Of a stretch of 64,000 bases of DNA, positions 1 through 64,000 are shown piece by piece (within the stretch, counting starts at the first letter, position 1; every line of letters begins with the position of its first letter). The DNA comes from Hexactinellida sp. DTS-2022 (Eukaryota > Porifera > Hexactinellida), in assembly GCA_028753945.1 (NCBI GenBank), contig JAPNXP010000014.1:2790001-2854000 (forward strand), in the 5' to 3' direction. A model generated the notes under the pieces. It worked only from the letters and a program-made list of their open reading frames with translations. It was not told where the DNA came from and did no database searches. The position numbers were made by a program, and so were the translations under genes.

Positions 1-177
1 CCATCAAGTTACACAGAAAAATCCTGCAAGAGTCAAAACGACAAAGATTCCAATTCACTTGTCACGAAAGTATCGGCAGAAAGATATCAAAGTAAGTTAA
101 AGTTGTTGATTACTTATTCACTAAACTATTATTAGCATGGTCAAATACATCCTCTTGTATACTTATGTATGAATATA

Positions 178-725
178 CAGTCTACTCCGCTTAATTGGGA
201 CACGTTTGTTCCAGGCCTCTTGTCCCAATTAAGCGGAGATCCTAATTAACCGAAAATATTCTGTAAGGTAGTGATCTAGCTACGATTTACAACAATTTTA
301 GTTTTAAACATGTTACAACGATTCCTCCAATGCCTGCGGACACTTGATTCTACTCAAATCCATAGTATGACCCTTAATATTCTGTGTACCGTTTTAAACT
401 ATGCCTGAACCAAAGTTCATAATCCCTTGTGAATTTCGAATTTACGGAATTCAATAATAAAATTGGCCCTATTTAGATATTTTGTCATGCCTTATTCAGA
501 ATTGACCAAGATTATTACAATTTTTTGATCAATATTAATTTTCTATTATAAGCGAGCACAATTTTGTACCCAATTTGTTGAGTTTGTCCCAATTTAGCGG
601 AGTTTGTCCCGATTAACCGAAATTTTTAGTATTAGCTTCTATGGAAAGGATTCGGTTCTTGTGGAGTTGTCCCAATTAAGCGGCTGTCCCGATTAACCCG
701 TGTCCCAATTAAGCGGAGTACACTG
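178..725. mobile_element. Tigger/pogo-like non-autonomous DNA transposon
   Basis: The ends are inverted repeats (CAGTCTACTCCGCTTAATTG at the left, its near reverse complement ending CGGAGTACACTG at the right), flanked on both sides by TA. This is the target-site pattern of Tc1/mariner-Tigger elements. The motif TCCCAATTAAGCGGA recurs several times inside both ends as subterminal repeats. There is no coding capacity. Confidence 0.8.
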
Positions 726-1190
726 TATTTAACTTCGATGAGTTAAACTTCCATCTTATGGCCGTAGGAGATCAACAGCGAGAAAATCTAAATATGTCAA
801 CATACAATCTTGAGGGTAGAATAATCTTGATCAGCACTTAATATAATGCTAACTTATATTCCCGAATAAGTTAATATAATTGATGTATATTATTATTTAT
901 TAATATATGTCCCATTTCTGTCTGCCTGTCTCTCTGTGTGTCACACTTTGTTTCGTATTTTAAAATCGGTTACCAATCTGAAATAGTGATATTAAATAAT
1001 CGAACAAAAAATAACACTCCACTGGTGTAATCGAGTATTTTGATTTCGAATATAAGATTTCCAGCACATAGGTGATTATTTGATGCAAACAATCGATTTA
1101 TCCCACTAATTACGAATTGAAACCGAGGCGAAGTCTCAAGCATTTCGTTATAACGGGATAATTTACTTCCTTAAAAATACTATATACATT
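726..1190. other. Unannotated AT-rich interval
   Basis: No coding region, RNA gene or clear repeat is recognised here. The sequence is AT-rich and low in complexity around 840-910. Confidence 0.5.
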
Positions 1191-1332
1191 GCCGGCGCCA
1201 CGTCTTATTAGGTGTGGGTTTTGTGGGTGTCCACTGTATAGTCTAGTGGGTGTCACTGTCCAAGCACCGCTTCATTTCCTTGAGGCAGTGGGTGTCCGGA
1301 CACCCAGGACACCCCCGGTGGCGCCGGCCCTG
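1191..1332. mobile_element. hAT-type MITE, left end slightly truncated
   Basis: The right end GGTGGCGCCGGCCCTG mirrors the left CCGGCGCCAC. The outer CAGGG of a hAT inverted repeat is missing on the left. The GC-rich interior repeats the motif GGGTGTCC. A reading frame through it has no protein-like character. Confidence 0.6.
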
Positions 1333-1416
1333 ATATATAGATGCCATGCGAATTCATCCCAATCTGCAATTCGCAAACCGTTTAAATTTGGGTATAACTC
1401 AGGCCTGGGGTCAATT

Positions 1417-1601
1417 CAGGCTTTCATCCAGACAAAATTTCCCGCGCGCCTAGATTTAGTTTGAGCTCGCTCACACGCGCCTAAATTACTCATTTTGTAT
1501 TACGTCTATGGAAGCATCTATCGATTTTCGCGCGCCTAGAAATGTTTCCCTCCAAATTCACGCGCCTCGAGGCGCGCTGCATACGCCTGGATGAAACCCT
1601 G
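1417..1601. mobile_element. hAT-type MITE (family also at 10704), 8-bp TSD
   Basis: This 185 bp element begins CAGGCTTTCATCCAG and ends CTGGATGAAACCCTG. It is flanked by the exact 8-bp duplication GGTCAATT (1409-1416 and 1602-1609). A second copy of the same length lies at 10704-10888. The interior carries the repeated GC-rich motif CGCGCGCCTA. Confidence 0.9.
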
Positions 1602-2482
1602 GGTCAATTAGTCTAAAATGTAATCTATTAATATTACTATTACCATAGCCTACTTTACATAAGGCCTAACAGTAAACTACGAATTTGGTACCATGGATGC
1701 GGTCGAAGATGGGGAATTTTAAGTAACCACAATATTCTGCTATGATTTAATTATTTACAATAAACCATAATATTTGAATTTGAGTTGCATTATATGATAT
1801 AGAACATCAAATTTTCTTTGTTTTTCTTGTACTAATTTTTCTAATCACTTTTCAACATTCCCACTCCCTTCCTTAACTAGAATCAATATTAGTATTCAAA
1901 CCGTAATCTTTTAATTGTATATTTTCCTATTCTTCCCATACATACAAACTAGACTTATCTCAGCTCAACTCGCACCAACTGTAACAAGTATTTTTCAGAT
2001 GCCGAATACATGCTCCGCACCTGGTTGCAAGAGTAACTATAATGCCGAAGATCGCATTCCGGTATTCAAGATACCTCAGAAACCAGATGAGCTAAGCAGG
2101 GCCGGCGATAGGGGGGGGTTGCTTGGGGTAAAACCGGGGGGCCCGGGATAACTAGGGGGCCCGTGCGGCATGTGAAATGTTTCTTTAGGAATTTATAATA
2201 TTGAGTACATGTAAAAATAGTTATTGTGTCTTATGAAACATCTTTCACCACAATATGAATTCCTTTGTTACACTAATAATTGTTGTCATCAATATATATC
2301 ACAAAGGATAAAATGTGTCACTAATTAATTGTTACTAATCATATTTCATTGGTTGAAACCATATTATTAGTTCTTTTGTGATAATTATGAAGCTATTTTG
2401 CTTTCAACACTATTATAAATATGGAATACTATAGATTGCTGTATTTCAATTTTCAATCATTCAATATTTCGATCGGTAATAT

Positions 2483-2614
2483 ATGTCCTACATTCATAAG
2501 TCAGGTGCACAAAAACGTGAAGAGAAGCGGTTAAGAGATGGAGAGTCAATGAAATGTTTGCAAACATTCAAGTCGGTATTCACAGACCAGATGAAAATTC
2601 ATCAAAACTTATAG
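2483..2614 (+). pseudogene. hAT transposase N-terminal segment, out of frame
   Basis: A reading frame starting at 2483 encodes a short basic peptide containing HKSGAQKREEKRLRDG. The KSGA-KR signature is typical of the extreme N-terminus of ZMYM1-like hAT transposases. It lies one frame off the main ORF at 2554 and stops at 2612-2614. Either a one-base indel has split the N-terminus from the rest, or a very small intron joins them. I favour an indel because no convincing donor and acceptor pair is visible. Confidence 0.65.
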
Positions 2615-4959
2615 AAGCAGTATTGGATGAGATTATTCTTGATGCGATGAACACTGTTAAGAATAAAAGAGTTTCAGAATACAGATCAGAAAATATTGCT
2701 ATTTGTGAATTTGAAGAGACTCAGTTGAGGATATACGACATTGGAGCCTTACATGAACATGTTTCGAAGAAAGAGATTGAGGAGTGGGTGAATGCTGGGC
2801 CTCAATCCAAACCATTATACATTCCTCCAGATGTCATAGGTCAAGCTTTTCCATTCTCTGTGTTTATTAAAAGAAGGCCTAATGGTGAATCTGAAAATAG
2901 AGATTGGCTTGTTTACAGTCAACTTAAGAATGCTTTATTTTGTTTTCCGTGCCGGTTATTTGCATATACAGAGCCTCTTAACAGGTCAATCCCTTCATAT
3001 GTATCATCGGTAAATGGTTGCGGTCCTAGTTCAAAATGGAAAAGACTATTTGTTCGTATACCTCAACATGAAAATAGCTCAAATCACAAACGATGTTACT
3101 TAGAATGGCGTCAATTGGAAATTAGTCTATTACACAACTCTACAATTGATATGCAACTTAATGCAAACATCACAACCGAAATCTCAAAATGGAAGGAACT
3201 ACTGCAAAGAATCATTGATGTTGTTCTCTTCTTGGGTGAAAGGGGTCTCTCCTTTAGAGGAGATACTCATGTTATTGGAGATGTTCATAATGGCAATTTT
3301 CTTGGAATAATTGAACTTATATCTCATTATGATCCAGTTCTTCGTGAACATGTTACAAAAGTGCAAGAATCTCAAAAGGAGGGAAAACGTTTACAGGCCC
3401 ACTACCTTTCTAAGGATTCTCAAAATGAATTTATCCATATATGCGCAGATAAAGTTCGCCGTTGCATCCTAGATGAACGAAATAATGCTAAATACTTTTC
3501 TATCATGGTAGATGCGACTCCAGATGTCTCACACATCGAGCAAAACACCTTCGTTTTAAAATACTTGACTCGAGAAAAGGATAAATATATAATTGGTGAA
3601 CGATTTTTTACTTTCGTTGATGACTCCGGCAAAACTGGTTCAGAGATCGCTACTATGATATTATTATTTCTAACAGAGAATGAAATTCCTTTTAAAGATT
3701 GCAGGGGTCAGGGCTATGATAATGCAAGTAATATGTCCGGAAAGTATAATGGAGTTCAAACCATTTTAAAGCAAGAAAATCCTTTATGCACTTTCTCACC
3801 TTGTGGATGCCATAGTCTAAACTTGTGTGGTGCCAAATCAGCCTTATGTTGTAAGGATGCAATAACATTTTTTGGAACAATTCAAACAATTTACAGTATA
3901 TTTTCATCAAGTCCAAAAAGGTGGGCAATTCTTGTTCGTAATATTGGAGTTTCGCTTCATGGTCAATCTCATACGAGGTGGACGGAAAGAATTGATAGTG
4001 TCCGCCCCTTTACTACTCATTTACCAGGAATTAACTTAGCTCTAGATGAATTACTGGAGCTTAATCTAACTTCAAAAATTAAAACAGAAATATTCGGTAC
4101 AATCAACTATGTTTCTTCTTATGAATGCGTGCTCATGTCAGCAATATGGTACAAGGTTTTAAAGGCTATAGACGAACGAAATCGAGTAATTGAGGCTCGT
4201 GATGCAACAATTGATATTGAAGTAAGGAATTTGGATGATCTACTTGATGAACTAAGAACCCTAAAAGAAAATTGGCCTTCCATTTTAGAGGAAGTGAATA
4301 AAGTTACCAAGGCTCTAAACATAGAACCACCATTGCCTGTAAGACAAAAAAAGAGAAAACGGTTCTTTGACGATAATAATGTTGAAAGAAGCGAAGAAAT
4401 TGCAAATGAGGTGGGATACCAGGCTGTCTTTAATCAGATTATTGACTGTGTTTTGGAAGGCTTGACTACACGATATAGAGCTATTTATCAAATAAATCAA
4501 CTATTTGGATTCTTATGGAATTACCTGGATATAGGTGAAGAAAATATTATCAATCAATGCAATGACTTAGAAACGCGTTATGAGACTGACATATCAGGCA
4601 AAGAACTTCAAGTTGAAGTTTTACACCTCAAAACAATTCATTATGCCAACATAAGCGATCATTCATTGGATCCACTAACACTTCTCAATACAATACAGAA
4701 AAATAAATTGGAGGGAATCTTCCCAAATTTGTGCATTTCCTTAAGGATATTTTTGACATTGCCAGTTACAATCGCCTCAGCCGAACGATCCTTTAGCAAG
4801 CTAAAATTAATTAGGAATTACTTGAGGAGTACTATGCTGCAAGAGAGATTAGTCGACCTTACTATTCTAAGCATAGAGAGTGAACTTGCTAGAACAATAG
4901 ATTTCTCGCAAGTAATAGATTATTTTGCATCTATTAAAGCACGAAGAGGCTTTTGCTAA
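2554..4959 (+). CDS. hAT-family transposase (TTF zinc finger, DUF4371, hATC)
   Basis: This 801-residue frame is uninterrupted. A TTF-type zinc-finger region lies at about residues 85-190 (NALFCFPCRLF, then the H and C ligands around HENSSNHKRC). A DUF4371-like segment follows at about 215-350, with GLSFRGDTH and the acidic block IMVDATPDVSH. The hAT core continues with GQGYDNASNMSGKYNGVQ and CGCHSLNLCG. The C-terminus is a canonical hATC dimerisation domain, including TIASAERSFSKLKLIRNYLR (about residues 740-765). The family cuts and pastes DNA with 8-bp target duplications, as seen around this element. The probable natural start is upstream at 2483 in another frame, so this ORF may lack its first 20-25 residues. 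The catalytic and dimerisation blocks look intact. The ATG at 2554 is the first in this frame after a stop at 2518. Confidence 0.9.
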   Translation: MFANIQVGIHRPDENSSKLIEAVLDEIILDAMNTVKNKRVSEYRSENIAICEFEETQLRIYDIGALHEHVSKKEIEEWVNAGPQSKPLYIPPDVIGQAFPFSVFIKRRPNGESENRDWLVYSQLKNALFCFPCRLFAYTEPLNRSIPSYVSSVNGCGPSSKWKRLFVRIPQHENSSNHKRCYLEWRQLEISLLHNSTIDMQLNANITTEISKWKELLQRIIDVVLFLGERGLSFRGDTHVIGDVHNGNFLGIIELISHYDPVLREHVTKVQESQKEGKRLQAHYLSKDSQNEFIHICADKVRRCILDERNNAKYFSIMVDATPDVSHIEQNTFVLKYLTREKDKYIIGERFFTFVDDSGKTGSEIATMILLFLTENEIPFKDCRGQGYDNASNMSGKYNGVQTILKQENPLCTFSPCGCHSLNLCGAKSALCCKDAITFFGTIQTIYSIFSSSPKRWAILVRNIGVSLHGQSHTRWTERIDSVRPFTTHLPGINLALDELLELNLTSKIKTEIFGTINYVSSYECVLMSAIWYKVLKAIDERNRVIEARDATIDIEVRNLDDLLDELRTLKENWPSILEEVNKVTKALNIEPPLPVRQKKRKRFFDDNNVERSEEIANEVGYQAVFNQIIDCVLEGLTTRYRAIYQINQLFGFLWNYLDIGEENIINQCNDLETRYETDISGKELQVEVLHLKTIHYANISDHSLDPLTLLNTIQKNKLEGIFPNLCISLRIFLTLPVTIASAERSFSKLKLIRNYLRSTMLQERLVDLTILSIESELARTIDFSQVIDYFASIKARRGFC

Positions 4960-5216
4960 GCTTGACTAAATCCTATACTTTTTCTAACATATATTTCATT
5001 TACTTTACACAATTAAAATTATTTACAAATATATTATCTTTGTTCTATCTTTACTGAAATTTTCGTCTAATTGGGAACTTGTTTCGAGTTGCAATTTATT
5101 TTTGTCTAATGTTTCGGGAATTATAAAAATTCAATCCTGGTCGGAGGATGTGGAGGGGCCCGGCCAGAAATCTTACCAGGGGGCCCATAATTTCTGTCGC
5201 CGGCCCTGGAGCTAAG

Positions 5217-5554
5217 GCATGCTTGGGTTCGCGCTCTTCACAGGGAAGGTGTTGATGATCTAGACGATTTTTGTTTGCGTAAAGCATTTTAGAGTAGAAG
5301 ATATTGAATACACACATAAGGTACCAAATGGAGATGGTACTTATCACGAAATCTAATTGAAAGAAGGTACAGTGCCAGCCTATTTACCAGGGTGTCCAAA
5401 CTATTACTCTTCTCACGCTACTTCAAAACGTAGACGGCTGTTCTTCAACTCAAAAAATGACGAACTACTCCAGCAAGCTGTTGCACTAAGTTTGAACTCA
5501 CAGACTGAAGAGGAGGAAAAGTACTTGAATCGACAATTTTCAGGACTTGAATAA
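5217..5554 (+). pseudogene. Second half of the THAP domain of copy A
   Basis: Beyond the hAT element the THAP frame resumes with AWVRALHREGVDDL, matching the AVPTRIF-side helix region of the THAP fingers at 28.1 and 33.2 kb. A frame change after DDFCLRKAF breaks the C2CH zinc site. From 5357 another frame encodes VPAYLPGCPNYYSSHATSKR, the conserved post-THAP linker of this family. It is a decayed fragment with no independent gene. Confidence 0.75.
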
Positions 5555-6237
5555 TAAGTTGCCTTTTATTTCTCTACTTTCTACCTGGTAATTATGGTAT
5601 CCAAATGAACATAGTTTCATCTTGATGCGTCCTCATTTGTTTGATAATGCCATTCTGGTCGACATTCACGTGGTAGTAGAATCCGATTTATCTATAAAAG
5701 CATTTCGTAATGGGGAGATTATTCCTCTTTCAATATACTATATTAGTGATGCTCGACACCTTGAGTTGATTTTAAGTGAAATTTCTGAAAAACCTCGTCA
5801 ATATACATCTTCTAACAATTCTGAATGTACGATGCATCCCATATCTCCACTGCAAAAAAAACATATTCAACAGTCCATTGAAAATTTGCATACCTCTAAT
5901 TCTACCTTAGAATCACTATTTGAATGTTCAGAGCTCTCTAGACTTCAATATATTATTTGTCAATTAGAAAATAGTCTCGTTCCTAAAAATAGGCGGAGAT
6001 ATAATATACTCACGCAAATTTTGGCACTTAAAACCCATCATATTTCGCCAGCCTTCTATAAGTATCTTCAGGGTTTACCTTGCTTATCTCTTCAACATTT
6101 TAATACATTGGAAAAGCTATACTCTAAATTTGGGCTTGAAAATGAATCTTTCTCCTTCCATAAGCAAGCGACCCAATCTTTTTCTGATGAGCAAAAACAT
6201 GTGATCGTTCAAATGGATGAAATACATATAAAACCAG

Positions 6238-6541
6238 ATACACGAGTCTTTAGTTTACCAGAAGGAGAAAATAGTTTGAAAAGTTTTACATTAAGGGGAT
6301 AGTTATCTGTCGAGATTACGAGAACGAACAATCCACAGAGGTCAATATCTTGAATGCAAGATTTTACAACATTATATATATTTTCAGCGGAAAGAGATGC
6401 ACATGGCAATAAAGACTGGAGACCATAATGGCAAATACTGTTTTAGTAGGAATCCTACTAAAACAGTATTTGCCATTATGGTGATCCTGGATCATCTGGA
6501 TTTAAATTAGATCCCAATAATTTGCCACCTTTGTAAGCTAC
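6238..6541 (-). other. Inverted internal segment of transposase copy A
   Basis: Coding similarity to the P-like transposase runs on the + strand up to about 6238 (VQMDEIHIKPD), switches to the - strand for about 300 bp and returns to + at about 6543 (RPLFLAFDFVHI). Read on the - strand the segment encodes, in order, AYKGGKLLGSNLNPDDPG, then TKTVFAIMVSSL, then ISTDNYPLNVKLFKLFSPSG, which is the missing middle of the protein. It is therefore a local inversion, not a deletion. Confidence 0.8.
6422..6482. repeat. Perfect 61-bp palindrome (30-bp arms, 1-bp centre)
   Basis: The arms 6422-6451 and 6453-6482 are exact reverse complements around a single A at 6452. The right arm, read +, encodes the transposase motif PTKTVFAIM. 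The left arm is an extra inverted copy of it. It sits inside the inverted segment of copy A and would form a very stable hairpin. Confidence 0.95.
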
Positions 6542-6862
6542 ATCCGCATTCTTGTGATATTAATAGGCCTCTTTTTCTTGCATTTGACTTTGTACATATT
6601 CAAAAACCATTAGAAATAATTGGTTGAATCAAAAATCTGACAGTAAAACATTCGGTTATCCTGACTTAGAAAATTTTGGATATCGCGAAAAGAAGCAGAC
6701 ATAATTTTAAGGGATAAGAACAAGAATCGGTATCACATTTAATTTTATCCGAATTCTTTTCTCTTTATGGAAAATGTTTAATGTAAATATGCCATATAGA
6801 CATATCCGTTTAAATGATTCACTTTCTAGTCCTTTTACATTCAATGATGGACGTTTTTCTTA

Positions 6863-7822
6863 GTGAAACGAATTGTCTTTTGGTTAGACGCATGGCAATC
6901 ACTCCCTGGAAAGGAAGGAAAATTAAGTAGTCAGACCTTCACGAGCTTTATGCATGCTTGCGTTGCCTTGCCTCAGATAACTAATCATCTCACACAGAAT
7001 TGTGGGTTTTCCTACCTCCTAACTTCTTTCCTACAGACATACCCATTGGAACACCACTTTGGTCTATATCGTATGATGTCAGGTGCTAATTATCATGTTT
7101 CCTATCTCCAAATCTTAGAAACTGAACGTCGTCTAAAGGTTTCTAACATCTTAAAAATTTTATCCACTCACCCAGAGTCTAGTATTAGCTTGCAAGATTT
7201 CATTATGTCTTTTTCATCTTCACATCTCTTAAACTTAGAGTCTCAGACTGTGGTAGATCTTGATCCTTTCTTAAATGAAATATCTGATCTATCCATTATT
7301 GAGTGTGACACCCAACTCCTTCAGTCATTAACCTTTATTGCCGGTTACGCCACACACCAATACCTGAAACACAGCAGTCAATTATGTCACATATGCCAGG
7401 ATATGCTAACTATTGAGAAAGATTTTCTCATTGATGATACCACATCGAAGCCTGAGTTTAAGCTGATAGAACTTTCTGATCGTCGAGGTTTAAATTATCC
7501 TTCTGAAATAGTATTGGACGCAATCATTGTTGTTTGGAAACTTTTTATACTTATCGAAAATAATAGTGAACTGATGAGCCTACTTTTAGGTGGACCTTCT
7601 AGGAAGATTCTTGTAGACCTTACTCTTAACTACTTGGAAGATAGTAATGATTCTGACAGTTGGAAATACACTTGTCCGTCTTGTGATGTATGTGGGTTGT
7701 CAATCGTGCCTAGGCTGATTTTTGTTGCATCGAATCGCTTAATTGCAAATAAAGTAAAAAATTACAACTCCATAGTAGTCTCAAAAGGTATTGAGAAGCG
7801 AAAGTTGAAAAAATTTAGTTGA
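6863..7822 (+). pseudogene. C-terminal third of the copy A transposase
   Basis: This 319-residue open frame is the best preserved part of copy A. It begins at WLDAWQSLPGKEGKLSSQTF and includes ITNHLTQNCGFSYLLTSFLQ, then PLEHHFGLYRMMSG, whose glutamate is the likely third acidic catalytic residue of the RNase H fold (inference from THAP9 and P-element organisation). The tail has CHICQDML and CPSCDVCG cysteine pairs and ends in a basic KRKLKKF tail. It cannot be translated as part of a full transposase because upstream blocks are frameshifted and inverted. Confidence 0.8.
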
Positions 7823-8319
7823 TATTGATTTAGATAAAAAAAGTTATTCTCATATGTACATCTGTTATTTGTAGTTTGTAGAATGAAAGAACACCTGTAT
7901 CGCCTGGTATCACATACACATATGACTCACAGCATCAAGCAACACCAGTGCACACTAATAGCTGTTACTAGTAGTATAATGTGTATTATTTTATATTGTT
8001 TAATAAAATGTATAATACATTAATGTAGTATGTTTATGTTATAAACTATTATATAGATGGTAGTTTTGTATTATTGTCCAGTCCAATCATTAATGATATT
8101 AGCTAATTCATACAAGGAAGGGGTATACGACAGTATTTTTATTTACAATTGACACAAAATACTTAAATTAAATATTAGCCACTTAGTTGATCAATAATTC
8201 AGCTTGCAATCGACTTAATTTAGAATTTTCGAATCCATCTTCGACCGCATCCATGGTCCAAAATTATCAAGTTACTGTGGGGCATTATGTATAGTAGGCT
8301 ATGCTATTACATATATTTC

Positions 8320-8425
8320 TTCCTATACTATTATATTACTATTACAATTACATTATTATAATATGTAATATATTATTATTAATATTACTATTACTATTAC
8401 TTTTAATATTTCTAATACTTTTACT
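8320..8425. repeat. AT-rich microsatellite of (TTA/TAC)n type
   Basis: Short tracts of TTATTA, ATTACTATTAC and CTTTTACT follow one another immediately outside the right end of copy A. A long hydrophobic reading frame through it is an artefact of the repeats. Confidence 0.7.
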
Positions 8426-8481
8426 CAGGGATGGATCCACCAGGGGGGTTCAAGGGGTTGCATCCGAGCGCGAATCCCCCC

Positions 8482-8768
8482 AGTGGCGTATCCAGGGTGG
8501 GATTTGGGTGTTCAAACACCCCCTCATAACTGGTTTCCAAAAGGGATATGTTGTTATTTATAATACCAAAAACATCTAAACATCTTTGGTACTACAACTG
8601 CACAAAATTACACTCCTCCTACTAAGTGACAAGAATAGCTGTACTTCGATGTTTGAACGTCTAAGATTCAAAAGAATTTATTGGGGGTTGCCCCCCAGAT
8701 CCCCCCTTACCGTTGCTCGCTTCGCTCGCTCCAGAGGATCCGCTCACGATAATCCTGGATACGCCACT
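8482..8768. mobile_element. hAT-type MITE, near-exact 8-bp TSD
   Basis: The terminal inverted repeats are AGTGGCGTATCCAGG and CCTGGATACGCCACT. The flanks ATCCCCCC (8474-8481) and ATCCTCCC (8769-8776) differ at one position and are probably the 8-bp duplication. It seems inserted in another MITE end beginning CAGGGATGGATCC at about 8427, whose right end I could not place. Confidence 0.7.
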
Positions 8769-8962
8769 ATCCTCCCCCCCCCCCCAAGAATATGATAATA
8801 TATTCCAAAATTATATCTAGGGACTGGCACAATTTCCGAGATTGGTTGAGAGAAACATATGAGAGTTCTCTACCCTATCTTTTCTGTGAGTACTTTTGGG
8901 AACGTTGTATATCAAATATCAGGAAAAATCGTTAATATTACCCCAGGACTGGTATAACTTAA

Positions 8963-9816
8963 CATATTTGTTTGACATTTGATAACTTAGGAGAAGTAAT
9001 CGATGAGCTATGTTTGGGCGCAACTGAAGAAACATTCGGAGTTATGGATGAACAGAGTATAATGACACCAGAAATACTATCAGAAAAACTCAATTCCTTC
9101 AAATCAGAGGTCATTTCAGCTCTACAAACAGGCACGTACATTACACCACTTCATAGAAAACTCGCAACAAAAGCTCTAACATTAAGTTCATTGGATATTC
9201 TTTTTTAATACAGTTCAAGACCCGAAATAAGCTCCGAGTTCAAGCAGAAAATAGGACTTAGCTTTGCCTTATGGTATGACGAGTATGCCGAAGCTGAGTT
9301 TGGTGGCAACATACCACGGGATAAATGGGAACTAGACTACTCCTTCGCTGTCCTTCCACCAGTGGTAGTGATGTTGAATTTCCCCGAAGAAGCTATTCAA
9401 ATCACGCTAGAATCACCCCCTAAGACAAACTCGGAAAATAGATTGTTAACGCAAGAGGACTTTCTTAACCAACATGGAAGGGGAATACAATAACATTGCA
9501 CAAAATAACACCTGCCCCTCGTCAATATCATCGCCATATTAAGTCTGTGAGAAGATAATTGAATCTTGCCGAATACTCGATCTACACCATCTGATGCGAA
9601 ATTCCATGAACTTATGACCCTTGTCAATGGGTGTTTTTCGATAAGCTCAGAGATTTCATTGCTAAAGCGATTGGAATGCAGACTACATACACAGACCTGA
9701 TTGAGCAATACAACTTTTACAGCTCTGAGAGTATAACCATTAAATACTTACAAAGTCTCAACTTCTGCTATGACAAATATACATCCACCTTCTACTTCCT
9801 GGTATCAATATCATAG
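8963..9816 (+). pseudogene. Unrecognised protein-coding remnant
   Basis: One + frame is open from 8963 to 9493 except for a single TAA at 9206-9208. Its composition is protein-like (segments such as GEVIDELCLGATEETFGVMD, SEFKQKIGLSFALWYDEYAE and NIPRDKWELDYSFAVLPPVV). The stop lies just before a pyrimidine-rich run ending in TACAG (9214), so it could instead be intron sequence upstream of an exon. A second frame, 9631-9816, also looks coding (FFDKLRDFIAKAIGM). I recognise no family. It may be an old transposon protein or an exon cluster of a host gene. A donor-like GTGAGTA at 8886 and an acceptor-like CCCCAG at 8946 lie upstream. Confidence 0.35.
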
Positions 9817-10703
9817 CACATTTAGCTGGACCTGTAGTCTTGGAATAATCGGTTCTGTTATCATTAACATCGAGCATTCAATATGTGCCAAACTACTCCC
9901 ATCGAAATGCAATAAATGTGGTTGTAGACAATCTTGATGCGTCTCGTTTGTATAGCTAGTATTATAATTACATTAGTTACGCTATATATGAGTACCTGCT
10001 ATCTGGGATCAACCTTCAGCTAAAGCTTAGGATTAGAACAGTATTATCAGCTAGGTTATAGCAGTACTGGCATAGTGTAGCTATTGTATTGTATGCGTCC
10101 TCTCGAAGTTTTGTGTATTTACAGGCTAACTAATAATTCTTCCCTCTAACCATTAATTTAGTATATGCTTTTGTAAATTGTATCATTAATATAGTGTATT
10201 TTGAATACATTTCTGTTGATTTCGCATTGCAAACCATGTTATATACTATTATCTAAAATTATTTAAGATATATTTTAAAATTGATTAGGAAATTGCATTT
10301 ATAGTAGCGTCACAGTCTATCAGAGCGCCTCAAAATATCACCGCATAATTTGTAATAGCATACAAGTGTATCATACAAGCGCCTCAAAATACGTCGATAA
10401 ATTGGTTATCCATGGTTTGGATAGTGAAAAGTACTAAAAATACGTCTTACAGTACTCACCCCTTCAGAACTTATAGAGTTATTTTTTCTTTATTATTGAA
10501 TCTCAAATTTGGGAAAATATTGCTCCAAAAGTTCAGTCATCTGATAAATTTACATGTTGCCTATATTATTGTTTTTTTCTGTTGACTTTGTTGACTTTGC
10601 ACGAAATGTGCCATAAAATTCTCTTAGTTATTTAATAATACCTAGAGATAATTTTATTGCAGTTTTATACACTTAAAATTCAAGTAAATCGGTTCAGTGG
10701 AAG
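9817..10703. other. Unannotated interval
   Basis: AT-rich DNA with scattered stops in all frames. I see no gene, no clear inverted or tandem repeat and no RNA gene. Confidence 0.4.
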
Positions 10704-10888
10704 CAGGCTTTCATCCAGGTAAAATTTCCCGCGCGCCTACACTAAGTTTAAGCTCGCTCACACGCGCCTAAAATACTCAATTTGTATTAAGTCTATGGGA
10801 GCATCTCTCGATTTTCGCGCGTCTAGAAATGTTTCCTTTTGAAATTACGCGCCTGGAGCCGCGTTGCATACGCCTGGATGAAACCCTG
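10704..10888. mobile_element. hAT-type MITE, second copy of the 1417 family
   Basis: The element has the same 185 bp length and the same termini (CAGGCTTTCATCCAG, CTGGATGAAACCCTG) as 1417-1601, in the same orientation. It is flanked by the exact 8-bp duplication AGTGGAAG (10696-10703 and 10889-10896). Confidence 0.9.
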
Positions 10889-11047
10889 AGTGGAAGTGCC
10901 ACCACGAAGCTCCAGTTTCTTTACCCCATAAAATGAATGTTATTCATTTGTAAACCTTAGAAATATAATTAACCGGCAGACGTTGCCCTGTCTTTCAGAT
11001 TCATGTACCTTATTTATTCCATTCCAACTAAATGTGGTGGGTAAAAT

Positions 11048-11324
11048 CAGTGGCGGATCCAGACATGTTGAAAAGGGAGGGCCAATCGCCCAAGAAATTA
11101 TGCGATCGTAGCGATAAATTTATAGGGGGTCTGGGGTAACCCCGAATCTTTTTTAGTTATATACACTCAGAAGTCATTTTAAACGCTAATTTCTTTATAA
11201 GGAGCCATAATTCAAACTTTAGGCTGAAGTTTCTTAATTATTTTGTCAATTTCAGTCTAAATTTCAGTCAATTTCAGTTTCGAAGGGGGCCCAGGCCCCT
11301 TCGCCCCCCCTGAATCCGCCTCTG
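11048..11324. mobile_element. hAT-like MITE
   Basis: The ends CAGTGGCGGATCCAG and CTGAATCCGCCTCTG are inverted repeats. The G-rich left and C-rich right interiors also pair (AGGGAGGGCC with GGCCCAGGCCCC-type runs). No exact target duplication survives; AAAAT is shared by both flanks only with an offset. Confidence 0.65.
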
Positions 11325-11723
11325 AAAATCCAACATACCGATTTACAATTGCGGGTAAGGTGATTATATATAAGATTTCTATTTATTGCCAATTAGTGCC
11401 AAATTGAAACAATTATCATCTAAACTAAGTGGAAAGTGAGGGGAATGTAGTATGTACCGAACTGTCCCTGTTTTGAATCGACCATACCGAATGGTCCATC
11501 TACCGAGATTTCGGTATCCCATTTCTGGCATATTGTTAATTAGCAACATGGCTAATTTATATTTATATGTAATAATCTACCATTGATGTTTACATCTTTC
11601 GGTAGTCCGGTATCGTATATGTACATATTGCTTTTGGGACGTTAGTGTATATTCTTCCTGATTTTTAGTTATAATTACTATTTTGCTTGAGTTAATATCA
11701 TTTTTCTGATACTGGTTTGTATT

Positions 11724-12080
11724 ATGATATCACCTTTGAGTGCTATAACCACTCATGTCCTTGATACTTCTGGAGGTTTTGCAGCAAAAGGATTAGCTGT
11801 ATCTCTTCACATTTATGATTGTCTCCAAGATAAATGGATTCTTATCAAACACAGTGTAACTAATGAAGAGGGTAGGTGTATGGATTTACTCTGTCAGGAA
11901 AATTTTAAACAAGGAGAATATAAACTTACTTTTCAAACCGCACTATACTTTGAATCATTAAAAGTGAAGAGTTTTTTCCCTTATATTGAGGTAGTTTTTA
12001 TAGTTAGAGAAACAGACTTAAGTTTTCATGTTCCTTTGTTATTGAATCCTTTTTCATACACAACATATCGTGGTACTTAA
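11724..12080 (+). CDS. 5-hydroxyisourate hydrolase (transthyretin-like family)
   Basis: This 118-residue frame matches HIU hydrolase (URAH/PucM), which hydrolyses 5-hydroxyisourate to OHCU in the uricase pathway of purine breakdown. All catalytic signatures are present: His11 in TTHVLD, Arg51 in EEGRCMDLL, His102 in FHVPLLLNPFSYTTYRGT, and the C-terminal YRG-S/T tetrapeptide (here YRGT). The length equals the usual 110-125 residues. The N-terminus starts only ten residues before the conserved His, so no signal or targeting peptide is encoded unless an upstream exon adds one. The frame has no internal intron or damage, and non-synonymous decay is not evident, so I treat it as a functional host gene. 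It stands alone among transposon relics. A polyadenylation signal candidate lies at 12318. The intact family signatures make the identification firm; only the exact start is uncertain. Confidence 0.93.
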   Translation: MISPLSAITTHVLDTSGGFAAKGLAVSLHIYDCLQDKWILIKHSVTNEEGRCMDLLCQENFKQGEYKLTFQTALYFESLKVKSFFPYIEVVFIVRETDLSFHVPLLLNPFSYTTYRGT

Positions 12081-12317
12081 TGAACTTGAAAGTGAGAATA
12101 CTAATCAATATATAAATGATGTCTGTCTTTTGTATTTCTAGGTTTGTATGAATAGTGTAAATATCTTATTTAGCAGTGCAGAAATTTATAGTTATTGGGT
12201 ATTTCATTTGATTTTAAAAGGATCTAAGAAGTAATATTTAACAGGCTTATATTGTATTTCTCTCTTTACAAAGTTATTCAGAACGCTCCAATTTTTTTCT
12301 GCCCAAGACTGGAAGTC

Positions 12318-12323
12318 AATAAA
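12318..12323 (+). promoter_or_regulatory. Candidate polyadenylation signal of the hydrolase gene
   Basis: A canonical AATAAA lies 238 bp after the stop codon of the hydroxyisourate hydrolase. Position and strand are suitable; the cleavage site cannot be seen. Confidence 0.4.
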
Positions 12324-13033
12324 ACGTCGTTCAAAATTCCTCTGGATGATAATGGTTATTTATCACAGGTATAAGTGCACTTGTTATATACTAGGAATCC
12401 ATCTAAGACCGTCTAAAATCATCCGCTGATAGTATCCGGGAAGTTAAAACTGAGCTCTAGCGATAATTTTTTTGCTTACGTCATCAAATTGTGCCACATG
12501 ACACTTCCATATGTGGTATACAAAATCCTAGATCGTAAAGCTTCAGATATGTAGTTCCAGTTTGTTGCCCATTTAAATTGTCTTGATAAATAGATATCGT
12601 TACATGGTTAGAGCTGGTCGCCACGACTTATAATTCGTGAGATAAATAATTACTGAGTCACCAAAGGTGGTCACATCCATATGACCATATTATATGGTTT
12701 AAAAAATTAATTTTGCAAATTGTGAATTTTAATAACTCAACTGTTGAGAGACATTCTAAAAGGTCTAAATCCAAATTTGGTAAGGAATATGAATGAACTA
12801 GTGACCTATAGCCCAATTTTTACCCCATTTGGGTTTGGATTTGGGACGTTTTGATTTATCCTGACAAAAAGATACCATACACTTTTCTAGAGTAAAGTAT
12901 GAACGGTAATACGGAAATGGTTCGATTTTTTCAAAGTAGGAAATCTTTCGAACAAAATAGGAAATAGTTCGACTTTCATTTTTGTATTGTTGGAACCATA
13001 GATTCAAGCCTGGATTTTCTGAAATTCTAACTA
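12324..13033. other. Unannotated interval
   Basis: No coding region or clear repeat is recognised. A - strand frame at 12798-13007 has no family resemblance and is probably chance. Confidence 0.4.
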
Positions 13034-13290
13034 CCGTATTTCCCCGAATAAGCGCCCCGGCGCTTATTGTTTTCGTGGGCCAAAATTATCCTGAAATTTT
13101 TGTGAAAAATCCAGAATATAATATTTAGGTCGATTCTAATGGTTTCCACCAACAGTATACCTACCGAAGTTGCCAAAATCAATGGAATTACATTGCAGTG
13201 ATCAACTAATGTGCATAAATTTTCACATTACAATATCATTTTTTTCACCCGGCGCTTATTCAAGCCCGGCGCTTATTTGGGGAAATACGG
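13034..13290. mobile_element. Tigger-like MITE, TA target duplication
   Basis: The 257 bp element starts CCGTATTTCCCCGAATAAGC and ends GCTTATTTGGGGAAATACGG, flanked by TA (13032-13033 and 13291-13292). CCCGGCGCTTATT is repeated within the right end. No coding capacity. Confidence 0.85.
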
Positions 13291-13431
13291 TATTTCCTAT
13301 TTTGGCTTTTCGAACAATTTCCGGTTTTGGTTTTTCGAACAATTTCCAGCATACTCTATGAATGACTTGCAATGGACTTGCAGTCATGGGCATAAAAACA
13401 ATTGGAGCAAAATATACAATATAAACCTGGC

Positions 13432-16400
13432 CGTGACCTACGTTATATAAGGCCTGTTCACCAAAATAATTTTCCTGCACCATGGATAAAAGGAAGTCCA
13501 TTGTTTCAAACGATGTTATAATACTATATATAATTGTATATGTTTGTTTATTAACATAGTCTAACTATTGTCATGTCTTAATCAAGTCAGAAGCACAGTG
13601 AGGTGCAATACAACTAGTAAAGGTCGATTAAACAGTAATCATAATGAGAAAGAACTAGTAATAGCAATATAGAAAGGAACTATAGGAATCTAGAAAAGAG
13701 TAGTTAGAGATTCTATCAAATGCTTTTAAACTTCTTCAATTTACGTGTATTCTCAACCTCGAGTCTATGCTGAGCATTCAAGTTCTTCACTTTGTTGGAG
13801 AGAAAACAGTTGGCGCCAGTAGTGATTAGCGTGTTTAATATATCCCAACCGATTGTATGACAATTCGGGCACTTATTCCTCCAGTATTCACTTTCTTCAC
13901 CTCCCAGTACTCTTAATGTTAGGTTAACGGGAATTCGTCTAGATGGTCCTTCAATAAGCTCTTGGAAAAGTTTAGGCTGTTGTTCGATTGAGGTGAAGAT
14001 TTTCCACAAGTAAACTAGAACGTGAATTACTATACCAGATGGCCATTTAATGGACCGCGATCCATTACTTGTAACAGCTTGTAGATTGATTCCGGTGATG
14101 CTTCTATTTCCATTGCTTTATCTTCTGTAAGGAAAGATACGTAACTGTGACACCGGGCTGAGTTCTTGAAGTAACTATAAACTGTATATCCAGCAATAAA
14201 CACAAGTACCTGTAGAGTTGGAGTGGGAACTTTAATTACCGAGTATTCTTGTATAGATGATAAAAAATGTTCCGTTGGAAGAGTACTAGCTGGTTCTGTT
14301 GAAGTTGAAAATGAATCAATAAATTCTTTAAGAGATAAATCATTCACTGTACCTTGACTTGAAAAATATTTAAAATACTAGATAATTTTAAGCGCCGCTC
14401 GCTTTCAAGGATCTGACAGACGCTAATATGATATTGAGCACCAGCCATCATTCTGTAAATACCAAAATGATGCTCAAGTTGCAAGAAAGAAGTGAGTAGA
14501 TATGAAAAGTTACAGTTCTGTGTAAGATGGTTTACAATTGAAGTTAAAGCCAGACTAGAGTGGCGAAAGCTTTTGAAAGTCTGAGTAGTAAGTTTCCCAG
14601 TCTTGCCAGGAAATTCTTCCCATTTTTTAAGCCAATCAGTAACTCTTGATAAATAACTGAATCTGGAATCGTTTTCGACAAATGGGCGACATAATTCATC
14701 ATTTAATCGAATTGCTTTGGATGGAGTATTAACATTAAACATCTTCCAATTTTCACAAATTATACGAATGAATTCAGCTGTGTGATGATAAAGATAGTGG
14801 CTAGGAAATCTAAGAAATTGAACCTTGAGTGCAGAATGTGTAGAATCATCAAACACTCTCAAAGCTAAATTTACATTTTGACGTTCCAAATTAGAAGGCC
14901 AGCATGCTTTGGCTGTTAACCGAGGAGCCAATTTAGCTACAGAGTGTTGATCAGCTTTATATAAAGATCGGATGACTTCGAATGAAGCACTATAGATGGT
15001 GGAAAGATCCTCAAAGTTAGGGTAACTAAAGCTTCTTCTGTAATCTTTTTGTTCACTCAGTTATTACGTATAGTTTTAAGAATATGTACAAAATCGAATA
15101 TCAAGAATAAAGGTCGATCAGTATCTACAATATGTGGTACAACATGATCTAAGGTGTTAGTTGGTGAGAACAATTTGAAGATACTCACATTCATTGGGTA
15201 GTTATCTGAATACAATACTTGAACATATACACCACAACGTTCAATATCCTCGATAACCATTTTTATAATGGGGAACAACTCTGCGGCTGAGGAGTTGGAA
15301 CAAGGTAACAGACGAACAATTGTGGACCACTTCTTAGATAGAAGCAAAGATGGTTTTGACAGGTTCATTAGTATTTGAAGATGAGCCCAACACTCTTCCT
15401 CCTTTATAGGTTAATTCTGATTTAACATGAATTTCGTCCATTTGGACTATTACATGTCTTTCCCTTTGGATAAATTAGGATGTAGCACTTTCCAAAAACG
15501 AACTAAATTCACTGTCCAAGCCAAACTTAGAATATAAACGCTTGAGTGTTGAATGATGAGGGAGGAAGAGAGAGTCGAGTGATTGTAGGTATTGATAACA
15601 TGCTGGGGAAATAAGTTGACACTTCAGTGCTACTATGATAACTCCAATATTGTAGCTACGATGGTGTTTAGGACATAGGAGGTTTTCTAATTGACAAATT
15701 ATAAATTGTATGGCAGTTAACTTGTTATCTTCCTTACAAACATCGTCTTCGATTTTGAGATATCATCAACTGCTAAACGCAACAACTTGGTGGCATCATT
15801 TATATGGTGTTTATAAGTGTGGTTTGAATTTTCTGTATTATGATTATTTATACTTAGATAAAACAGCTCTTTCAATAAGTTTTCAATATCCCTAAGATCT
15901 TGAATCTTCATTATCGAAACGGGAACCTGATTGCTATTTAAGAAACCCTTAGTACATAAAGATTTGTCGATTGTTAACGAACACTCAATAACAAGAGCTC
16001 CATTCATATTCGAAATAGATGGCTTGATAAAATTCAGTTGGTTCATTCCAAGAGACCATGGTAGCCATTCCACTGGAAGGGTTAAATTATTCACTTTTGA
16101 ATTTAACTCACAGAGTGTAGATACTTTGAACCTCTCTTCATCTTTTTTTGTTGTTTCAAGCTTAGTGTTATCCCAACATCCAACTGATCTCGTTCTTTAG
16201 TACTAAGATCCAAACGAGTTTGTGTCTTAGTTAAAACAGAGAGATAATTAGGACAACCAGGTAGGAGCTTTGGAACAGTATCTCGGTGAAGTCTAGGCAT
16301 GCTACGTTTGACTTCTAACTTAGTTCCATCAGGTTGAGGAATTAAAAAGTGCGTTTCCACATCTTCATCATGGAAGTGTTTCAGACACACATGTACGTTT

Positions 16401-16838
16401 TTAATATTTTCAACATTTTCTCTATGAAGAAATGATTTCCATTGACTAACAAGTTGAGGTGGTCCATTTGGCATCTTGAATACAGGTGTAGGTGTCTCGC
16501 CAGAGTAATTACTCCTGCAGCCAGGTGCTGAACATCTATTTGGCATTATTCTAGTAGGAGATAGAATTCCAATTATTATCTAATTAAACAGGTATGAAAT
16601 CAACATATAATAGAGGTAGGAATTGGGATAGCATATAAATACTAGAAGAATGTTGAGATGATGTAAATGTATCGGGAGAGTTAATTGCTAATATAGAATA
16701 TAGCCCGAATGTCATATAAAGAATATCCCTAAATATTATGTAATAAAATGGACTTCCTTTCTAATAAAATGGACTTCCTTTTATCCATGGTGCATGAAAA
16801 TTATTTTGGTGAACAGGCATTATATGACGTAGGTCACG
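13432..16838 (-). mobile_element. P-element-like (THAP) transposon, copy F
   Basis: The ends carry the inverted repeat CGTGACCTACG, followed inward by AAGGCCTGTTCACC and an ACCATGGAT-like box, reproduced inverted at 16740-16838. The 7-bp ACCTGGC directly flanks both ends (13425-13431 and 16839-16845) and is an exact target duplication. The 3.4 kb element encodes its transposase on the - strand. Confidence 0.9.
13716..16546 (-). pseudogene. THAP-domain P-like transposase, copy F
   Basis: The protein would be a P/THAP9-type transposase. The THAP finger is complete in 16103-16546 (MPNRCSAPGCRSNYSGETPT... then VHVCLKHF, giving the C2CH ligands, and the LLPGCPNYL linker). Downstream pieces are 15717-16094, a degraded stretch at about 15370-15700 containing VQMDEIHVKSEL, 15057-15368 (VQVLYSDNYPMNVSIFKLFS), 14344-14931 (WPSNLERQNVNLALRVFDDS and LEHHFGIYRMMAGAQYH), 14030-14347 and 13716-14009. 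The two aspartate blocks and the glutamate of LEHHF fit a D-D-E RNase H catalytic triad. Frame changes at about 16100, 15700, 15055 and 14020 make it a pseudogene. It is related to but diverged from neighbouring copy G, which shares the same terminal repeats. Confidence 0.87.
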
Positions 16839-16845
16839 ACCTGGC

Positions 16846-17123
16846 TAAAAATGGCTTTGCACCACATTGTGATCTCTCCAATCTTGGCAAAAATCATTTT
16901 GCTGTGCAAGTGAAGTACCGTAAACGAGATTCGTTTCAATCTAATATTAATTCACACTAACATAAGTTTCGTAAGAATCTTCGTTTGGTAACGAACGAAT
17001 ACTCCTTCTATTATTTCTGACGAATGTTCGCTTTATTCATTTGCTGGATATACTCCATAAAAGACACTTAAAGAACTTCACTCGATTTAGGGACAAATTT
17101 GGATATATATATATATATATAAT
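16846..17123. other. Repeat relics between copies F and G
   Basis: The stretch 16920-17035 contains GATTCGTTTCAATCTAATAT and AACGAACGAATA motifs and is a diverged relic of the MITE family at 20382-20729. It ends in an (AT)n run at 17103-17121. Confidence 0.5.
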
Positions 17124-17382
17124 CGTGACCTACGTTATAATAAGGCCTATTCACTGGACTTTGGATTTGTACCATGGATATTTTCGAAGGCCATTGATAT
17201 TTCAATATAATAAAAAGTTTATTTGTAATATTGTTAATATTAATAGAAATAGAAGAATCAATGAATAGTTATATCATTAGCAATAAATAAAATACATTTT
17301 AATAAGTGAAATTGAATTTGATAAATAGAGATTATGTAATTCTGGAATGTAATCTATGTAGAAAGGTGTATAAAGACAAGAC

Positions 17383-20258
17383 TTAGTTAGATTTCAATTT
17401 CTTTAACTTTATAGTATTGTCTTTCTTATCTGCTTGTAGGGCATTCAAGTTTTTAACTTTATTAGAAAGGATGCAGTTAGAAGTAGAAGTTAGCAGTTTG
17501 GCTAATATATTCCATCTGAGTATACCACAATCTTTACATACTCCTCTCCAGAACTCTGCATATTCGTTTTCTATTATGGTAGTTGACAAGCTCACTAATA
17601 TACTTCTTGAAGGTCCAGTCATAAAATTATCCATTAAGGTTAGGTTGTTCTCGATCGACGAAATAACTTTCCACACTGTGACAATAGCTTCGATGACTGA
17701 GTTGCTAGGCCATTTGAGTGAACCTCGATCGATAATTTGAATAAGTTTATATTTCGAGTCAGATGGTTCCTCAAATTCCATATTCTTTATTTCTGTGAGG
17801 AGGGAGAGACAGGTTGTGCACTTACTAGATTGCTTGTAATACACGTGTACGGCATACCCTGCTATAAAAGATAATGCCTGAAGAATTGGCGGATGTAATT
17901 CAATTTCTGAATAATCTTGGATTGTTGTCATATAGCTGTCAAGATTTTAATTAGAAATAGACTCGGTGTAACAAGAGGGTGAACATGTGTCTAAAAATCC
18001 TTCAACGATGTTTTATCCTTGTCACTTTTTCTTGAAAATAATTTTAGAATACTCGATAACTTCAATCTACGTTCTGTTTCCAATATCTGACAGAAGCTTA
18101 CATGGTATTGAGCACCTGACATCATTCTGTAGATCCCAAAGTGATGTTAAAGTTGGTCGTTTTGCAAAAATGAGGAAAGAACATATAAGAAACCTCAATT
18201 TTGGGTAAGATGGTTTACAATCAAAGATAGTGCAATACAAGAATGGCGCAAACTTGAAAATGTTTGGGAGCTTAGTTTTCCATTTTTTGAAGGAAGAGCC
18301 TTCCAACATTCAACCCATTTAATAACACATTCGAGAAAACTGAATCTAGGATCATTGGAAGATATCGGCTTAGAAAAATCATCCTTTAATAGAATACCTT
18401 TATTGGGAGTATTGATGTTGAAAATTTTCCATACTTTACATATAGTAGAGATAAAGTTTGCAGTTTGAGAGTTGGTTGAGATTTGTCGTGATAGATGCAC
18501 AAGGTTTAAAGCAGCAGCTGTAGAATCATCAAATATTCTTAACGCCAAATTAACATTTTGCCGTTCAAAGGTTGAGGGCCAGCAAGATTTAGAAGTCAAT
18601 TTTGGGGCTAATTTGGCAACTGAGTGTTGGTCGTCTTTATATAAGAGTCGAACATCTTCAAGGATTGCACTGTTCGTATTAGAAAAGTCCTCAAAGTTAG
18701 GATAGATAAATGTTTTATTGTAGTCCTTCTGGTTTAGCCAGTTGTTACGCACAGACTTGATAATATGAACAAAATCAAATAACAAAAACAGAGGTCAGTT
18801 GGGATCATTTGGATGGGGAACAATAGGGTCCAAGGCATGCATTGGCGAAAATAATTTAAAAATATTTACATTCATTGGATAGTTATCCGTACATAGGACT
18901 TGGACGAAAAGTCCACATGACTCAACATCTTCAATGACAGATTTAATGGTAGGGAGGAGTTCGGTTGCTGAGGAGTTCGTACAAGGAAGTAAGCGAACAA
19001 TCGTTGACCATTTTCTAGACAAACTAGAGACCATGAAAGCGAAAACTGTTTTAGCAGGGTCATTAGGATTCACTGAAGTCCCCAATATTCGACCACCTTT
19101 ATATGTAAAAGTTGACTTAACATGGATTTCGTCCATTTGAATTATAACATTACGTTCCCAATTGTTGAATTCTTTAGTAGCTTGTTTGAGATAGTTGATA
19201 AACTCAATATCCAAACCAAAATTGGAGTACAGGCGATTAAGTGTGGAATGATGTGGAAGAGAGAGACAGTCCAGGGATTGTAGAAATTTATAACCAATTG
19301 GTGATATAAGTTGACATTTAAGGGCAGCAATAAGAGTTTCAATATCATACTTACGAGTATGTTTGGATATTAATGAATTTTCCAATTGACATAGGATGAA
19401 TTGAAGACGTACTAAATATTCATGTAGCTGATCAGTCGAATCGTTATCTGGTGAAGCAGTGAGTAACTCAATAGCGCGCCGTATGTGTCTGGTTGCTTCA
19501 TTAACATGGTGTTGGAACGATGCATTAGCGAGTTCTAGAAAGATATCTGGAGACTTGGCGGTGGTAGATGATTGATCAAGTTCTTCCAATAAAATATCAA
19601 TGTGCCGTATGTCGTTGATAGTAGGTAGGGATAACAAAAAGTATTGACCATTAAGACATCCAATAGTGTGTAGTGTATCAGTTATTGTTAACGTACAAGT
19701 AATAAAAATACTGTTTTTCATGATACAGGGCTTGATGAAATGTAGATTTGTAGCATCGGTGGACCAACTAGTCCACTGTTTAGGCAAATCGAATGGTTTT
19801 CGTTTAGACACCAATTCTTGTAGTGTGGTTACTTTATATTGTTCTTCTTCTACCCGAAATTCTCCTAAACTCTGTTCTACAGCTATAAAGAATAGCTTAT
19901 CATCTCGGGCTGAACGGTCTATTCCCTGTGGTTTAGAATGTGAAGATGAAGAAAAGTAACTGGGACAGTTAGGGAGAACCCTGGGGATTACGTTTTTACG
20001 TAATTTGGGAATAGTACGCTGAATTTCCAAAACGGATCCATCCAGTTGAGGTATTGAAAAATTGGTCTCGATGTCTTCCGGAAGAAAATGTTTCGCACAT
20101 ACATAAATGTTCTTCAGGTCTTCAATACCTTCTCTGGAGAGTGCTCGTAACCACTAATTGACCAAGTCGGGTGGACAAGTCGGGACGTAAAAAACTGGAG
20201 TATAAGATTCTCCTGCATAGTTGCTTCGGCATCCTGGTGCAGAACACTTGTTGGGCAT
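17383..20258 (-). pseudogene. THAP-domain P-like transposase, copy G, nearly in frame
   Basis: This is the best preserved P-like transposase in the window. From the ATG at 20258 (MPNKCSAPGCRSNYAGES) it keeps a single frame to about 17935. The THAP C2CH finger is complete (C5, C10, then VCAKHF) and is followed by VLPNCPSYFSSSS, then VIIQMDEIHVKSTFTYKGGR, VLCTDNYPMNVNIFKLFSP, PLFLLFDFVHIIKSVRNN and KSCWPSTFERQNVNLALRIF. Five in-frame stops interrupt it: TAG 20154-20156, TGA 18795-18797, TGA 18195-18197, TAA 18147-18149 and TAG 17991-17993. One frameshift near 17930 leads into 17383-17931, the C-terminal region (LQALSFIAGYAVHVYYKQSS, KCTTCLSL, CKDCGILRW). The TAA replaces the glutamate codon of the E-HHF catalytic block. 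The decay is by point mutation more than by deletion. Confidence 0.88.
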
Positions 20259-20381
20259 TACGTTATAAGCCAATAAAACAATATAAGTATCAAACAATAA
20301 TCTAAACTCATAAAATATAAAAAATATAATTAATTAATTAATCAATTGAATTGGGGAGAGAATATATGATATGAGAATAAT

Positions 20382-20729
20382 TAGGGCTGAAACGAATATT
20401 CGAATATTCGTTCGTTTGGATGACTAAGCATTAAATCAATTTCTAGAGACAAAATACATTGGAAAATAGGTTTTTGAAAATGTTACAATGGTATAATAAT
20501 AGTTACAAAGTGTATTATACACAAGTTAACTAATAATCAACTAGTTTAAGAGGGAATTTTTATTTACGATATCTCTAAGCTATACAAAAGTCTTGTTGTT
20601 GCCCAAAATTAGTTAACGAAATATCCGTTTCAATCTAATATTCGTTTCGTAACGAATATTCGTTTGCAAACGAACGAATATTCGTTCAATCATTTCGAAC
20701 GAATATTCGGTATATTCGTTTCAGCCCTT
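20382..20729. mobile_element. hAT-type MITE with ATTCG-rich interior
   Basis: The termini AGGGCTGAAACGAATATTCG and CGTTTCAGCCCT form inverted repeats. AGAATAAT is duplicated exactly (20374-20381 and 20730-20737). The interior is rich in CGAATATTCG palindromes. The element sits in the 5' non-coding part of P-like copy G. Confidence 0.85.
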
Positions 20730-21112
20730 AGAATAATAATATTCCCTAGCCACAGCCTATGCCAGCACAAAGGGAACATTTAACATCACAATTTAACTTA
20801 TTATAATATATATAGCTATTGTATGATTCTAATTATCATTTAACCAAATTTTCAAGATTATTGGTAATTAACAAAATGGCCTTCGAAAATATCCATCGTA
20901 CAAATCCAAAGTCCAGTGAATAGGCCTTATTATAACGTGGGTCACGATATTATTAATTTATTAATTAAACAATAATTTTAGTTTTGTAGGAATCTTTCTT
21001 ACGAATAGTAATGATTGAGAAACAAGCGTATTTGTTTTATATAACTTAGTGATAAATAAATGAGACTTGTAATCATAATATTATCCTTGAGAGGAAGTAG
21101 AGAGGTCATTGA

Positions 21113-22710
21113 AAATCTGATTTATCACAATAATTTGTAATGATAGACCTGAAAATGTATAACAGCTTTATAGGAATATGGTATCAAGGTATACATATCA
21201 CCTTTCAGAATTATATTATGTCATCATCTGATGACGTTATCTTAATTTATGATGCGATTTATCGTGTTTTTATTCTGCTTTTAACATACTACTCCGGTTC
21301 TAAGTGTTCAAAATTGCTACATAGTAATACTCAAAACTAGTTAAATAAAATGTATCGAAATTATAAATGGATGTTGACACATTCCTCGGTTGCCAGGGAA
21401 ACGTATATTTCTTAAAATGACTCCTTCCTCAAAAACTATCAATCTTAATTATACTAGGCTGGTACAGAAATACCCGCTGTGAATAATTACCTATTCATTA
21501 ATAATGCATTTTATAGCCTAACTCCGTTATTTTTGGGATATTGACTGCATTACCTAACACACTAAATCTCCCAAAGTGAACACCTCCAAGAAATGAACAA
21601 ATTCAAAATATGATCACTTTTTCTCAGCACCAAATTTCCCCATTGCTTTAGATACACAGTATGATAAATCATGAAAAGTGAATACCTCTCAAAAGTGAAC
21701 GTTTTGGTAGGTCCCCAGGGTGTTCACTTTCTAAAGGTTTACTGTAATGTATTCAGTGTTAAATGTTAATAATCTCATTCTGTTAAATGATTATTGAAGT
21801 TAGGCATATAAAATCTATTATCAAAGACTAGGATATTACCCATTGCTGATGTTTCTGTACTACCTAGTTTACAATAACAAAAATATTTTTTGAGTTATGA
21901 GTCATTTTACGAAATATACTTTCCCTGGCAGCCGAGGATTGTATCAACATTCCATATATAATTAGTGCAGCGACACAACCATACAATTGTTCATTTTTTT
22001 GAAAAAAGCACCAAAATTTGTACACATGTACTTTGATGTAGTGCGAACATTTTTGGATATTGAGGCAATCGAAAGAGTCTATATCGGCCATGACAGCTCG
22101 CCAAAGTAACCACGTCTGATAGTGTTCGCCGGACTTGTTACTCATAGCGTTGCTATACAAAAATTCTCCAAATATGGTATGTGATATATCAAATTATCTG
22201 AAATTTTACTTAGAAACTGAATTCAACAATAAAAATACGATATAACTCAATTTGAACAAGTTTCTATGGGAAACAAGTCCGGCGAACACTATCGGACGTG
22301 GTTACTTTGGCGAGCTGTCATGGCCGATATAGACACTCTTAATTGCCTCAATATCCAAAAATGTTCGCACTACATCAAAGTACATGTGTTTACAAATTTT
22401 GGTGCTTTTATCAAAAAATGAACAATCTGATGAAATTTATAGCTATGCCGCTGGACTAAATTACGATATATTTTATTGAATTAATTTTGAGTGCTCTATG
22501 TAGCAATTTTGAACTATATACTGCGATTATGTTAAAAGCAGCTATAAAAACACGATAATTCGCATCAAAAATTAAAAATTATGATAATGTCATCAAATAT
22601 GAAATATCATAATTCTGATGGGTTATATGTATACCTTGATACCATATTCCTATATAGTTGTAGTAAATTTTTCAGGTCTTTCATTGCTAATTATTGAGAT
22701 AAATCAGATT
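21113..22710. repeat. 1.6-kb imperfect palindrome upstream of the PNUTS gene
   Basis: The outer arms (about 21113-21340 and 22470-22710) are diverged reverse complements; for example AATCTGATTTATC at 21113 mirrors GATAAATCAGATT at 22710, and both hold the GGAATATGGTATCAAGGTAT block in opposite sense. Nested inner arms, 21986-22145 and 22264-22427, are much more similar. The left outer and inner arms are separated by about 0.6 kb, which includes a Tigger-like relic (about 21560-21745, AAAGTGAACACC / GTTCACTTTCTAAAGG). It may be a fold-back element or an old inverted duplication. No coding gene is seen in it. Confidence 0.75.
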
Positions 22711-22772
22711 CCCATTGGAAAACTGGACTCCTATTTTTCTATGTTGTTGCAGCATGTCTAGCTGTATTTAAA

Positions 22773-22954
22773 GTAAGTTGTGACTCATCTAATTTTCTGT
22801 CATGTTGAGCCTATTATTTATTAGTATATGTTTAATTGAGGATCTTTATCAGGCAATGTTTCCAGACTGTGTTTATGTGTGTCCGAATCTCGTAACCTTT
22901 GATTTAGTCTTTATTTTGTATTACCTATTTTAATATTCTTCTCTTTGTATTTAG
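22773..22954 (+). other. Probable 5' UTR intron of the PNUTS gene
   Basis: AAAGTAAGT at 22771 is a near-consensus donor. A pyrimidine-rich stretch ending TTTGTATTTAG (AG at 22953-22954) is a good acceptor 43 bases before the start codon. This suggests a short non-coding first exon ending at about 22772. It is a prediction from consensus only. Confidence 0.5.
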
Positions 22955-22997
22955 AGATCATTACATTTTGTTGTATTATGTTTTATCGGATATGAAA

Positions 22998-25088
22998 ATG
23001 TCTGGGGAAAATCCTATCGATTTGCTGTACCGTCTGGACCCTATTCTTGGAAACACCGGTTGCTTGCGTAGTTCGAATGATATCAACTTGTTAGTAAAAT
23101 TTATGGAAGGAAGTTCTTTGATGGTATATCAATGTACAGTAATTAATATACTCAAAAATACAAAAGCCCCTAGTACTTTAGAAAGATTTGTTGATTCAAA
23201 AGGCTGGGAATATCTTAGTAATTGGCTTAAAAATGCCAAAGATAGAAACGAAACCCCATTTCTTATTGAATTGATTCAAGTATTAGTGAAGTTTCCTCAG
23301 ACTATTGAAAGCCTAAAACAGGGGAACATTGGGAAAATCGTTAAACAACTGAGTAAAAATGATAATTTTGAATTACAAAATTTATCCAAAAATGTTCTTA
23401 TTAAATGGAAACGAATTTTGAAAGACAATCAGCGATCAACTAAGAATATTTACGATAAAACGCAAATCGAATCTATTGAAGGATCTACTATACCAAATCA
23501 AGATTATTTCAGCACCCAAGTTATTAACTCTGTTTCTTGTAAAGCAATTGCAAATCGAGTTGGCTCTATAGCTCCTAAACTTCATTCTTCTCAAATATCT
23601 GAGGACAATACTTACATTAACAAATTTGAAAAATCTGATTCTCAGAAATTATTTAGAATTACAAAATCCGTTCGAGAAGAAGTTGCAGTAAAAAAAGCTC
23701 GAGAGTATACAGAACCTGAATTAAAACATAACATGAGAGAATCTCAAAGTGACAAGGATACTGAAAGTTTTTCGCAGCATAAGATTCTCTCTAGCCCGAA
23801 TTCACTCAAGCATTCCAATTCGCCAACTGAATATCCAACCCTAAGTGATAAATTTTATGGAAATAAGCCAGAATTTTATAGTAATAAAAAATTATCGTCA
23901 AAGCTTTCAAGTAACTTGTTAGCTAAAAATATGTTGATGTCTTCTGTTAGAAGTTCTTCTGTTGAAAGCAAAAAGTTTTCTGCCGCCATTTTCGAATCAA
24001 CCAACAGGAAATCTTCTTTAAAGCGTATCCAGATTTCACCCAATCCTCAAAAGCTCGTTCCTGATAGGCCATCATATATTCTTGAAAGTTCTAATACATC
24101 TATAGAACATCATATATCTGCTGTTAACCAATTTGCTGAGAGTGATGATCTCTTATCCAATTATTTGATTACGAAAAGTAATTTGAGTACTCAATTCAAA
24201 CCCTTGGTACGGAAACATGTCACGTGGGCTCCTGATGAGACTCTTACCGAAGTTCGTTTTATAGAACTTGATGAAACTGAAATTAATTCAATCCAAGTTC
24301 ATGGGAGCTTTCATGATGCCATAAAACAAGAAAAACGTGCTGAGAGATCTGCTTTGGCTCATATTTTTGCGAATGATCGTATGCTTGCTTTGGTTCAATG
24401 GATCACTCCCAAATTAATTGAGTTTTTGGAACCACTGATTGAGAGTGGTTCTAAGAGTGAAGAATTCATGACTCAGTCAAATCGAGAATTATCTGTGTTA
24501 GCTTTACTGTTTCTAACAAAGGACTGCGCACCTGATGACCCTGGTGAACCCGACATAGAAGATATTCACATTTTTAAAGAACCCAAAATAATTCCCCTAT
24601 TTGAACCTGGAAAAGAACCCCAACAAGAAATTTCATCTTTATTTAGTGATTCATCCGTAAAATTACCATGCTCACTTCCCAGTAAGTTAATAGATTCTGA
24701 TCTACCAAGACCCACTTTACTAAGAACTGTTGCACCATTCCTACCTAACGTCCATCTCATTTCAGTTGCATCTCAAATTCCTATTATAAATTCTAATATC
24801 ATACCTGGTGGAACTTTACACCCAACTGCTAATCTGCCTAATAATTTTTATCCTCGCAATCAGTCAATGAGATCATTTAATCCGAAATCCCTTCTACTAC
24901 CCAATACTCAGTTTAGTAGATTTATTCGTCCAATTAATCAGATTGCCAAAGGACCTGTCAATACATTTTCGAGGTCAAGCTTTAAGAATTTAGGAAAAGG
25001 TCGAGGTCGAGGAAAAAAAACTAAATTATGTCAGCACTATCTCAACGGTTTCTGTAAGAAAGGAGAGTCTTGCGATTATCTTCATTAA
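22998..25088 (+). CDS. PNUTS / PPP1R10 homologue (PP1 nuclear targeting subunit)
   Basis: The 696-residue protein has the three landmarks of PNUTS in order. Residues 1-145 form a TFIIS N-terminal (LW) domain resembling the vertebrate protein, with NPIDLLYRLDPILGNTG at the start, then LERFVDSKGWEYLSNWL and KQLSKNDNFELQNLSKNVL. Residues 404-430 hold the PP1-binding RVxF-type motif KHVTW (Lys406-Trp410) followed by the diagnostic LDETE acidic block. The last 20 residues are a CCCH zinc finger (CQHYLNGFCKKGESCDYLH) after a GRGRGK basic stretch. In animals PNUTS recruits protein phosphatase 1 to chromatin and to the RNA polymerase II termination machinery. I prefer the ATG at 22998 over those at 22968 and 22992 because the LW domain begins there. 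The coding sequence has no intron, which is unusual for this gene in most animals, and shows no damage. The middle (150-400) is Ser/Asn-rich and disordered-looking. Downstream, no canonical AATAAA is close to the stop. Confidence 0.92.
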   Translation: MSGENPIDLLYRLDPILGNTGCLRSSNDINLLVKFMEGSSLMVYQCTVINILKNTKAPSTLERFVDSKGWEYLSNWLKNAKDRNETPFLIELIQVLVKFPQTIESLKQGNIGKIVKQLSKNDNFELQNLSKNVLIKWKRILKDNQRSTKNIYDKTQIESIEGSTIPNQDYFSTQVINSVSCKAIANRVGSIAPKLHSSQISEDNTYINKFEKSDSQKLFRITKSVREEVAVKKAREYTEPELKHNMRESQSDKDTESFSQHKILSSPNSLKHSNSPTEYPTLSDKFYGNKPEFYSNKKLSSKLSSNLLAKNMLMSSVRSSSVESKKFSAAIFESTNRKSSLKRIQISPNPQKLVPDRPSYILESSNTSIEHHISAVNQFAESDDLLSNYLITKSNLSTQFKPLVRKHVTWAPDETLTEVRFIELDETEINSIQVHGSFHDAIKQEKRAERSALAHIFANDRMLALVQWITPKLIEFLEPLIESGSKSEEFMTQSNRELSVLALLFLTKDCAPDDPGEPDIEDIHIFKEPKIIPLFEPGKEPQQEISSLFSDSSVKLPCSLPSKLIDSDLPRPTLLRTVAPFLPNVHLISVASQIPIINSNIIPGGTLHPTANLPNNFYPRNQSMRSFNPKSLLLPNTQFSRFIRPINQIAKGPVNTFSRSSFKNLGKGRGRGKKTKLCQHYLNGFCKKGESCDYLH

Positions 25089-25671
25089 TATTTATTATAT
25101 CTTTGTTGATTAATTACTTTAAGTTTGTATTATAAGTTTGAAGGATGTTATTTTAAACCATAAATACACCTTTACAAAGGTGATTGGTCAAAAATTTGTC
25201 ACGATTTTCAATTAAACAAATTTTCACCAAGCTCTAGAGTCTATACTCTGGGCATTGGAGGAAAGGTGTGGGGGCTTGCGTTCTTGCCATCCCGGAATTT
25301 TTAGTATATTTTTTCCTGGATGTTTTGGGTATTTAAAGCATTTTTTATTTTTGAATGATATGACCGATTATTGCAGTACTGTTTGATTACCTTTGTAGAT
25401 AATTCTAAATTATATTTGCGCTGCAGTAACCCGAATGCTGTATTATTATTTACTATCCGCATGCCGTATTAAAAGAATGGCTCACGACAGATATATTCTA
25501 ACCAAACTTCTACCTTTATATTTTGAATTTATATAAAAATTATCTGCCTGTGACACCTAGTGTAGCAGTTGATATCTATGAGCTCTGCTTTTTGTTGGAA
25601 TTTTAAATTAGGATTATATCTTATTCTTGGATTATAATTTAAGCAGAGCCAAAACCTAAATAAACCTAGCC
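25089..25671. other. Downstream flank of PNUTS, no gene seen
   Basis: Presumed 3' UTR and intergenic DNA. No repeat boundary is clear before the P-like end at 25672. Confidence 0.4.
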
Positions 25672-26211
25672 CATAGCCTACTCTATAAGGCCTAACAGTA
25701 ACCAGGGACTTCTTTATTATAGGGACTGTAAACTTCGTTTTACCGTAAATTAGCGTAGGTCTAAAACAGTATTGTTACTTATTGATATCCCGTAATCCGC
25801 TAATGCTAAACACAGGAAATGTATTATTGTCGTATAGGAAGTAATATTTTGGGAGTCCAACGGTCATATTGGTTTATCGAAAATATTTTTGGAATGTAAG
25901 TTGTACGATTTTCACACCCTTCCATTTATGGTAATATTGTTAAAATCTCGATATTAGTTAACTTTATCCATATGAAACTTATTATTGGCGATTGGGAAAT
26001 GGGAATTCATATATAGGGACTTCGTAGATCACCTTGATTTACCTAAGGCGTTCCCCTTGGCCTATAATATTATTTTGGCACTCTCCACAGGTGGATTGCC
26101 CCGACCCTGTTTTGTAGTTTAGCTAATTCTTACCTATCAAATATCTGTAATTATGGTGTCTATTAAAAAATCTTGATAAGTTTCTTTCAAATCTATTCCT
26201 TTTTATTCTTT

Positions 26212-26834
26212 CAAGCTGGATTCGGTTAACAAGTTAACCGGTTAACCGTTGCTGACATCTGTTAAACGTTTAGAGATTTTATTAACCAGTTAGCCTTTAT
26301 TTTGAATAACAGCAGAGTTATTAATTTGGAAATTAATAATAATAATAATAATAATAATTTGTGCGAGTAAACAAGTACAATAATAGAAAGTACTGCCTGA
26401 GGAGGCTTAAGCACATCAAGACTAAATAACAGAATTCAGAATACAAAAAGAAATATTAAGATAGGGTAAATGGCAGTAAAAGAGATAGGTAAATAAAGAA
26501 ATGTAAAAGAGAATGGGAAACTGGAAAATTCAAGGAATAGTCTGGGGGATAAAGTATTAAATTTTTTGTATTTTTTCAGAATATGTAGTCCTAAATCCAT
26601 TTCTCATCACCACTTAATAAATTTTATTGGACAACATAGATTTAAATTTACCAAAAGCTCGAAATGTATCAGTTAATTTACTTATGCCGTTATACTTTAT
26701 GCACCTGAGTCTTATTCTGTAGTATAATCAAATTTTTATAAAGGATTTATTGTATTTGAATAGCATGGGCGGTTAACCGGTTAACCGTGAAATTGTAACC
26801 GTTGCCTCAGATCGGTTTGCCAACCCCATCCTTG
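26212..26834. mobile_element. MITE in the loop of the fold-back element
   Basis: The termini CAAGCTGGATTCGGTTAAC and its mirror ending CCCCATCCTTG are imperfect inverted repeats. GGTTAACCGGTTAACC palindromes lie near both ends (26232 and 26770). An (AAT)n microsatellite lies at about 26330-26357. The flanks share ATTCT, with no clean 8-mer. Confidence 0.55.
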
Positions 26835-27338
26835 ATTCTGACTAATCCTAATGATTATGATAAATAAATTCAGATAATAAATAATCCCATCCTCTGAATT
26901 TATTTATCATAATGTTAATTTTTAGGAATTGTCAAAATCAAAAGGAATAGATTTGAAAGAAACTTATCATGATTTTTTAATAAACACCATAATTACAGAT
27001 ATCTGATAGGTAAGAATTAGCTAAACTACAATACAGGGTCGGGGCAATCCTCCTGTGGAGTGCCAAAATAATAATATAGGCCAAGGGGAACGCCTTAGGT
27101 AAATCAATGTGATCTACTGAGTCCCTAAATATAAATTCTCATTTCCCATTCGCCAATAATTAATTTAATATGGATAAAGTTAACTAATCTCGAGATTTTA
27201 ACAATATTACCATATATTGGAAAGGTGTGAACATCGCACAACTTACATTCCACAAATATTTTCGATAAACTAATATCACCGTTGGACTCCCAAAATATGA
27301 CTTCCTATACGAAAATGATACATTTCATATGTATAAAG

Positions 27339-27582
27339 CAAGGTTCAAACCGAATACTGATATATTTGGTTGAATCGAATATTATTTGCCGAATAGTTGA
27401 TATTTGGTTGCCAACCTGATATCAGTATTCGGTATTCGGTTGCCAACCTGATATCACTATTCGGTACACGAATATTATCAGTATTCGTATTCGGTTGACG
27501 TCACCGAATATTATCAGTATTCGTATTCGGTAGGGAAACTATTCATGGATACTGATATTCGGTTCGAGCGGTTTCAACCTTG
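27339..27582. mobile_element. hAT-like MITE in the right arm of the fold-back element
   Basis: CAAGGTTCAAACCGAATAC at the left mirrors GGTTTCAACCTTG at the right. Flanks GTATAAAG and GTATGAAG differ at one base (8-bp duplication). The interior repeats ATCAGTATTCGTATTCGGT. Confidence 0.75.
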
Positions 27583-29294
27583 GTATGAAGGTAACCAATC
27601 TCGAGATTTTAACAATATTACCTTAAATAGAAAGGTGTGAACATCGCATAACTTACATTCCACAGATATTTTCGATAAACCAATATGACCGTTGGACTCC
27701 CAAAATATGACTTCCTATACAACAATAATACATTTCCTGTTCCTAGCATTTGCGGATTACGGGATATCAATAAGTAACAATACTGTTTTAGTCCTACGCT
27801 AATTTTAGCGTAAAACGAAGTTTACCGTCCCTATATTAAAAATTCCCTGCAGTAACCTTGAAATTATGGACTAAGGATGAACTAATAGATGGTAATATTT
27901 AACCAACCACAATATTTCACCCATATTTCTATTTATAATGAACCACATTTTTTTTGTTACAACTACCCCACTAAATACTATGTTTTAATTTTTACTTATT
28001 ATTAGCCTCTCTCTTTATATATTTTGCCATTTTCTTGTCCACTTACTGTTCCTATTCACTTCTAACTATTAGATTCGTTTACATTATTCCCAGCAGTTGC
28101 TCAGATGATCGAATTCCTATATTCAGGATGCCTGAATATCCACCAGAACTCAGACAAGCTTGGATACCGGCTCTTCACCGAGAGGATATTGATGACCTGA
28201 AGGTAGTCAACGTATGCGTGAAGCATTTTCGAGAAGAAGATGTCGAAGTTACTCACAAAGTTCCCAATGGAGACGGAACTTTTACTGAAATACCTCGTGC
28301 AAAGCCCAAGTTGAGAGACGACTCAGTTCCCTGCTTGCTTCATGGTTGTCCATCCTACTATTCTTCAACCTCAACAACCAAACGGACTCGCTTGTCGTAT
28401 GACGCAAAAAGAAGAAGAATTGATTAATCAGACACTACAGCTTAGCTTACTATCTGAGAGTGAGGAGAAACATAAGTCCATCATCAGAAATATATAGGAT
28501 CTACAAGCTAAGTTAATCTTTATGCATTACCTGATAATTGGTTAGTATGGCATCCTGATAATCATAATACTAGGTTCATTCAACCCAACATGGTTGATAG
28601 GACTGTTTCTGTCGATGTATTTCTGGAAGTAAATAATTTTTCATCTGTATCCGCCTGGTTCCATGGACAAAGTATTCCCCTTTCGGTAAATTCAATTAAT
28701 GATATTCGACAAATGAATCTATACTGCATGAAATCTCCTTAAAATCTGTCTCTGATTCTAGTTGTAACTCACATTCATACCATATTACTTTTGCCAAAAA
28801 CATATAAATAATGTTATTGATGATTTAGCGCTTATCGACGGACCTACATACAATTATTCAGATTTAGCTAAGCTTCAATTTAGCCTCTGTCAATTAGATA
28901 ATACATTTATTCCTAAAAACAGGCGAAGATACAATATCATTACACAAATTATGTCCATTAAGACTCATCTCATTTCTGCAGCTTGTTATATTTTATCTTC
29001 AGGGTTTAGAATGTATTACTCTACCACATGTCCATACATTAGATAAGTTGTATTCTTCCTTCGGTCTTGAAAATGATTTTAGCACTTATCTCACCCAGGC
29101 TACATCTTGCTTTAGTTCCGAGGAAAAAATGTAATCATTCAAATGGATGAAATCCATGTTATATCTGATATTGCTTATAAAAGGGGGGAAATATTGCACC
29201 AAATTTGAACCCTGAGGATCCGACGAGAACTGTATTCGCGATTATGGTGTCTAGTTTGCATAGGAAATGGTCTTGCATTACCCGTTTGTTACTA

Positions 29295-29477
29295 CAGGTA
29301 ACCTCCCAAAGCGGCACCTCCGAGTAGCCGCAACCTCCGAGAAGCGGCACAAAATCATTCTCCCGATGGGTGCCGCTTTTGGAGTTTTACCCTATGAGTA
29401 ACCTCCCAAAGCGGCAAACTCCGAGAAGCGGCACAAAATCATTCTCCCGATGGGTGCCGCTTTGGGAGGTTTACCTG
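29295..29477. mobile_element. Tigger-like MITE, internally duplicated, in copy B
   Basis: Termini CAGGTAACCTCCCAAAGCGG and CCGCTTTGGGAGGTTTACCTG are inverted repeats flanked by TA (29293-29294 and 29478-29479). Copy C (about 31970) has the same place uninterrupted with a single TA, which proves the insertion. The element is close to a tandem dimer: AAGCGGCACAAAATCATTCT occurs twice. Confidence 0.9.
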
Positions 29478-29684
29478 TATGTGCATCTATCTCAGCTAAA
29501 AAAATCTTACCCACTATCAAATCTTGTATAATCGAAATTGAGCATTGTATTTAAAGGTCCAAATAATTTCTACCGATAACTACCCATTGAATGTAAACTT
29601 GTTTAAATTGTTTTCTCTTAGTGGAAAGCTGGAAACTAGAGTACCCCACCCTTTTGATGAAAATAGATCTCTCTTCCTTACATT

Positions 29685-29980
29685 CACGGTACGTGGTAGG
29701 TATACCGATGATATAATTAGGTATAACTAATTATACCAAATTAGGAATAGTTTCGGTATAACAATCTATACTTACATTACACATATGATATACCTACATC
29801 CATACTACCTTAATACTGGAAATTTACGTGGTATATTGTGTATAATAATATTGCTATATTCTAGGTGTAATGTTGGGAATATTTAATAAATATTAAGCAT
29901 AAGGCAGTATACCGAAACAGGATACTAATTTGGTATATTTAGTTATACCTCATTATACCATCGGTATACCACGTACCGTG
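29685..29980. mobile_element. hAT-like MITE in copy B, 8-bp TSD
   Basis: CACGGTACGTGGTAGGTATA at the left mirrors TATACCACGTACCGTG at the right. CTTACATT is exactly duplicated (29677-29684 and 29981-29988). The empty site with one CTTACATT is present in copy C at about 31762-31776. The interior is rich in GGTATA and TATACC. Confidence 0.92.
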
Positions 29981-31064
29981 CTTACATTTGATTTTGTCCA
30001 TATATTGAAAAGTATACGCAATAATTGGTTAAAGATGCTTGGCAGGATTTACCTGACAAATCTGGTAAATTGATTAAGCAAACGTATACTAGTTTTAGAC
30101 ACGCCTGTACTGCCTTACCACTTATAACTAACCATCTAACTGAATATTGTGGCTTTTTTTACGTATTATCATCCTTTTTGCAAACTGACCCTTTGGAACA
30201 CCATTTTGGACTCTACCGTATGATGTCGGGTTCGAATTACCATATTTCTTACATTATGATTCTTGAAACCGAGAGTAGTCTTAAACTTTCTAGTATATTA
30301 AACATGTTTGCAGACCAACAAGACGCTTTCCAAACGATTCAGACATTTGTAAAGTCTTTTTTTACCCCCTCTGATACATCTAGTGATGCTGGCATAGCTG
30401 TAATGCCTTTTCTTGATGAAATTGACGATCTATCATCCATTAGATGCTCTCAACAAATCCTTCAGTCGTTAGCTTTTATCGCAGGTTACACGGTCCATAA
30501 GTTCTTAAAAATATCTCCGGAATGCCATGTGTGCACTGATACTTTAACTTATGATAAAGAATTTGTTTTTGATGTTGAATCACAAAGTGAGTTTAAGCTC
30601 TTACAATTAACAGATCGGGGAGGACTTAAGTATCCGTCTGAGCTTGTTCTTACTGCAGTTATAACTTTATGGAAGATAATGATTGCAATAGAAAACAATA
30701 TTCAGCTGTTGACTTTGCTTGTAGACGGTCCTCCTAGAAGATTATTAGTAGAACTCACCTTGATATACATGGAAAATGATGATGATATTGCTATCTGGAA
30801 ATTAAATTGTATTAATTGCGATGTGTACAGTTGGAGTATTTTGAGCAAGTTAATCTTTACTGCTTGCTAATTGTTTTCTTGCCAATAAAATTAACAACTA
30901 CAACTCCTCTGTGCTTCAAATAGGTATCGATAAACGTAAATTGTAAAAATTATCATGAATTATTGTTTACCATTACATAATATTAATGTTGTTAGCACTT
31001 AATTTCTTTATATTTGTATCTTAGATTACGCGCTATCAAGTATACTTAATTGTCAAGTGATGTG

Positions 31065-31110
31065 AATTTGAGAGAGATGAGAGAGAGATGAGAGAGAGAG
31101 AGAGGAGTTC
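31065..31110. repeat. (GA)n-type microsatellite
   Basis: GAGAGAGATGAGAGAGAGAT-type tract just beyond the transposase 3' end of copy B, still inside the element. Confidence 0.85.
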
Positions 31111-31385
31111 CAAGACATGTTGTGTTTCGTATATGTGTTGTGTATTACAGTAGTTTAAATGTTTGTATTTTGGATGTAGGTTGACTTATTATCATTAAAA
31201 TATATTAATTCCAAATAAATGTATGGGTTTATTCTTCACTGATATACTAGGTTGGAAAATATTTGACTTGAGATACACTTAAGTACTTTTATGTTCACTC
31301 ACATAAGATTATTCTATTCCTAAAGTCCATCTATTACCGCATCCATGGTACATCTACTGTTAGGCCTTATATAGAGTAGGCTATG

Positions 31386-31577
31386 CTCAGAGGAATGAGA
31401 ATTAAGAATCCGGGGAACACTTCAGTGATGTCGAAATGGATAACGAAGAACTTACGACTCCGGAAGTTAGAAGATCGACACGTAAGAAGAAAGCCCCTTA
31501 TTGGTTCCCTGACTACGTCAGTCATGGCACCCCGCTCTCTGGAAATTTACCTGAATCCTTTTGAGGGGAAAGTAATA
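31386..31577 (+). pseudogene. Ty3/gypsy pol 3' end and polypurine tract
   Basis: Translation around 31440-31565 gives NEELTTPEVRRSTRKKKAPY and PDYVSHGTPLSGNLPES followed by a stop, a charged tail typical of Ty3/gypsy pol C-termini. GAGGGGAAAG (31563-31572) is a polypurine tract directly before the LTR at 31578. The bulk of this retroelement is on the opposite strand at 33594-37718, so this piece has been separated and flipped. It starts at CTCAGAG (31386-31392), the target duplication of the second P-like insertion. Confidence 0.8.
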
Positions 31578-31749
31578 TGTTATGAGATTCTGCAAGGATA
31601 ATTATTAGTGAACCATGAGTTAAACAATTAATAGTTAACTACTTAATAGAGATCATCATAGTGTGAGATTACTTCGTATACTAAATACTTCTCTATACTT
31701 GTACTTGTATATTTTAGTTAATTATATATAACTGATATACTTCACAACA
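31578..31749 (+). repeat. Ty3/gypsy LTR, 3' copy (displaced by inversion)
   Basis: The sequence runs TGTTATGAGATT...CACTTCACAACA-like, with TG...CA ends, and is about 172 bp. It is inverted relative to the LTR at 37719-37895, to which it is closely similar. The next four bases, ATAT, match the four after the other LTR and are the likely target duplication in the P-like element. Confidence 0.85.
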
Positions 31750-33586
31750 ATATGGACAAAATCTAATGTAAGGAAGAGAGGTCTATTTTCATCAAAAGGG
31801 TGGGGTACTCTAGTTTCCAGCTTTCCACTAAGAGAAAACAATTTAAACAAGTTTACATTCAATGGGTAGTTATCGGTAGAAATTATTTGGACCTTTAAAT
31901 ACAATGCTCAATCTCGATTATACAAGATTTGATAGTGGGTAAGATTTTTTTAGCTGAGATAGATGCACATAGTAACAAACGGGTAATGCAAGACCATTTC
32001 CTATGCAAACTAGACACCATAATCGCGAATACAGTTCTCGTCGGATCCTCAGGGTTCAAATTTGGTGCAATATTTCCCCCCTTTTATAAGCAATATCAGA
32101 TATAACATGGATTTCATCCATTTGAATGATTACATTTTTTCCTCGGAACTAAAGCAAGATGTAGCCTGGGTGAGATAAGTGCTAAAATCATTTTCAAGAC
32201 CGAAGGAAGAATACAACTTATCTAATGTATGGACATGTGGTAGAGTAATACATTCTAAACCCTGAAGATAAAATATAACAAGCTGCAGAAATGAGATGAG
32301 TCTTAAACCAAAGTGTTCTAAGACAAGCAATACACAATGTGAACACTCTGCTCCTCCGCCTGGATTGTAGTTCCTGTTGATGTGTGGCTCAATATTAAAT
32401 ATATGAAACAAATTTAAGTTAATGGACATAATTTGTGTAATTATATTGTATCTTCGCCTGTTTTTAGGAATAAATGTATTATCTAATTGACAGAGGCTAA
32501 ATTGAAGCTTAGCTAAATCTGAATAATTGTATGTAGGTCCGTCGATAAGCGCTAAATCATCAATAACATTATTTATATGTTTTTGGCAAAAGTAATATGG
32601 TATGAATGTGAGTTACAACTAGAATCAGAGACAGATTTTAAGGAGATTTCATGCAGTATAGATTCATTTGTCGAATATCATTAATTGAATTTACCGAAAG
32701 GGGAATACTTTGTCCATGGAACCAGGCGGATACAGATGAAAAATTATTTACTTCCAGAAATACATCGACAGAAACAGTCCTATCAACCATGTTGGGTTGA
32801 ATGAACCTAGTATTATGATTATCAGGATGCCATACTAACCAATTATCAGGTAATGCATAAAGATTAACTTAGCTTGTAGATCCTATATATTTCTGATGAT
32901 GGACTTATGTTTCTCCTCACTCTCAGATAGTAAGCTAAGCTGTAGTGTCTGATTAATCAATTCTTCTTCTTTTTGCGTCATACGACAAGCGAGTCCGTTT
33001 GGTTGTTGAGGTTGAAGAATAGTAGGATGGACAACCATGAAGCAAGCAGGGAACTGAGTCGTCTCTCAACTTGGGCTTTGCACGAGGTATTTCAGTAAAA
33101 GTTCCGTCTCCATTGGGAACTTTGTGAGTAACTTCGACATCTTCTTCTCGAAAATGCTTCACGCATACGTTGACTACCTTCAGGTCATCAATATCCTCTC
33201 GGTGAAGAGCCCGTATCCAAGCTTGTCTGAGTTCTGGTGGATATTCAGGCATCCTGAATATAGGTATTCGATCATCTGGGCTGTAGTTATTTCTGCATCT
33301 GGGGGCTGAGCAACTGTTGGGAATAATGTAAACGAATCTAATAGTTAGAAGTGAATAGGAACAGTAAGTGGACAAGAAAATTTTAAAATATATAAAGAGA
33401 GAGGCTAATAATAAGTAAAAATTAAAACTTAGTATTTAGTGGGGTAGTTGTAACAAAAAAATGTGGTTCATTATAAATAGAAATATGGGTCAAAATATTG
33501 TGGTTGGTTAAATATTACCATCTATTAGTGCATCCCTTGTCCATAATTTCAAGGTTACTGTTAGTCTTTATATAGAGTAGGCTGTG
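31750..33586 (-). pseudogene. P-like transposase 5' half, copy C (inverted twin of B)
   Basis: This - strand segment is nearly identical to 27850-29690, reversed. The right end AGAGTAGGCTGTG is a P-like terminal repeat. The THAP finger (32953-33375) is complete, with SCSAPRCRNNYSPDDRIPIF and VVNVCVKHF, although its ATG has become ATT. Downstream it has QMDEIHV and STDNYPLNVNLFKLFS (31722-31904), then stops at the LTR. It lacks the three insertions present in copy B, and so preserves their empty sites, but has its own 112-bp insertion at 32307. It joins the LTR at ATAT (31750). Confidence 0.88.
32307..32418. mobile_element. 112-bp insertion flanked by TTAA in copy C
   Basis: Copy B reads straight through one TTAA (28958-28961). 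Copy C has TTAA on both sides of 112 extra bases (32303-32306 and 32419-32422). TTAA duplication suggests a piggyBac- or Kolobok-type event, but the insert has no obvious terminal inverted repeats. Confidence 0.6.
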
Positions 33587-33706
33587 CTCTGAGTTATTCA
33601 ATTTTCTAAATGCAATATTCCTTCTGGTTCTTGAGGTACTCTCTTCAGGTGAATTATCTTAGTAATACCAGATTCAACGTTCCTCGCATGAATATTATCT
33701 AGTGAT

Positions 33707-34392
33707 CGACCGGGAACGGGAATATAATTATCCACCGGGACCGGGTTTTAACCGGGATCGAATTAAATCAAGTGATGGCCCTTACAATAGACATGTTGTT
33801 CCTATTACGGGTTCTACTTCACGTAGCGGAAGTTCACTTGGTCCACGGGGCGAAGAATTGGATGGGGGTAGTTAAAATACATATTGTAGAATAATGTTAT
33901 CAATGTTGTTTTGCAAAAATACAGCTACCAAAAATCAAAAGATAATTATTCACCATTCTCCAATTAGATTATGGCAATCATATTTCCACTGTTAATCAGC
34001 AGTTGGCTTCTAACCAATGTGAAATAGTAATATAGAATGAATAGACACTTTGAGTTATATTGGTTGTTTTAGTAGATCGTAGTTAATAATTTAGAGTTTT
34101 AGATGTTAGTTATACGATTTACTTCCACATGAAAGAAAAAGTTGATATTAATATCACCTTCCATTTCATAAATACTATGTCAGAGGACTTGGAATACTTA
34201 ATGAAAAAAGTTCATTTTTAGAATTTTAGCTTCAATGACAATGTTTATTCATTCAATTAACAACTTTGAGTTGTCCATTCCCAGTTAGGAATCCCAGAAA
34301 AACATCAATATTTACCAGGACCGGGAGCTGGACGGGACTCTAAAAACAGCCGAGATTTCCCGGGGCCAGGACTAAAACCGGGTTCCCGGTCG
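33707..34392. mobile_element. MITE in the gypsy integrase region
   Basis: CGACCGGGAACGGG at the left mirrors CCGGGTTCCCGGTCG at the right, with more ACCGGGACCGGG-type repeats near both ends. It interrupts the pol C-terminal coding sequence. No exact target duplication is seen. Confidence 0.7.
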
Positions 34393-35861
34393 TTTCTTAA
34401 TATTAACTCCAATCTTTTTTTCTACTTTCCACGGGCCTCCGAACAAATTGGATAGACTATCGCCACGAGGTTTTTCATCTACCAAAACCCAGTCATCCAC
34501 TTCAATCGTACTCACTTTAGAGGGTTCATGAGGACTCACCTGGTGCTAGCATTAGGTATATAATTTAGAATGAAGGTAACTTCTTAAAGCAGACTCGGCC
34601 AGTGTGTTTTTGTAATTTCGCGGTCTTGTAATAAGTATCGGAGGGCTGTTTTGAACGATTGTATTGTTCTCTCGACTTGTCCATCACCTTGAGGGTGGTA
34701 GGCTGAAGAATGCCGCTTCTCGATACCCAACCGCGCACACATCTCTCTAACCCTGTTGCCGTCGACTGTGGGTTCCTGATCCGATAATAGTATGTTCGGA
34801 ATACCATGACGGTTAAATCAGCAATGTTCCAACCCCTCAATAACTGAAGAATCTTCTTGATTTTTCAGTGGCCAAGCTTCAAGATGCTTGGAGAAGAGGT
34901 CTACCGCCATAAGCACATAACGAAAACCTTGGATAGCCCTAGGGAAAATCGCCAAGTCATACGCAACCATCGCTCGTGGTCGGTTAATAGGAATCATGAT
35001 AGGTATCAGGGGTTCTTAGGGTTGATATGAGCGTTTGTTTTTCAGATATATCGAACACGAAGAGCTTACCCGTTTTACATCTTTCCACATTGAAGGCCAA
35101 AAATATCTCTGACTAATCTCCTTAAAGGTCCGGTATATTCCTGCATGACCCCTCTTGTGGGAAGACAAGAGAATGGATTGATGTAATGATTTAGGAGCCA
35201 CTACTTGGTGACCGCGATAAACTAAATCTTGCTCTATCCTCAAATTTGTCTGGCGCTTTACTCGTCCCTCCGACACAAACCCTTTGTAGCTAAGTTGACG
35301 ATGTGCATTGGAAATAAGGGGGTCCTCTCGTTGTGCGATTTTCATCTGTCCACAATAAGAATCTCGAACAATAGTGTATATAAATCGTTCCCTGAATTCG
35401 ACCTCATCCTGAATAATCGGATCTTCTTCGCTAGGAAAACGACTAAGGTGATCGGCCACCCTGTTCTCCTTTCCTCTGCGATATCGCACGTTATAATTTA
35501 ATGACTCTAGTTCTATAATCCAACGAGAAAACTTGCCCCTAGTGTCGGATTGTTTTCGCATCCATTGTAGAGGGTTGTGGTCCGTTAACACTTCAACTAT
35601 TGGTACTGCATGTAGATATTTACGCCATTAGCTTGTCGCTGCCACTATGGCCCAGGCTTCTAGTTCTGAAGCGCTGTAGTTCCTTTGGGCATTGTTAAGT
35701 CTACTAGAAAAGAAAGAAATGGGTCTTAGAGTTCCTTCAAAATCTGCCTGAGAAATTACGGCTCCAACACCAGCTCTTGAAGCGTCGCATTCAAGTAAGA
35801 TTGGCTTATTCCATTCAGGAAAGGCTAGAATTATCTCGCTGGAAACGAGTACCTGGCACAA
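34393..35861 (-). pseudogene. Ty3/gypsy RNase H and integrase
   Basis: RNase H is visible at 35628-35861 (PILLECDASRAGVGAVISQA, YSASELEAWAIV) and at 35440-35591 (LTDHNPLQWM, ENRVADHLSRFPSEED). The integrase HHCC zinc finger follows at about 35060-35160 (LSSHKRGHAGIYRTFKEISQ, WKDVKRVSSSCSIY). The integrase core runs through 34565-34990 with VAYDLAIFPRAIQGFRYVLM, IPNILLSDQEPTVDG and AYHPQGDGQVERTIQSFKTA, giving the D, D and E positions. Stops and frame changes at about 35000, 34840 and 34560 disrupt it. The family integrates double-stranded cDNA copies of the element. Confidence 0.85.
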
Positions 35862-36006
35862 TTTTCTAAAACTGAGTTCCTGATTGCCATCCCATACCCA
35901 AGGAGCTTCTTAACCTTAAGATCGTATAGAGGAGAAGCAATTTTAGCGAAATCTTGAATAAAATCACGATAGTCATTTATCAGACCCAAGAACGATTTCA
36001 GTTCTC

Positions 36007-36720
36007 TTATGGACGACGGAGTTTATGTTCTGCAATTCTTTGGACAAGAGAAGCAGCTGGACGATGACCGTTAGGAGAAATAATATGTCCCACGAATTCT
36101 AATTCATGATTCCCAAATAAGCACTTTTCTTTCCTAAGTTGCATATTCGCGCGCCTGTAACACTCTAAAATTACTTGTAACTGAGTTATATGATCTTCAA
36201 AACTATCTGAATATACAATTGTATAATCGATATAAGCTAAGCTAGAACAAGCATTCCTGAGAACGTTATCAATCGTTCGTTGATATGTTGCAAGTGCGTT
36301 CGTCAAACCAAAGAGCATTACTAAAAATTAAAACTGACCTTGAGCGGTAACAAATGCAGTTTTCGGAAAATCCTCTTTTTTATCGGAATTGACCAATAAC
36401 CCGAGCTCCATCCAATTTTGAAAATATGCTACTCCCGTGCAATTTGTCCAATATATCCCGTGTGTCTGGAATCGGATGTGCATCCTTGTACGTAATGTCA
36501 TTTAGTCCACGGTAATCAACAGCGAAGCGTAGAGATTTATCTTTCTTTTCGACCAATATTACTCTCGCAGACCACGGAGAGGACGACGGACGAATAATTC
36601 AGTTTTTCAGCATTTGGTAAATTTGGGAGTTTATTTCTTGTTCAACTCGGGGTGATATTATTACTCCTCTGGCTTTAACCGGATGGGAGCTTCCAGTTTC
36701 GATGCGGTGTTCAGCGAATG
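36007..36720 (-). pseudogene. Ty3/gypsy reverse transcriptase
   Basis: The fingers and palm are recognisable on the - strand: SSPWSARVILVEKKDKSLRF and AVDYRGLNDITYKDAHPIPD at about 36440-36600, then MLFGLTNALATYQR and the catalytic box read as YIDYTIVYS at 36210-36318. The canonical YIDD has lost its second catalytic aspartate (Tyr instead of Asp). There is also an in-frame stop just before the SSPWSA block and a gap near 36330. It is inactive. Confidence 0.83.
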
Positions 36721-36879
36721 TAGTAAGGGAAGGAGATGTTAGAGGCGAAAACGTCCTCATACCTGTCAAGCAATTCGCTAAGTGCTTTCTGTTCCATTAG
36801 TTTGAGTCTCGTGTCGATATTCCATCCACCAATGGATTAATAGGAAACGGATAACAAAGTGCGAGCAGTGACGGCTCTA

Positions 36880-37516
36880 GAAATTAGTTGACCACCCCTT
36901 ATATTCGCTTCGGTAGGGATCCAGGTAGAACCTAGGCGAATTCGATGATTACTCCAGTCGAATATAGTTAAGTCGAATTTCTTCAAGAAGTCCCTCCCGA
37001 GGATGATAGACTGCTCCGGAATTTAATTGCTAAAAATCGTTGACAAACAATCAGTCCATTAGGCAGATCCATACTAATTTGGCTTTCTCCACATACTTCG
37101 ATCGAATGAGAGGCTAATCCCTATCCGCAGCCAGACTTTTCCAAGTAAGGGATCTGAGCAGATTCAACAAAGTTACGATCTAAAACTGAAAGTTGTCCCC
37201 GGAATCTACCATTACCAAAGTTTCCACTGTGTTAAGTTTTACCATTATAAATACACATCTCCACTATTCTCTAATTCTCTGTGCTTGACTGTTAATACCT
37301 TCTTTGCGAAACAGTTTTGTGCGCTATGACCACGCTTACCACACTTTTGACAAAATCCTTTATTACTACAGGTATATGGGAAATGTTCCTCTCTTCCGCA
37401 TATCCAACAATTTGGAGTTCTGAATCGTCCACTTGTTGACCTGGTTGCCAATCTGAATGACACAGTTTCATCATTTCACGCTGGGGATCTTGTGGAGGAT
37501 CGAGGTTTGCAATCAA
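36880..37516 (-). pseudogene. Ty3/gypsy gag zinc knuckles and protease
   Basis: Two CCHC knuckles lie in 37245-37463: CWICGREEHFPYTC and CQKCGKRGHSAQNC. They bind retroelement RNA. A protease-like segment follows at about 37170-37220 with LVMVDSGDNF, a variant of the D-T/S-G aspartic protease motif. Upstream frames (37292-37718) hold only short remnants of gag, for example WKPLFMAGSDPSYGQKWEAK. Several frame changes are present. Confidence 0.75.
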
Positions 37517-37718
37517 TACTTCAAAATCTTTGGTTATTTACTAGATTCTTCTACCACTTCACGAACTAATTGTATCCGCGGGACGTCTACAAATAAAAGA
37601 AGATAGCAGCTGTACTATTTTCGCTTCCCATTTTTGTCCATAACTGGGGTCACTGCCAGCCATAAATAGCGGTTTCCAGTCTCAGATTAATTCATCTTGG
37701 TCTAATGCAGGAACTTAT

Positions 37719-37895
37719 TGTTGTGAAGTATATCAGTTATATATAATTAACTAAAATATACAAGTACAAGTACAGAGAAGTATTTAGTATACGAAGTAAT
37801 CTCACATAATGATAATCTCTATTAAGTAGTTAACTATTAATCGTTTAACTCATTCATAGTTCACTAATAATTATCCTTGATCAATCTCATAACAA
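37719..37895 (-). repeat. Ty3/gypsy LTR, 5' copy
   Basis: On the + strand it starts TGTTGTGAAGTATATCAG and ends CAATCTCATAACA, about 177 bp. It is the reverse complement of the LTR at 31578-31749. ATAT at 37896-37899 follows it and then P-like coding sequence resumes (TATATTGAAAAG), as expected for insertion into a P-like element. Confidence 0.87.
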
Positions 37896-38192
37896 TATAT
37901 TGAAAAGTATATGCAATAATTGGTTAAATCAGAAAATCTTTGATAAAACATTTCGTTTTCCAAATTTTGAAGATATTGGCATTGATAAATGCAGCTACCC
38001 TTCAGTGTCCATTCTGCTTCCTTTCAAGATGTACGCCTTCTCTACAATTCTGAACGATACAGTTTAGTAAAACTAGCCCCTCACTTGACTGTAAAAGCTT
38101 GTTTTCCTTCTAGTTTAGAAAGGCAAAATGTCAAATTGGTTTTGAAGGTTGTTAGCGAACGTACACTCTATCTGCTCTTGAAATCCAAAATG
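37896..38192 (+). pseudogene. P-like transposase fragment, copy D 3' part
   Basis: The + strand encodes NNWLNQKIFDKTFRFPNFED-type sequence, then SVHSASFQDVRLLYNSERYS, LVKLAPHLTVKACFPSSLER and QNVKLVLKV. It continues the P-like gene interrupted by the gypsy element. It breaks off at about 38192, where a MULE end (GGAGGGGGACGCAGC) begins. Copy B lacks exactly this region by deletion. Confidence 0.8.
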
Positions 38193-38228
38193 AAAGTCTT
38201 TTTCCGGAGGGGGACGCAGCATTAATTC

Positions 38229-38345
38229 GAATTTCAAAGTAGTCGTTAGTTCAAATCTAATTTGGACATGTAATCGTTAGTTCGAATCTAATTTGGACAT
38301 GTTATCGTTAGTTCGAATCTAATTTGGTCATGTAGTCGTTCGAAT
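38229..38345. repeat. 31-bp minisatellite, about 3.5 units
   Basis: The unit ATCGTTAGTTCGAATCTAAT plus TTGGACATGTA repeats about three and a half times. The period and the core AGTTCGAAT are shared with the array at 56868-57020. Confidence 0.9.
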
Positions 38346-38491
38346 CAAAAACAGAGAAAAATATGTTATTTTATGACTCCTTTTGATGGATTAATTTTTA
38401 GGTCCTTATAACTGTGAATTCTACGATTTCCTGTAAGTATTCATTAAAAAAGTATAAAAGGTGCATCTATTTCCCCAAATTTTATATATAA

Positions 38492-38719
38492 TTGTCACTA
38501 ACCTTTATGGGATATACCATCGGAGAATATATTCGGAGCAAAGGAAAAGTATATACTTCATCAGACGGTTACAAATATTTTTCTTCTAAAGCTTTCGGGT
38601 GTAAAATACATCTCAGATGTACCCTTTCCAGGAAGAGTTGCAAAGGTAATGCTAAACTTGATCTAGAGGTTAATCTATTATATTTAAAATCCGTTCATAA
38701 TCATCCTTTGGAAAATTAA
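38492..38719 (+). pseudogene. FLYWCH-type zinc finger of the MULE transposase
   Basis: The frame contains YTSSDGYKYFSSKAFGCKIH, LRCTLSRKSCKGNAKLDLEV and VHNHPLEN. The C, C, H, H pattern and the terminal HNHP are the FLYWCH/WRKY-GCM1-like DNA-binding fold common at the N-terminus of animal MULE transposases. The remainder of the N-terminal half is missing. Confidence 0.75.
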
Positions 38720-39079
38720 TATTAAATGGCGCCTAAACAGCTTAACCACAAATCTGAGATTCTCAAAAGTGGTTCCATTGGACTCGCAATGGTTGATTAC
38801 CCCATACACAACCAAAATAATACAGTAGGAGGGCATAGTTTATCCTAGAATGATATTTATAAACTGTCCTTCTATTTATTTGGCCTTCTCGGTGACATAC
38901 ATGGCCGTATATTAAGTAGGCCATGGCTGGACTTTTTCCAGGTATTTCGAGAAAATAAAGAATTTACAGCTTTCATAAGAAATGGTCATTCCTTTCCTCC
39001 CCCCTTATCTTATTCGATCAACATATCCACAACTATAAGTTCCTTCGCTACATAATAATGAGGAGTCCAAACTAAAGCG

Positions 39080-39676
39080 AATAATAGAATATTTTGAAAG
39101 GCAATGGCTAACTGAAGTTCTTCCAGAAGAACTATCTATTTTTGATATTGACAAAGGGACAAACAACGGAGCAGAATGCTATCACAGACAGCTTAAGGGG
39201 AGATTCAAGTGTAGTCATCCCAGAATTTGGAATTTTTAGTAATCTTAAATAAAATAATAACTGACAACAATCTTGAAATAGTTATATGCCTCCAGGGTCT
39301 GGAAATAACAAGACCAAGAAAAAGAAAAATGTATCAATGAAAAACGCCGCACTTTATTTAAAGAAAACTGGTATCTGGATGTTATTCACCTATTCAGTTC
39401 TCAAGAGTATAGGATGTACAATAGGTAACGACAACTATGTGGAAGAGCTTGACCTATCTGACTTATCTGATTTGGAATCTTCACACGAGACAGAAATTGA
39501 GGTCCGAAATACTCAGTGTGTTGTCTGTGTACATAGAAAGGGTGCCACTTAACTATTTCTGCCATGTAGACATGCGAACTGTTGTCATGATTGCAGTGAC
39601 TGGTTGGAACAACAGGATCAGTCCTGCCCAACCTGCCGTGCTCAAATTCAGAGTAGACTCCAAATATTTTTGAGGC
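39080..39676 (+). pseudogene. MULE transposase C-terminus fused to a RING finger
   Basis: From about 39100 the frames give YFERQWLTEVLPEELSIFDI and TNNGAECYHRQLKGRFKCSH, the conserved C-terminal block of MULE transposases. After two frame changes, 39286-39676 encodes an acidic linker (EELDLSDLSDLESSHETEIE) and a RING finger: CVVC, then CRHANCCHDC, then CPTC. The spacing is C-x2-C-x12-C-x-H-x3-C-x2-C-x11-C-x2-C. One in-frame TAA (39550-39552) lies inside the RING. A second copy of the same arrangement, with the same end (R-L-x-I-F), lies at 57.7 kb, so the RING belongs to the transposase. RING fingers are normally ubiquitin E3 ligases. Confidence 0.75.
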
Positions 39677-39746
39677 GCTAGTCTATATAGATATACTGTA
39701 GCATCAACCTATATATATATATACTGAAGCATCAATATATATAGAT

Positions 39747-39820
39747 ACTAGCGCCCTTCACTTGCTAAGTCGCTTCGCGGCAGTTCCCAACCACACACCA
39801 ACCGCTTCGCGATTGGTGTA
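39747..39820. repeat. Short structured repeat, copy 1 (second at 49868)
   Basis: ACTAGCGC, then CTTGCTAAGTCGCTTCGCGG, then the hairpin ACACCAACCGCTTCGCGATT/GGTGT. The copy at 49868-49940 shares all three blocks. Just upstream, 39686-39746 holds two imperfect copies of ATACTGTAGCATCAA. Confidence 0.75.
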
Positions 39821-39829
39821 TGGTATATA

Positions 39830-41692
39830 TGTTACAGTCAATGTGTAAAATCAGCCATTTTATACACTGACTGAAATTTCCAGTCAATGTATAAAATGAC
39901 TGATTCACTTAAGCAATTTACATATTGACTAGAATTTTCAGGCAATTTACAAGATGACTGATTCATTTGTCGGTTTTTTTGACAGATTGACAGATCATAT
40001 TAGGAATTTTTGCGACACAAATAAAAAAGGAAACGTATTGTGTAATTATCTTAATATGTGAACGTTGCTTTGTCTATGGCAGTGGTTTCCAAACTTTTCC
40101 TCCACTTACGGTCAGCACCCAACACTTTCTGACAGATGACAGACTAAAGTTTTTCAACTTTATTTGAATATATGTAAAAATATATAAAGTAGTGAATAAT
40201 GGGAAACCTCGAAAATTTTGTTATTTCAAAACATATACCTCAACTGAACTTAAGACTCAAAGTAGTGTATTCTCAATAACAACATATCTAAGGCAACCAT
40301 CTATCGACGTGTAACATTCTGGAGTATAAAAAGGCAAGGTAATATGAAGACCTCGTTGTCCTCATAACTCTCAGAGATGGCGGACACTATGGAACATGCT
40401 TTCCGTGAAGCCAATTCTGTCCAAAGACCTTGGTTTCCCGTGCTCAGGTTGACCTCATTGACATGCAGCCCATGTGCAAAGTTTCATATCGCTGGATCAT
40501 GGTTTATCAAGACCACTTAACAAAGCACAGTGTATTACGCCCTTTGACTTCCAAACGTGCTGCTGAAGTCGCGTGGAAACTGGTTGACATTTTCTTGTTA
40601 CTAGGCGCCCCTCAAATTCTCCAGAGTGACAACTGCAGTGAATTTACAGCGTGATTACCATTCTGGAATTAAACAAACTCCATTTAAGGCCCTGTTTGGA
40701 CGTGATGCACAAGTTGGACTACGTTCAGGATCTTTTCCTAGTGAAATCCTAGAACGCCTTGTTTCCGAAGACGACCTGATGGCTGCATATCAGCAATCTG
40801 ACCCTTCTCAAGTCTCTTCAGGGAACCTGACCCAAGTTTCTCCAAATCTTCCTACACAAGAAGACACGTCACCTGATTTATCAGAAGCTACTTCTTCAAC
40901 ATCATCATCTGCTCTTTCATCTCAGGTAACCGCTATCCAAATAGTATGCCACGACAACATTCAACTCAATCGCAAGAGAGCAGCTGATGGACAGTTAGCT
41001 CAGGCAGAACGCATGTTGAAACGCAGTCGTCTAGAGCTGGTTGCTGGAAACCCTGGAGATAATTTAATTATTCCAATCCCTTTAGTGGATCGAGGTAGAG
41101 GTGATCCTCGAAAATCATGGGTGTAATTCTGGACAGAAATGAAAATGGCATGTACCGTATAGCAGTCCGTGCAGGAATCCTGAAAGGATCTACAGCAGAA
41201 ATCAATTTGATTTGTGTCCCCATCCGCTGTACAGTGCGAACGATTTCTCCACAGACAAAGAAATAGGCCTGCGGCAAGCTGTTCAACAAAGGTCTAAGTG
41301 TGGTGGACAAGGGTTTGCCAAGTGCAACTGTACACAAAGTGGCAAACAATGCAAATCAAACAAATGCAAATGTTTCAAGGCTGGACTTAAATGTAATAGC
41401 AAGTGTCACGCGACTATGACCTGCCCCAACAAGATCTGAATGGGACCGATGTTGAACTTTAGTCAATATACTGTAATCACATGCTGTTAATTCATATTGA
41501 TATCAATTAATTCAATTCCTAATATGAATCAATCAATCTGTCAAAAAACCGACCAATTATTCAGTCATTTTGTAAATTGCCAGAAAATTTTAGTCAATAT
41601 GTAAATTGCCTAAGTGAATCAGTCATTTTATACATTGACTGGAAATTCCAGTCAATGTATAAAATGACTGGTTTTACACATTGACTGTAACA
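39830..41692 (+). mobile_element. Ginger-type DNA transposon, internally deleted
   Basis: The ends TGTTACAGTCAATGTGTAAA and TTACACATTGACTGTAACA are inverted repeats, flanked by TATA (39826-39829 and 41693-41696). The inverted repeats extend over 150 bp, built from repeated AGTCAATGTATAAAATGACT-like units. TGT...ACA ends, a 4-bp duplication and an integrase-type transposase fit the Ginger superfamily. At 1.86 kb it is shorter than a complete element should be. Confidence 0.85.
40377..41439 (+). pseudogene. Ginger integrase-like transposase, catalytic core deleted
   Basis: The first segment (40430-40654) covers the start of an rve integrase core, with VDLIDMQPM (first Asp), LTSKRAAEVAWKLVDIFLLL and LQSDNCSEF (second Asp). 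It joins out of frame to 40626-41126, which starts at DYHSGIKQTPFKALFGRD, so the catalytic glutamate region is deleted. The downstream part has FPSEILERLVSEDDLMAAYQ and a Ser/Thr-rich spacer. 41212-41439 ends in a cysteine-rich domain, CGGQGFAKCNC...CKSNKCKCFKAGLKC-type, found at the C-terminus of Ginger and KRBA2-like proteins (recalled, not searched). A short leader from ATG 40377 (MADTMEHAFREANSVQRPW) is in another frame. Confidence 0.8.
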
Positions 41693-41696
41693 TATA

Positions 41697-42167
41697 CATT
41701 AGGGCAAAAAAATAGTGCTCATTTCTCGTGACTTTTGATATATACACAAAGCCGTTGAGTTTTGAAATCCGACTAATATATCAGATTCTATAGAGAACAG
41801 ACAACAAAGATTTTGGTTCTGAGATATGAGAAGAATTAGGGGATATTGCAGGAGATTTTCTGTCCAAAACTCATTATTTGAATGAATGTAGGTCGTTTAA
41901 TTAAAGTTAAGTATTCTAATTATTAGATATAACATTAAATTATAACATATAAGCACTTTGTAGTGTTTGGGTACGTTCGACGTCAAAATAATTCACATGA
42001 GCCTCCTGATTTTGAAGAAAGGTGAATTATTTCAATCAATTACAAAACTTTGGGTTTCATTTATTATATAGAAGGTATCCCTTTGTCAAATATAATCTAT
42101 TTCTAAAAATACGGGTTAATTGTGGAAATTTCTGGTACATTCACCCCTTAAAGCTGATTTGATTGTA
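41697..42167. other. Unannotated interval
   Basis: No coding or repeat feature recognised. Confidence 0.4.
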
Positions 42168-42666
42168 CAGTAGAACCCCGCGTACCGGGGCATGCGCGTA
42201 TGGGGGCAGTCGGTTGGGAATTTGTTTTTCCTATTAAAAATAACCCCGCGTATCGGGGCGCCATTCACTTATCGGGGCACTCCACCGAAGATTATTTCTC
42301 TTGAGTAACATGCTTTTTACTTTTGAGCAGCTTAGTATTCTTTGTAATGGCAGCTAAGCGTCACCTCTCACGCTATTGACTCGTGCTGAGGTAATCGGGG
42401 GAGTTTTTCAAAAAAAATAAATTCAGTGAATATCATAGATTTGTGACTCCTAGTGTAGGTAAAGTATAATGTGAAATTGTAATGTGTAGTACTGCTTAAA
42501 TATCGGCCTTAACTCTAGGTTTTGACTATATGTGTGTGTATGTGCAAACTTAATTGTTTTAACCAAACATATTGGAGTTATCTTAGAACTCGCATATTGG
42601 GACACTCCCTCGTATTCGGGGCCTGAGCGCTTGGACGGAGGTGCCCCGATACGCGGGGTTCCACTG
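42168..42666. mobile_element. Tigger-like MITE, TA target duplication
   Basis: CAGTAGAACCCCGCGTACCG at the left mirrors CGATACGCGGGGTTCCACTG at the right, with TA on both sides (42166-42167, 42667-42668). Subterminal TATCGGGGC boxes repeat inside. No coding capacity. Confidence 0.87.
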
Positions 42667-42668
42667 TA

Positions 42669-44026
42669 ATTAGATTCTGTGGTTTCCCACTAGGAGATTT
42701 TGTATCCACGTAGCCCTTACATTTTCCCTCCTAGGCTTAGCTATGCCCGCATTATGTTGCGGCACAGAGATTACTATAGAGCAAGAATTAGAACACACAA
42801 CTATGAATCCACACACAAATAATAATATCTATATTGACGCCTATAATTGACTCCCCTACCAAAAGTATTCGTACTCCAAATTTCCCATAGAAAATAGCTA
42901 TATAGTGTATCTAGGAAAATGTATATTGTTTCGTAATATATTTGATGTTCCAATTTTGATGCGTTTCTAGTACTACGCATCCGAATTTTCCATTGCAAGC
43001 CTTCAACTCTGTTAGCTACTGATTACTTTCAAAACTATCATAGATTATTGTTTTAATATGACATAGATGCCCTGGAGTCCTAGGCATAAATAGAAGATAC
43101 CCAACTTTCATTTTCAATCGAAATTCAATTAAATTTCACTTTCACTTTCAATTGGCAGCTAAGAGTTATTATCTTAATTAATTAATTAACTCTTTTATAC
43201 TTCTTCCAATCAACAACAGTGACTGGTGCCCACTGCAATTGTTTCTCGATAATAGCGTGAGACTGATGTCCTCACACCAGAGATACATGAATTGAAGAAG
43301 CGAAGTAGCCGAGGGTTGGGAAGAATTAAAGAAGGAAGCAAACGGATTGCCAGGAACTCTTGCATGCGCGACATTTCCCCTTGCAAAAATCCTGGGAATT
43401 GACGTAGGTACCCTCATACATTTCCTCACTACATTTGCATTGTATTGCACGAGTTAAAAGGCCATAATCCAGTAACCAGTTATTCGTGTGATGAAGAAAG
43501 TCAATTGGGATGTCGGAAATGATAAGTGGGATGCGAAGTGGTCTGTAATCCATTTAAAGTTTATTATAAAAAGAATGTGTTATAATATACTAATTGATTC
43601 TTAAGGTGGTGACAATATTTCATGTTTGGAATGCGCTGGTTTACTTGTTGGTTGCTAGAGAAACAATATCTAGTTAGTAACTAAAGTTTTTGCACAATAC
43701 TATGCGAACACATTCTTTACGCACAGACTCGTATCTAAGTATATTATTTAACCTTAGACGGTCCCGGGATTATCGTGGATATTGTTGAATAAATGTTCGG
43801 CGAAAGTAAATACAACCGCGGAAGATTAGTAATTTACAAATTTGTGATTGCGTAATGAACAGTGTAATTGGAATTCACATGAACCTCAAATTCGTCACTA
43901 GCAAACAAATAAATATGTGGCGTCATTAAGAATAGCTTGTATGCTTAAGAGTAACTACTGTAATAGTATTGTTTACACTATAAAGGGCTACAGTGATTTT
44001 ATCAATTTTCTCCATAGAGTTTAGCT
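42669..44026. other. Unannotated interval with one doubtful coding trace
   Basis: A - strand frame at 43326-43553 reads WLLDYGLLTRAIQCKCSEEM, which faintly recalls the zinc-ribbon N-terminus of ISXO2/Merlin-type transposases. The following residues do not support it, so I leave it unassigned. No other feature is seen. Confidence 0.3.
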
Positions 44027-44320
44027 CAGGATTTATCTAGGATTTTCGTGGCTGGCACTTTATTATGGAGGTAGAAATTTTCCGGCACCCTAAAGGTATT
44101 AGCCATAATACATAATCAGTAGAATTCAATGATAAGGCATTATTTTAAGGAGGTAAATTGCTACGGTGCACAAACAGTTGTTTATCCAACCATTTCTGGT
44201 CCAGAAAATCTGGCTATACACCCGGCACCTAAATCGAATCGCAATTCGCGCACTTTTTCACCACAATTGATGCCTGGCCGGCACTTAAAAGTGCAGGCCA
44301 GGCACCTAGATAAACACCTG
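44027..44320. mobile_element. hAT-like MITE
   Basis: CAGGATTTATCTAGG at the left mirrors CCTAGATAAACACCTG at the right, with GGCTGGCAC/GTGCAGGCC further in. Flanks GTTTAGCT and GTTCGGCT agree at six of eight positions, so an old 8-bp duplication is possible. Confidence 0.65.
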
Positions 44321-45487
44321 GTTCGGCTTATGGACGATTTTGACCTTTTTATCCATTTTTGTTCGATTTTGATTTTCTTGCTCATATAAATCCATTTTGT
44401 ATTTATATTTTCATCATTTTGCGAGTTCTAGACTTGTCCATAGCGTTTTAGCGTTACTCTACTAAATATAGGAGAGTTTTAGCCTAACTCACTAAATCTA
44501 GTAGATGTTTTACTGAGTTTGCAACTAAAATTCTTATAACAAACAAAAATTTTAATTTATGAGTTATGACTGAATTATCATGAATTGTCTAGAACTACGT
44601 AATATATAAGTATATCATTTTGATAATGCCATTCAGTTTGATCCTACCGATAACTTTTATGTCTGTAATACTTTTTAAGAGTCTGTCTAGCATAGGTTTC
44701 CTATTTTCACTTACACACCTCAAAATTATCACTGTGCATAAAGTAGTCATATATATTAATTATACTGACTTTGTTATAGAGAATTAGCCGCGCCGATTTC
44801 GTACTAATAAATTATTGTTAATTTAATGTCACTTAATGATGTATGGGGCATTATTTTCCTAATTTTCATGAAATATGAAATTATATTTGATTCCATATGG
44901 TTTGTAAGTAGAAATCGTAAATCCTATAGGCCCAAAATTATATATACATAAGGTTCATTGACTCACCAAATTCGTGGATTACTTATTTTAGTTAGAGCTA
45001 AGTACTAGTTAATTTTTTTATTTTAAGGTTGATGTTCATATATATGGGCATATAATTTATAGGATTGCAATTTGCAACCATTTGGATGATCGACTCATTT
45101 GTAATTCCAATTATTTTTAATTTTATATTGATGTGATTAGACGATTTGAGCGAAGCTCAACAGTTTATAGCTCAGAAGATAAAAATTGCAACAACATCAA
45201 AATTGGCATATTGATATGCCCATATATGGTCATATTTAAACAGTATGTGTTAGGTTCATTAAATTTATACGTGAGGTATTTGAAGCATTTTAGACTATTT
45301 GGATTGATCCAAGAAGCTCGGTTTCTGAGAATCAAATTTGGGTTTGATCAGAAAACGTATCCCCGAAGGGGATGATGTGCCATAAAAAATTCAATATTTT
45401 TTTATAAATTCTGGGTTCCTATCGTCAGAGCCCGAATAGACTGTGATTGTTAACAATAATACTACCAATGTTTGGAAATACAGCACT
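44321..45487. other. Unannotated interval
   Basis: AT-rich DNA. Small hairpins such as GTATCCCCGAAGGGGATG (45358) and TTGAGCGAAGCTCAA (45145) are present. A frame at 45133-45375 has no recognisable relative. Confidence 0.35.
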
Positions 45488-45769
45488 CATACCTGCCAAC
45501 CGTAAAGGAATTCCCTGAACAGTACAGGGATTTTAACAATTTGGCTGTTCAGTATAGGCGTATAGGGATTAATTACATTTGTACAGGGATTTTAATTTAC
45601 TAATTGAGTCAAATAATGCCTAAAAATGTCTACGTGATGATAGTATATTCTGCAATTCATTCTGCAGTGACCACATAAAGGCACAACTTGGTTTACATAT
45701 ATATTCAAGCGTACAGGGTGAATTTGGAGCCCTATACAGGGATATGACTCAGATTGGTTGGCAGGTATG
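45488..45769. mobile_element. MITE with CATACCTGCCAACC termini
   Basis: CATACCTGCCAACCGTAAAG at the left mirrors GGTTGGCAGGTATG at the right. ACAGGGATTTTAA and related ACAGGGAT motifs recur inside. No clear target duplication. Confidence 0.7.
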
Positions 45770-45921
45770 ATCATTCAAAATCAATGGAAGTGCTGAAATT
45801 AATATTTCGCTCTAGAAAATCGACAATATCTCTGAAAATAAATGCTGTTTGACTCCAAACAAAGTGTAAATGATAAATATGGACCTTCTGCATGCACAGT
45901 GGTTTATTAGATATCTTCCCT

Positions 45922-46039
45922 CTTCGTCAATTCCCATTTCGTCAATTCTCATTTCGTCAATTCCCATTTTGTCAATTCCCATATCGTCAATTTCATATTT
46001 CGTCAATTCCCATTTCGTCAACGTTGACTAAATGGGAAC
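45922..46039. repeat. Left terminal array of the MULE
   Basis: About six copies of GTCAATTCCCATTTC-like units in tandem, ending inward with TTCGTCAACGTTGACTAAAT, a self-complementary centre around AACGTT. It is probably the transposase binding array. Confidence 0.85.
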
Positions 46040-46211
46040 TTGTATACACATAATAGTTTATGTATAACGCTCAAAAACAATTGTTCAATGGTGAATAGTT
46101 ACCTTTGTCACCTACTGGGGCTTCACCGATGGTTATTTTCTTATATAATCAGTGTACAAGCAATGAAAGTATATCTTGCTAATTGTTATTAAATATATTT
46201 ACCTGGTTTGC

Positions 46212-47591
46212 ATGTTCGCCGAGACGACAAAGGGAAAACGTGCAGTAATCCATGAAGGATATTTGTATCAGAAAATTCGAGTTAATGGTCCTAAGTCATG
46301 GTGGAGATGTCAAGATAGGAGCTGTAATGGGAGGATAAGTATGGATGATGACATTGTGATTAACGTGTCAGGAATTCATCATCATCCTCCCAATATGGCG
46401 AAGATTACTGCACAGACTGTAATAAGAAAAATGAGAAAAAGAGCTATTGAAGAAACTACATCAATCCCTAAAATATATGCTGAAGAAATAGCGGCTGTTT
46501 CAGGGTATGAAGGAGTCGAACATTCAGAATTAGCGATCAATTTACCACAGTTTCCCGCTATAAAATCGTCACTTTATCGAGGCCGGATGACAAAATATCC
46601 TTCACTACCACAAACTATTCAAGATATTACTTTTGGTGGTGATTGGACTCGTACTATTCAAGGGGAAGACATGTTTCTTGCAGACTCTGGTGAGAATGAT
46701 CCTGAAAGAATTATAATGTTTGCAACAAAGAAAAATTTGGAAATATTATGTAACTCGGACTGTATTTATCTCGATGGAACTTTCAAATCATGTCCAGATT
46801 TATTTTATCAGCTCTTCACTCTCCATGCTTTCGTAGAGGGGAAACAATTCCCGTTTGTTTATGTTCTTCTACCTGGAAAGACAAGAATTTTATATGATCG
46901 AATGTTTCATATGCTGAAAGAAGCTTGTTGGAATAGCAACTTTCAAATGAATCCAAAGAGAATAATGTCAGACTTTGAAAGTTCTTTGATCCCATCAATT
47001 GCAATTCAATTTCCAGGATCCAAGCATAAAGGTTGTTTTTATCATTTTTCTCAAGCAATCTGGAGGAAAGTTCAAAGTCTAGGTTATCAAACCGAGTACT
47101 TGAACAATGATCAATTTAGGGTATTTATACGAGAGATGATGGCACTTGCTTTCATTCCTGAGTCGGAAGTAAGCATTGCGTTCCAGTCACTTTGTGCAGA
47201 TACACCTGAGGGCCTCAATGTTGGCGAATTTATAGATTATATGGACAGGACGTGGATAAATGGAACGTTCAAACCTGATTTGTGGAACGTTTTCGACTCG
47301 AATGGACCTCGCACAAATAACCATCTAGAGGGATGGCACAATAGATTGAACAGCTTTTTGGGAAGGCGGCATCCTAATATTTATCAATTGATGCAATTTA
47401 TTACAAAAGAACAAGCTGTAATTGATATTGAAATTATCCAACTACAAGCTGGTGCACTAGCTCCACCAAAGAAGAAGATGTACATTGCACTAGAATGTAG
47501 GATTGAAAATTTACGTCAGAAATATACGCGCGGTGAATTGGATATCGATGAATATTTGCTCAGGATAGCAAATAATTTAGCAAATAGATAA
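46212..47591 (+). CDS. MULE transposase with FLYWCH zinc finger
   Basis: From the ATG at 46212 (MFAETTKGKRAVIHEGYLYQ) the frame encodes about 459 residues without interruption. Residues 5-70 form a FLYWCH-type finger: YLYQKIRVNGPKSWWRC, CNGRISMDDD, and the HHHP ending. The MULE catalytic domain follows with first Asp in CIYLDGTFKSCP (about residue 187), second Asp in RIMSDFESSLIP (about 255) and the downstream CFYHFSQAIWRKVQ helix. The conserved RTNNHLEGWHNRLNSFLGRR (about 365-385) is the C-terminal MULE block. An earlier start in the same frame would add about 12 residues. The protein moves Mutator-like elements by cut and paste. With inverted arrays on both sides this is the most complete autonomous element in the window. 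No RING finger is fused here, unlike the other two MULEs. Confidence 0.9.
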   Translation: MFAETTKGKRAVIHEGYLYQKIRVNGPKSWWRCQDRSCNGRISMDDDIVINVSGIHHHPPNMAKITAQTVIRKMRKRAIEETTSIPKIYAEEIAAVSGYEGVEHSELAINLPQFPAIKSSLYRGRMTKYPSLPQTIQDITFGGDWTRTIQGEDMFLADSGENDPERIIMFATKKNLEILCNSDCIYLDGTFKSCPDLFYQLFTLHAFVEGKQFPFVYVLLPGKTRILYDRMFHMLKEACWNSNFQMNPKRIMSDFESSLIPSIAIQFPGSKHKGCFYHFSQAIWRKVQSLGYQTEYLNNDQFRVFIREMMALAFIPESEVSIAFQSLCADTPEGLNVGEFIDYMDRTWINGTFKPDLWNVFDSNGPRTNNHLEGWHNRLNSFLGRRHPNIYQLMQFITKEQAVIDIEIIQLQAGALAPPKKKMYIALECRIENLRQKYTRGELDIDEYLLRIANNLANR

Positions 47592-47683
47592 TTGATATTT
47601 TGAGTGTTTTGTTGAGTTGTGTTAACGTGTTTTCTCAAGAATTATTAACCTATTTGAGTTTACTTGTAGTCTAGTAATTATGT

Positions 47684-47805
47684 CCCATTTCGTCAACGTT
47701 GACGAAGTGGGAATTGAAGAAATAGCAAGTTGACAAAATGGGAATTGACGAAGTGAGAATTGGCGAAATGGGAATTGACGAAGTACGAATTGACGAAGTG
47801 GGAAT
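47684..47805. repeat. Right terminal array of the MULE
   Basis: Starts with the palindrome TTCGTCAACGTTGACGAAGT, then five to six tandem units of GGGAATTGACGAAGT type, in inverse orientation to the left array. Confidence 0.85.
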
Positions 47806-49228
47806 AATTCGTTTATTAACAGGAAGTAGTGCAAAATTTCAATGTTCTCAAATCACACTAAACCATTTTTATCGTTTTAAGCATAAGCTAAAACGTGGGA
47901 AAGATAAATTTCAGCTAAAAATTCGAAAGTTTTTATGAGATATAATGCATTAAATCATGACACAACAGAATCATTTTATTTTTAGAATTTGTGGTTTCAT
48001 AATCTTGCTTTAGACAATGCTCATATTCTCGGTAGGCTTCTTTAACTATGACCTAAGACTTTCAATACATATTATTGTACCTTAGATCATCCTAAACCAG
48101 TTGAATTTCAAATATATTTCACGTCAACTCTAAGTGTAGTGGATCATTACAAAATATGTTTCAACAAAAAGTCCGGACAGATATATACCTTTTTAGGAAG
48201 TGTCTAATTTTGTGGTGTTATCAAGTGGTGTGTAAACTTTTGTTTTAACTACTCTCTAACGCCGCGCGACCCCGCGCAAACCAAAATCTACTTGTCTATA
48301 TACGGGGACTTTGAAAATTCATATACGAAGATTTTAATTTTTCTTATCAAAATTTCATCAATTTGTAAACTAAAATTAATAATTTAGAAGCGTGGGATTA
48401 CCTTTCAAGCTAGGACTGGTTGCTGTAATGGAATAGAAAATGCAAGGGTGATCAAATGCCAAAATTGGAACAAGAAAAACTGGTAGAATCGTTGATGTTA
48501 AAAAGCTGGTTATTTAACTGGCCTAGGCTCTCGAATTACATTAATAATTTAATCTATATCTACACCATGCATTTATTTAGAGTTGCACATAAATGAATTT
48601 ACCTCTAGTTTATTTGAAAATACTAATTTAGAAAATAATTGTGGAAACTATTGGAGTCTAAAAAAATATTATGACGTCATAACTCAAAAATAAGAAGCTG
48701 TACTAATTTCTGAGTCCATAAATGGATTCACAGGTATCGATAACTCATTGGTATATAATACATTTTATAGTTCTATCTGCCCTGGAAATACCTACTTCCT
48801 GTGAATGGTCCAAATAAACCACTGTGCTGCAGTGTTTAGAATAAAAGTTCTCAATATAAAAGGGTCCTAAAGGAACTACCGTCTTTAATATATTGGATAC
48901 CCTAACGACTACAATTGAGATTAAAGGGAACTGAGATTTGTGTTTTGAAAGTCTATGAATGCCTTGGTTATCACGGGGGGGGGGGGGGGTCAGTTTTTAT
49001 AATCACTTTTTGTACAAAAGTAAATTCAAGCATTTGTGTAGTATAATAACCCTGGAATTATTACTGTAGAATGATAACATAAATATCTCGATACCGAACT
49101 TACTTTTTCACAATTACAATACGAACTTTTAAAATAGCAGCCCTCGAAGTTAAAATTAGGCTACAGTATTAATTTCAACCTTATTTATACGACATAAATG
49201 CTTTAATTAACATTTATAGGGCTACACG
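47806..49228. other. Unannotated interval
   Basis: No gene recognised. A 15-base poly-G run lies at 48975-48989. The frame 47738-47938 is produced by the repeat units and is not a gene. Confidence 0.4.
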
Positions 49229-49381
49229 CAGACCTGGGGATGATTACTAGTGAGTGATTACGATTACGATTACGATTACATCCTTCAAAAAAGCTTGATT
49301 ATGATTACGATTACGATTACAGGAAAAGTTGTAATCGATTACAATCGATTACGATTTTAATCGTAATCAGCCCCAAGCCTG
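49229..49381. mobile_element. hAT-like MITE rich in GATTAC
   Basis: CAGACCTGGGGATGATTAC mirrors GTAATCAGCCCCAAGCCTG. The flanks GCTACACG and GCTACAAG differ at one base (8-bp duplication). The interior is made of ATTACG and ATCGATTACA repeats. Confidence 0.75.
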
Positions 49382-49867
49382 GCTACAAGTCGACGTGAAC
49401 AAAATTCAAAATTAGACCTCCTACTCTGATGACTTAATGCCAGACTGATTGAACAATATCGACTCGTGTAAACAAAGAAAGTGACGCAGTCACGAAGATA
49501 GATTAAAATATGTTCAAGCTATTTTAATACTTACTATTCTATGTGAATTCAATCAATTACTATTCAATATGCGAATTGGCTAGGATCTGGAAGTTTGGCT
49601 GGTATATAATAAATATGACGCCCAAAATCCGGATCAAAGCTGAATTTCAATTGGCTGACCCTAAAAAATGAGAAAGCTGATTTACTTGAAACATTCAGGG
49701 AATAATAATATATTACAGTAGCATTAGAAATTACATTAAACTCAGCTTTTTGCTTTAGCTTGACTAGCGCAGTGGAGCCTTTAAAATGAGTCAAACACCC
49801 TTTATAACTCGAATGTAATATTTAAAATGGTATTTATTGCAAACTTATTGATTACCTATTATTATAA

Positions 49868-49940
49868 ACTAGCGCGTTCGCTTGCTAGGTCGCTTCGCGG
49901 GAGAACACAACAACACACCAACCCTTCGTGGTTGGTGTGT
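49868..49940. repeat. Short structured repeat, copy 2
   Basis: ACTAGCGCGTTCGCTTGCTA, GGTCGCTTCGCGGGAG, then the hairpin ACACCAACCCTTCGTGGTTG/GTGTGT. It matches 39747-39820 closely, including the stem with a compensating change. Confidence 0.75.
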
Positions 49941-50262
49941 ACTTTAGGTACTTATAACATTGATTATATAGCGTAAATAGGCCTTAAATAGTCAAATTTA
50001 TAATGTGAAATTTTGTGTTCACGTCATCATGTGATAATGAGCAACATATTGGCAATCTGGTGTGACCAACGTGTCCGCATCTTTAATGTACATGTTCTAT
50101 TAAATTTTGAGAATTTTATCTCTTAGAGGGCGGGAATTATGTGCGATTAAGTGAATTTTCATGCTTCTAAAAATTTGACACACTTTTGAGTGGAACCTAA
50201 ACATGTTGGCGGGTACAAAAAGTTATCCCTATCTGCCAAAAATCTAATTTGAAAACCGTCCA

Positions 50263-50928
50263 GTTTATTCAATCAACTCGGAACATACAACAAATATATA
50301 CACATATACACTCGTACACACAGGCTTGTGTTTTAATAGTTTACTAGATATACTTGTATTATTGTTTACCATTTAGTGACAAACTAAAAATTAATGCTGG
50401 AGGTATCTTAGCTATTATAGAAACAGGCACAGCTCAGAAGGATCTACACATGCAATCTTTCTAGATGCGCGAAATCGGAAGATTCTCCGATAGAAGTAAT
50501 ATACAATTAGCAATTTATGTGTCGGGGTGCGATCTCTTCCTCCACCTAGTCTCACAGAAAATTTGTACTGATGAATGCCAGAATACATTAGTTAAACTAC
50601 ATGCATAACGGTTAAAATTTAGCGATTTCTCTTCTATGCTGGTCAGGGGCGTACTGGGGTTGGGGGTCATCATAACTTTTTTTAAATAGCCATATTTATT
50701 AGAGGTGATAACTCATAGTTAAATAACACATTTAGCACCTCGATCCTTTACCTAAATACCTATGCCCGCTGACATACATGTTTTTTCCCACTGTGTATAA
50801 GTCGAGATGAAAAGTGAATCTCGCCACCCCTAATTTTCCTTCTTAAAACGTTGCGTCTATGCGACCAAATTCAATTAATTACCATCAATTGGCCATATAA
50901 TCTGTGCTACTACAAGTACATTTAAGTA
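50263..50928. other. Repeat fragment and unannotated DNA
   Basis: 50263-50330 (CAGTTTATTCAATCAACTCG then GAACATACAACAAATATATA) is closely related to 63687-63735. The rest shows no gene. Confidence 0.5.
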
Positions 50929-51085
50929 CAGTGGAATTGCTTTATTAGCAACTCTCATCTTGCATGAAATTTGGTTGCTAATTGGCGAAGTTGCTATTAG
51001 AGGAACAGAAATAACATTAAAAGCTCGCTTGGGAACTTAAAATGAGTAAAAAATCAAGTTGCTAAGTTGTTAAGCAATTCAACTG
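50929..51085. mobile_element. Tigger-like MITE, TA target duplication
   Basis: CAGTGGAATTGCTTTATTAG mirrors GTTAAGCAATTCAACTG, flanked by TA (50927-50928 and 51086-51087). AGTTGCTA-type subterminal repeats. 157 bp, non-coding. Confidence 0.82.
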
Positions 51086-51087
51086 TA

Positions 51088-51690
51088 CTTCAAAATGCTC
51101 CAAATCTCTGAATAACATGTTTGGCTTAGTCATTCGAAAAATTTGAATATTTTATGATTTACAATTTTGGTAGTAATTTCTCTAATAATCGAGATGATGA
51201 GCTCATAAAATCTGAAACTAATTATATCAGTAAAATTGTATTGTTACAATAATTTTGACCGTTTATTTGAATTCTACGTCCCAAATTGTCAAGGAATTCA
51301 TACAAGTTTGGCATTATTATACTCCTAGTAAACCTTTGTAAAATAGATTGTTCGTGGATTAATATTCAGACGACATGTTTCTATTCAATTTTGCCATGTG
51401 GTTCTAGTGGCACAATTTCAATGGTAATTTTGGTGCGTATAATTCAAATATATGTTCAAAATTAGTTTAACTAGTACAGTTTTACTGTTAATTGAAGTTT
51501 CATAGATAATTGGTTTATTATCTAGTAAATGAGGGACATTTAGCAGAAAAATCACATATGATTCTAAGAACTGAAATTTATCTTTAAAATATCCCAAACT
51601 AGAGATGTAGAGATTCACAATAAATTATTGCTTGTAAAGATTGAGCCAACTTCATAAATTTTCCCAAACTATTGTAAATATAATGGAATG
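51088..51690. repeat. Dispersed repeat, inverted copy at 63737-64000
   Basis: 51088-51150 and 51540-51690 match the reverse complement of 63737-64000 (for example CCCAAACTATTGTAAATATA then ATGGAATGGTCG). About 390 bp present here are absent there. No coding content is recognised. Confidence 0.75.
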
Positions 51691-51697
51691 GTCGGAA

Positions 51698-54193
51698 AGC
51701 CCTGTTAGATAGGATTCTGACCCGCAATACAAAATTATAATAGCGAATCCTTTGTGCGGGTCAAAATCCTACGATAGTCTTCCGTAGGATTTTGACCCGC
51801 ATTGATTATATTATTTTAATTATGATTGTATTATCGAGCCTATCTCGGTTTTCGCAATAACATTATTGAATTGCTATAAACATACCTTATTTTACGATAT
51901 TTTTGCTTTTCTAACCTGGATAATTAGTAAACTAGTGAAATCGATAATTATTCAACTTTGTTATGTGAACCAATGTTCCCAAGATATTTCTAACCTCAGA
52001 TCCATCGACTCTCTTTGTACGGGATACCTTTAGCAATAGTAGTGATTCTATTCGCATTGTTAATCAGATTTGAATTAAGTTTAATGAATAAGTAATAATA
52101 CAAAATTCATGACAAAGAAAATAGTATAAATACATTACTTTATTAAGAATAAAGAAAATATAAGTTCGAGTAATTATTAAACTGTGTCGAATAGATTGTG
52201 AAAGGTAGAAGCTTGTCCCTTAGGTTTCTGTAACTGCAATCTATATTCATACTTAAGTCCAACTCTCTAATTGAGCAGTTAATGAATTTGTGAGCTAAAT
52301 CTTCTACTCTATTTACCAATAACTCCATGTGTAAGCCATAATCTAGAAAGAAAACGAGTAATGTGTGGCCTCCTCCACTCCTACAGCCACAATCCAATCC
52401 TCTCCATTTATAATTTTATATACAGTAGAACTCGGTTAGTTCATACCTGTTTTAGTACGTACTTCGGCTTAACACGTACTAACTTGTATTAACAAAGTTT
52501 GTCAATTTATATGTATGTCTTTGTAGTGTCAAATACGTTCATACGTACACTCCGATAATAAAATTTTAGGCTTAATAATTATTGTAAGCATTGAATTTTA
52601 AGCTTTTGGAAAAATATTGGAAATTAAGCAATATTAATAAAATTAACTTAAGGCTAGGTTGAAGAATAAATATTATTATCAAGAGAATGTAAGGTTCACG
52701 AATGGACTGAATAAACCCATCTCAAATTTACGCACGTTCAGTTTGTTTACGTTCACATTAACTTCAACACCACCAGCGTTCGTTCAGTTCGTCTAGTCCA
52801 AGATCAATAAGTTCGTTAGTTACCTTTAAATCCCTGATTATTATAATGATTATGTTTAATATTGAATTGAGATTTATAATTTCAACATTCAATAAATTGG
52901 GCAAGTAAATAATTTGTTGGTTATTTAATTTTTAAGAATTATTAGTTAACTTCAGAACTTATTTCGACAAGTCCGTTATTCTGCGGGTGGTTGGCAGTAG
53001 TTCTTCTGGTGTCGACATTTAATTTCTTGTGGAAATCCTGAAATTCCTGAAGGAAGTATTTAAAAATGAATTTAAGTCAGCTACTCAAGTACACGCCACC
53101 ACTCTCACAAATCCAATGAAATTGTACTCATGTCGAAGTATTTGTATGCATTTGTAAATAAACACATTATTTGTTCATGAAGGTAGTACATAGTTATTCA
53201 TTAATAACTAACGATAATATTCACAATTTGGAAAGCATCAAAACTGCATAAAAATATACCTTGCTTGAGAATTCAGTTCCTTCATCATGTTGGAGGATTT
53301 TGGGTACACCAAATGATAGATAGATTTCCTGTAGAGTCTAGACAGTCCAATATTTCCTTTGATGTATTGGATTTGAGGGGTCTGGCGATTACAAATTTGC
53401 TCAAGTAGCATACGATACCAAAATAGCTGAAATCCAAATGCTGTGCGGAGCATATTGCAGACAAGATCTATGCCGCAATGATACCACGATTCTTCTGGAG
53501 GGGCGATGGACTTGAGTTCGCTCTGATGCTGAGGTAACAGAACGGCAGAAGTCTGGCAGGTGTCGCAAGTTTTGATCTAAAGACGAATACTAATTAATAA
53601 TGAATTCTATCGAAATTAATGCGAAAAGATAGCCTACAATTTTCCCGATGTCGTTGTAAATGCCACTCTAATCGTATTTATTTTGAATTTCGTTAATAGT
53701 AGTAATGATTCCGGGGTGAGTGGTAAAGTCAATATTGTCATTGATTTCTGTGTCAATTGGAATCTCCAGGTATTTCAAGGTTCCGTTCTTCTTCCTCAGG
53801 CTCTAAATAAAATATTGATTAGAAATACCAATCTGAAAATAATTTGAGAAATTATTACCTTCATCAGTTTTTGGTCTTGAAAGCAAATCCCCTTGCACTT
53901 CCTGATAAAATTCTTCTTCTTTTAGCGATCATTCTTGATTTCGCTAGGAATCTCATGCGTCTGGAGGTATCCAATACTTGACTGATACTCGCTCGCATCC
54001 ATAATAATCGTATATCTGAAAGTGGAAGTTGAAGATCTAGAAACAATAATAAAATTAGTGTAAGTAAAATCTTAGAAAGAAGCTTTTTTATAAGTAATCG
54101 AGATACTAGGGATATAACACAGATTATACAAAAATTAAATTGCGATTTGCGAGTCAGAATCCTACGCGGGTCAGAATCCTACGCAACAGCCCT
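51698..54193 (-). mobile_element. Integrase-bearing DNA element with tandem end motifs
   Basis: The left end AGCCCTGTTAGATAGGATTC and right end GAATCCTACGCAACAGCCCT are imperfect inverted repeats. GCGGGTCAGAATCCTACG-type units are repeated at both ends (51715-51800 and 54145-54185), some inverted to form a hairpin. A decayed, intron-containing integrase gene lies between them on the - strand. A lone Tigger-type end (CAGTAGAACTCGGTTAGTTC, 52423) shows a further insertion, and an unrecognised frame lies at 52143-52397. The element may be another Ginger-like lineage. Confidence 0.65.
53240..54050 (-). pseudogene. Integrase gene with apparent introns
   Basis: On the - strand three exon-like blocks are separated by short gaps with splice-like edges. 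Block 1 (about 53860-54000) ends LMK before GTAATAAT. Block 2 (about 53640-53802) follows a TTTATTTAG acceptor and encodes LKYLEIPIDTEI, then HPGIITTINEIQNKYD, and ends before GTAGGC. Block 3 (about 53255-53577) follows TCGTCTTTAG and encodes IKTCDTCQTSAVLLPQHQSE, ESWYHCGIDLV, then FSYFGIVCYLSKFVIARPLK and FGVPKILQHDEGTEFSSKV. H, C, C and D, D fit an HHCC finger joined to an rve integrase core across the second intron. One in-frame TAG in block 2 and a frameshift in block 3 mark decay. The C-terminal catalytic Glu is not found. Confidence 0.7.
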
Positions 54194-54447
54194 CTATCTA
54201 TATTGCTTGGCCCGTCAACTCAATTTGGTTAGGATTCACTGGAATCATCCTTGAGGTAGCTCTGGCCCTGGAGAGAATGAACACAGTGGTACACTACATA
54301 AAGAACTCGCCTAAAAAATGGGAACATTCAAAGATTTGTGACTCAGATGGAAGTAAGAGAATTTCAACGATACAATCAAGTGGCGAGCTGATAATTTGCT
54401 GATAATTTCCTCCAGAATCTCGAGACTTTCCATATGTACTTTTGCAT

Positions 54448-55713
54448 TAGAGGTGAGCGTAGTGTTCTAATTTGTCTTTAAGACTAACACAAACACGAAA
54501 CATGTGACACGAACACGACACGAACACGAATTCCACCACACCAATATGTCACGACACGAACCACGAACGTCAACACGAAACACGAACGTCAACACGAACA
54601 CGAAACACGAACGCCAACACCAAACACGAACACGAAACACGAACGCCAACACGAAACACGAACGTCAATTCGAAACACGAATATCAACACGAAATACAAA
54701 GTTGGAAATTAATGAATAAATATAATGAATTAAGGTTAAATTATGTCAGATTCTTGCAAAAAACACATAAATTTCATTTTGAAGTTAGGTGTATGATTTT
54801 CACATATATGATAGAAGACATTAATCTATGTCGAAACTGAAAACTAAATCGAATTGTCTTCTATAAACTTGATTTTATGGGGCGTGCAGTTTTATGGTGT
54901 TCCAAAAGTCCCATAGGGGGATTTCTTCCGACTCCTCCTGATAAGTGTGTCGTTTGCAAGATCAGTATTAGCTAAAGACATATTATGTGCGATATATCAC
55001 ATAGATCATCGTTATGGGCGGTTGGTGGCCGGTTTAGAATTTTGATTTGTTCTAACTAAATAAAATTGCGACCTTTTGAACTAAAAAAATGATTAAAAAG
55101 GTCATGTTTTTATGCGATATTTCATAAAATGTTTGAAAAAATAAATTCGGAGTTATAATGCAAAAATGTTTACCGACTACCAACTCCGTTCGCTTATAAT
55201 ATTTCAATATTGATTCTGATAACAAACATTGATGGCCGCATTGCCAAATACCGCATAATAACGACCACCACTTTTGGAAATCGCTCTATGGGAGATTTGT
55301 ATTAGCCAAATTTTGAAACCCACAAAAAATACAAAGTATAATAGATAGAGACATTTTCTTTTTGGTTTATTGCTTTGTATCGTATAGGGATCTATTTCTC
55401 ACAATTACAGATTAATACAAGAAATTTCATTCACCTGGAGTAATTTAATACAATAACTTGTATACCACAAGTATTGTATAATATTAACAACAAAACTCCC
55501 ATGAAACTTTAACCGAACACGACACGAACACGACACGATACATGAACTTTGAACACGAAAACGACACGAACACGAAGATCTTTGAACAACACGACACGTA
55601 CACGACACGAGACATGAACTTTAAACACGAACACGACACGAACACGAAAACTTTGGCCTAAAACAAAACGAACACGAATTCGTGTCGTGTTCGTGTCTTA
55701 TCGCTCGACTCTA
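54448..55713. mobile_element. hAT-like non-autonomous element with CACGAA repeats
   Basis: TAGAGGTGAGCG at the left mirrors CGCTCGACTCTA at the right. Long arrays of GAACACGACACGAACAC occupy both ends (54480-54700, and 55510-55700, ending in GTGTCGTGTTCGTGTCTTAT). Flanks TTTTGCAT and TTTTTCAT differ at one base. Open frames through the arrays are repeat artefacts. Confidence 0.75.
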
Positions 55714-56459
55714 TTTTTCATCTCCGTAGTTTAAAGTTTTTTGCATATTCTATTGAATTTTTTTGCATGTCCACCCAATTCACAAAAGGTGCCAGAAAAG
55801 GAAAGCCACAGCGGGAGATGTGAAAATCTGGGTTAACTTTTTATATTTATCACTTTTCGCGGTAGGCAGCAGCCCAGCCAATGCGAATGCTTTGTATGAC
55901 GCCGTAAATACTTCGACGAGGTCATCTATACATCGGTGATGAACTCTTGGAAGGGGGGGCAAGGGCTCTCATAGAGCGTTATTCGAGACAATACATTGAG
56001 CTGCTTCGCTGCACGATTGAGGATGAGACACTTAATGAAATGCATCTAACCATGCTAGCACACTATTATGAGAGAGAACTCAATCTCGATTACCTACAAT
56101 TTTAGAGAAACATGTCGTTCGAAATGTGCCGCTAGGAGGATACTCAAGCGACAATTGGTACCTTGAGAAAGAAGCTCATTGACGAGGACGTTGTACTGAA
56201 GTTTATGATTCCTAGTACATATCTTGTGCGTGACTTTAGTGTGCCTGCCTGTGAGCACATGGGAGGATGAGGGTACATCCAGTATGTTGTGTAGAATTCA
56301 CGCATACTTGGGAAACAGTCAAAGACAACGGCGTCTAAACCACTGTTCAGTTTAGTCTGCTCACAAAGACAATGTGCACACCTTTGAAATTGACACTACT
56401 TTGGACGAGTTTGTAGATAAGACAGTACAAAAGAAGAATATTTTGTACCCAATGTGACC
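55714..56459 (+). pseudogene. Unrecognised degraded coding sequence
   Basis: A + frame at about 55935-56105 gives protein-like sequence (ARALIERYSRQYIELLRCTI, LTMLAHYYERELNLDYLQF) and continues after a stop with GTLRKKLIDEDVVLKFMIPS. Another frame near 56390 gives FEIDTTLDEFVDKTVQKKN. I recognise no family. It is probably a remnant of a transposon protein. Confidence 0.3.
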
Positions 56460-56640
56460 AGTGATGTCTCCGTTACTAGTAACGGAGTAACGGTAACAGA
56501 AAAAGTAACGGTAACGGGTGTTGAGTAGTAACGGGTGTTGAGGAGTAACGGAAACGGAAAAAAGAAACGGGTACGGACATCGGCGAGTAACTGTAACGGA
56601 AAAAGTAACGGTAACGGACATCCGTTACTTTTAACTAGTT
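56460..56640. repeat. GTAACGG-rich repeat, probable MITE half
   Basis: Starts CAGTGATGTCTCCGTTACTA and continues with at least ten copies of GTAACGG or GGTAACGG, then CCGTTACTTTTAACTAG. A matching outer right end is not found. Resembles hAT MITEs with repetitive ends. Confidence 0.5.
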
Positions 56641-56715
56641 ACCATTATTAATCTGTTATTACTCTTAACATTACATTATCGTTCACAGTAACCGTTATTA
56701 CGTTAAACCGTGACC

Positions 56716-56790
56716 TTCGTTATTTAAGGCCAATTCACGACTTAAAAAATTTGTACCATGGATTAGTTCGAAGTCCATTGTAAAACAGAG
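56716..56790. mobile_element. P-like terminal repeat, solitary (copy H)
   Basis: CGTGACCTTCGTTATTTAAG, GCCAATTCACGACTTAAAAA and ACCATGGATTAGTTCGAAGT reproduce the layout of the copy F and G ends. Directly after it a MULE begins (about 56791), so the P-like copy was replaced or split. No partner end is present downstream. Confidence 0.65.
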
Positions 56791-56867
56791 GGTACCTTTT
56801 TAGGGGGCGCTGCTTTAGTTCGAATTTTGAGGTTGTCATTAGTTAGAATTGTCTGAATTGCCACAAG

Positions 56868-57020
56868 TTCGAATTGATTTGTAGTCTATTGGAACAAGTT
56901 CGAATCGATTTGTAGTCTATTGGAACAAGTTCGAATTGATTTTTAGTCTATTGGAACAAGTTCGAATCGATTTTTAGTCTACTGGAACAAGTTCGAATCG
57001 ATTTGTAGTCTATTGTAATC
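56868..57020. repeat. 31-bp minisatellite, about 5 units
   Basis: The unit CTATTGGAACAAGTTCGAAT plus CGATTTGTAGT repeats about five times. Period and core AGTTCGAAT match 38229-38345, and both arrays are at the same end of MULE-RING relics. Confidence 0.9.
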
Positions 57021-57348
57021 TGTTCGAATCCATTGAAATTTGAAAGTCTTTGTTAGTTTTGGGGTTAATTTGAATCGACCGTTATCTATTGACACTTTTC
57101 TGAATCCTTTTTTAACAGGATTATATTGTATCAGGATTTACAACATATAATGTACAGTGTTTTTTGTAAACACTAGGCGAGTATATATTCTGAGAGTGTT
57201 TATCTTTTTGTATAATGGAGTACACAATTAAAGATTTCAAACGCGCTACAGGAAGAGTTTTTGCAACTTCAGATTGACACAAGTACATCAAATCCAATAC
57301 AAACACGAAATTCACTTACCTTAGATGCGTCTTATCTAGGACATTCAG

Positions 57349-57717
57349 ATGCAAGCAACAAGTAAACTGCAGCACGATATTGATAGGATCATATCTATGA
57401 ATCATCATAATCATGGTCTAAATGAGTATGAGTCAAATGCTAATGAGATAAAAAGAAAATGTAAAACGATTGCCAAGTACTCACAATCAAATCTCCGACA
57501 GACTTTTGATGATGTGACAAGGAATGATGAATTTGCAAGTGAGGTTTCGTTCAGAGAAGTTGAATCATCCATGTATCATGCACGAAGAATGTTGCAGCCA
57601 AAGATTCCATCTATAGCTTCAGAATTATGTGCTATGTTGCCTACAACGGCTTTTGGAGACAACTACAAGTTTTCTGTGACATGTGGCAATCAAACTGCAG
57701 TAGTTAAATATTTCTAA
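57349..57717 (+). pseudogene. MULE transposase N-terminal half (+ strand)
   Basis: After HHNHGLNEY, a probable end of the FLYWCH finger, the frame has KCKTIAKYSQSNLRQTFDDV, FREVESSMYHARRMLQPKIP and SELCAMLP, the linker between FLYWCH finger and catalytic domain in animal MULEs. It ends abruptly at GNQTAVVKYF, where the opposite-strand C-terminal half begins. The preceding array at 56868 places it at the 5' end of the element. Confidence 0.65.
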
Positions 57718-58860
57718 TCTGGCCTCTATTTTGTTACTGCATCTAGGGAAATTATGTCCTGCATTGACAATCCTCTCGCTACAATGGCCTCAAAAGCTAT
57801 AATGTCTGCAGGGAATGAAAACCAATGTGTTAGTTCTTTGAAAGAGACACACTACGCATATAGGTTCTGTGTTGGTATTTGATCATCTTCATCTTCAGAA
57901 AATTCTGATTCACTGGATGGAGGAAAATCTTACGCTTTGATATTCTACAGTATGGCTAAGAGATTGAAAAATTCCCATGGGTCTATTTCTCCATCACTGA
58001 GTTTTTGTCTCGGCCTGTTAATTTCCCTACCTTGACACCATCGACGAATTTAATTATCTGTCATTAATTAATTCATTGAGCTTTGTTATGAAGGTCCATA
58101 TTCGAGGGTGACTGCAGCTCATCCTTGATTTTAGTTAGAAGTGATAACTTTCTGCCCCATTATTTGTTGATTTATTAATTTCATGAATGGAGAGTTGCTC
58201 AGGCGATATTTGATTAAGCCAGCGTTTCTTGAAATATTTCATCAGCTTTTTCAATCTCGGAATGTCTTCAGTTGGCAGACAGGAACTTCGATCAAGGTAA
58301 AGTTGGGAATAATAGAGCAGCAGGCAAAAAAGGTATAGACATTAAAAGTTGTATAGTCTTAACAATATGGAAGTTCTTAAAACTCTGACTCAGTCCAAGT
58401 TTATGAGTCTTCGCCAAAATGCGTTGAGTGAAGTGAAATCAGCACCATAGACTTTCATTGTTGATAAAATTCCTTAAAAGCGTTCCGAGTAGCTGGTTCC
58501 CAATTGGACATCGAAGCTTTTGGTTGAAATTGAGGAACGTGTACAACTAAATCCTGTAAATTATCCGAGTAAAGTTCTTGACTCCTGGAAGTCATTAAGC
58601 AGTGGATTGTATGCATCGTATGTCTATAACAGCTACAAATATTGTCCATAGATAAACAAACTGAATGGGGACTGTCTGAAAGGTACCATCAAACAGGATG
58701 TTTGTCGCCTCACTGAAAAAACTCATCATTTCATCGGAGTAGAATATGACAGCTGTTTGTCCTCCGTGTTACCAATTATTAGTAATAATCCTCAATATAC
58801 GGGGAAGCTGACAGAAAATCTAGCAATGTTCGCAGTCAGCTTTTTCTCTTCAGATTATTA
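57690..58860 (-). pseudogene. MULE transposase catalytic part and RING finger (- strand)
   Basis: Reading on the - strand from about 58770: GGQTAVIFYSDEMMSFFSEA and NILFDGTFQTVPIQFVYLW (first catalytic Asp at about 58695). Then come decayed frames to STNNGAESYH (about 58145), SCSHPRIWTFITKLNELIND, and finally 57690-57850 with CVVCLFQRTNTLVFIPCRHY, a stop, GHC and FPRC, ending EARLEIFN. This is a RING finger homologous to that at 39.5 kb. It faces the N-terminal half at 57349-57717, and both halves include a GxQTAV block at the junction. Multiple stops and frameshifts. Confidence 0.72.
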
Positions 58861-58999
58861 TTATTCATCATCTCAGGTTGAAAATGGAACCTGGTAACTG
58901 TTAAAAATTTCACCGACGACGTCCTATTTAACAAAAAGCGATGACGTCATATTTAACGGTGATAAAAAATTCCATTTGATCATATACTTAATCTAAATA
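58861..58999. other. Unannotated spacer
   Basis: Contains TTTCACCGACGACGTC and GATGACGTCATATTTAACGG, a small imperfect inverted pair. No gene. Confidence 0.4.
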
Positions 59000-59081
59000 G
59001 CTCATCCGAAAGAGCTAGGAGAGTGATTTTCATATAGGACCTACCTGTTATACTAAAGAGTCAAAAGTTACGATCGTTTAT
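59000..59081. repeat. Left terminal inverted repeat of the 4.7-kb element
   Basis: Pairs with 63598-63686. The outer 16 bases form a stem of GCTC/GAGC. No other copy of this sequence is seen in the window. Confidence 0.85.
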
Positions 59082-59639
59082 TATGTTTATTATGGTTCCC
59101 ATTCATCGCTAGATTCCTCAGATGAGGGAAATTCTGAAACTTCACTTGTACTTGCATATGAACTACTATCATCAAGGTATTCTTCCACGTCTCTCTCTGA
59201 ATCATTGTCTTCACAGTCTGCAGCTGCTTCATATGTATCGTTTGTTATGTCTTTTCTAAATTTTGACTTTTCAATGTTCTTGTCAACTTTAGTTTCTTTG
59301 GTTATTTTGTTTGCTTTTGTTAAGTATCGACATCACTTTTTTTGGCTCTTGTACATCCCTATCCGAAGATTCATCGTCTGCAAACGTATCAACAACTTGT
59401 TCTTTCGCCTTGGGTTGCTTGTGCAATTTGGAGGCATCTGTCGGCCAATAAACCAATGCGGGACTATTTTCTGTGCATTGTCATTCCACTTCCATCCATA
59501 TTATTCTGGATTAAGCTGTTTGATTGCAATCTCCCCGCATTGTTGCCAAATAACTGTTTGAATTTGCGCTCTTTTTAATGCTTGTAGGAGAGAATCTGGA
59601 TCAGGTGGCAAGGACACAGTGGACTTCTCCTTTTGTTGT

Positions 59640-62600
59640 TGATACAACCTCATTCAGGTTTGAAGATAGCTTTCTCTCTTAATACCACCATGCATACGTG
59701 TAGTTATGAATTGCTTCAAATCTTCGATTTTCTGCTTGCACAGTGGCTCTTCCCCTTGCAGATTATGTAGTAAATAGCAATTGTGTGGAGCCTTTAATAA
59801 CTTATTAAAACAAGCACTTTCCCAACTCTGATAAATATGACTTTGTCACATCTGGTTAGCGAATAGAATGCTGGGAGAATGGCGCATACTGTCTTTCCTA
59901 AAAAAATTACAATTAAGCCAATATCAGCAAACCTTTCGTGGTCATATTTCATATACCATTTGTTAGTAATAGAGAAAGAATAATCAAAACGTCTGTGTCC
60001 TTTGATACCACTTAGTAACCACTACCACATCTTGCCCTGACAGGATTGCGTGCAGTACAAGTCGTGTATACGCTTCTTCGTGATTGCAATCGAAAAGCAA
60101 ACTATTACCAAGACTATATCCTGAATGTGTGCTCTTTGGATGACGATAAAGGGGCATGGCAATTTAGATCTTCCCTCTGGTGATTGAAGAAATTCTGAAA
60201 TTATCGCTATTAGATCCTCCTTGTTGTCGCCGCGATGAAAAAATCTTCCCAGCGCAAGCCTTGGAGCATTTTTTGGTCGACACTTTGAATGTGGGCTCTT
60301 GGACCTTGCTCCCCTCTCTCTTGTCGTGTCCCTTCTTTCACGCTCGTATCTTTGTAAGTGTCGTTGATGATTCCTATGCAAGATGGTTTTGTTTCCTTTG
60401 TGGTGTGACAAAATGAATGAGGCTCAGTTAAATTCTTTGAATGTTGTCGTTGGTTTCATTGATCATATACGTAGCAGCCATTCTATCAACAAACCATTCA
60501 CAATGCTGTTGAATGCTGTTAGTACACGACTCTGACTGCCTAAAAATGCATTCAGTTGTTGCAATTGCCAGTGGAACGGTTGTGAGCGGATAATTGAATG
60601 CTTCTTCCATGTTCACAGACTTTGAGACAATCAATCCAAAAGCTTGCCTAACCTCTTTTAACACCTGGATTGCCTTTGGTGCCTTCTTCCTTTTCTCTAA
60701 TCCGGTACAAACCTTGTTTCTTACAATTGGCTCAAAATAGCCCACACTTCCGTCAACAAGGCATTCTCAGGAAATTTTCATACAGTTTGTTGCGAATTTT
60801 GCAGCTCCCATCATATCATTCACTATATTCGATGGAATTTCAACCCCAGTGGCAAATGAACTTGGCTTGTCATATGAGAACGGATCTATGCCATATAGAG
60901 CAAGTTGTTTCTTTAGTTTTGTCACGTGTTTACTGTGAATTTTCTTACTTCCATTGCACAGTACCTTATACTTTGAGTAAGTTTTGAATGCAACCATATT
61001 GCGAAGTTTTCACGCAGTTTACAGTGCACATGAATAGTAAGCTCCCATGTGTTCACAGCAGAAATGTCATTGCTAAATCCAGCACGATATGGACCAGCAT
61101 ATCCTTTGTTAGTTTGTTCAAAAGCTCCATAATCAAGTCTCCGTGAATAGATGTAAACCTTTCTCCGGAGACGCTTGCACCAAAACCCCGTTCTGACTAG
61201 TGTTGAAAAGCTTGTTTGTTATCTGTGCACATGTTCTGGAGAAAGATATGCTGGTAACTACAGTAACGGCATAATTTTGATGATTTAATGCAAAGGTAAG
61301 GGAGAGCATTTCACGCTCAGCCTCAATATGCCTGCTCAGATTTCCTTCTCGCACTGCAGATATCATCGCCAGCATTGTGGATACATCTTTAGGGCACATT
61401 ATTGTGAAATGTCCTTCAGTGCCATCTTTGAAACTAAGAACACCAGAGACCAGGGCACTGAAAGAATTATGGCATAAAACCTGATTCAAAGATTCTTTGC
61501 TTGGATTTTGTCTAATAATTTTGATATTTTCTTTTAAGTCAGCATCAATATTTGTGTTCTGCTTTGTAATCTGTTCAATGCGGAACTGAACTAATGCATC
61601 AAAGCAATCTTTATGTAAACGCATGCATCTGTAATAGTGACGTCCCTCAAACGCTTGCTCTGCAGAGCCCTTGGCGATTATATCTGCATCAACACACCAC
61701 TGTTGCATACCTCTGAATGGTAACGCTTGTATAATAATCGTTGCATCACTCGTAATTGGTGAAACCCACCCATCAACAATAAAATATTCTTGTAAAGTTC
61801 TTTGTGCTTCCACAGTATGTGGCAAAGCTTGGCGTAGACTGCCTCGTCAGCATGAACAAAGACATGGTCAATCTCTAAATCCTTGATTAAATCTAGCATG
61901 GAATCCATATACTCTTTGAGCACAGGATAGTCTGGAGGTTCAGGTTTAACTGGCAGGTATCTTGGATGCATTTCGTTGGCATAGTATAGTAGATACCTAT
62001 AAAATATGCAAAAATATTTGATAAGATTCTAAAAACCTGGGGTATATTCACACAGTGGATGCCGGTTATAAGAACACCCTTGGGAGTAGCGATAGATGTT
62101 CTTATAATCGGCAACTACTTTACAAAAATTCAAGAGTGACTGCAAGTGACTGTATTATTATTATCTGCTTGTTGAAGGCAGTCCACGAGCCAAGTGGGTC
62201 AAAAGCATCAGAAATGTCTGCTACGCATCCTGCAACTGACCAAACTATGTCTTTCCGGAGACACCGTTCTAATTCTCCTGTGCAATCCGTTTCAACTTGA
62301 TTCTTAAATAAAGTGGTTCTACTTTTTTTCAAATCATGTAAGGGGCAGTTTCATTTGATAGATCTTCAGCTGCACTTGAAAAAGCTAGTGGGAATTCAAT
62401 TTGCTCACCAAAAGTTGGCAATATCCCTTCTGTCTTGGATGGTATTTGGAATAATGTACAATTGTATCGTGTGTTGTTCCCGAACCTGTTAATGTATTTT
62501 GACGGCTATCATTATTATTAAGAGTGCTGTGACATACTACACCTTTCCGCATATTTGGATACAAACATTCTCCTGCAATTACCATTCAGGCCCAATCCTG

Positions 62601-63070
62601 ATTTGGCAGGCGGATAGAAGTGTACGACGCAGAATGATTGCATTTGTGTAGGTAATCAATAGTTCCTTGCTTCCAGTAATCCTGTGATGAATCAACCTGA
62701 AAAGGAAAATATTTGCATTTACAATTTATCTATTTCGGCTCACTCAGCTGAGTCAGCTCTTTTCTAAGTTAAATATAGGAGAAAAGTAATGGACAACAAC
62801 AGCACAGAAACAAGACTAACCTAGAATGGCTTGTTTTGGAGAAGGTTGCTTTTCCAAAATTCTTGCTTCTGCCCTGCCCTCTGAACATCTGTCTATCCCA
62901 CCTTCGTTATATTTAATTTCAAACCATCAGTGTTCTTTGTCCCATAACAGTTTAAACAGATCTTCTTGTCATAGCTAACTTTCAAACGAAGATGCCTATT
63001 CTGTTGATCCTGTGGTGGATCCAACGTAAGGGAGTTTTCTTCACTTTCAATCTACCTTGGAGACTTGCTC
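59640..63070 (-). pseudogene. Decayed multi-exon gene, HEEA-TR / LPAF-CD family
   Basis: Read on the - strand, blocks appear in order: a zinc-like CLNCYGTKNTDGLKLNITK (about 62900-62960), then after a probable intron (donor GTTAGT at about 62820, acceptor TTTTCAG at about 62699) DYWKQGTIDYLHKC and SRQNTLTGSGTTHDT (62460-62500). 61678-61971 holds DHVFVHADEAVYAKLCHILW and LLMGGFHQLRVMQRLL. 61133-61825 holds QQWCVDADIIAKGSAEQAFE, EGRHYYRCMRLHKDCFDALV. 60428-60997 holds FEPIVRNKV, PLTTVPLAIATTECIF and CEWFVDRMAATYMI. The tail has CNHEEAYTRLVLHA (about 60045-60085), DTDVLIILS and LPAFYSLTRCD (about 59850-59880). These match, from memory, a very abundant uncharacterised invertebrate family whose C-terminus I take to be PIN/FEN-nuclease-like (HEEADTR, DTDV, LPAFHALTGCD). 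Frameshifts (for example near 61700) and stops show it is inactive. Confidence 0.65.
62052..62116. mobile_element. Small Tigger-like relic inside the 4.7-kb element
   Basis: CAGTGGATGCCGGTTATAAG and GATGTTCTTATAATCGGCA are inverted; the outer right end is decayed. Confidence 0.5.
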
Positions 63071-63597
63071 ATATCGTAGAGAGTAAATATTAATTTTAAT
63101 TCCAAATTTTAATCTGCATGAATTGTTTACAGCACAATTGGCTTAAGTAACCCCGAAATCTTCTCTAAAACGGTAGTAAAATATGTGCCTTATCTTGAAT
63201 ATCTATGTTTAGTTCTCTCCAATCCTTGGCATTTTATAAATTTATCAAAATCACTAGCGGTTATATTTCTATAGGCGTCCATTTTCCTCATTACTTCATT
63301 TCAAATTATACAATTTAAACTGTCCTTGTTTCTTGGACTGAAAAGAGGACACACATATGATATGACTTCTTTTCTGCTTCTTCCATTTTACTTGTGTCAA
63401 AACAATAGCAGAATAAATTATGTATCTCGACTTCCTCTAGCACCACCTTAGGAATCTATTTAATCTATGCTGGGTGAATGAGACTAGTAAATTTTGAGCA
63501 GGTGGTAGGATTACATACAAGTTATAGCAGTAAAGAAGGATTCAATTGCATTAATAATAGAATATAATAGAAAACCTTTAGAATAAACATACAGTAT

Positions 63598-63686
63598 ATA
63601 AACGATCGTCACTTTTGACGCTTTAGTATAACAGGTGTAGTTCCTATATGAAAATCACTCTCCTCTTCTAGCTCTTTCGAATGAGC
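63598..63686. repeat. Right terminal inverted repeat of the 4.7-kb element
   Basis: Reverse complement of 59000-59081, ending CGAATGAGC. Immediately followed by the repeat CAGTTTCTTCGATAAACTCG. Confidence 0.85.
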
Positions 63687-64000
63687 CAGTTTCTTCGATA
63701 AACTCGGAACATATAAACAAATATATATATATATACGTATATAAATATAGTGAATGGACAAAGGTATTCGACCATTCCATTATATTTACAATAGTTTGGG
63801 GTAAATTTGGAGTTAGCTCACTGTTTAAAAGCAATATTTTATTAAAATTCTATCCATCTCTAGTTTAGGGGAACTTGAAGTTAAATTTCAGTTAATACAT
63901 GATTTGTCATTTTTCTGGTAATATTCTACTTTTTCGATTGTCAATGACTTTATGCCAACTTATTATTCAGAGATATGGAACATTTTGAAGTAGATAAATA
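63687..64000. repeat. Dispersed repeat shared with 50263 and 51088-51690
   Basis: 63687-63735 matches 50263-50330 directly. From about 63737 to the window end the sequence matches the reverse complement of 51088-51690. An (AT)n tract lies at 63720-63740. The element runs off the window. Confidence 0.75.

Follow-up and report, generated by a model that had tools for sequence, protein, structure and literature searches.

The window analysed here, a 64,000-nt stretch of a hexactinellid sponge genome, contains the remnant of a DNA transposon bounded by long terminal inverted repeats (TIRs). Relatives in the same genome carry 3-bp target-site duplications (TSDs) and have paralogous empty sites, and the element is therefore a cut-and-paste DNA transposon that generates a 3-bp duplication. 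This degenerate element is probably best placed in the AcademX lineage of the Academ superfamily. A very numerous and mostly nameless protein family is now tied to a transposon with defined ends, a 3-bp duplication and empty sites, a link that would explain the commonness of such orphan genes, and a testable function is suggested for the Pfam family DUF6589.

Ends, copies and target sites of the element

The first-pass annotation had described inverted repeats of about 85 bp, with hairpin tips, bracketing a single minus-strand gene. These near-perfect repeats are present (58995-59081 and 63598-63691; arms of 39, 28 and 29 nt with complementarity of 95, 96 and 86%), with one minus-strand gene between them, but the 85 bp are an internal portion of a repeat that extends further outwards. 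In the family the TIR is 305-306 bp long, with 90.9-99.3% identity between the two ends in all nine copies that retain both, and its outer end, TATACGGGG, is sharp and common to the aligned copies. The TAGCTC..GAGCTA hairpin therefore exists as described but sits about 200 bp inside the TIR rather than at the element end. Alignment of copies placed the whole element remnant at 58796-63686 and, together with a genome search with the TIR, located its two ends. The left TIR (58796-59100, plus strand) is complete at 305 bp and includes the outer end, whereas the right TIR (63582-63686, minus strand) retains its inner third. The left flank closes with ..CAA directly before the left TIR, and no target duplication is visible in the window because the outer 204 bp of the right TIR have been lost. 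Two-ended relatives are 4.6-7.5 kb in size.

The genome search (112.4 Mb in 18 contigs) gave 25 TIR matches, 22 of them full-length or nearly so; the others were the shortened right TIR in the window and two pieces of one interrupted TIR on contig C7. All matches except these two pieces (23/25) lie at the ends of 13 stretches carrying the gene or part of it, which bears out the earlier proposal of a mobile unit in which TIRs and gene occur together, and supplies the multiple copies with the same TIRs around the same gene that it had suggested looking for. Short TIR-only derivatives, also anticipated, were absent among the 23 matches in these 13 stretches.

An exact 3-bp duplication flanked six of the nine two-ended copies (TAA, GAT, GTT, TAT, TAT and TCA). 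When left flanks were compared with the right flanks of other copies as a control, a 3-bp match was found in 3 of 72 pairs. None of the nine copies showed a 4-, 5- or 6-bp flank match, and the remaining three (L024, L030 and L031) had no TSD at their ends. Empty sites were sought with the six pairs of flanks joined, one 3-bp copy being kept in each; the resulting counts are lower bounds, as 40 of 3,841 candidates were scored. The joined flanks of L026 gave at least 41 uninterrupted junction-spanning matches at paralogous sites (96-99% identical) and those of L023 at least two (93% and 85%), while the other four sites gave no junction-spanning match among the matches listed. Reading the letters of the empty site at L023:284-543 revealed a single TAT where L026 has TAT on either side. 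Insertion thus occurs with a 3-bp stagger and precise ends. The earlier suggestion that there was no target duplication, and perhaps an unusual mechanism, does not hold for a family with a 3-bp TSD in 6/9 copies and paralogous empty sites; empty sites revealing the duplication, which had been proposed as a check, were found for two copies. Among the matches listed (40 of 3,841 candidates scored), the repeat into which L026 inserted is strongly concentrated on one contig: C11 carries 33 of the 41.

Relatives of the window copy have moved recently: L022 and L023 are 99.3% identical across 5,569 bp and lie in different surroundings. L025 and L026 share the same internal rearrangements, yet their flanks differ and so do their 3-bp duplications; the defective copy must therefore itself have moved, presumably mobilised in trans. 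The window copy and its inverted neighbour L024, about 38 kb away, are 99% identical over 2.8 kb and 89% identical over the rest, and both lack the same stretch of about 730 bp in exon 1. Two of the 13 stretches, L028 and L029 (contig C3, positions 1905649 and 1928808), hold a 3' and a 5' half separated by about 23 kb; their TIRs point in the same direction, and they look like halves of one element broken by inversion. The left flank of L027, when translated, resembles the C-terminal end of the P-element-like gene product encoded at window positions 6848-7819 (ANKVKNYNS), suggesting that one transposon inserted into another.

Other transposon genes in the window comprise a hAT gene (dimerisation domain and DUF4371), a TNP-like RNase H protein taken for P-element-like, a MULE gene with a FLYWCH finger and a retrotransposon RNase H/integrase fragment, listed in that order at 2521-4956, 18795-20150, 46167-47588 and 35016-35624. 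An open frame at 22908-25085, whose product combines a TFIIS/Med26-type domain with a CCCH finger at the C-terminus, is apparently a host gene among transposons. A tandem array at 56863-57034 has a 31-bp unit in 5.5 copies with 91% matches.

Gene structure and the two candidate nuclease regions

The gene lies on the minus strand, is read from the right TIR towards the left TIR, and has three exons that we placed by alignment to relatives. Exon 1 (62822-63386, start codon 63386-63384) encodes a zinc-finger-like N-terminus; in relatives, a CxxC..HxxC motif can be read in it twice, and in the window copy the deletion of about 730 bp falls at about 62846-62852 relative to L022. The aligned part of exon 2 (62165-62695) contains the first candidate catalytic Asp, in a region that reads LDNND in relatives and LNNND in the window copy. 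Exon 3 (59090-61996, frameshifted), placed by alignment and Pfam, encodes the second half of the DUF6589/candidate DDE region followed by a FEN-like domain. Its landmarks in the window copy are HADEAVYAK, GGFH and the candidate-E region, then HEEAYTR, DTDV and LTRCD, and its stop codon (59092-59090) falls inside the left TIR. Introns have GT/GC-AG borders, the second donor being GC in L022 and, as judged by translation, GT in L023; once joined, the exons of relatives amount to about 1,600 codons. Frameshifts and stops, together with the exon 1 deletion, have broken the window copy. Long open frames survive in L022 and L023, with 924 aa apiece in exon 3, yet interruptions occur in both sets of frames, and no fully intact copy was found among those with readable frames. 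The motifs HEEADTR, DTDV and LPAFHALTGCD, named in the first-pass annotation, are indeed those of the family, although at these places the copy in the window has HEEAYTR, DTDV and LPAFYSLTRCD.

The central region of the protein, in exon 3, matched Pfam DUF6589 (PF20231) above the cut-off in both L022 (E 4.5e-10) and L023 (E 7.5e-11). Genome-wide, the PF20231 profile gave five matches at E<=1e-5, one of them in a divergent element, L040, whose alignment with L023 covers 354 positions (22% identity, E 3e-12). Residues common to these two lineages are DNxD in exon 2, HADEAVYAK/AFDAPLY followed by GGFH/GGLH, and the E in ITELFN/AHEQNN; DNxD, HADEAVYAK/AFDAPLY and this E may supply a D-D-E triad. 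Pfam assigns DUF6589 no function, the transposon protein had no match in NCBIfam, a PDB sequence search with the candidate DDE region returned chance matches only, and our literature search found no mention of DUF6589 by name.

The C-terminal domain keeps the order DG, WDVY..S.K..R..RG, EEADTR, DTDV and GCD..S..GK in L041, L042 and L023 (L023 having NDTY in place of WDVY), and these motifs are strongly conserved, with invariant residues seen in the alignment. By motif reading, an archaeal FEN-1 with a solved structure (1a76) has similar motifs in the same order: AIDG, VFDGEPPKLK..TR, EGEAQA, QDYD and GTDY..GIG.KRA. The ordered acidic motifs are consistent with a FEN/XPG-like domain. We approached this assignment with AlphaFold2, Pfam and NCBIfam, hmmsearch of PDB, hhalign, pairwise alignment against shuffles, and an ordered-block test. 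One AlphaFold2 model each of the FEN-like domain and the DDE region gave mean pLDDT of 30.6 and 33.6, from alignments of 4 and 3 sequences, values too low for either fold to be read. Neither L041 nor L042 matched Pfam XPG at E<=10, hmmsearch of PDB with the FEN-like domain found nothing at E<=10, and hhalign against archaeal FEN gave a probability of 0.11 per cent, compared with 0.20 for a control region. Two of 12 pairs reached the 0.1 level against shuffles (L043-L045, 0.027; L023-L046, 0.067). In the ordered-block test the score was reached by 4 of 1000 shuffles for L042, 266 for L023 and 963 for L041; blocks fell on 3/5 expected motifs in L041 and L042 and on 5/5 in L023. Among eight unrelated control stretches, two were reached by 6 and 23 of 1000 shuffles, and a held-out archaeal FEN, the positive control, gave z 36.7. 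No test gave support beyond chance or control, and the assignment rests on motif order. The PIN/FEN-like nuclease named in the first-pass annotation thus agrees with the ordered motifs but gains no support from the structural and statistical tests. Our literature search found no paper on a PIN-domain transposase with TIRs in cnidarians.

Both regions are abundant. The first 594 aa of L040 matched at least 84 places in the same genome and the FEN-like domain of L042 at least 133, in keeping with the earlier description of a very numerous, mostly nameless family. At 30% identity, the L042 domain matches that of L023 (E 4e-17) and that of L022 (E 8e-17), and the FEN-like domains are thus homologous across lineages. 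We built clusters from all 84 L040 and 133 L042 matches listed and counted domain order. Of 48 DDE-like clusters, 40 had a same-strand FEN-like match within 5 kb downstream, and one also had a match upstream, which came from a neighbouring element with its own DDE-like part; no DDE-like cluster (0/48) had a FEN-like match on the opposite strand within 6 kb. DUF6589/DDE-like and FEN-like domains therefore travel together in many lineages. Conversely, 59 of 99 FEN-like clusters had no adjoining DDE-like match among the matches listed; some of these are a short L040 repeat, and others may be lineages in which the DDE part was missed. This repeat, a sharply bounded stretch of about 600 bp from the FEN-like part (L040 2684-3282), occurs whole or in part at no fewer than 36 places (83-96% identity; 40 of 192 candidates scored), where the rest of L040 has no adjoining match, and is possibly a short amplified derivative. 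Scans of viral contigs found no relatives.

Proposed mechanism and alternative explanations

In the mechanism that we propose, the DUF6589 region would act as a DDE transposase of the RNase H-like kind, cutting at the TATACGGGG ends and linking these to the two target strands at points 3 bp from each other. The zinc-finger-like N-terminus would bind the long TIRs, the C-terminal FEN/XPG-like nuclease would trim flaps or cut the second strand at transposon or target ends, and host repair would fill the 3-nt gaps. Such a fusion of transposase and flap-type nuclease would, if true, be a useful mechanistic system.

A stronger form of this proposal, which we regard as possible but unlikely, is that one polypeptide holds two nucleases of which the FEN-like one performs an obligatory step of transposition, for example second-strand cleavage or flap trimming at the 3-bp stagger; such a two-nuclease family, which counts dozens of lineages in a single genome, may be distinct from reference Academ. 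Also unlikely is a separate, unnamed superfamily defined by DUF6589 plus a FEN-like nuclease and resembling AcademX in TSD length only. The absence of a Pfam function, an NCBIfam match and a paper found by name for DUF6589 would suit this explanation; however, the element agrees with the published description of AcademX in its TSD length, its TIRs and its size, and also in having a nuclease, as suggested by its motifs, rather than a helicase.

The first-pass annotation had proposed that a PIN/FEN-like nuclease is itself the transposase and replaces the DDE core. The strong conservation of the FEN-like motifs favours this model, and the DDE fold is a candidate only, but a separate domain with D, D and E in RNase H-like order lies upstream and is common to two lineages that are only 22% identical. 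The fixed 3-bp TSD and long TIRs seen here are typical of DDE elements. With DUF6589 and its candidate triad upstream, and the FEN-like domain downstream in 40/48 clusters, the nuclease thus appears to accompany rather than replace a candidate DDE core, and we consider the replacement model improbable.

Membership of another superfamily with a 3-bp TSD (CACTA, Harbinger or Zator) shares that TSD length but is very improbable, since the termini are TATACGGGG rather than CACTA, the six TSDs extend beyond TWA, and no Pfam match to their transposases was found at E<=5 in the four stretches scanned. CACTA/EnSpm elements have CACTA/G termini, unlike the ends of this element. Harbinger elements have a 3-bp TWA TSD and their own DDE domain; the TSDs here include GAT, GTT and TCA, and there was no Pfam match to the Harbinger transposase in the four stretches scanned. 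Kolobok elements have a 4-bp TTAA TSD, and no 4-bp match occurred in any of the nine two-ended copies. Finally, if a host gene family had become trapped between inverted repeats unrelated to it, a window copy that has no TSD of its own would be accounted for, but this is hardly credible given 13 stretches with TIR and gene (or gene part) together, the 3-bp TSD in 6/9 copies and the empty sites of two copies.

Comparison with known systems

The C-terminal domain resembles the FEN/XPG/EXO1 5' nucleases, by motif reading, in the order of its acidic motifs and in the GCD..S..GK block, and differs from them in showing no statistical sequence similarity. Pfam DUF6589 matches the central region of L022 and L023, yet its profile finds five places in the genome compared with at least 84 found by the L040 protein.

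The AcademX lineage was reportedly described by Kojima in 2020. The nuclease of AcademX elements is XPG-like, and they encode an Academ-type DDD/E transposase, a part for which the DUF6589 region with its D-D-E residues is a candidate here. No helicase was matched by Pfam at E<=5 in the four stretches scanned. According to the literature, AcademX has TSDs of 3 or 4 bp and AcademH TSDs of 9 or 10 bp, and these lengths seem tied to the encoded nuclease and helicase (PMC10045372). AcademH, which would share its superfamily with the element if the AcademX placement holds, combines a helicase with a 9-10 bp TSD, whereas here the TSD is 3 bp and there is no helicase match. A curated bivalve set includes 100 Academ elements, whose mean size is 5,565 bp (PMC10294476), and the TIRs and 4.6-7.5 kb size of our elements fit Academ as described. 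The 3-bp TSD, the nuclease suggested by its motifs and the lack of a helicase match agree with the description of AcademX. Placement in AcademX by these described features is likely, and the element is most likely an ordinary new member of this described group.
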